Part shown: in pieces, positions 1 through 41,417 of the stretch
Layout: every line of letters begins with the position of its first letter
Position numbering within the stretch: the first letter of the stretch is position 1
From: Monosiga brevicollis MX1
Taxonomy: Eukaryota; Opisthokonta; Choanoflagellata; Craspedida; Salpingoecidae
Assembly: GCF_000002865.3 (NCBI RefSeq)
Contig: NW_001865046.1
Coordinates: 1,121,131 to 1,162,547, forward strand
Length of the DNA stretch: 41,417 nucleotides
Direction of reading: 5' to 3'
Position numbers and translations under genes: made by a program
The notes under the pieces: generated by a model
Seen by the model: the letters and a program-made list of their open reading frames with translations, nothing else
Told to the model about the DNA's origin: nothing
Databases searched by the model: none

Positions 1-11
1 GCACCGCCAGC

Positions 12-1917
12 ATGATTGACGACGCAGTCCGGAAGGAAGTCCAGGAGGAGACGCAGCGCCAAATGACCGGTCAGCAGCGCCGGGACCGCGCCCCTTCTTC
101 GTTCTGATCGATTTCTTCTTCTTCTTCTTCGTCTTCCATTCTTCTTCGATGCCTTGCCTCGCCAGCATGTGTTTTTCCCACCATCGTTGTTGTGGCCCTC
201 GCTTCCCTATCTCATCCCGCCTCCATTGTTTGGCCGGATCTTCTTTTTTTTTTTTTTCCTTGATCGTGCAGACTTTGGCAAGGACTTTATGTCTGCCTAC
301 AAGGGTCAATTGGTCGGCGAAGCGATTGAGAAGCACGAGGCCGGCGAGGAAGAGGGCCCCGCACTCGAGCTGCAGGAACGCCCCGAGTCGGAACCCCTGG
401 TGGATACCGAGCCCCTCAAGACGGCCACCTTTATCAAGCGCGGCGATGTTCGCAAGAACTGGAAGGAACGCTTCTTCGTGGTTCGCAAGGACCACAACAT
501 TGACTACTACGAGTCGGAGCAGGCCTTCAAGGACGGCAAAAAGCCCAAGGGCACCATCAACCTCTCGGGCTACGAGGTCGTGACGGATCCCAATGGTCGC
601 AAGATCAAGCAAAAGCAGGATCAGGCCAAAGAGTTTGGTGAGGAAATCGGTGACGTCGAGTACGACAAGTACGAGCCCCTGACCATGGAGTGCTTTCACG
701 ACTCGAAGCGCCGCTGGCTCTTCAAGTTTGAGACCCAGGATCAGTTTGATGAGTGGGCCATCACCTTTGCCGAGTGCTCCAAGCTCGTCAGCTCCCGCAC
801 CATGGAGGATGACCAGATGTACGAGGCCTTTCAAGAAGCCTACACTGCCCGCAAATCCCACACCTGGTACTACTACTGGAAAAATTACTCGGGCACTGAA
901 GCTGACATGCTCACCGACCTCCTCACCGACAACGCTCGTCGCCGCTTCCTGGAATCCACCATCCGCAACCTCACCGGCCCCATCAAGATGAAGAAGGTCG
1001 CCCTCGGTAAAATTGTTGCCTTCCTCCGGACAATCATTTCCGGCATTGTCAAGGCCCAATTCACGGCCCTCATTACAGCCCTCAACGCCGTCAAGGAGAC
1101 GGTCAAGAAGGGCCTCGAGACCGCCATTGGTCCGATCGTGGAACTCCGTGGCAAGCTCTGTGGTCAACTGGACGGCAGTGCTACCCCCATCATCAACCCC
1201 GTCGCCGAGAAGGTTCTCAGCCCCATGGCCACTGCTTTGGCTGGCTTCCTTTCCCCCACCCTCTACAGCGCCTACGTGGGCCCCAAGCCCGAGTTTGAGA
1301 AGGAGTGCAAGCGCTACTCGGAAAAGGTGGCCGATGGCTCCCCCCAAGACTCGGCCGACCAGAGCCTTCGCTGGAGCACCGAGTGCAGCTACTGGATGTA
1401 CCATGACGGCTTTGATTATTTGTACAAGATTGTCGACAAGTACTCGGACCTCAAGGGCATGCTGCCCGACGTCGTCCGCAGCAACGAGACCATGTCCAAC
1501 CTGATTGACTCGTACCTGGACTTGTACTCCTGGACCTGGAACGTGCGCTCCTCCATTCGCGCCCTCTACGACCGGGCCGCCTACACCTACACGCAGGCCA
1601 TCAACGAGGACCCAGCCACCGCCAACGAAAAGCACGATGCCGTTTTTGCCGCCACCTGGGCCAGCTTTGAGCACGATGCCAAGTTCTCCGTGGTTCAAAA
1701 CCTGGCTGACTTTGTGACCGGTCCTCTGTCCTTTGTTCTCAAGGACTCCATCCTTGAGAAGCTGACCCCCCTGCTCGAGCCCATCGACTCTCTCATTCCG
1801 GAAACCCTCCAGGAGATGATCAGTGGCACCCTCATCCTTGAAACTGTTCTTGATAACCATGTGGGCTCCATTGCCAGCGGTGCTGCCGAGGCTGCCTGGG
1901 ACAAGCGATCTGCATAA
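12..1917 (+). CDS. PH-domain protein with long amphipathic-helix region (5' end may lie outside window)
   Basis: The main exon 272..1917 follows a T-rich tract and a CAG acceptor. An upstream exon reads in frame from the window edge, with an ATG at 12, and joins at 69 in matching phase, giving about 567 residues. Because the frame is open to base 3, the true start may be further left. After an acidic N-terminus comes a pleckstrin-homology domain (about residues 65-180). It has a basic FIKRGDVRKNWKERFFVV strand pair, a charged insertion, and a closing helix with the typical Trp (DEWAITFAEC). PH domains usually bind phosphoinositides or proteins at membranes. The remaining 380 residues are mostly helical and amphipathic, with Pro breaks and no transmembrane segment or catalytic motif I can name. 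I do not recognise the family. The donor used here (CCG|GTCAGC) is weak, so the first exon is less certain than the rest. Confidence 0.8.
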
Positions 1918-2542
1918 TTAAACAAGCCTAACCGCCTCGCGCTCTTGCGCCGCCACCAACCCGCGTCTTGTTCTGTTCTTGCTTTTTTGACAGCGTCTGT
2001 GTTTTTGATCACCCGAGCCGGTGCAAATTGTTACTCCTCGCGTGCATTTTTGCATGGCGCAGGCGTGTGCCTTTTGTGCACCTTTTTAGCAACTCGTTTT
2101 TTGCGCAAAACCGATGTAAATTGAATGACCCTTCTCCTACTATCCTCACCCCCGCCCCCCTGCGCTGTGTCATATTATATCCGATCTCCACATTCAAAAC
2201 CCCCTATCCGCGTAACACCCAAAACACACACACACACACACAAAACATCAACACCAACAAAACGTCTTTGTGATGATGTTGATGGGTGATGATGCGAGCT
2301 TGGAGCCCTCGACGACATGGTATCGCACGCCCCGTAGTCCCTCTTGCTCCCTATCAGCAGGCCTTGCGCTGCTCTGCAATGCTGACTGACTCGTCATGGA
2401 ACTAACTTGTAACGTGTAAAGCTTTTCTTCGGGGGTTGCGTCTGACTGGTGTCTGGCTCGTGGGCTCCTTGCGTTGCGGACAACCCTTGGGGCTGCATTT
2501 TTTTTTCTTAACTTGGTCCCACTCACACGAACCAACAGCACA
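1918..2542. other. Intergenic, 3' UTR plus upstream region
   Basis: This 625-nt stretch separates two + strand genes. The first part is T-rich and looks like 3' untranslated sequence. A short (AC)n tract lies at about 2225-2242. No conserved reading frame or RNA gene was seen. Confidence 0.5.
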
Positions 2543-4183
2543 ATGGCAGCCGTCGCAAATCAATCTCTCAAAGGCAGGTTGACTCGGCAGCTTGACCTGG
2601 CTTGCATGCGCACACAGACCCTCACTTGATGGTCGGCGCGCCGACCCATAGGCTCTTGGGCGCTAGTCACGGGCGCTGGTCGTGGCATCGGCCGAGCGAT
2701 TGCCCTGGTGCTTGCCAGTGAAGGCATCAACGTACGTCAAGCCGCCGTTCTCAACGATAGCATTCCTCTGTGAGCCCACCATACAGACTCACCTGCCCTG
2801 CCCTGCGCGAGCAGGTTGGCCTGATGGCTCGCACTGAGTCGCAGCTCCAGTCCGTGGCCGAGGAGTGCCGCGCCAAAGGTAAGCTGCGCTGCCTTCGACT
2901 CGCTTGCGTGCCGATTCTCCGTGACAGCTTACCCGCGGTTGTCTGTTTCATGCACTGGACGTCTCAGGGGCTGCCAAAACCGCCGTTATCCCCTGCGACA
3001 TGAGCGACGGCCAAGCCGTGCAGTCTACAGTTGAAAAGTTTACCGGAGAGCATGGCTTCCCCAAAGTACGACGCCTCTGAAATCTCGCTTCACACTGATG
3101 CACACTCACGCAAATCCGCATACGGCTGCACCCTCGAACCCTGGGCAGGTATTGGTCAACTGCGCTGGCATGATGGCCAAGGGTCACGCCAAGGAAGGCG
3201 ATCCTGACGAGTGGGACAAGATGATGGCCATCAACGTCTCGTCAGTGCGCCTCGCCCTGTGACTTGCACACCAGCCCTTCCCCTACCCTCAATCTCATCG
3301 TTTTTCTTTCTTCCAAACCTTGCAGGGCACCCATGCGTCTGACGCGCTACCTGAGCCCTGAGATGGCCAAGAGCGGTGGCGGCTGCATTATCAACATTGG
3401 CAGGTGTGTCCCCGCTCGTCGGCCCACTTGGCGTGTATTTCAACTGGCCCTTGCAAGAAGCTCAAGCCACGCTGTTGCTGACCCCCTCTGCCTCCATCCT
3501 GGGCTGAACTGTTTTTGCAGCGTTGCCGCTGTGGAACCCATGCAGAGCTCGGGGGCCTACGCTGCCTCCAAGCATGCCTTGCGCGGTACAAACCCGCCCC
3601 CGACTTTATTTTTGTGATGCGGAAATCTTTGACGGGTATCATCATGCCTCACTCGACGACTAATGCTTTTGCCGTCACAGGCTGGAGTTTGAGCTGCTAC
3701 CAGGCCCTTCGCCACGATAACATCAAGGTTGTGCTCATCAACCCGGCCTTTGTCAACACGGAGCTCGTGGCTAGCGTCCAAGGCGTCATCAAAGGTGTGA
3801 GGCAACAGACTGCCACCGTTGCACTCATTTTGAGCTGTTTTTTCTTTTTTTTTCTTTTAGTCAGATGGGCATGGGTCTTGCGGTGAGCCTGGGTCTTTCC
3901 TCATGTGATATCGATGCCCTCACTTAGAAAATATGCTCCAGCCCGAGGACATTGCCGAAGCCACGATGCTGGCCTTGAAAACTTCGTACGTCGGGATTTT
4001 ACGAATCTTCTCGCGTTTGTTGTGGTTTTCCCTTTTTTGCCTCAGAGGGTCGCGCTGGTCTATTTGAATGAGCCTCAAGCTATGAGCAATGCAAGCTGAC
4101 GCCATATTGGTTCTTTTCTCTGCATTAGGTCTGCCTGTGTGCCCACCGAAATTACGCTCCGCCTCACCTTGGCTGCTGCCTAA
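2543..4183 (+). CDS. Short-chain dehydrogenase/reductase (classical SDR), 250 aa, 11 exons
   Basis: This is an NAD(P)(H)-dependent oxidoreductase of the classical SDR family; its substrate cannot be told from sequence. Exons: 2543..2573, 2652..2731, 2815..2878, 2968..3065, 3149..3240, 3326..3403, 3521..3585, 3681..3794, 3865..3882, 3928..3985, 4129..4183. All phases close to 250 aa, the normal SDR length. The Rossmann cofactor motif TGAGRGIG follows the start. NCAG replaces the common NNAG, the catalytic Ser region is INIGSVAAVE, and the Tyr/Lys pair is YAASK. The family's Pro-x-x-x-x-T after the sheet is seen as NPAFVNTEL. No signal peptide or membrane segment is evident, so it is probably soluble. 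Intron 1 closes only with a GC donor (AAAG|GCAGGT), and exon 9 is an 18-nt microexon. No targeting signal marks it as peroxisomal or mitochondrial. Confidence 0.92.
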
Positions 4184-4484
4184 ATCGGGATGCCCCCTCG
4201 AATTCCCTACGTGCAATTGACCCAACACTCCATCCCAACAAGTCATTTTGCTCAAGCCTGTTTGATGGAAGCCTCTCCATGATAAAAGCCTCTCCATGCA
4301 GTCTGCACACCAACAGCCCAAGCATAGCTCCTCGCCACCACCAGATACATCAAATACATGCGAACACAAACCGAACGATTCTCATCAAGAAAAAGTCCAA
4401 AGAAAAAAAAATTTATGGAAAATGTCAGTCAGTTGTAACAGTCCACACACACACACACACACACTGCGAGCACGCACGGCTGTC
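4184..4484. other. Intergenic between SDR and MRNIP, with (CA)n tract
   Basis: This 301-nt spacer is A-rich in its second half. A (CA)n run of about 22 nt (4443-4464) ends 20 nt before the MRNIP start codon. No gene was seen. Confidence 0.5.
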
Positions 4485-5594
4485 ATGGGGCAGGTGTTCC
4501 TCGTGGTCAGCTGCTTTGCCTGCGGTCAGTTTATGGTGCGCCAAGAGGTCAAGGTAGGCACGAACGCCATGCTGTAGGGCTAGTCCATGGTGGAGACGTG
4601 TCTTGCCGGTTGACGCTGATGCATGCATGCCATGGGTTAGGCCAAACGCTGGACATGCCCGATTTGCAATGAAAAGCAGTCCTTTCGAAAAATCTTTTTC
4701 CGAGGCACCAGTCGTGAATGCCGGAGTGTGTCGCAAGAATGGAACATGCGCCGGGCCATGGCTGATGCCGTGCGCTCAGATGTCAGTGACACTGATTGGC
4801 CAGGTGACGCCCTGGACGAATCTGCACGCATACAGCAGCCCGCAGATACAGGCCCCCGGATCGATTGGGGTCAGTTCGCAGAGACAGCCGAGGGCGTACC
4901 TCTACCAGCCGTCCGCCAACAGTTCGGCAACGACCGCCCCGACCATGCAGAAAGCGACGATGAGGTAGCACTTGACTTGACCTCCGTTGGCGCTTCCGTG
5001 CGTCAGCGAAAGGGCAAGTCGGGACCTCGCAAGCCAAGTCAGAAGCGCGATGCTGAAGCTAGAAATCCAATCGCTGAAGTCCTCGATCATGAGGCGCGCC
5101 GCTTCCCGAGGCCAGCCCAGCAACCACGCCTGCAGTATGCCATCAAAGATGGCGAACACACGCCTGTTCATTGCTCTCGCCCGAAACCCAGACTAGATAC
5201 AACACACGCATCCCGGCCAACCCAGTCCGTCACACACAGCCGCAACGGTGCCGAATCTCCTCCCGCGTCGACGGCCACGACATCCAAGCCAATGTCCATC
5301 GCCGCAGCACTGGTGCTCAAGCGCTCCCAACCCGCTGCGCCCACAACCGAACCGGTTATCCAAACATCGAAAGCGCCCCCGCACAAGAGCCCAGCCCTGG
5401 CGCCAGCCAAAAAAACTATGCCTATCCACTCGATGCCAACACCCACAGCGTGTCCCGCACCGACAGCAACCGCGATTAAGGTCTCACGCCCTGACCAGTT
5501 TGAAGCCCAACCCCAGCCTCCTGCACCAGCAGCCGTCTCGTGGTCGAGTTTCGCCTTCCAACGCGACAGCAGCTCAGACGACGACGAGTATTGA
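4485..5594 (+). CDS. MRNIP: MRNIP homologue (MRN-complex-interacting protein), 340 aa, 2 exons
   Basis: Exons 4485..4553 and 4641..5594 join in phase 0. The N-terminal 60 residues carry the family's zinc-binding pattern: CFAC in the first exon, then CPIC in the second, followed by NEKQSFRKIFFRG. This matches the human MRNIP arrangement (CCSC, VKWTCKACGEKQSF). Human MRNIP binds the MRE11-RAD50-NBS1 complex and supports ATM signalling and replication-fork protection in the nucleus. The middle is long, Pro/Ser/Thr-rich and probably disordered, as in the family. The protein ends in an aromatic-acidic tail (WSSFAF, then DSSSDDDEY), resembling the acidic C-terminus of the human protein. Start choice: the ATG directly precedes the first zinc half-site, which sits close to the N-terminus in the family. 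Function is inferred from family membership; conservation outside the zinc finger is low. Confidence 0.88.
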
Positions 5595-5927
5595 CATGTG
5601 ACGAAGAGGCCCTAGTGTGTGTGTGTGTGTGTGTGTGTGCATCCTCCTGAGCTGAGCTCAGCCCCCAGAGTCCCGAATTGAATCATCAAAAACAAACAAC
5701 TTACGCCCTTGTCCACGTATGAATGCAATTTGTTGCGGAACACAAATGTGAACCTGTGATACCACACAAAAGTCAACTCTTCATGTTCTCAGGACCAAGT
5801 CATCCGACAAAAGACGCCGCGTGCACACAGCGTGCATCTTGGGGACCCTGCCTGTTGTTCAACCAAGCCCGGGTGGCTGGGAGTGCGCCACTTTTAAAAA
5901 TGCATCGCCTTGGCGAGCCATGTGCGT
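5595..5927. other. Convergent intergenic spacer (MRNIP / mitofusin) with (TG)n
   Basis: The two flanking genes end here facing each other, so both 3' UTRs must share this 333-nt stretch. A (TG)n run lies at about 5614-5639. No gene was seen. Confidence 0.5.
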
Positions 5928-8900
5928 CTACGCCGAGGGCGGGGGCGAAAAAAAGTTGTTGGCGATGCGGTCCAGTTGTGACACGTGCTCCGTCGAGTGG
6001 GCGATGAGCTGTCGTGCGTCGCGAAGCTGTGTCTCAATGGCGTGCTGTTCCTGTTGCATCGCGGCAATGTCCACCTCCAGATCTGATTTGACCTGATCCA
6101 CCTGCTCCTTCAACAGGGACCGATCTTCGTCCAGACGTGAGCGCATGTACTTGGCATTCGCCCGCGTATTCTCACGCGCCTGACTGTAGAGTTGCGCCAC
6201 GGCATGGTCTTGAAACTGCTCCTTAAACTTGCGTTCCTAAAAAGATTCAAGGAGATATTGCACGAGACGGGAACCAACCGTGGTCATTGAGGGCAAAAAC
6301 CGGGAAACTTCCCTTAATTAAATAAAAAAATAAAATAAAAATAAAAAACGACAGGAAGCTAATTGGTGTTTTGCTAGTTACAGCAGACCTGCGCCGCGAC
6401 AAACCTGAGCTGACGGCGTGTAGGATAGGCGCTCATAGGCGTAGGCGCACGCCACGGAAACACCAGCCCCAAGAACCAGATATTGCACCCACTTGTGCCG
6501 AAGCATACGATACGCTGAAGGCACAGAGGCCGCAACCACGAGCGTGTAGGGGGTGTTGGAAGCAATGTCCCACCCTGCACGGCCCACGTCCAGCATCATG
6601 CTGGTCGTTCGACGGGCCATGGCACCCATTTCCGGCTCTTGCACTGAAGCTGCCGCAGCCACGTTTGGGCTACTGGTCGATGAGGACGATGATCCGCCTG
6701 GCTCGCTGGCGTGTCGGCGTTGCACGTCATGGACGGCTGAGGTCACGCGCTTTGTCAAGTCCGTTGCCACGTGTTCAAGGGTCAGACGAGCGGGGTCAGG
6801 AAGCAGCTGCGGAGCAAGACGGCCCCAGGACAGGGAGAATTCAAATTGAAGCTGCTCATGGAACGTGTCCGTCAGACCACGGCAGTCAAGACCCAAGTTG
6901 GCTTCGTAACGACGACCCGTTACCACGGTTGCTGGCAGTGCGTGGCGTCCCGAGAGGAGTTGCTGCGTCAGCTCCACCAGCTGTCGACGAGCAGCGCGAT
7001 ACCGCTCTTCAATCTCGCGCCCACATGAGGCCGTGAGCCCTTGTTGCAGGTTGTCCTCCACATGTGTGGTGAGGGCCTGCTTGTAAGCCGACAGCTGGTT
7101 GGCATCAAACTCAACGTTTACAAAACTGGACAAGATCCTAAATGATCAAAGTCAATGCAAGCGAGGAAAGAAAAGACATACAAAGGAAAGCAATGGAATG
7201 AGTGATGACAGCAATGGCTTGAGCGTGAATGCTTTCTTCGTCGCCGTAGACTACCAGCGGAGGTGGTCTGCACGAGGGCGGGTGCACCAGGCACAGACAT
7301 GGACACAGCGCAAGCACGTACTCGGGGAGCTGCAAGACAACTTGTGCCTGCATTTGATCCAACAGTTCAGTGTACATGGCCTCGGGTACATCCTGAATAA
7401 TCTTGTCGCACTGATCCATGAGCTTGGCCTCACTGACCATGATCACGCAAGCAACAGCAGCACAACAGAGTGGAAAAAGCACGTGAGCGGACCAGCCCCA
7501 TACGCTGAACACAAAAAAAAATCCTCATGGATTTGCGATCTTGTGCAAGCTGTCTTACCGGCGGTTCAAGTCCTGCAAGAGACGGGTGTTGGCATGAAGT
7601 CGCTCAGCCACGCGGGCAGCTTCGTCGGTGAGGTGTTGGATCAGATCGCGCAGCCCCGTGGTCAAGACCGAAGCCATGCGTCGACCCTCGTCGATGTGCC
7701 GAGAAAAACGGGTGGCAATGGCATGGGACGTGATCACGGCTTCAAATTTATCCTCAAATGCAGCAAACTCCCTGCAAGGCGTTTTGAACATTGAGCCAAA
7801 GGCCATGAGCTGTTAGGTCACGCACGTGTAGTAGCGCCACACCCAATAAAAACGCTTGCAGATATGTCACAAGGCGCACCTAGCGCGAGATTGATGCGTG
7901 TTGAGGCCGGGTACCACCGCACTAGATGGGTCAGTGTACGCTAAAAGATTGAGCAAAACGCTCTCGTGAGGGTTGTTGTGCAATAAACTCGGCCAAACGT
8001 GCAGGGACGAGGAGGTTGCGGTGTAACACGTACAGGTTGTGCGGCTGTCTGAACCAGCGCGGCTCTTGAGCACCTCTTTGCTAGAAACGAAGAACACGCG
8101 TGACGAGAGTTCTGCCTCGCTACAGATACCGAGATCTCGCACGAGCAGATCCCGGGCTTTTGACATGTGCTGGGCCCGAACGCCCGTGACATCAGCCTGC
8201 CCAAGCAAAGAGGCAGATACGAAGCTGAGCATGAACACGGGCGACATGGAAGCATTTCCAAAGAGCATGCTTGAAATAGTTGCAGAAGGAGTGGCCAAGT
8301 GCGTGGGACAAACCTCGTCCTCGTCCAGGTTGTCCCACTGGTTGAAAATCACAAAGACGTTGGGTTTGGCCACGGTTTTGCTGTTCCAAAAGTGAACCAG
8401 AAGATGCGTGAATGCTGCGGGAGTGGTGATGCACAACGGCCCAAGAGGCCAGAGAGCAAGTGGGCGGTGGTGGCTAGACGACGCACCAGACTGAGTGAAA
8501 GAAGCCAGACTCTGCACCGCTGAGAGTGCTGACGGCGTTGACCACCAGAACAAAAACGTCTGTATGTGGAGGCGTGGGAGCGAAAGAGCCCGGCGTGAGC
8601 ACAGCAATGATAAACTGGCAGCCAGGGAATTATCCCCAATAGACTGACCGGCATCGCGAGTTGTCTCATCGATCCAAGCATCGAAATCGCTATCGTAGTC
8701 TAGGCCTGGCGAGTCGAGGATGACCACATCATCGCGCAGCAGGTGGCACTGATCACGTGGCCAGTGAATTTCGACGGATTGGCCCGGCGGAAGGACGTGC
8801 TCTTGTTGCAGGGCATCGGTGAGACTCTGGACGTCCTTCAGATCGCGCGGGGTCGGATCACCGGGCAGCTGCATGTAAGCTTTAGATTGGTCGCTGCCTT

Positions 8901-9871
8901 GCAAGCTACGCAGCAGCAAAGCATCAGAATTTGCCCATCAGAGAACAGACCCAAGCCAGTCAGCCGACACAAGTGCAAAACACAGGATTGAGCAGGATGA
9001 TGTTCGGAGGCTAGGCAGGCCGGCCACGGGCACAAAGCTGGGCGTACGTCACAAAACAATTGGTCGTGTGGCCTGGGCCCGCCGGCAGCACCCTAGTGTG
9101 CAGCATGGCATTGATGGTTGTGCTTTTGCCGTTGCTAGTGCGTCCCACAAAGACGACCTGTCGAGATGGAATGCGAATTGCGCGCGTGGCCCACGATGAG
9201 AAGGAGCAGCGGCAGCGAGACAGCAGAAAGACATTTGAATGGGCATGGCACTACCCACCTTCATGGACTCGCGGGTTACGCTGCGGATCATTTGCTGGCA
9301 GCGATTGACAAACTCGCCGGTGGAAGCGCGCAGCGCCTCAACCATGCTCTGTAGAAACGGGCGGGCGGACATGAATGGAGCCCGATAAGCTGGAACGCAT
9401 GGTGTGTGCGTGTGCCTCTCTGTGTGTGCCTGTCTGTGAAAGCAAACTCACCTGACGGCCATCAGCCGTTTCGCTGGACCAAACCCAAGTCTGCTCGCAA
9501 AACTTTTTGGCTGACTGAAACGAGGTTCTGCAAAGGTGAAGATGGCAAGTCAGCGCCGCCCAGTCGATTCAGGTCACATGCACACCCAGTGGGTCCGGGC
9601 ACGAGGATCAAACAGGCGAGGGGGGTGCATACTCGAGTTGGCCCATGACATCACAGATTTCTTGCTTGGCGGCCACGAAGCGCTGCCGGGATGGGTGAGC
9701 AATTGAGATGAGCAAGCGTGGTCAGCCATGAGGTGCGTCTGAAACGAGTGGACTGTCCAAAGATACAAGGTGGCAGCGCACCTGCAAGCCCTGCGCAGCA
9801 GACGGCTCATCGACGGCCTTCTCGGCCACGATGCCGTTGGCGTTGGGATTCGTTGCAGGCTCGGTGGCCAT
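5928..9871 (-). CDS. MFN: Mitofusin / Fzo-type outer-mitochondrial-membrane fusion GTPase, 800 aa, 14 exons
   Basis: Exons in transcript order: 9782..9871, 9633..9682, 9452..9527, 9259..9348, 9048..9157, 8649..8905, 8487..8559, 8314..8380, 8034..8196, 7880..7940, 7559..7771, 7322..7432, 6405..7137, 5928..6236. All phases close to 800 aa (human mitofusins about 740-757). A dynamin-type GTPase domain carries G1 GRTSNGKS (107-114), G2 HTTN (about 132-135), G3 DSPG (203-206) and G4 NQWD (262-265). A helical heptad region follows. A hydrophobic stretch (about 648-690) fits a membrane hairpin in the outer mitochondrial membrane. The C-terminal exon starts [12 protein letters not shown] and forms the HR2 coiled coil. 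Mitofusins tether and fuse mitochondria by GTP hydrolysis. The N-terminus ([17 protein letters not shown]) aligns with the animal HFVTAKKKINGIFEQLG helix. Intron 13 contains an AT-rich block near 6310-6350. Confidence 0.95.
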
Positions 9872-11455
9872 CTTTCTGATGAGCTGCAGGTGCTGCAAGC
9901 AGGCGCGTGTGAGCCCATTCCAGGCGGGATGTCATGGACGAGTAGCGACCCACCGAAGTTTGCCTCTCACCGACAAGACGCGCCAGTGCACACGACGTGC
10001 CCCAAGCACACACCAGACTGGAGAAGATAAGGCAAGGGACGAGTGTTCCCGAGACAGCCGGCAAGGGCTCGCAAAGACTGTCACGCGGCAGCGGTCGGCT
10101 GCCCGGGAGCAGCTAGAGAACGGGTGTCAGCCGAGTGGCAACGGTAGAGAATGAGCGGCTTTGCGTTGTAAGACCGAGTTTCTTCAAGGCTTAAGTAGTG
10201 TAGATTCAGAGATGGAGCTTGATGTAGAGGGAGAATCAGAGAAGGAGCCTGTCAATGTTTGAACCACGACACGATGCAAGAATCAGCCAAGGCGCTGCAG
10301 TGCGCAATTTCATCTGACAAACACTTTTTTGGGACAGCTGTTTGCAACAGATGTGATTGTCCCAGAGTTTATTTTTCGGTTTTTTTCGATGTTTTCGAGG
10401 TATTTGTGCATGAGGGAAGCAGGTAAACAGGTACATCCGGATGTACTCTTGCCGGTTCATCTGGAAATGACTGGCAGGAGAGCTCAATGAAGGAACAGAC
10501 ACAAGGCTTCCAAACTTTCAACCAAGGAAAAAAACAGCGAGACCCCTCGCAAAAAGAAAAATCTTGTCATTTGCTCAGGGCAACATGGAGTACGGCCCGG
10601 CGTAGATTTGAAGTCAAAGCAATTGACACGGATGTCAATCGTGAATCTGCTCAACTTATGGAGAGGAAGGAGCGGAGAAGAAATGGAGAAGAAAGATGCC
10701 CCGAGCCAGCAAACGCCGCTGCACCACCGTACCGCCACAAGAATTCTGATGGCTCCAACGTCTATTCTAAAAACCGCACCCCCATCTTGTACTTCCCAAG
10801 TCGGGTCCGTGCATGCATGCAGTAGTAACTGGCTGCTGCGGACACGGGCGGGATAGACCGGCAACCAGGGCACGGAACTATGTGTCACCGACCGCTTGCT
10901 TTTGCTTTTTTGCTGTGGTAGTGGCAAGAGGGGTCCCCGTGACACGCCAATGTACCATGCACAAACACGATGGAATCAAGAATTCGGGTGCACCTGGTGC
11001 TCCTCTTGCTCTCGTTGCCACCAGAGCGTCACAGCAACGCTCGCTTTTGCCGCGAGGTGGCCTCAACCGTATTTTATCGCGTTGCTGGTACTGCCAAACT
11101 CCTGCTCGGCCTTGTCGCTTTTCTCCCTCTCCCCTCGCGCGCCGCTGCCATCACATTTGAGTTTTTCCGGCGGCCGATCCAAACCTGGGTTTCCCCGAGG
11201 TCCAGGCGGTTTTGCTCAACCATCACGCCAAGACCATTGGCTTTCTGATAAACCTCCCAAAGTTGCCGACAGTATCGCTTCTGGCAGTTTGGCGCCCATC
11301 ACCCTCGGTCAGCTCTTTGACCCATTTCAGCGCCCTTGAACTCGGGCGGCCAAGCCTCTGGCTCATCCGGCCTAGACCCTTAATCAGGCTCTCGGCGCTG
11401 TGATTGTCAACAACTCTGGCACCTTCTGAACCCGAGTCGTCTGATCTCTGACAGC
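9872..11455. other. Divergent intergenic region between mitofusin and vWA gene
   Basis: This 1.6-kb stretch separates divergent genes and should hold both promoters. I find no conserved domain in any frame. A short frame at 10970..11248 begins with a hydrophobic, signal-peptide-like N-terminus (VHLVLLLLSL) but then loses any recognisable character. Frames between 11100 and 11400 switch without good splice signals. It could hold an unrecognised small gene, a decayed copy of something, or nothing. Confidence 0.35.
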
Positions 11456-14400
11456 ATGGCCTACGCGATGCGGCGCTCGTTGAGCGCCATCTTGGGCATG
11501 CTCATGCTTGCTTGTGTCGTGTCGAGCCAAACTTGTCTCCCCACGAGCTTTGATCTTCTCTTCGTCCTGGATGGCAGCGGCAGCATTACGAGTGAGCAGT
11601 TTGATGACGTTCTCCGTTTTGCCAGTCGCACCGTCAAGGTCCTCAACATCTCCGACAACGACATTCAGTAAGCATGATCGCCTCTACTCTGGCTGCTACC
11701 TGCTTGTATTCACCATGCGCACGGTGTCACATCTGTGCTTCTCTTCCCCATGCTGCCTCACTTGCCTACCTGTGAATATTACAGGGTGGCTGCCTTGGAG
11801 TTTGCCGATTATGGCAATTTGATGTTTGACTTTGCAGAGTATGCCTCGACGGAGGAACAGGCTATCCGACAGCACATTCGCAGCATACCGTACATGTATG
11901 GACCTACCGATACCGGCCGGGCGCTTGAGGACGTTGTCAACAACGTGCTCGTGCCCAGTGCTGGGTTTCGCGATGGGTCGTGTGTAGTGGTTGTGGTTTC
12001 AGACGGCCAAACACAGGACAAGGCACGCCTTGCGGCAGCAGCTCCCAGATTGCATGCCACCTCGTGCCGTGTCTTGGCCGTCGGCGTTGGCGATGATACT
12101 GATTTTGCTGAGCTTGCCGTCATTGCCAGTTCCCCCAGTGAGCACAACATCATCTGGGCCAATGAGCATGAAGTCCTCAAGGAGGACGAGGTGTTGGCCA
12201 CCGTCGTTCAACGTCTGAGTCAGTGCACCGATACCGAGGCGAGCACCGCATCCACCGCTAGCACAAGCACCGTGTCGCCCCACGCCACCAGCCATTCTAC
12301 CCATTCTCCAGTCACGGATGCCAATGGATGCCAATTGTTTGAAAACACGGATTGCTTGCCAGGATACTACATTTCATGGACGCGCAATGCGCAAGGATGT
12401 CTCATGTTTGAGTGTGTACCGTTTGGTGGAGTCCCAACAACTACGCTTGTACCACCGACGACCCGCCTTGAGCCAACACCACTGCCAACCACCACCACAT
12501 CGGCTCCCGTCACACGGCCTCCATTGACTACGTCCACCGCAAGCGACACGACGCGCAGCCCGGTCACTACGTCCGCATCCACCCCGTGTGACGATGAGGT
12601 GTGCAACTGCAAGTCTGATGCCTATAAGCATGTATGGACTGATGCCTCCACTGGCTGCCGGCGCTGCCAATGCCTACCCCTGGCCACGCCTGCAAGTACC
12701 ACAACGCCACGCAGTGATACCACCCGGGAGAGCACCACAGCCTCTCCTACAACCGCCACCTTTTCCTGCCCTGCGCCTGAAGAATGCATGTGCAAGCCCT
12801 CGGCTCAGCTCTATGAGTTCCAGGATCGCAACGGCTGCTGGAAGTGCCAGTGCCTTCCGATCGCAACTACAACGACTCCATCTCCCCCCTCTACTCGCAC
12901 GCCCGCCATCACAACAACAAGTACCGCGGTGGAAACAACCACGTCGCGAGCTACCACTGTAACCAGACCAGCCAGCACCACTGCACAGACTACAACCACC
13001 AGGACCGTGTCGTGTACAGACCCCGTGTGCCGCTGCAAACCTGATGCCATGGTGCGTTATTTCATCAACCGTCAAGGTTGCTTGTCGTGCACATGCGAGC
13101 CCATGCCCACAACAACGTCAGGTGAGGTGCGCACCAGCAGCACCAGCAGCACGTCTAGCACCAGCAGTACCAGCAGCACGTCTAGCACCAGCAGTACCAG
13201 CAGCACGTCTAGCACCAGCAGTACCAGCAGCACGTCTAGCACCAGCAGTACCAGCAGCACGTCTAGCACCAGCAGTACCAGCAGCACGTCTAGCACCAGC
13301 AGTACCAGCAGCACGTCTAGCACCAGCAGTACCAGCAGCACGTCTAGCACCAGCAGTACCAGCAGCACGTCTAGCACCAGCAGTACCAGCAGCACGTCTA
13401 GCACCAGCAGTACCAGCAGCACGTCTAGCACCAGCAGTACCAGCAGCACGTCTAGCACCAGCAGCACGTCCAGCGCAACAGCTTCAGTCAGCACCACTAC
13501 GCCGAATGTGAATGGTACAACTACCACACCCAATGTCGACACTACCACGACACCGAATGTAAATGCCACCACCACTACACCTCTGGTGGATACAACTGCT
13601 ACACCCAACGTCAACGCAACGACGACGACACCTCTGATCGAGACTACGACACCCGAAATGAACGCTACCACCACCACTACACCTCTGGCCAATGCCACCA
13701 CTACAACTCTGGTTGATACCACCACGACACCTCTGGTCAATGCTACCACCACGACACCTCTGGTCAATGCCACCACGACACCTCTGGTTGATACCACCAC
13801 GACACCTCTGGTCAATGCCACCACTACACCTCTGGTCAATGCCACCACCACTACACCTCTGGTCAATGCCACCACCACGACACCTCTGGTCAATGCCACC
13901 ACCACTACACCTCTGGTCAATGCCACCACCACGACACCTCTGGTCAATGCCACCACCACGACACCTCTGGTCAATGCCACCACTACACCTCTGGCCAATG
14001 TGACCACCACTACACCCCTGATCAATGCCACCACTACACCTCTGGTCAATGCCACCACCACTACACCTCTGGTCAATGCCACCACCACGACACCTCTGGT
14101 CAATGCCACCACCACGACACCTCTGGTCAATGCCACCACCACGACACCTCTGGTTAATGCCACCACTACACCTCTGGTTGATACCACCACGACACCTCTG
14201 GTCAATGCCACCACCACTACACCTCTGGTGGATACCACTACACCTCTGGCCAATGTGACCACCACTACACCTTTGACTACCACACCTTTGATGGATACCA
14301 CCACGCCTTTGGCTAATGCTACTACCACCACACCTCTGGTGGATACCACTACACCTCTGGCCAATGTGACCACCACTACACCTTTGACGACTGCACCTAC

Positions 14401-17400
14401 CACTACACCTTTGACGACTGCACCTACCACTACACCTCAGGCCAATGTCACCACCACTTCACCTCTGGTGGATACCACTACACCTCAGGCCAATGTGACC
14501 ACCACTACACCTCTGGTGGATACCACTACACCTCTGGCCAATGTGACCACCACTACACCTCTGGTGGATACCACTACACCTCTGGCCAATGTGACCACCA
14601 CTACACCTCTGGTGGATACCACTACGCCTTTGGCTAATGCTACAACCACACCTTTGGCCAATGCTACTACCACTACACCTCTGGTGGACACCACCACTAC
14701 TCCTCTGGCCAATGCTACTACCACTACTACTACACCTCTGGTGAATGCCACCACTACTACTCCTCTGGTCAATGCCACCACGACACCTCTGGTCAATGCC
14801 ACTAGTACGACCCCCAATGTAAACGCCACAACCACTACACCTCTTGTAGACACGACGACGCCCAATGCGAATGTGACGACCACGACCCCTATGAACAATG
14901 GCACCACGACTCCTTTTGATACCACCATGGCCTCAACTTCTACTACTTTGATCTTGCCGTGTGCTGTGACCGCTGACATTGTCATTGTCATTGATGCATC
15001 CGGGGCAATGAGTATCAATGATTTTACGGCTGCCAAGACCACAGCTTTGGCAATTCTGCGTCGCCTGGCACTTGCCCAGCCAGATATCAGCGTGGGTCTC
15101 ATCTTCTTCTCTCAGCAGGCACAGGTTGCTCTTCCTCTCTTGGATATTAATGATGAGACTGAGTTTCAGCTGCTTTTGTTGGTCCTACAAGCCGGGCAAT
15201 ATCAAGGTCAAGCTACCAATCTAGGCAGCGCGCTCAGCTCGGCTGCCGACCTTCTTGAAACTTCCAACAACGGTGCCCGTCAATTTATCCTCTTCTCCGA
15301 TGGATCTAGTGATGACCAGGGTACTCTGGTAGCTCAAAACATCCGTGCGACCGGGATTCAGATATTGACGGTGGCCAACGTGATGAACGCCAACGTGTAC
15401 AATCTGCTTCTGATTGCTGGAGCGGCTGACAACATCTTCTTGACCGTGCAGTCCGATGCCACTCAAGCGGATGCAGCCGTGGTCTCCAACATCGTCAACC
15501 AACTCTGCACGCCTCCCGGAACAACGACGCCTGGCTCATCGAGCTCCACAAGCACTCCGACGACAGCGATGCCTACGCGCCCGGCAACTACAACAACGGC
15601 ACGCCCGACTCGACCACCCATGACCACGACTACGCGGGCACCGGCGACAACCACGCGGGCACCGGCGACAACCACGCGGGCACCGGCGACAACTACACGC
15701 GTGCCTGTTACGACGACGCGAGTGCCGGTGACCACAACGACGACCTGCGCTTTGATGCCAGATGACCTGTACGTAGTCGTTGATGCTTCTGGAACGATCA
15801 CGGTCAGCGACTTTTTTGCCATGAAGTCGCTGCTGACGTCCCTGGCCAAGATTCGCTTCGCCGATACTGCGTGCCTTGATCAGCGCATCAGCATTACAGT
15901 CTTCTCCGATGATGCAGCCACAGTGCTGTCTCTGACGAATGGCACATCACTCGTGCGCGTGCTTGATGGCATCAATGGGCTCAACTACCTAGCTCGGCGC
16001 TCCAACTTGGGTGCAGCATTGGACCTGGTGTTTGATGCCATCGTCGCGTCGGATTCATACGTGCAGGGCGCGGTCACTCGCCCAACTGCCGTCCTTGTCC
16101 TTGGCGACGGGCGCCTGTCTTTGAACACACCCGAGCCGCCATTGCCGTCTGTAGCCAACAACCTCGAGGCTGCTGGCGCCGCTGTGGTACCCGTGGCCAT
16201 TGGCGACTATGTGGATGACGACCGACTCTTTAGCTTGGCTACCTTTTCCAAGCTGGCCTACTCTTTTGACGCGGTCAACGCCTCTTTGCTGAGCCCCGTT
16301 GTGCGCTTTGCAGCCGAAACGGCCCTTGCAATTGCACAGCAAGGTGGGCTCACTTATAGCAACTCATCTAATGTCTTTGCGGAGATGCTCTTCGAGGCCG
16401 ACATTGACGATTTCGACCCCGTCTCGGGTCAACTGACGCTTCATGTACCCGCGGGCCAGCTTAACGGTCTTGTGGTGCCCAGCTTTCTGCTCGTACAGCA
16501 CCTCAACTCCAGCCTGGAGACGACGCTGGCCATTGGGGACTCGGTTGTTGAAATGCATACGCTATCCGGTTCACGTGTGGTCTTGCACTTGGCCGCTGAT
16601 ACCCGCAACGCCCTGGCTCAGGCCATTTGGGAACGTGGGGCCATGGAGGGTCTTCGGTTGCTGTTTAGCGACAGTGCGAGCCAATTCGAAAAGGTCTATG
16701 CTGTCTCTCATGTGAATCAGATCTCAGAAACTGCCATCACGGCTCAGGTGACCATGCCGGATGACTTTTTGAGCGTGGTGGCCATGCCCAACGAGCTCGT
16801 CCTCGTAGCCCCGCAGGCTGGCATTGTCGTGGCTCTGCGCACTTTTGTTTCTGCCGCCGGCTTGGGGAGCAACCAAACTCTTTGGATCGAAACATCGCAG
16901 CTACCTTCTGCTTTCCAGACAGGACTAACTGACATGCAAGATCAGGCCGATGTCGAGCTATACGTGGGACGAGCTCGCCAAGAGTTGTTGGCCGCCTGGT
17001 CACAAGCTGCAGTGAGCACCACCTTGCCTGACGCAAGCAGCCCGGGAGGTCCAGCCACCGGTGCACACTCGGCTGAACGCCTGACTTCCACGAGCCTTTG
17101 GCTCGTTGTGATTTTGGCCTCATTGGCTATGGGTACGTGAATCGCGTTATCGGAAAGATGATCATGCGTCGCTGTCGTGCATCCCTTGCTCGTATCTGCT
17201 GCTGTAGGTGGTTGTATCTCATGTCTTGTTCATTCTGGTGTGGTATTTGATTGTTAGTCACACTGATCGTGGGGGCCATGGTCGTGTATCGTCGCCAGCG
17301 GCGCTTTGTGGTCAACCAACCGACGGTGACAGAGGCGTGCCCGATGGAAGCCAGCAATGTCTCGCTGAGATCCAGCCGAACAGCTTGGAGCCGATACAGC

Positions 17401-17481
17401 AGTGCCACTCCGGCGCAGTCACACGTGTTTGGATTTGATGAGCATGAGATGTTCGCAGAGCCAGATGCAGCAGCATTCTAG
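11456..17481 (+). CDS. Giant type-I membrane protein: three vWA domains, Cys-rich modules, mucin-like repeats (1927 aa, 3 exons)
   Basis: Exons 11456..11667, 11785..17132 and 17258..17481 close in phase. Order: signal peptide (about 1-25, ending VVSS-Q); vWA-1 (about 30-220); Ser/Thr linker; four Cys-rich modules (about 246-515), each ending GC..C.C and resembling antistasin-type knots; a Ser/Thr block from a 27-bp DNA repeat (about 518-635); a Thr-rich array of TTTPLVNA-like units (about 640-1125); vWA-2 (about 1126-1313); a second Thr/Pro linker; vWA-3 (about 1391-1590); a globular membrane-proximal region; one transmembrane helix (about 1838-1860) and a short cytoplasmic tail of about 65 residues starting YRRQRR. 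vWA domains bind proteins or matrix through a metal site. The stalk would be heavily glycosylated and hold the domains away from the cell surface. I infer an adhesion or prey/matrix-binding receptor. I recognise no named orthologue. Confidence 0.88.
13127..13471 (+). repeat. 27-bp coding minisatellite, about 12 copies (Ser/Thr)
   Basis: A 27-nt unit containing a single ACGTCT landmark recurs at exact 27-nt spacing; I count 12 landmarks between about 13153 and 13455. It encodes three STS triplets per unit. The copies are almost identical at DNA level, which implies recent unequal exchange or slippage rather than selection on protein alone. The length is a multiple of three, so copy-number change keeps the frame. 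Confidence 0.93.
13500..14935 (+). repeat. Thr-rich mucin-like coding repeat array with N-glycosylation sequons
   Basis: Degenerate units of about 8 residues (TTTPLVNA, TTTPLVDT, TTTPLANV) recur across 1.4 kb. Counting by eye gives about 38 N-x-T sequons, mainly NAT and NVT. Units with D in place of N lose the sequon. Blocks of identical units alternate with diverged ones, as expected for an array that grows by local duplication. Abundant Thr and Pro also suit O-glycosylation. Confidence 0.9.
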
Positions 17482-18042
17482 AATTGGGTGGCGAGATGAA
17501 GCACCTGCCACTCTGATGAATTAGCCGCCAAGCAGCAGTGTTCTTGTGCCCCGTTGGTCTTGGCCCATCATTTCTTGCGCCATCTCATCGTCTTGTTTCT
17601 TGCAACAGGCCAGATGATGACTGCTGGTTTCTCCCTTCCCCTTCTTCTTTGTGTTGTTGTTGCTTTTGATGCATTTTCTTGTTGGACTTCCTTTCTGTGC
17701 CAAGAACGCGTGATCTTTCTTTTCATTGTCCAGGTGATCCCGGAGTGTAGTTGTGGGAGTGGGTGTTTGAAGATAAATTATAGGACTGAAGGTTGGCATG
17801 GTCTCTCGCACGTGTGATCCGAAGCACTCCAGGGCAAACAGGAAAGCCTCGTCACAGCAACAACAAAACAAAAAAAAAAAAGAAGAAGCAGAAGAAGAAG
17901 AAAAAAGCTCGGGACCAAAAGTCAATAGCAGGGTCAGCTACAGTCAGACGGAGGAAGCATGGGACCCGCCAGAGCGTTGTTTGGCCGTGCGGGAGGAAGA
18001 AAGCACCGTTGGAAAGCATTGGTCGATGCTAGTGCACGAGCA
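17482..18042. other. Convergent intergenic spacer (vWA gene / coiled-coil gene)
   Basis: Both flanking genes end here. The region contains T-rich and A-rich purine tracts (about 17867-17905, AAG repeats) but no supported gene. It is probably made of the two 3' UTRs. Confidence 0.5.
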
Positions 18043-20875
18043 TCACATGACGAGCCGTTTGGTCGTCACGGTTGAGCTGCGTTGCTGACAGGCCCGAAGC
18101 AGCCGCTCAGCTGCTACTCGAGCGGGAGAGACGCCTTGTGGGACCAGACTATGTGATGAGCCGGTGGTGGTGACGGGCGAAGAGGGGTCGAGGGTGATAC
18201 CGGAATCATTTGCGCTGCAATACTCTGACCCATAACACTTGTGGTACTTGTGCAAGCGACCTTGGGATTCACTGAGTATGGCGTGCAACTCATCATCAAA
18301 AGACGGCATTGCGAGTTGCGTCGGAGGCGCCATGTGCGCTCGCATGACGGTGGTGCCATCTGCAGCAGCGTGAATTGGAGCCAAGCCTGGCGTGCCATAC
18401 TTGGCAAGCAGAGATTCGGCTCTTGTCAGGGGGGACAGCGCGGTCTGCCGCGGACGAGACATGGTCACTTGATAGTCGCTCCCTGAAGCACGGCTGCCTT
18501 GGCGGCGCAGCGACTTTGAAGTACGGCGATTGCCTGTATTAGGCGACGACGCGGGGGGTAACGCGTCGCTTTCAGAATCGGAAAGCGGCCCATATGCAGC
18601 CGCAGGGGTGGCATGCTGCGAATGCGCGGCTGATCCCAAGTGACGAGCTGGACGAGGGTGTGCGTGGTGAGTCGCATCGCTGTCATCGGAGAAGCTGGAA
18701 TTTGCCTCTTCATCGTCGCTCACTCCTGAAGCTGACGCGTGGCGAATGTTGATTGCTGGCGAAGACCGAGCTGCAGAATCCGGCACGTGCGCAGGCCGAT
18801 GCGCGCGTTCTCGACCTTGCGCACCTGGCGTGCGGTGTCGCCTAGGGTGTTGTGTGGCAGAATGGTGATCCACTTCTGCAGAGAATGCTGGCATCCCGGT
18901 ACGTGGCTGATGGTGTCGCGCATGCAACTGCTGCGTCAATTCCACCAGGGCGGCATCCTTTTCAGCCAGCTCGTGAAGCAGCTCGCTCATGGTTTGTTCG
19001 GTGGCAGCAGTCGTGGCGGCCATGTCCTGAGACATGGCATCACGCTGTTCCTCAGCGCGTGCAGCCACAGCCTAAGGAAACCCATGCACAATGAAATTCC
19101 AAGTTTGTAGAGGCTATGGGGTATGCAAAAAGCTGTGTGGTGTCTGTACCTTGAGGTGTGCAGCGTCCTGCTCGAGTCGCTCCATGGAAGCCCGCAGGTC
19201 CTGGATCGTCTTTGTTTGTTGCGGATTCTACCCAGTCCAAATGGAAGTTGTGGCGCGGCAATCAGATAATTGAAATTCAACACATTAAGTGGCAGTACAC
19301 TTTGGGCCAGCATTCGGGTCTGGGCCCTTGAAGGAAAACATAAAGTTTGCCCTTTTCGCGGGCGTACCTCCGTGGGAGCTCGTAAGCGAGCGATCGCGGC
19401 TGCATGATCAGTCTGCATGCGCACCATGGCGGCTTCAGCAGCCCGACGTGCGGCCCGCTCGCTCTCGAGTTCCGAGCGTGTTTCACTCAACTGTTTTGCA
19501 AGCAAGAATTGGAAAAGGTAGATGCAGCGTGATGAGCATAAGAGTGGGTGGCAAGGACGAGCAAACTATGTGGGAGCATTGTCAGAAGTTGAGTTGTTTT
19601 GGTCAACCTCATTTTTGGCTGCTGTTTCAGCGGCATGCCGGTCGCGCAGCAGGTCTTCAAGATCTGCTGCACGTACGCATTTTTCTACATTAAGACATGA
19701 CCACATATGACATCAAGAGAGGGTTGTTGATTGGCGGGTGAGATGCTGAGATGACAACTTTGAACGTGCAAGCGGAGAAAGAACAGCAAGCATTGCCTCG
19801 CGGGTTGTGGCAAACATACCTTGATACATGGCTTCAAGTTGTTCACGAGATTGAGTGAGCGTGTGAATGTCGGTCCGAAGCTGCACGACGAGCTGTTCGC
19901 AATCGTGAAGAGCTTGACGCAAGTTTTCACCCTCGAGTTGGGCCTGCATGGCTTTGGCTTCGAGATCAACCAGGCGCCGACACATCTACCACCGGAGATT
20001 GGCCGGGGCCGGGCCAGGCGCACACGTGAGGGGGTAAGGGCAACTTGTTGGGGCCAAAGTCGTGTGCCTGTGAGGACGTGATGTATGCCCAACCTCATCA
20101 TGGGTTGCTTGGTCAACGCGTGCCGAAGTTTGACGCTTGATGTGGGCGGTTTCGGCCCGACGGGCCTGTACGATGGCATCATCGCGCTCCCGCTTGGCTA
20201 GATCGAGCGCCTGCATGTTGCACGCGGATGGGACAAAACGTGAGCTAGCAGTGACTCGCGAGATGACTCGGGAAGATCATACCTGTTGCGCAGTTGAAAG
20301 CTGCTTGATGAGTTCGCGGTTGATGGCTGTGCGCTCGGATTGGCGCATTGTGCCTTGTTGGCGCTGGCGCAGCTGAGCTGAGCGAGCGCGCTGGAGTTGC
20401 TCAACCTAACACCCAATCCAAAAGCAAGCCAACCACGGCTTGACAGTCAGGGCCAGCGGGCCGGGACAAAACGGTGCTGCAAACAGGTGGAGGCGGGGTA
20501 TAACCTGTGATGTCAGGTGGTCGACACGATTTTGAAGCCTGATTCCAGCAGGTTTCAGGGCAGGGCAATAGGTGCGGCATTAGGGGGAGGCAGACCGGCG
20601 AGATGATATGTCACCAAGCGTGCGCAGACCAGGCACCGAGGACCAGAGGCAACATAAGGAACGGAAACGTACAGTTGGGCCGAAGGCGTCGCGGGGTGGT
20701 CACGGGGTTGTTGGCCGTAGCGACGCACGGTGTGCTCCGCCTGAGCCGTAACCTGGGCATCGAGGCGTGACAAGATCGAGGCAGGTAAGCGACGGCCCGT
20801 TCTTAGCAAACGATCAATCAGAGAGGCATCCGCTTCATGCCCGACGTACTGCCGCAGAGAGATGCGCCGTGTCAT
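18043..20875 (-). CDS. Unrecognised coiled-coil protein with Ser-rich tail, 643 aa, 9 exons
   Basis: Exons in transcript order: 20673..20875, 20505..20538, 20283..20405, 20094..20210, 19820..19985, 19608..19666, 19368..19490, 19150..19227, 18043..19071. All phases close. The chosen start is the first ATG after an in-frame TGA and gives MTRRISLRQYVGHE. An alternative ATG in another frame near 20920 does not join in phase. From about residue 65 to 365 the protein is nearly continuous coiled coil with heptad Leu and many Glu, Gln and Arg (for example LQNRVDHLTSQVEQL). The last 260 residues are low-complexity, rich in Ser, Ala, Pro and His with acidic SDDE patches. This layout is common in centrosomal, ciliary and cytoskeletal scaffolds, but no family motif is visible, so I assign no function. 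No transmembrane segment or signal peptide was seen. Confidence 0.8.
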
Positions 20876-21116
20876 GCGCCGCGGCTGCCAGCCGATACCG
20901 CATCTCACTGTCGCTGTCGCTCATAACAGCGGTGAGAAGCACACGGCTAGTTCTGCTTTCGTGTGAGAAAACCACTCAAGCGTGGTCCAACCAAACATAA
21001 ACAGCCACCTCCCCTTGCATTTGCTTCCACCCCATGCGCACGCAGAGTTGAAGCCCCTCCCCCGCCCCGACCCGGGCCGTCCGTCCGTCTCGTCGCGCTC
21101 AACTGCCACTTGACTT

Positions 21117-21184
<68 letters not shown>

Positions 21185-21911
21185 GGTTACAATTTTTGCT
21201 CTGTAAAATGATAATTTTACTCTCTAAGATAAAAAGGTTTTGCCTTCGGTTGAAAACAGCTGTTGCAAACACATCGGCTGCATCATAGCGTATGGCGATT
21301 CGCCGAGCACGATGCGGCAGACGGACCTTCCGCAATGGACATGCCTACTATGGCCCCTTCTCTCAAACATTGCTCTATGCGGAGTCTGTTTGGCTGTCGC
21401 TCAGCGCTGGCCTGCGCTGTTGCGATCTGCTTCTGTCAGCCTGTGAAACGTGAAACAGCATCAAGACATCGGCATTTATGGCGCCATTGCAGCCATGCAG
21501 GCAGGCGTCCAGCTTGGCTAGGAGATTGCCCAGCTCTGCCTTGAGGGCATCGCGCTCTCACTCCTCCTCAATCTTCGCGGCCTCTGCCTCTCTTGCAGCG
21601 CCGTGTAGCTTCGTTTCGCACCGCTTCAGCCATCACCACCAACCCCGTCCATTCGAAAACATGTGTGTGAATCACTGTGTGATATTTTAAAGGGTGTGTG
21701 TGTGTGTGTGTGTATGTGTGTGTGTGGAGTTTTATTTCATTTTATTTTTTTGGCTTTTTGTTGTTTTTTTTTTTGGACGGTCTCGGGAGGTTCAAAAGGC
21801 GTGTGGGGTGGGGGCGGAAGCTGGAGTTGAGACGACGTGGCGTACATGGCTGGGTGGTCGAGTGTCTGTTGGCTTGATGTGTAGGTCGACTTGTTGAAGC
21901 AGGCCGAGCCG
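20876..21911. other. Divergent intergenic region with long A run and (TG)n
   Basis: About 1 kb lies between divergent genes. It holds an uninterrupted A run (21118-21183), an AT-rich patch after it, and a (TG)n run (about 21694-21726) followed by T-rich sequence. No conserved frame was found. It presumably contains both promoters. Confidence 0.45.
21118..21183 (+). repeat. Poly(A) run, about 66 nt
   Basis: This is an uninterrupted run of about 66 A, about 240 nt upstream of the coiled-coil gene start. It could be a retroposed poly(A) tail, simple slippage, or a sequencing or assembly length error. I see no clear target-site duplication around it. Confidence 0.9.
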
Positions 21912-22310
21912 ATGGCGCGACACGCTGGTGCGGCGGGCGAAGCGTCAGCCAAGGATGAACCGCGTCGCCCACTGATCAAGCTCCCGCGGCGATGGAGCGC
22001 TTGTCAATGGATGGGCCTGCTCATCCTCTTGACGGGGCTCGGCTTGATACTATACTCAACCAACCTGGGTTGTGGCCAGCCGAGCGACGACGCCTCGGGG
22101 GACTGCGATGAGAGCTATGGATGGAAAGTCTTTGACCTGGGTTGCGTCCTGATTGTGCTCTTTTGCTGCATGCCCTGCTTTGCCCTGACCGAACCCGAGG
22201 CCTTTTACGACGCCTTTCCCTTGATGAAGGAGCCCATCCAGAAACGCTTTGGCGTTGTTCAATCACCTGAGCCTGGAAGCGGCGAGCAGCAGATTGAGCT
22301 TATGGCTTAA
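21912..22310 (+). CDS. Small two-helix membrane protein, 132 aa
   Basis: This is a single open exon of 132 residues. The N-terminal 33 residues are basic and hydrophilic. A first hydrophobic helix (about 35-54, MGLLILLTGLGLILY) is followed by a short Cys-containing loop (GCGQPSDDASGDCDESYG). A second hydrophobic, Cys-rich helix follows (about 78-98, LGCVLIVLFCCMPCFAL), then a C-terminal soluble tail. The two loop cysteines could form a disulfide outside the cytosol. I do not recognise the family. The ATG at 21912 is the first after an in-frame TAG at 21882. An upstream exon cannot be excluded, because GTGTAG just before could serve as an acceptor. Without an identified relative, coding status rests on length, hydrophobic pattern and composition. 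Confidence 0.6.
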   Translation: MARHAGAAGEASAKDEPRRPLIKLPRRWSACQWMGLLILLTGLGLILYSTNLGCGQPSDDASGDCDESYGWKVFDLGCVLIVLFCCMPCFALTEPEAFYDAFPLMKEPIQKRFGVVQSPEPGSGEQQIELMA

Positions 22311-22627
22311 ACGGACGTCTGCGCCACATGACGTGGCTCTTTTGCGGTCACCTGTCTGATGCGCCGAGCGCTTATGATCTCAGATATGCCGCTTCAAGAG
22401 GAGCCCCTGGGCCTTTTCGCATGCCTCCCTTGTTTTTGATAGAGTGTGAATGTGTGGTTGACTGTGTTAGACCAGTTGGACCAGTTGGAAAACCGAACCC
22501 ACCCAAAACTCGATCCTCAATTCTTTCTCTGCCGATTGGCTTGAGCTGAACATGTGCACGCACCATCAAACCGCACCATCAAAACTGTCATCTAGAAAAC
22601 ATGGGTGTTCTCGTGCAAGTGCCCTCT
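22311..22627. other. Convergent intergenic spacer (two-helix gene / MLH1)
   Basis: The 317-nt spacer lies between two facing stop codons. No gene or repeat was seen; it is probably overlapping 3' UTRs. Confidence 0.5.
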
Positions 22628-23010
22628 TCAACAGCGCTCAAAGACCTACAACAAGCACGGCGGGATCAGGATTGGCCCCAACCTCATGACCACGGGAGTG
22701 AGAGCAGGACGGCAGCATCGGGTGGCCGACCGAACCTTATACAGCTCCTTGAGGTTGGCGACTCGCAGAGCGCCTCCCTTTTCTGCCACCTGCTTTGAGG
22801 GGTGATACATGTTGCGGAATGCGGGAAACAAAACATGCTCCACCTGACCAGGTGTCACCCATGTGTTGGGACACAATGGTATGATGATGATGAGCGAGGC
22901 GATCCATTGCCACAACATGATCTTGTCGCTACCCCAAGGCACGATGCAAGCAACTCACCACCCAATGATCATCTTGCCGAGTGTCTTCAGTTGTCTGATA
23001 TCAAGCAAGG

Positions 23011-23044
<34 letters not shown>

Positions 23045-26000
23045 CGAGAGTAGTCAAGTGGCATGAGCCAAGGGGCAAAACTCATGCTGGTTTTGTCATA
23101 CCCATGAACGCTTGCCAGTCTTACCGTTTCCTCGCCATCATCAAATCGCATTGACACGGGCCGGGTTTCAAATGCAGCGTAAAAGCGTCTGCCAGGCAAC
23201 AATTGGGTTCGAACTCCTTTATCAGAGCCAAAAAGGCAGGCAATGGCACCAGCTTTGGCTTGGCCAGGGGCGACAAAGAGTGCAGCACAACAACAGCCCA
23301 TACCCTATTTGCTGGGCCACAGTACTGAAGCACGCCTTTTCTTCCTTCCAGTCGACATCCGTAATGAGATTCAGCAGAAAGAGTGGCAATCCGGAAAAGT
23401 CAGGCAAGTGGCCCTCGAGTAAGCATGGAACTGAGACGAGCTGACCCTGCTGTTAAGTGTACGCAAGAGCGCAAAAGTTACCTGTATGTGCCAACCAATT
23501 GTATGCAGTTGTGCCATCCTATACCACATACCTCCCCAATCTCGAGAGCAAAGTACTCGGTCAGCATAGCTGACTTTTCCTGGATAAACACAGCCATGTT
23601 CTACGGTAACAGACGGACGCAGGACATGATGGCAGAGCAAGTACATGAGGTGCCTGGCTAAAACATCCCACAGCTTAAAAAAGGTGATGCACAAACTACA
23701 AACCTGTGCAAGCTCGTCCTTGGGTCCATCTTCCGACGTCCATTCTGACTCGGGCCTGCATACAAGTGGGAAAAGAACGAGGCAGCGTCCCGGTCAAAGG
23801 GGCATGAGTATATCACCACGGGGTCATCGAATGACAGCAACATGCAGAAACTCAGGGGCCACTTGGCCCAGAGATGCAAAGCTCAAGGCTCGGGGACGTA
23901 TACATATGATAAGCGAAAGCAAGAGGGTGACGTTGCATGACAGGGGCACGCACATGTCCAGGGCCTGGCGCAGCAGCTCGCTCACACTGGGCGCCGGATC
24001 CAAAACGATAGGGCTCAAGGCAGCAAACCCACGCAGGCACAGCTGTGCAAAAAGCTCCTCGCTTAACAAGCGCGTCTTGATCAAGTAAAGGTTATGTTGG
24101 TGTTGGGCCAGTGCAAGGGATTGGTCGATACAACCGACAAAGACGTGGCCCCTCAAGAGATCACGGAAAGCTAGAGCAAGACCAGGGCGTTGCGAGAGCA
24201 CGACACATGCTCAAGATCAGGCAGGACTTTGGACGTGTGAGCCGGCCTGGATGGGACAGCGCAGGCAAACATTGTACGTACTTGCATGCTCTTGCTCCAC
24301 AAGCCCGTCGCGGAGCTCGCGTATGGACGTCAAAGTGACGTGTGATTCAGTCCAAGGTTTACCGATTCTAACAAGGCAAGGGCAGGTGAGGCAACGTATC
24401 CCAAGGCTTGCCCACACGCGCTGCTGCCTTTAGGGTATATAAATAACTTGCCGAGAGCGTGCCGCCAATGCCTGCGAGCTGCTGCCGGAAGCATTCTTTG
24501 CTCGCTTGGATCCTCGCGCGTCCAGGTCACCGTCAGAAGTTGCAACGTCACGCTTGGCGGAGCCAGCCAGATTGCCATCGCTGTGGGCATGTCCCATGGC
24601 GGTAACCGCGTTATCACCCTCACAAATATCGCTTTGACTAATATGAGCGTCGACATGCTCAACACCAATTGTCTCAGCATCGGCAGTGGTGGACTCGGGC
24701 TCGTCGAGAACAATCGGCGCGTTGGCTGTTGTGTCAGGAGTGGCAGTCAGAGCAAAAGACAAGTCCGTGCTGTCCGTGGCTTGTGATTCTTGAGCGACCG
24801 GCAGCGCAACCTCGTTGTTCGTGTTGTTTTCTTCGTCGTTGACCTCGTTGTCTTCGTCGCTCTCGACATCTGCAGCTTGCTCCATTGTGACTTCATCCGG
24901 ATCATCCTCAGCATGAGAACGACGTGGAATTTGTTGGCTCTGGCTCTGGCTCTGACTTTGGCTCTGGCTCTGGCTCTGGCTCTGGCTTTGAAGATCATCG
25001 AGGAGATCCTGAACCTCATTGTCGCGCCGCTGGGCCCGGGCAGACCGTTGACTGGTTCTAGCCGGCGTCGCGCTAGGTGTTGCTGTTGCTGATGATGCAT
25101 CAGAGCTTCGCCGTGCCAAGCTTGCTCGCTGACTACTGCGTGCAGCAGCAGCAGGCTGTGCCTGTTCGACGCGATCAAAAAACTATCCAAGAACGGCTGG
25201 TGAGCGGGCAACGCAATCGACAAAACAAACCATCTTTAGTTTTCATCCTGGATGGACAAGACCTACCTTCAGCAGGCTTTGTGAGGCCGAGTCAGTGCGC
25301 ACAATGTCATGATCATAAAGCAAACGATCCTCTTCTGCAGCCACAGCTCGCTGGCTGCGCCGCGTTCGCTGAGAAGCAACCGGTGCTGATTCTGGCTTGC
25401 TAGACAAGCTGGCTGCGCCTGGAAGTAGGGTCTGGGTTTGAAACGTTCGGGAAGTATTGCTGCCCAGTAAAGCTTCGCTCACCGCCACTGCGATACTTTG
25501 AACAATCTCCTCCTAATTCAGCCGAGCCGGTGAGCTCGATGAAAGGTTTCACAGGCAATAACCGGCGCATGCAAGCCTCATCAATCATACATGGTAGGTG
25601 CGACTACCAACCTCATTGAGAAAATGAACTTCGTGCTTTGTGGGATGCACATTGACGTCCACCAGTTCGGGCTTGATCAGCAAGGACAAGTAGGCAAACG
25701 AATGCATCCCACGAGGCAGATAGGCACTATACACTAGGGTGAGTGGCAAGGTAAGGGCGCAAAGACAGTTTAGCTTGATTTTTCAGGGTGGCCAGCAAAT
25801 GACGGGCTCGGGCGCTGGGTGGCTTGCATGTGCCAGGGCCGTACCTTCATCAATGGCCTTCTTGATGGTAGAGGAGCGTACGCTGCGATGATTGATGAAG
25901 AGGATGAGGGTTTGCTTCTTGGTGTTATAATTTGGGTTGGTCATGTAACCCTCAAGTTTGAAGTTGAGGTCGTTATCCTCTCGTTTGATCTGCGCACGCA

Positions 26001-26434
26001 CCAACACGACGACGGATCAATGAGCATGGTAAGAGGCAATGCAAGAAATGTAGTCAAGCAGGCCACGATGTGTTGCTGCCACAATGGCTCTGACGGCGAC
26101 CAGGACCTTACCTCGATAAGCTCCTGGGCGATGGCGTTGCCGTAAACGGCGCGAATGTTGTCAATCTGCGGAAATAGCCAATGAGTCGCGAGCCCGGGGC
26201 AAGATGGAAGCCCGCTAAGCGCGAATGTTACGCACCGTGGAGCCAGAGGCCGTGGTGCGTACCAACGCGGTGGCCTCGCCAAACTTCTTCAGCGTGAGGC
26301 CTGCACCGCTGTTGTGAATGGCATAGCTGAGGCGACGTCATGGTGAGCTGGGGACGCACCAGGCTCATGGAACGGGTGCGAGCATGACATTGACATTGAG
26401 GGCAAAACGGGGCAGCACACACACACACACACAC

Positions 26435-26481
<47 letters not shown>

Positions 26482-27429
26482 GTGAAACAACATCCACGAT
26501 GCGATTGAGCTCGTCATTGTAGTTTTTCAGAGCCCGTCGCCGGGCCTGCACATTGTAGAAGAGCTCCTCGACGGTGATCTGAGTGCCCGTGTTACCGGCG
26601 CACGGCTTCGGGGCTGCAGGTTTATCAGGACGTTCGGCCACCATCTTGCCGTCTCGATAAGATGCACTGCGGTGGAGTAACCGCCACGCACATGCCATAT
26701 TCAGCGATGGGGTGAGCCAGGCATGGCGCAAGTTCACGACAGGCAAAACAACAACTTAAGTTCTAGCCCAACCTGTAGGCGCATGGGCTGGTGGGAGTCT
26801 TGGTGATGATGGAGAGATGCGCAACGTGGCTGATGCTCGCAAGTGCCTCGCCACGAAAACCATAGGTAGCGATGGTTTGCAAGTCTTCGTAGGCACTCAG
26901 TTTGCTGGTCGTGAATCGCTCACAGACAATGTCCATGTCTTCTTTCTACAGCCAGGCAAGCCGCGGGCGGCGCGTCCGCGAGCGCGCGTTGAGCCGGATG
27001 TGCAGACGCAACGAGCAAAGAGGGACTTTCAAACTGCAGAATACGAACATTAATGCCATGACCATTATCCTGGATTTGCAAGAACTTGATGCCACCTTGC
27101 TTGACAGTGATGGTGACGCTGGTGGAGCCGGCGTCCAACCTAGACAAAGGGTGGCATGGCTTGTCAGCGGCAGATGTCCATGGACGTCCAGGCGAGCAGG
27201 GCGAGCAGGGCAGGCAATGACTGACGAGTTTTCCAACATCTCCTTGATGGCGTTGGCGGGGCGTTGAATGATCTGGGAAGCACGACACAAGGCAGGTCTA
27301 AGAAAAAAGTACCCGGAGGTACATCAACGTGTTGGCAACGCGGCGGGCCGAACGCACCTCGCCAGCGGCGATTCGATTCACAACAGCCTGCTCAAGGCGA
27401 TGGATTTTGGGGGGATCTGCGCTCGCCAT
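22628..27429 (-). CDS. MLH1: MLH1, DNA mismatch repair MutL homologue, 917 aa, 20 exons
   Basis: Exons in transcript order: 27358..27429, 27226..27272, 27049..27139, 26773..26945, 26481..26666, 26236..26326, 26112..26165, 25845..25989, 25612..25733, 25267..25512, 24452..25182, 24282..24367, 23954..24170, 23704..23755, 23532..23600, 23304..23449, 23125..23188, 22959..22994, 22736..22843, 22628..22645. All phases close. The GHL ATPase has NRIAAGE, catalytic Glu35 and Asn39 (KEMLEN), DNGHGI (64-69), GFRGEAL (99-105) and the transducer motif [15 protein letters not shown] long low-complexity linker includes a Gln-Ser repeat (about 474-492) and explains the excess over human MLH1 (756 aa). The C-terminal dimerisation domain (FVGCIDQ, ALAQHQ, SEELFAQ) ends in VFERC, the invariant MLH1 terminus that helps form the MutL-alpha endonuclease site with its PMS partner. 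Role: nuclear mismatch repair after MutS recognition. Intron 11 has a GC donor (TCG|GCAAGT). Confidence 0.97.
23011..23041 (+). repeat. A31 run = poly(T) tract of MLH1 intron 17
   Basis: On the coding (-) strand this is 31 consecutive T, lying 16 nt before the acceptor of MLH1 exon 18. It forms the polypyrimidine tract of that acceptor, so length changes could affect splicing. Confidence 0.9.
24936..24992 (-). repeat. Hexanucleotide repeat in MLH1 exon 11 (Gln-Ser)
   Basis: About nine CAGAGC-like units (GGCTCT on the + strand, with two or three substitutions) encode an alternating Gln-Ser tract in the MLH1 linker. Unit length is a multiple of three, so copy change is frame-neutral. Confidence 0.85.
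26414..26480 (+). repeat. (CA)n microsatellite reaching the MLH1 exon 5 splice donor
   Basis: About 67 nt of CA repeat with one CG interruption. On the coding strand it is (GT)n starting at the first intron base after exon 5 (TCACG|GTGTGTG), so the 5' splice site is itself part of the microsatellite. Confidence 0.92.
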
Positions 27430-27580
27430 GGAAGCGGTCCAGTCTGCTCACTCCCGCTGCGGTCCACTCGTCACCACGCCAACCCAAACCAGAAGCACGC
27501 CTCAACCACATCCGCACACAAGTAGAGCTCGGCCCTCGCTGCGGCTTGTAGCCGTTGTGTTTGCCCAAAAAGAAATTGAC

Positions 27581-27679
<99 letters not shown>

Positions 27680-27900
27680 GACCGTTAACAGCAACTTTCC
27701 CGCCAAAATCGATTGTCATTTGTCGACAAAGTCTTCACTGACTTGTTAGCTGTAAGGCAAAAAAAAATTCAAAAGGGTTGAGGCCGTTCTGCGTGTTGAT
27801 CAAGGGCGCGTGTTCATGCCAGGGCTCAGTGTTTGGCTGCAGCGTCGAGGACGACACGCGCGCTGGCTGGGGATACTGGACTCAACTGGCCAGAACCAAG
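27430..27900. promoter_or_regulatory. Divergent promoter region MLH1 / unknown gene
   Basis: The 471 nt between the MLH1 start (- strand) and the next + strand start must carry both promoters. It contains a pure (CA)n run of about 91 nt. No TATA box or other core element could be assigned with confidence. Confidence 0.5.
27582..27672 (+). repeat. (CA)n microsatellite, about 45 units
   Basis: An uninterrupted CA repeat of about 91 nt in the shared upstream region of two divergent genes, about 150 nt from the MLH1 start codon. Confidence 0.95.
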
Positions 27901-29528
27901 ATGGATGTAGCTGCCGTGGCTGCCTATCAGCGTATGTCTTGGCTGCTCGCCTCGCCCCACCGCCCCCTCCCATCTGCCGCTAATGCCATGGAGTAGATCC
28001 ACAGTGTGAGGCGCTCGTCGCTTATGCTAGCCTTTCTTGACCACAGCCTCACCACAGTCTGCTGCTGGTGCTGCAGTGGCCCGCACCTCTCCTGGACTGG
28101 TCTGGCCCACGCTCTCACCCGAGAACGTCGGCCAGAGTGGACCATCCAGCCATCAACGTCAAAGCCAGCAACTTGACGGCCAATCAACCGTGCAGAATGA
28201 TAAAGGCACGGGACGTGATATTTCGCCGCCAATGAGTGATAAACAAGGCCAACCTCGCCCACGGCGCCGGCGTCGACAAGCACGAGTTTCGCGCGAGCCA
28301 CTGCGCGCCACATTGGCGACTGAACCAGTGTTGATGAAGCGCCCATCACACTCCGAGGCTCGCCGGTCGCACCGCCACCCCAATGACTCAAGGGCCACAG
28401 CACGTGCAAAGTTTGATCCACCTATCCCGCTCTCCACCGGTGGCTTGAGCCACCAATCGGAGCGCCTTAGTGTGAGTCCCTCTGGGTCACGGCTGCCTGT
28501 TTCGTGGCACCAAACCCTTGCCATGAGTGGGCAATAATAATAATAATATTAGAAATGTCATTTCAGCTGCCTGCATGTGGGACAGAGGTTTAACAGCCGG
28601 GAGCAGTCGTTGCAATGCAACCTGGTTGTGTACTACTCACGTGTGACATGCTGTCCCTGGCCTGTTAGCTCGTGCGCCGCGCTCGTTCATCCGCTGTTGT
28701 CGAACGACGAACATTGCCGCCACCTTCATCTGAAACGACTCGACAAAGTAGCAGAGGAGCGAACATTGTGGCTTCTCCCAAATCACAACTCTTCATGCCT
28801 CCGACCTCCCCTCTGCCACCCGCGAGCAAACCCTTGCTGGCTCCAGCGGGTGCCCTCACGTTGCATGCGCCGGCACCCAATCGTTTGACGCATCGGTCAC
28901 CACCACCTCCCACCTTGAGGCGACAGCATCAACGCTTCCACGTGTTGAATGCCAATTGGAAGCGGGCAGGTCAGTTGTGACGCTAGAGTGGAGTGAGGAA
29001 GGGAGTGGTGGTACTCAAAGCGCTGGCCAGTCATGTTGTGGGCATTGTAAATACCAATGTGGCAGTGGGCACGGAGCACCAAATTCAGGCCCTTCGCCAG
29101 CGATTGTGTGAATTTGATAAAATCAATAGCAAGTAAGCGGAGCGCGATCTACTGCCTCCTTGGTCAACCTCGTGCGTCTTGTGCTAGCCTGTCCCCTGAC
29201 ATGTGACGGCCACACGCTAAATGTTAGATGGCAAGCCCAATTTTCTCGTCCAAACCCTGGGCCGTCTGCCCAGCTCGCCAGCTTTGAGCAGCTTCAGGCG
29301 ACCCCGCCAGGTGGTGAATCAGTGTTTCAACAGAACCCCGACGCCACAGCCCTACCGGCACGTGAGTCACCCAGCGGCTCGTGCTTGCTGCTACTTTGTG
29401 AAGGTGTTTGGAGTTTGCGCTCACGGCTTGGTGATATTCTCTATCCGACAGATTTTCAGGGTCAGCACGGAGGCATATTGTATGAGGGTGCCGAGTTGAG
29501 ACGCTCACGATGGGGCCGGCGCCGATGA
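27901..29528 (+). CDS. Unrecognised basic, mostly disordered protein, 359 aa, 6 exons
   Basis: Exons 27901..27931, 28047..28471, 28669..28969, 29021..29132, 29228..29361 and 29452..29528 join with consistent phases and good donors (GTATGT, GTGAGT, GTCAGT, GTAAGC, GTGAGT). The first 240 residues are Ser, Pro, Gln and Arg-rich with a strongly basic patch (RPRRRRRQAR) and look disordered. A compact segment (about 245-300) has a predicted helix (EHQIQALRQRLCEFDKINSK) followed by WQAQFSRPNP. The protein ends in a basic WGRRR tail. No family was recognised. The basic patch would suit nuclear localisation or nucleic-acid binding, which is inference only. Intron 3 is only 51 nt, so that junction is the least secure. 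The model rests on phase closure and on one coherent helical exon rather than on homology. Confidence 0.65.
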
Positions 29529-29846
29529 AATCCTGGCGTTTGGTCCATGACGTCGCAACAAAACGGAGAAAGCATTGACCCAATCTGACGGATGCCCTTT
29601 GAGAGATTTTGAGTGTCAATTTTGATCAAGATGACTCTTGTTCCGGCTTTTTTGTGATTTCAAGTATCTCAACGCCCCCGTGGCGTCAAGTTTTTCTTCT
29701 TCTCAGCTGCAGACGGCGCAGCCAGCCTGGCTTGCGATGCTACAGTTCACAACAACACATTCAAACCCACGCTTCCACGATGGCTCTTCTAGCATCAGAA
29801 AGAAGGCTTGGTTTCTGTCAGCGAGGTCAACCCTACAGGAGCTTGC
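29529..29846. other. Convergent intergenic spacer
   Basis: This 318-nt spacer lies between the stop of the basic protein gene and the stop of MAGOH. No gene or repeat was seen. Confidence 0.5.
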
Positions 29847-31053
29847 TCAACCCAGGGGCTTGATCTTGAAGTGCAGGGAGATCATCGAGAAAACAAAGCA
29901 TTTCAAATCCTGCACCAAGTAGTAGAACGTCCGCAAGCCCTCGGGGTCCCTGCATGGGTGCAGCGATGAAAAAAGAGGAAAGGCAGACGCCAGAACAAAT
30001 GACCAGAGGTGAGCAGCGTGTCTGCTCTGCCAATCATGAATCAGGGGGAGGGGGCATTGGGACGCACTTGCTGTCGTTGACTTCAATCATGCTGCCAATC
30101 TTGGCGGTGGTAAAGGAAATGTGATCGTTGCCGTACACAATTTCCAGCTCCTAATGACGGCAACCAAGAGTCGTCCGCCACCACGACGAAAGGACATGAA
30201 AGGTGAGCCAACCAATAAACACCGAGCTTCATGTCTGCAGCGCGACGTGAAGGTCCAAGTCGCCGATGTGGGAATGTCAAGCATTTTTGAACAGCCTGAA
30301 GGCGTACCTGGCGGCCAACGCGGTCAGGCATGGGCCACAGATTGTCATCTTCCTTGGTGATCTGCCACAATTCAGAAGATTAAATCATGAACATCAAGTG
30401 GGGTTGTAATGACCCTGAACAGATGCGGCAAATGAAGCAGATGTGGTATTTGTAAAACGCGCGCCAGACCTCGCTGTCTTCGATGATGGCCTTGATCTCT
30501 TCAAGGACGGCCTTGGATACGTAGCACTGGACAAGAAAAAGAATCGAGCATATGTGCCGCACCGCAATAGGGGTGTGAGAACACGGAGACTGAAAAATGC
30601 GACGTCAAGCGGCGTGGTGCCGTGAACGCGAACGAGAAGGACCCACCTCCTTGCGAATCATCGAGTCATTCTTGTACTCGGAGTTGTTGGCATAGCGGAG
30701 CTTGCCTGAATGGACGAGCAAGCGGGGAGGCATGGCGGTCGATTACAACATGAGTCAGGTCGAGAGGAATTTGACCATGACTCGTTTTTGTTTTTTTCTT
30801 TTTCTTCCTCTTCTTCTTCTTCTTCAGCGATGGTGCGAAATGCTGCCTGCTTGACCAGAGGGTCGATAACTGACCATTGCCGGTGAATTCAAACTCCAGA
30901 AACTCGTGGCCAAACTTGCCCTTGTGGCCCACGTAGTACCTGAAGAAGGGTGGAAGAGGCCGATTCACAAACGTTAGCCTGCTGCGGTGCGAGCGAAAAG
31001 AATCGATCGGCTGGGGCTCGGGCATACCGAACGTAAAAGTCGCTGTCAGCCAT
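29847..31053 (-). CDS. MAGOH: Mago nashi (MAGOH), exon-junction-complex core subunit, 148 aa, 7 exons
   Basis: Exons in transcript order: 31028..31053, 30875..30939, 30647..30705, 30470..30526, 30308..30361, 30068..30150, 29847..29949; phases close to 148 aa (human 146). The sequence is nearly collinear with animal Mago: [20 protein letters not shown] at the start, [23 protein letters not shown], the [18 protein letters not shown] core, [12 protein letters not shown], and the terminal FKIKPLG. Mago pairs with Y14/RBM8A. Together they clamp eIF4A3 on spliced mRNA about 20-24 nt upstream of exon junctions, influencing export, localisation and nonsense-mediated decay. Such strong conservation fits the gene's core role in an intron-rich genome. 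It is a small soluble protein with no targeting signals. Confidence 0.98.
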
Positions 31054-31290
31054 CTCGTCAAGTTCGGGATGGAACAACTAGATGTTGCAAAGCATACAGC
31101 ACCACCCGCAGCATCAAGGAGCGTGAGGCAGCAGCAGTGTGAAGAGCGGTGTGAAGGGCGGTGAGCACTGGCGCTCCCGCATGAGCTCGGACCCTTGAAT
31201 CGGCCCTGCACAGCTCGGATCGTGTACAACACCTGTTGTGGCGAAAATACACCCGACACACACTGTGACAGCACAAAGATAAAAGCTCTT

Positions 31291-31357
<67 letters not shown>

Positions 31358-31487
31358 GCTCTCTCTCTTAGCTCTCTCTCTCTCTATCTCTTATCTCTCA
31401 AACCCATCTCTCTCTTATCGCTCTCTCTCTCTCTTCTCAAACTCTCTCTCTCTCTCAAACTCTCTCAAGCTCTTTCTCTCTCAAGCT

Positions 31488-31524
<37 letters not shown>

Positions 31525-31587
31525 CTGTTCTCTCTCTCACACACACATCTACATTTGTTGGTGTTGGTGGCCTCAAGGACGACGGAG
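31054..31587. promoter_or_regulatory. Divergent promoter region MAGOH / GRASP dominated by (TC)n
   Basis: About 534 nt separate the two starts. Almost half is a pyrimidine tract (about 31290-31545) of CT/TC units interrupted by short CTTAG, CTCAAA and CTCAAG variants. Both promoters must work around it. No TATA box was identified. Confidence 0.55.
31290..31545 (+). repeat. Interrupted (TC)n polypyrimidine tract, about 250 nt
   Basis: A pure CT dinucleotide block (about 31293-31354) is followed by a series of CTCTCT stretches broken by AGCT, ATCT, CAAAC and CAAGC, ending with a short CA run before the GRASP start. It looks like an old microsatellite that has mutated and re-expanded. Confidence 0.9.
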
Positions 31588-33764
31588 ATGGGGGCTTCTC
31601 AGTCGCTGGAGATTCCCGGGGGCGGGACGGGGGGCTACAACGTTCTTCGTGTCCAAGACAACTCTCCAGGCCATGATGCCGGACTGGAGCCTTTCTTTGA
31701 CTACATTATCGCCATCAAGGGGATCCGTTTGGTATGTCCCGCCATACGTCGTTGTTGGCACTGTCCACAGGCACCAAACGCGTGACGGGGCTGAGCCGGC
31801 CATCTTTCCCTGGCTGTTTCGTAGCACGAGGACAGTCCTTTTCTCAAGACATGCGCCAATGAGAACATCAACAAGCCTGTGCAAATCCTAGTGTACTCGA
31901 GCAAGGATCAGACCGTCCGAGGTATGCACCTGGTGCCGCCCTCGTGTTTTCCGAGCCCTGCTGCCTCGCACGGCACCTTAATTTGGGTGATGCACCCACC
32001 ACTCCATGCGCTCGATCAGTGGCCACGGCGACAAAAGCAGCCAAAAATCAAAGACCACTAACCCCTGCCCTGATCTGCTATTCTGCACGGCGCAGAGACA
32101 ACAATAATCCCTAATAAAAACTGGGGCGGCGCCGGGCTGCTGGGTCTCAGCATCCGCTACGCCTCCTTTGAGCGCGCGAGCGAGACCGTGTGGCATATTC
32201 TCGTGCGTGACCGTTTCCCTGCCTTGACGGTCCCATCCCCAGGGACTAGCCGTAGTGCCTCCCCCATGCTGATGGACGCTGGTGTGCATGGCTTCTAGGA
32301 CGTCCAACCTGGCTCGCCCGCCGCGCATGCCGGCCTTTTGTCCGGGACAGATTATATCGTGGCTGCTGATTCCGTGCTTGAGGAGGAAGATGATCTGTCC
32401 GTTTCTTTTGCTACCCAAGCTTGCCCACATCTCCCACCTTGCCCGCATCTCCCACCTTGCTCGCCGGCTGACCCCCCCCTCTTCCCCCCTTGCGGCTTCT
32501 TCTGTTGGCGATCGGCCCGCTCAACCTTGCAGGGCGGCGCTCCTTGAGAAGCACATCGGTGAACCTGTGCGCCTTTACGTGTACAACAGTGACATTGATG
32601 CCTGCCGTGAAGTTGTGGTCACACCCAAGCGCGGCTGGGGAGGCGAGGGCATGTATGTTGCCCCGCCTAGTGTCGTCAAAGCGTGCACACCTCGCTTTGC
32701 CACATGCCTTTGCTCACCGCATGCGCCCTCGCTTGTCTTCCACAGTTTGGGTTGTGGCATTGGCTTTGGCTATCTGCATCGGATTCCAGCCTCGAAGCGC
32801 AACCTCGATGCGGTGCGTGCTAGGCCCATGCGCAAGCCTGTCAAACACCCGCCCGTCCGCACTCGTGCCTCGCCTGACCTTTTCTGTTCTTTTCATTCTT
32901 TCCTTTGGTGCACCCGTGGATCCTCTGCAGCCTCTGGAAAAGCCACCGCTCAACTCGGCAAAGTCACTGCAAGAGCTCTCCGTGCCTCGCTCCGTGCTGC
33001 CAGATCCTGTTCTACCAACTATCGCTGCCCCGACCTTTAATTTTTCCGTCACGTCGGCCCCGTCAAAGTCCCCGTCGCGCAGCTCTCGCTCGCCGCTGCC
33101 TCCGCCCATTGACGCCGTTCCACCCAAAGCCATTTCACCAGCCTCGTCGCGGGCCTCTTTGGTCATGATGCGCCCTTCCACCGCCATTTCCAACCCTTAC
33201 CCCAACGGCATCAAACGTCGCGAGTCAGAAGACTATCCCTATACTGTCAGCCCACCCCCGGACGACGCTGCGGAGGACCTCGTCAGCAGTACGGCTAGCC
33301 CGCCTCAGCAACTGGCTTGGTCTTGCGAGATAAGAAGCCTGAACTGCTCAGAACCTTGGCCTCACACGGCTTGCCTCCGCCGCTTGTTTCCATAGGTACT
33401 CAACACATGCACCTTTCATCAGGACCATCCTCACCAAGTATGTCGTTTGTCAAAACAAGTTGGCATGGTTGACTTGAATGATTTCATCCGCTTTGGATAA
33501 CCGCGCCTGCTTACGCCCGTCACGATTGAAATAGCACCCCACTCTGGGCCATTGAGCCATGTGGTTGGCACTGGACATCGCTCACAGTCTCCAGGTTCCT
33601 CGCTATCGCGAGGTTCAACCGCTTCAAACATCTCGGTCGACGGCGTCCATCATTCAAGCTCGCCCTCCCCTGCACCCCCTGCCGGGGGCACTCCACCCAT
33701 CCCAGAGCTACCGCCATCCTCGTTTGACTTTTCAAAACTGACTCCTGAGCCGGCCTCCCAATAA
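31588..33764 (+). CDS. GORASP: GRASP (Golgi reassembly-stacking protein), 400 aa, 9 exons
   Basis: Exons 31588..31731, 31825..31921, 32096..32202, 32299..32396, 32533..32652, 32746..32812, 32931..33288, 33396..33437, 33595..33764 close in phase. The N-terminus [20 protein letters not shown] matches animal GRASP55/65 ([20 protein letters not shown]); the Gly2 context suits N-myristoylation, which anchors GRASPs to Golgi membranes. Two PDZ-like domains follow: PDZ1 (GASQ... [20 protein letters not shown]) and PDZ2 ([32 protein letters not shown]), closing with [19 protein letters not shown] (about residues 193-218). The last 180 residues are the Ser/Pro-rich regulatory region, a mitotic phosphorylation target in animals. 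Role: tethering and stacking of Golgi cisternae, and unconventional secretion. The stop codon overlaps an AATAAA at 33760. The exon 7-8 junction in the disordered tail is the least certain. Confidence 0.94.
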
Positions 33765-34116
33765 ACCTGGTTGTCTCAAACCTCGGGCCCGCCCGAGGGT
33801 TCATAGGTCCATCAGGCTCAGCTCATCCTTTTGCCATTACTACGGTCTCTTTTGTTTTGATTTTATCATCTCTTCCCTTTTTTTTTTCTTTCAAATTATG
33901 ACGCTTGGACTTTCGTGGTAGCACGTTGAAGAAGTGCCCCCGTCAAACACCGCCCGCCCGTCCGTCGCCTCGGTCGCGGCGTTGAAACTTTAAACTCAAC
34001 TTCCTCCCCCTTTTTTAAACATTCTATTTTTAGATCACACTTTTTTTTTCGCGCGAAGATTTGAATTCTTTTGTTGCGAGAGAGAGAGAGAAAAAGAGAG
34101 AGAGAGAGAGAGAGAG

Positions 34117-34174
<58 letters not shown>

Positions 34175-34296
34175 GCGATCGACCGACTGACCGCATCGTC
34201 GCGGCTTGTCGGGGTGGTCTCGACGCTGGTTTGCACTGCCCACACAAGTGCACTTTGCTTTTTTTTGAGCCGACTTTTACTCCAAGATCACCGATC
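33765..34296. promoter_or_regulatory. GRASP 3' end and Greatwall upstream/5' leader with (GA)n(TG)n
   Basis: The 532-nt stretch contains T-rich sequence, then a purine (GA)n block (about 34078-34120) running directly into (TG)n (34121-34173), 124 nt upstream of the Greatwall start codon. The repeat is open in the kinase's reading frame, but the first plausible start is after it. Confidence 0.55.
34078..34173 (+). repeat. Composite (GA)n-(TG)n microsatellite
   Basis: About 43 nt of GA repeat with one short A-rich interruption, joined without a gap to about 52 nt of TG repeat. Confidence 0.92.
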
Positions 34297-37200
34297 ATGG
34301 CGCAGCAGCACTCTGCTGGGGAACAAACACCCAGACCGGGGTCCCCAGTGGGGGTTGTCGAGCCCGAGGAGCACGCCGAGCCTGCCACGGCCATCTCCGT
34401 TCAGTTTCACCGGCAACATAGTCGTCAAGAGCATGTTCAACTGCAAATCGGATGCGCGCACACGCATAGCCACGTTGTGGCAGAGATGCGCCTGACCCTG
34501 ACCCGACATGCTCGAGCATCGGCTGCGCATTGCATCCCAGGCTCGACCCCAACTGCCGATGCAGATAAGCGAGCGCTTGCTGATCTCGAAGCACTTGTTG
34601 ACGAGCTGGATGGATCCCCCTTTGATCGCTTGAAACAAGACGCACCTCATATGCTGGCCCGTCTTCGGTGTGCGGCCCGTGCTCCCGACGTGGCGCTGAC
34701 AGTGCGCCAGTTGGCCATGGACATGTTATACCAACTGTCCACGCTCTGCCGTGCCCTGGAGAACTTGGCACGCTTGGATGTCCTTACGGGCCAAGAGCCT
34801 GCCACGCCCAACATGTCGCCCGTGCGACGTGCTCCGGCCGAGACGCCGCCGGCCGGCACTTCTGCTTGGCATCACTCCAGCCCCAACCCGCCTCGACTAA
34901 ATCTGGATGTGTCCATGGCCAGTTTGAGTCACTCCTTTGCCTCGGTAGTGAGCTTGGATGACTCTCGCGCCGCCTGCCCCCCTTCGCCCATGCAGCCCAG
35001 TGTGAGTGATGATGCGCTTGACGTGGCTGACTTTGAGTTGCCTCAAGCGCAAGTCGGCTTTCGTCGCCCGGCCCCGCCCTCCACTGGCCAGCTGATCCGG
35101 CAAAATGCCCGAGATACATCACCCGTGATCCCCTCCAGCGAGGCCCTGCCGACTTCTACCCCATATCGTGGTCTTTTGGCCGACACCATGTTGGCGACGC
35201 CCATGAATCGACGAAAGCGCAGCAGCGTCTCTACGGCCAGCCCCTGTTTGAAGGAGTCGCAGCCTCCTGGTCAGTCTTGTGCTCAACGAGGCCCTTGCCA
35301 CCGCCCCCACTCATTAAATTTTGCCTACTCAGCCCGACCTCATTCACTTTGATGCCTTTGTATGTTTGCTGGCACGGCCTTTCTGTAGGCTACAAGGACT
35401 TTGAGATCATCAAGCCCGTCTCTCGCGGGGCCTTTGGAAGCGTCTTTCTTGTTCGCAAGAAGGACTCGCAGCAAATTTATGCTATGAAGGTGCAAGCTCT
35501 GCTGATGGTCGCCGTGCCTGGCACTGCGTTGCACCTATGCCGCCACGTTCTCGCGGCTAATCGCCACCGCTCACAACCTGGATCCCCTTGCATGCCTTGG
35601 CCCGTGTGATTTAGATGATGCGCAAAGAAGTGTTGAGGCACAAAAATATGGTCGATCAGGTGGTGACAGAGCGCGACGCGCTGGCGCTGGTCATGAGCCC
35701 CTATGTGGTGCGCCTGTTCTACTCGTTTCGCTCCGAGAATGCCCTTTACCTTGTGATGGAGTACCTGATTGGTGGCGACTTGGGGCAAATGCTCGAGCAG
35801 TTTGGCTCCTTTGACGAGGAGATGGCGCGCTTTTACCTGGGAGAGATAACCATTGCCCTTGAATACCTGCACCGCCATGGCATCATTCATCGTGACCTGA
35901 AGCCCGACAACATCTTGATCGACGCGCGTGGACACCTCAAACTGAGCGACTTTGGTCTCTCGCGTATCTGCCAAGATCAACCTGCACTCTCACCCAACAT
36001 CACCTCGGAGGAACGGCATCGAGGCTCGCCCCGCGAGGGTGCGAGTAACGCGCGCGCTACACCTCAACTCGCAGACCCCCTATCACCTCTGGTGCAGAGC
36101 AGTGAGGCCAAATCCGATTTTACGCGCACGCCCGGGCAGTTGCTCTCACTGAAGACAGACTTTCGTCTCTCTGTACCACGCAAGTGGATGCCGTCGGCAA
36201 GTCGGCGGCGACTGCGCCGGGACTACAACAACAGCGCTGTTCTCACGCAAACTGCCGAGGACGGCGGTTTTACTCGCACACCCTTGCGGGCACGCCACAA
36301 CTACAGCAGCGCCAGCAACCATGGCAACCTCCCCGAAGCAGATGCACACACCTGCCAACAATTCCCTCTGGCAACGGTGTCGTCCTCCATGGCTTCCAGT
36401 GCGCAAGCACCCGGCCCTCGGGAGGCCAAGCGCCGGGCTGTTCCCATGACCATGCCAGTACCCATGACCACCCCCCACGGTCACTTGGCCGCCCCTCGAA
36501 CCAATCTCTCGCACATTTCCGAAGAAAGTATGCTTCACTCAGAGACAGAAAGCATCAGCTTTGAACTCCCACCCTTGCCCATCAACAGTCGGCCCAGCTC
36601 TGCAGGCTACAGCGCATTACAGCACAGTGGCATCAGCGTCAGCTTTGCTAGCCACACGAGCCATGCCAGTCAGCCAAGCCATGGCAATCATTCCCATCAT
36701 CGCGTGCATTACACCACCGAGGCCAACCTCAGCCAAGCCTCCATCCGCTCCTTGTTGCAGCCCGACGCGTCGTTTGCCGGCTGTTCGCTGGGCTCGCGGC
36801 CCTCCACGGCGGGTAGCTCGCGCCTTCATGATTTAACGGGCTTGAGTGAAGCCAGCCCCGCAAAGGCTCAGGCCTCGCCCACACTTTCATCACCGCGCCC
36901 CTCGACCCCGCGTCACCACTCTCTCAAAGGCACGCCAGACTACCTTGCACCAGAGCTTCTCTTGGGCACCGGGCACGGTTGCCCCGTGGATATTTGGGCG
37001 CTGGGGGTGATTGCATACGAGCTACTCAACGGGTACCCGCCCTTCAATGATGAGACCAAAGAGGCGGTGTTCCGTCGCATCGTTCGCCACGATATGTTGG
37101 ACAGCGAGGTGGAAATGAGCCCGGCGGCTACAGACTTTATCAATGCCTGCCTTGCACCACTGCCCAAGGATCGCCCTTCAGCCCATGCGTTGGAGCATCA

Positions 37201-37405
37201 CGCCCTCTTCAAGGGGTTGGACTTTGCTCAGATGCAGTCTCAGACACCGCCTTTTGTGCCACACCCCGATGGTTGCTTGGACACGGGCTACTTTGAAGGT
37301 CGGGACCGTGGGCAATTGAGCCTCGTAGCCGAACTCAGCTTTGCCACGGACGGCACGCCCATGGACTTGTCAACCCTCAGTGCCGCCGTCTCATCCTCGG
37401 CATGA
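34297..37405 (+). CDS. MASTL: Greatwall/MASTL-type AGC kinase, 954 aa, 3 exons
   Basis: Exons 34297..35269, 35389..35489 and 35615..37405 close in phase. The kinase N-lobe has [12 protein letters not shown] (335-346), YAMK with Lys358, and the helix-C ERDALAL. The C-lobe has HRDLKPDN (450-457) and DFGLSRI (471-477). About 325 residues then separate DFG from GTPDYLAPE (797-805), the hallmark split activation segment of Greatwall. The insert includes [10 protein letters not shown], matching the conserved TRTPGQVLSL of animal MASTL. The C-terminus has the AGC-tail features PFVPHPD and TGYFEGRD. Greatwall phosphorylates ENSA/ARPP19 proteins, which then inhibit PP2A-B55 and sustain mitosis. The N-terminal 324 residues are extra compared with human MASTL (kinase near residue 35). 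They contain a helical patch (about 135-172) and Ser/Pro-rich sequence. The ATG at 34297 was chosen because upstream frame is only TG repeat. Confidence 0.92.
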
Positions 37406-37989
37406 CAGACGCCTGCTGTGGTTTGTCAAAGTCATGCGGTTTATTTTGCGGTCACGTTGTTTCTCGCGCCAACGCCCGTCTTGTGCATGTACATGACTAT
37501 CTATTTATACTCTCCGTGGCCGCCATTCGTCTTTAAACACGCATGGGCCCGTTCATCTCAGCCCGTATCGCTTTCGTACGTAGTGAGCCGGTTCATCACT
37601 TTGCTTATCATCCCTTCAATTGCTGCCTCTGTCATGAGCTACAATCGAACAATGCCAAAATTACAGTTCTCCCAAAGCTTGGCCAAGCTCGTGCCTTTTA
37701 GATCACCGGCACTTGCTGCGACGCTCTGAATAACACCAATAGAGATTAGTGCAAAAGTCCTTCCAGGCAACCATTCAAACTCCCACAACAGCCCAGCAGG
37801 CCGGCACTCCAGGCCTAACGTCGGTCAACAGTGAGGATGCATTAGGGAACGTGTACGAGAATGACCAAGCGCCGATGGCTCACCAAGCGTTGAGACGTCA
37901 AGCAGGATGGTGATTCTTGAGCGGGCGTGTCTATTACACAATTTGATTTTCGAAGGCAGTTCGACACCGGATAGCATGAGACAAAGAAG
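37406..37989. other. Convergent intergenic spacer (Greatwall / lipid kinase)
   Basis: This 584-nt stretch lies between facing stop codons. It is AT-richer than the exons, without a supported gene, and presumably holds both 3' UTRs. Confidence 0.5.
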
Positions 37990-40252
37990 TCAAACCCTCA
38001 AGGCGAATAAATAAGACCTTTCTGGTGAAGAAAGAAAACATGTCTCGCTTGAGCGGTCCTTACGAGGAACGGGACGAAAGAGGGAAAGTGCGCCGGGGAT
38101 GGCCTCAATCAAGACATAATCGCTGGTCACGTCGACAACCTCGCCATCAATGCCAAAGCTACCCCTGGGTCCGGGCTGAGCAACCCGCTGAAGAACGATG
38201 CGCCGTGCTTTGCAATAGTCGACTTGTGGTTGTTGCACATGCGATTCACCTAGGACCAAACGTTGAGATCAACATCGTCAGACCAGGCTTTTCATCCCAT
38301 TGGCAATCTCTCATACGCACCGTCGAGACTGATGCGCGCGAGCAGATCCAGGAAGCGCAAATAGGATACTCGGCCAATCAAGAGAACATCCAAGAGCCCA
38401 TCACATATCCGGCCGTGTGGCCACATTCGACCTAGATGTAAGGGGGCATGAACTTGGTCAAGGTGTCGTCTTGGGAGCGCAGGACTTTTGATAGCCACTT
38501 GCCCAGCATACCTTCGGGCGCGACGCTCATGTTGTAGCCTTCATGAACGCCGACGTTGATAGCTGCATAGGCAGACGCTGGCCGGTGACGCCAGGAAGAC
38601 ACATTGATCATTTGAGCGCTTTGCGCTGACACAAGAGATGGAATGGCCTGTGGGTCCGAATGTGTTGCGCGGGCGTCGTGGTCGACGCTTGCCGTCGCGA
38701 GAGGCAAGGCCTCAGGCTCAATCCATAGGGCGCCTTGATGGTGCACGACTGCCCCGAGCATTTTCTTGGCTCCACAAAAGGCCGTTTTCGAACGTCCCAT
38801 CCAACGATGTCGCTCAATGTCTGAGTTTCATGTGCAGCAAGGATTGAGGCATACTGCCTGGCAGCGCCGGTTTTCTAGGCGAGCAAGCATCTCGACAGAG
38901 TGCGACACGCACCGGCCAAGATATCACCGACAAACCCCCACCCAATACATGTATGCGCAAGTACGGTGGCAGGCTGCGCAGCAAAGGAGGTGGGCGAGCC
39001 AGCGTTGCCGACAGCGGGCTCAGGAATCAGCTCACGCAACGCCATGAGATCAGCAGAAAAGCATTCGCCTTTAATGACTGTCTTGACAGCGGCTGCCAAG
39101 GAGTCCACCTTGATGGTCGCAGCCAGTGCGTTGTCCGTCCCTACAGGCGGGCGCGTAAAGTTGAGTGGAGCGCTCCGCGAAATTGGCCCGTGGCGCTCTG
39201 GAGCACAGGGCTTGAGGCAATGGAGCCCTTCATACCGGCTGGAAGAATTGCCATGGGCAAGCGGCTGTGCTGCATATTGCCATTGAGGACCTGTTTGATC
39301 ATGTGCCACAAGGGTGATGCGGGGAAAGGTCAGGGGGGGCTGTAGCGGTGGCTCTACGCAGCATGTGCTCACTGCTCCGCACCTCTGTGATGTGGCCGTC
39401 CCCCCCCATGGCGAGGAGGTGAGTGACACCGTGTGCGGTGGCAGCAGCGGCCGCCAAGTTGGCCGCTTGCTGGGGGCCATCAGTGGGCGTCACCAAGTAG
39501 TGCAGACCCACTGCATCAAAGATGGGCAACACCTGTGTGCAGGGGCCTCTGGTCAAGCAAGGGTTCTGTGTCGAAAGGAGCTTTTTGGAGGGAGCTGGAC
39601 AGCGTATTGGATATGTGGGCTACCTGGGATTGCAGCAGCTCCAAACCGGCTCCATTCCCACTGACGGGATTAAGGATGATCTGCCAAACCTGATGGGCCA
39701 GAAAAGGACGCAGCGCATTGCGCCTGATGAGAAAGGCCCAGAGGGTCGGTAGACGCCTGTAGTGGGGAAAGAAGGATGTCTGCGCCGGATCGCACCTCAG
39801 ACTCAAAGGCCCGGAGATGAGTTGCCGCACTCAGGGCTTGGCCAAGTTCCTGTGCCTTGCCGCTGTCGGATACTTCGAGCGTCACCACTTCGATGCTCAG
39901 GCGCTGAGCCAACGGGCTAGCCAAGGCCCAGCTACCGGGGTGCACACGGAGCTATCGCACAAAAAGTGTCAGCTGCTCAAGCCTAAGATCTGATTGCAGG
40001 CTGTGCAAACCCGCTCGGGCCGCAAAATTCGGAACCGGCGAGCAAGCGAGGCGCTGCCAATGGACCAACCAAGCTCAGCGCGACACTGGCACCTTGCAGC
40101 TGCACGGCAACAACGTCGTCCAAGTCCCAGCTGACGACGTCGCCATCTCCACATCGCAGCACGAGCACCGCACCATCCAAGCCAACCTCACCCACTGCCG
40201 TCCAGCCAGAGCCATTGGACCGAGCCCGACCTGTCACTGGCCCCACTGCCAT
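37990..40252 (-). CDS. CERK: Ceramide/sphingosine kinase-like lipid kinase (DAGK catalytic domain), 538 aa, 9 exons
   Basis: Exons in transcript order: 40011..40252, 39803..39931, 39624..39756, 39383..39532, 39236..39290, 38913..39140, 38512..38820, 38321..38431, 37990..38249; phases close to 538 aa, almost the length of human CERK (537). A divergent N-terminal region (about 1-123) sits where CERK has a PH domain. The nucleotide-binding core shows ILNPVSGNG (about 151-158), MGGDGHITEVLNG (about 210-222), LPAGTDNALA, the GWGFVGDI strand and RHRWMGRSK. These match the CERK/SPHK regions GYGFYGDI and KKRWLGLAR. The C-terminal sheet has MSVAPEG, CDGLLDVLLIGR and GIDGEVV, the last resembling CDGEV of CERK. 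Reaction: ATP-dependent phosphorylation of ceramide or a sphingoid base. The human CERK CxxxCxxC motif is absent. The exon 2-3 junction (donor GA|GTCTGA) is the least certain. The gene could equally be a divergent sphingosine kinase. Confidence 0.82.
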
Positions 40253-40959
40253 CCTCCTACACAGCACACACACACACACACTGGATGTTTGGAACCGAAA
40301 CACAAATGCCCTCTAAAGTGTCAGTCTCTTTGATGAGTTGTGTAAGTGCTCAAGAAACTTTTTTCTTCTTTTCTTGCCTCTTGTCTATCTCTTGGCTGTG
40401 GCTGTGTGTCTCTCTGCCTCTTTTGCTCTCGCATTCGGGAGCAGCTGCGTGCTTTGAGGTAGCATAACGTTGTCAATTGCGGGTTCCATGGAAAGGAGGC
40501 CGAATAAGTAAGGACAGGAGGAAAAACAAAAGACTTGGAAAGGATAAAAATGGGAGCGTAGAGAATCCTAAGGAGAGAGAGAAAGCGCACGCCAACAGCA
40601 AGAGCGAGCAATAAAAAAAGAAACAAGCCAATTAACTAGGAAAAACAAAACAGAAAACATTCACACCCTAAAGTAATATCCGGCTTGTTGGTCTCACCGC
40701 TTTCCCCGAAAAGAGCAAAAGAACAACAAACAAAAGCACAAGCACCATCGGGCCAAAGGAGTGATGCACAATAGGCACAAGTAGAACATCACAATAGCAA
40801 CCAACAGCCACTGTGAAAGTCAGACAGCCGACACTAGATATGGTGACCGCGCAGCGGTCCCACGTGCCCTTTAGAGTCCATCAAGCACGTCAATAAGAAC
40901 AAAAGGGCAACGGTGATGCGCACAAGCCTTGAGGGGCGGCAGCCATCATCTTGCGGCTT
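40253..40959. other. Intergenic upstream of the lipid kinase, with (CA)n and pyrimidine/purine tracts
   Basis: About 700 nt separate two - strand genes. A short (CA)n run (about 40262-40280) lies just upstream of the kinase start. The rest includes T-rich and then A-rich, AT-poor stretches with no supported gene. Confidence 0.5.
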
Positions 40960-41358
40960 TTACAGGCCAAAAGGGCCGTGCTCACTCAGTTCATCGCGGG
41001 CTCTGTCAAACGTCTCGGACAAATTTTTAGAGCTGCGCGAAATATCAGCCATCCCACTACAACGACACCGAAATATTGGTGAGACACGGGTGCCATCCCA
41101 AGCCCAAGAGTCATATCCGAGCCAGCATGAATTTGCGAGAGAAGAGTGACGCACTCTGAATCATTCGAATCATCCATGGCAGTGTCACCTCGGCGCCTGC
41201 AACAAATAAATCGAGCAAAGTCACAAGAATCGTGAGGACACTGGGGTGCCATGTTCGTTGCGGAACGAAAACAAATCAAAGGCGGCTGTCAGGCCGCACC
41301 AGCTCTCGGAGTAATGAGTCGACAACGGAGAGCCCGTAAAGTGGCTTGGATCCTCCTG
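40960..41358 (-). CDS. 3' end of an unrecognised gene, cut by the window edge (3 exons seen)
   Basis: Three exons join in phase on the - strand: 41300..41358, 41155..41196 and 40960..41056. They encode the last 65 or so residues, ending SEHGPFGL. The joins use good borders (donors GTGCGG and GTGCGT, acceptors TGCAG and TTGTAG). The fragment is hydrophilic and Ser/Asp-rich, with a short helix (LSETFDRARDEL) before the end. It is too short to name. The rest of the gene lies to the right of the window. Confidence 0.58.
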
Positions 41359-41417
41359 CTGGCATACACAAAAAGATGCGGCGTCAGCGCCCAAAGACAG
41401 TCTGGAGGTGTCAATAT

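Follow-up and report, generated by a model that had tools for sequence, protein, structure and literature searches.

A three-vWA, Cys-module-bearing predicted membrane protein with a mucin-like stalk in Monosiga brevicollis

Introduction

In a 41,417-nucleotide stretch of Monosiga brevicollis DNA (hereafter the window), an initial annotation described a giant surface protein with a signal peptide, three vWA domains, Cys-rich modules, Ser/Thr- and Thr-rich regions, one transmembrane (TM) helix and a basic-start tail, all in one reading frame. The locus raises two questions: do these parts form one chain, and what might such a chain do at the surface of a unicellular relative of animals?

Results

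Gene structure and open frame

The gene is predicted to have three exons (Table 1). Exon 2 runs without a stop from 11785 to 17132 and holds both unique flanks of the repeats in a single frame. Its non-repeat left and right parts are open over all 448 and 730 codons, compared to longest stop-free runs of 282 and 315, respectively, in 1000 base shuffles of each part, an openness greater than chance. Four AG acceptors were tested for each intron, within 11701-11850 for intron 1 and 17151-17300 for intron 2. The long open frame is kept with 11785 only, and 17258 alone gives a complete TM helix followed by arginines, and with it the 1927-residue form. The two introns, like the single transcript, are predicted. 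The three-exon model bears out the claimed single frame from signal peptide to tail, and the frame continuous through exon 2 supports the view that this unicellular relative of animals has a single gene here. The parts lie in the order listed by the initial annotation, which omitted a region of ~265 residues between vWA3 and the TM helix.

Two minus-strand frames are open opposite the repeat arrays, at 13072-14430 (452 aa) and 14485-15102 (205 aa), and are taken as by-products of repeat composition. The GC content across the whole window is 0.51-0.62 per kb. Elsewhere in the window, an ORF at 35615-37405 (+) encodes a protein kinase domain in two pieces around a long insert (189.9 bits, two stretches), as in Greatwall/MASTL kinases, and an ORF at 154-1917 (+) contains a PH domain (41.9 bits). 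By eye, two further ORF pieces are MLH1/MutL-like (26228-26746, -) and mitofusin/dynamin-type GTPase-like (7867-8919, -), neither matching a Pfam family at E<=0.001.

Table 1. Features of the predicted gene, in window positions
Feature	Residues	Positions	Strand	Remarks
Predicted three-exon gene		11456-17481	+	ATG 11456, stop TAG; 1927 aa, calculated 200 kDa
Exon 1		11456-11667	+	gene model
Predicted intron 1, GT-AG		11668-11784	+	117 bp
Exon 2		11785-17132	+	5348 bp
Predicted intron 2, GT-AG		17133-17257	+	125 bp
Exon 3		17258-17481	+	ends TAG
Signal peptide, probable	1-24	11456-11527	+	hydropathy only, 19-residue maximum 1.76
vWA1	27-218	11534-12226	+	Pfam VWA 114.1 bits; split by intron 11668-11784
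First Cys module, divergent	253-283	12329-12421	+	four Cys; 2.8 bits against module profile
Canonical six-Cys module	339-369	12587-12679	+	35.3 bits; profile contains this copy
Canonical six-Cys module	399-429	12767-12859	+	46.1 bits (copy in profile); AF2 mean pLDDT 83.3
Canonical six-Cys module	481-510	13013-13102	+	41.6 bits; profile contains this copy
Ser/Thr block		13131-13464	+	27-bp unit x 12.4, 99% matches (Tandem Repeats Finder)
Thr/Asn array	641-1129	13493-14959	+	units such as TTTTPLVNA, TTTPLVD
vWA2	1130-1312	14960-15508	+	Pfam VWA 80.7 bits; MIDAS degraded
Thr/Arg/Pro linker, vWA2 to vWA3	1314-1391	15509-15745	+	composition of residues 1314-1391
vWA3	1392-1571	15746-16285	+	Pfam VWA 49.2 bits; MIDAS altered
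Juxtamembrane region	~1572-1838	16286-17086	+	no Cys; no Pfam above cut-off
Single TM helix	~1842-1864	17096-17289	+	hydropathy 2.78; spans intron 17133-17257
Cytoplasmic tail	1867-1927 + stop	17296-17481	+	gene model

The three vWA domains

Searched singly against Pfam VWA (PF00092), all three domains claimed from the sequence score above the cut-off of 23.8 bits. The metal-binding MIDAS motif consists of DxSxS, followed by T and then D. When 23 vWA pieces of the genome were aligned and inspected by eye, vWA1 showed the complete motif (DGSGS, T and D), vWA2 read DASGA, without the final Ser of DxSxS, and vWA3 read DASGT with a Ser replacing the middle Thr. The full motif is found in vWA1 only, and metal binding cannot be assumed for vWA2 and vWA3. 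Cys27 and Cys218 flank vWA1, as Cys1130 and Cys1312 flank vWA2, where the A domains of von Willebrand factor have their closing disulfide.

Pairwise comparison of the three domains gave identities of 43/181, 38/175 and 50/169 (22-30%). A recent origin as tandem copies is not supported by these identities, nor by a 20-domain tree, which keeps the three apart with mostly weak branch support. The part from vWA2 to the TM helix finds its best solved-structure match in collagen alpha-1(VI) (E 4.4e-7). Pfam search of the exon-2 frame up to E 1 returned VWA, VWA_3 and a weak Copine match alone; the propeller repeats of an integrin alpha chain, which carries its I domain inside a beta-propeller, are absent from the Pfam matches of the gene. 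Intracellular and non-adhesive proteins, too, carry vWA domains.

Cys-rich modules and their family

The four Cys-rich modules of the earlier description proved to be three canonical ones with six Cys and a divergent first one (Table 1). No support was found for the label of a Cys-knot stalk: the modules have no Pfam or PDB profile match, and the AF2 model of the six-Cys module, a two-strand hairpin, has no fold match. Foldseek with this model returned nothing at E<=0.001, and the four window modules matched no Pfam family up to E 10.

A fixed-pattern search revealed nine loci in the genome, the window gene included, which together hold at least 23 distinct copies, and at all nine the modules lie in frames with Thr/Ser-rich stretches. 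The count covers distinct sequences and is a lower bound, because the fixed pattern was applied only to loci already collected by earlier genome searches. Outside it are an identical copy on contig C21, more diverged candidates from a profile search, and candidate places on C16, C42, C39, C53 and C56. The C21 copy (G000:C21:94621-94710) is identical to a C51 module and is soon followed by a stop, and could be either an incomplete copy or a product of the assembly; at the C51 locus, a run of N adjoins the modules. A search with the C-N-C-K codon pattern was uninformative (43+45 matches compared to 42+44 in the reversed control) and was dropped.

The modules share with the antistasin domain (PF02822) six Cys and a C-terminal half of the form D-x-x-GC-x2-C-x-C, whereas the window-type modules read C-x-C-K where antistasin has C-x3-C, and their C3-C4 loop is longer. 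Antistasin membership was ruled out by the Pfam cut-off test: PF02822 touched one of the 23 copies (E 0.031), and none of its nine matches in the whole genome, six of them above cut-off, falls at the nine module loci. Alignment of the module with the genome's own antistasins by hhalign gave 91.3% over 18 of 31 columns, compared to 5.2% and 0.5% for control alignments with unrelated modules, and the module profile reached domain E-values of 0.023 and 0.04 against the antistasins on C13. The likeness appears confined to the C-terminal half and may reflect a distant kinship. Passages of PMC12482156 already record choanoflagellate antistasin domains. The six-Cys CxCK module family is claimed by no Pfam family.

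The Ser/Thr- and Thr-rich stalk

The claimed Ser/Thr- and Thr-rich stalk is supported by the Tandem Repeats Finder arrays and by the composition of residues 641-1130 (44% Thr and 12% Pro). The Ser/Thr block contains a single internal difference and is probably young and length-variable; its 27-bp unit was not found in other genes at the four loci checked. In the Thr/Asn array, N-x-S/T sequons take 38 of the 45 Asn within 489 residues, whereas 5000 shuffles averaged 17.7 and never exceeded 29. All 41 array units are multiples of 3 bp and keep the frame. The codon-position evidence is mixed: mismatches to the consensus at positions 1, 2 and 3 number 5, 14 and 25, and those between adjacent units of equal length 9, 2 and 11. 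Tandem repeats rich in Pro, Thr and Ser, by which animal mucins are recognized, are thus present, and Pfam detected no SEA, VWD or CysD domain of animal mucins in exon 1, the exon-2 frame or single pieces.

Juxtamembrane region, TM helix and tail

The ~265-residue juxtamembrane region seems unique to this gene: a genome search with residues 1572-1830 at E<=1 returned only itself, and no relative was found among viral contigs. Its Pfam matches at E 0.016, 0.12 and 0.21 are below cut-off and were judged chance, and the single-sequence model of vWA3 with this region is unusable (mean pLDDT 34.7). Hydropathy and the splice test agree on the one TM helix and basic-start tail of the initial annotation. 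The tail showed none of the five simple sorting or binding motifs tried.

With intron 2 retained, the frame would reach a stop at 17140 after ...STSLWLVVILASLAMGT (17096-17140). This short hydrophobic C-terminus resembles a GPI-anchor signal, so that splicing might switch the anchor, which we regard as possible.

vWA genes across the genome

The genome assembly G000 (39,470,161 bases, 57 contigs) contains 24 PF00092 matches at E<=0.001, counted per exon, four of them in the window gene. The initial annotation, to which no named animal protein with this order was known, is too strong if it means a one-off, as a second three-vWA gene exists and eight further loci carry the Cys module. That second gene (L010, G000:C42:825767-828600) has an N-terminal vWA exon, then two vWA domains and a TM helix in one ORF. 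Like the window gene it has three VWA matches, Thr-rich linkers, one TM helix and a short tail, whereas it lacks the six-Cys module (fixed pattern) and the long array, bears a Cys-rich stretch between its vWA2 and vWA3, and ends in a tail unrelated by eye. In both genes a phase-2 intron splits vWA1 within the codon that immediately precedes the strand starting V/M-x-x-x-x-F, a match that is suggestive, as it compares two genes alone.

Other loci join vWA to related parts. L017 encodes vWA, long Ser/Thr-rich stretches and a TM helix in one ORF. In L014 one ORF holds a Thr-rich stretch followed by vWA, and a second, in another frame, holds Cys-rich repeats and a TM helix; the locus would be a further vWA on a TM-bearing chain if an unmodelled splice joins the two. 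In L013, vWA alternates with collagen repeats. A single ORF of L012 matches HH_signal (28.6 bits, cut-off 22.1) as well as VWA, cadherin and TNFR, which is the Hedgling architecture; Hedgling is described in choanoflagellates, sponges and cnidaria in passages of PMC4054682, and the presence of such an ORF bears out the choanoflagellate source of the genome. Judged from these predictions, vWA-bearing membrane proteins are a class in the M. brevicollis genome.

Several further vWA loci were observed. L018:3135-8264 matches VWA, cadherin and EGF, has an HH_signal score of 20.0 bits, slightly below the 22.1 cut-off, and is perhaps a second Hedgling-like gene. In L011, a Kre9_KNH domain (28.0 bits, 1881-2867) lies upstream of a vWA-cadherin ORF (3302-5704) that bears a long poly-Thr run. 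Two near-identical vWA ORFs on separate contigs (L020 and L021, G000:C44 and C51) perhaps reflect recent duplication. L015:2193-4325 has a vWA ending a Ser/Thr run of ~480 residues, in DNA without the 27-bp unit of the window gene.

Discussion

What might this protein do? We propose, with a probability of roughly 0.55, that the protein crosses the membrane once in type I orientation and displays vWA1 on a glycosylated stalk, as an adhesin or capture receptor. Adhesion, the role suggested by the initial annotation, is retained as the likeliest one on the strength of vWA1 with its full MIDAS, the stalk and the TM helix. The signal peptide would route the protein to the cell surface, where type I topology would place vWA1 at the far end; outermost and metal-competent, it may bind matrix, other cells or prey bacteria. 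The Cys modules, held by disulfides, may form compact, protease-resistant beads, and the Ser/Thr block and Thr/Asn array, if heavily O- and N-glycosylated, would make a stiff stalk. Glycosylated chains extend by 0.2-0.25 nm per residue, so the ~610 residues of block and array would span 120-150 nm, which suggests a stalk length on the scale of 100 nm. With their altered metal sites, vWA2 and vWA3 would serve as membrane-proximal structural or protein-protein modules, and the TM helix and short tail as the anchor. In line with the adhesin reading, L010 and L017, and L014 if spliced, also carry vWA on Ser/Thr-rich TM chains.

The main rival is a structural role in a mucin-type coat or theca, in which the array would do the work, as barrier, lubricant or anchor of a lorica or theca, and the vWA domains would assemble with matrix proteins. 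We give this role about one chance in four. It would suit the Thr- and sequon-rich array, a Cys module that always accompanies Thr/Ser-rich frames at its nine loci, as expected of a shared glycoprotein toolkit, and a genome that also joins vWA to collagen repeats; however, the TM helix with its tail and the complete MIDAS kept in vWA1 argue against it. A mechanosensor or signalling receptor, in which a pull on vWA1 would travel along the stalk and by way of vWA2/vWA3 reach the tail and the region next to the membrane, is improbable: it would follow an integrin-like logic and give a use to the unique region adjoining the membrane, but that region has no named domain and the tail none of the motifs tried. 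Equally improbable is a pair of neighbour genes joined only by an open repeat frame, the first for a secreted protein with vWA1, the Cys modules and the array, the second for a vWA2-vWA3-TM protein. Repeats are easily stop-free, as their open opposite strand illustrates, but both unique flanks share one stop-free frame and every array unit keeps it, although a chance frame match alone would occur one time in three. Altogether, an adhesin or capture receptor that binds by its tip is the simplest reading.

Known adhesins share parts of this plan. Apicomplexan TRAP-type adhesins and fungal flocculins also present a binding domain at the outer end of a stalk fixed in the membrane or wall, whereas TRAP stalks contain TSR domains and flocculins use different binding domains. 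Hedgling, in the portions of PMC4054682 that describe it, is likewise a large TM protein with vWA, but possesses a Hedgehog signal domain, cadherins and TNFR repeats; Pfam found none of these in the window gene, HH_signal and cadherin included. The C-type lectin Rosetteless of S. rosetta, which according to sections of PMC4381721 coats and connects cells, shares a signal peptide, a binding domain and long mucin-like Ser/Thr runs, and differs in having C-type lectin-like domains where the window protein has vWA. Dictyostelium SibA, as outlined in part of PMC9453864, also serves adhesion from the membrane and combines vWA with a Cys-rich region, but is integrin-beta-like and its tail bears two NPXY motifs, of which the window protein tail has none. 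A search of the open PMC literature found no description of the window protein or of the six-Cys module.

A broader interpretation, which we offer tentatively, is that the CxCK module represents an uncatalogued disulfide family marking choanoflagellate mucin-like glycoproteins, in a CysD-like role, and that the window gene fused this toolkit to vWA and a TM helix to yield a stalked, metal-dependent capture receptor, whose anchor splicing might switch.

One study places vWA outside animals only in soluble proteins, at least in the portion of PMC4894438 concerned, and the five non-animals of its Table 1 are all fungi. The M. brevicollis genome speaks against extending that statement to non-animals in general, as Hedgling and SibA already do. 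Moreover, the recurrent Cys module provides a concrete signature for searching choanoflagellate stalk proteins.
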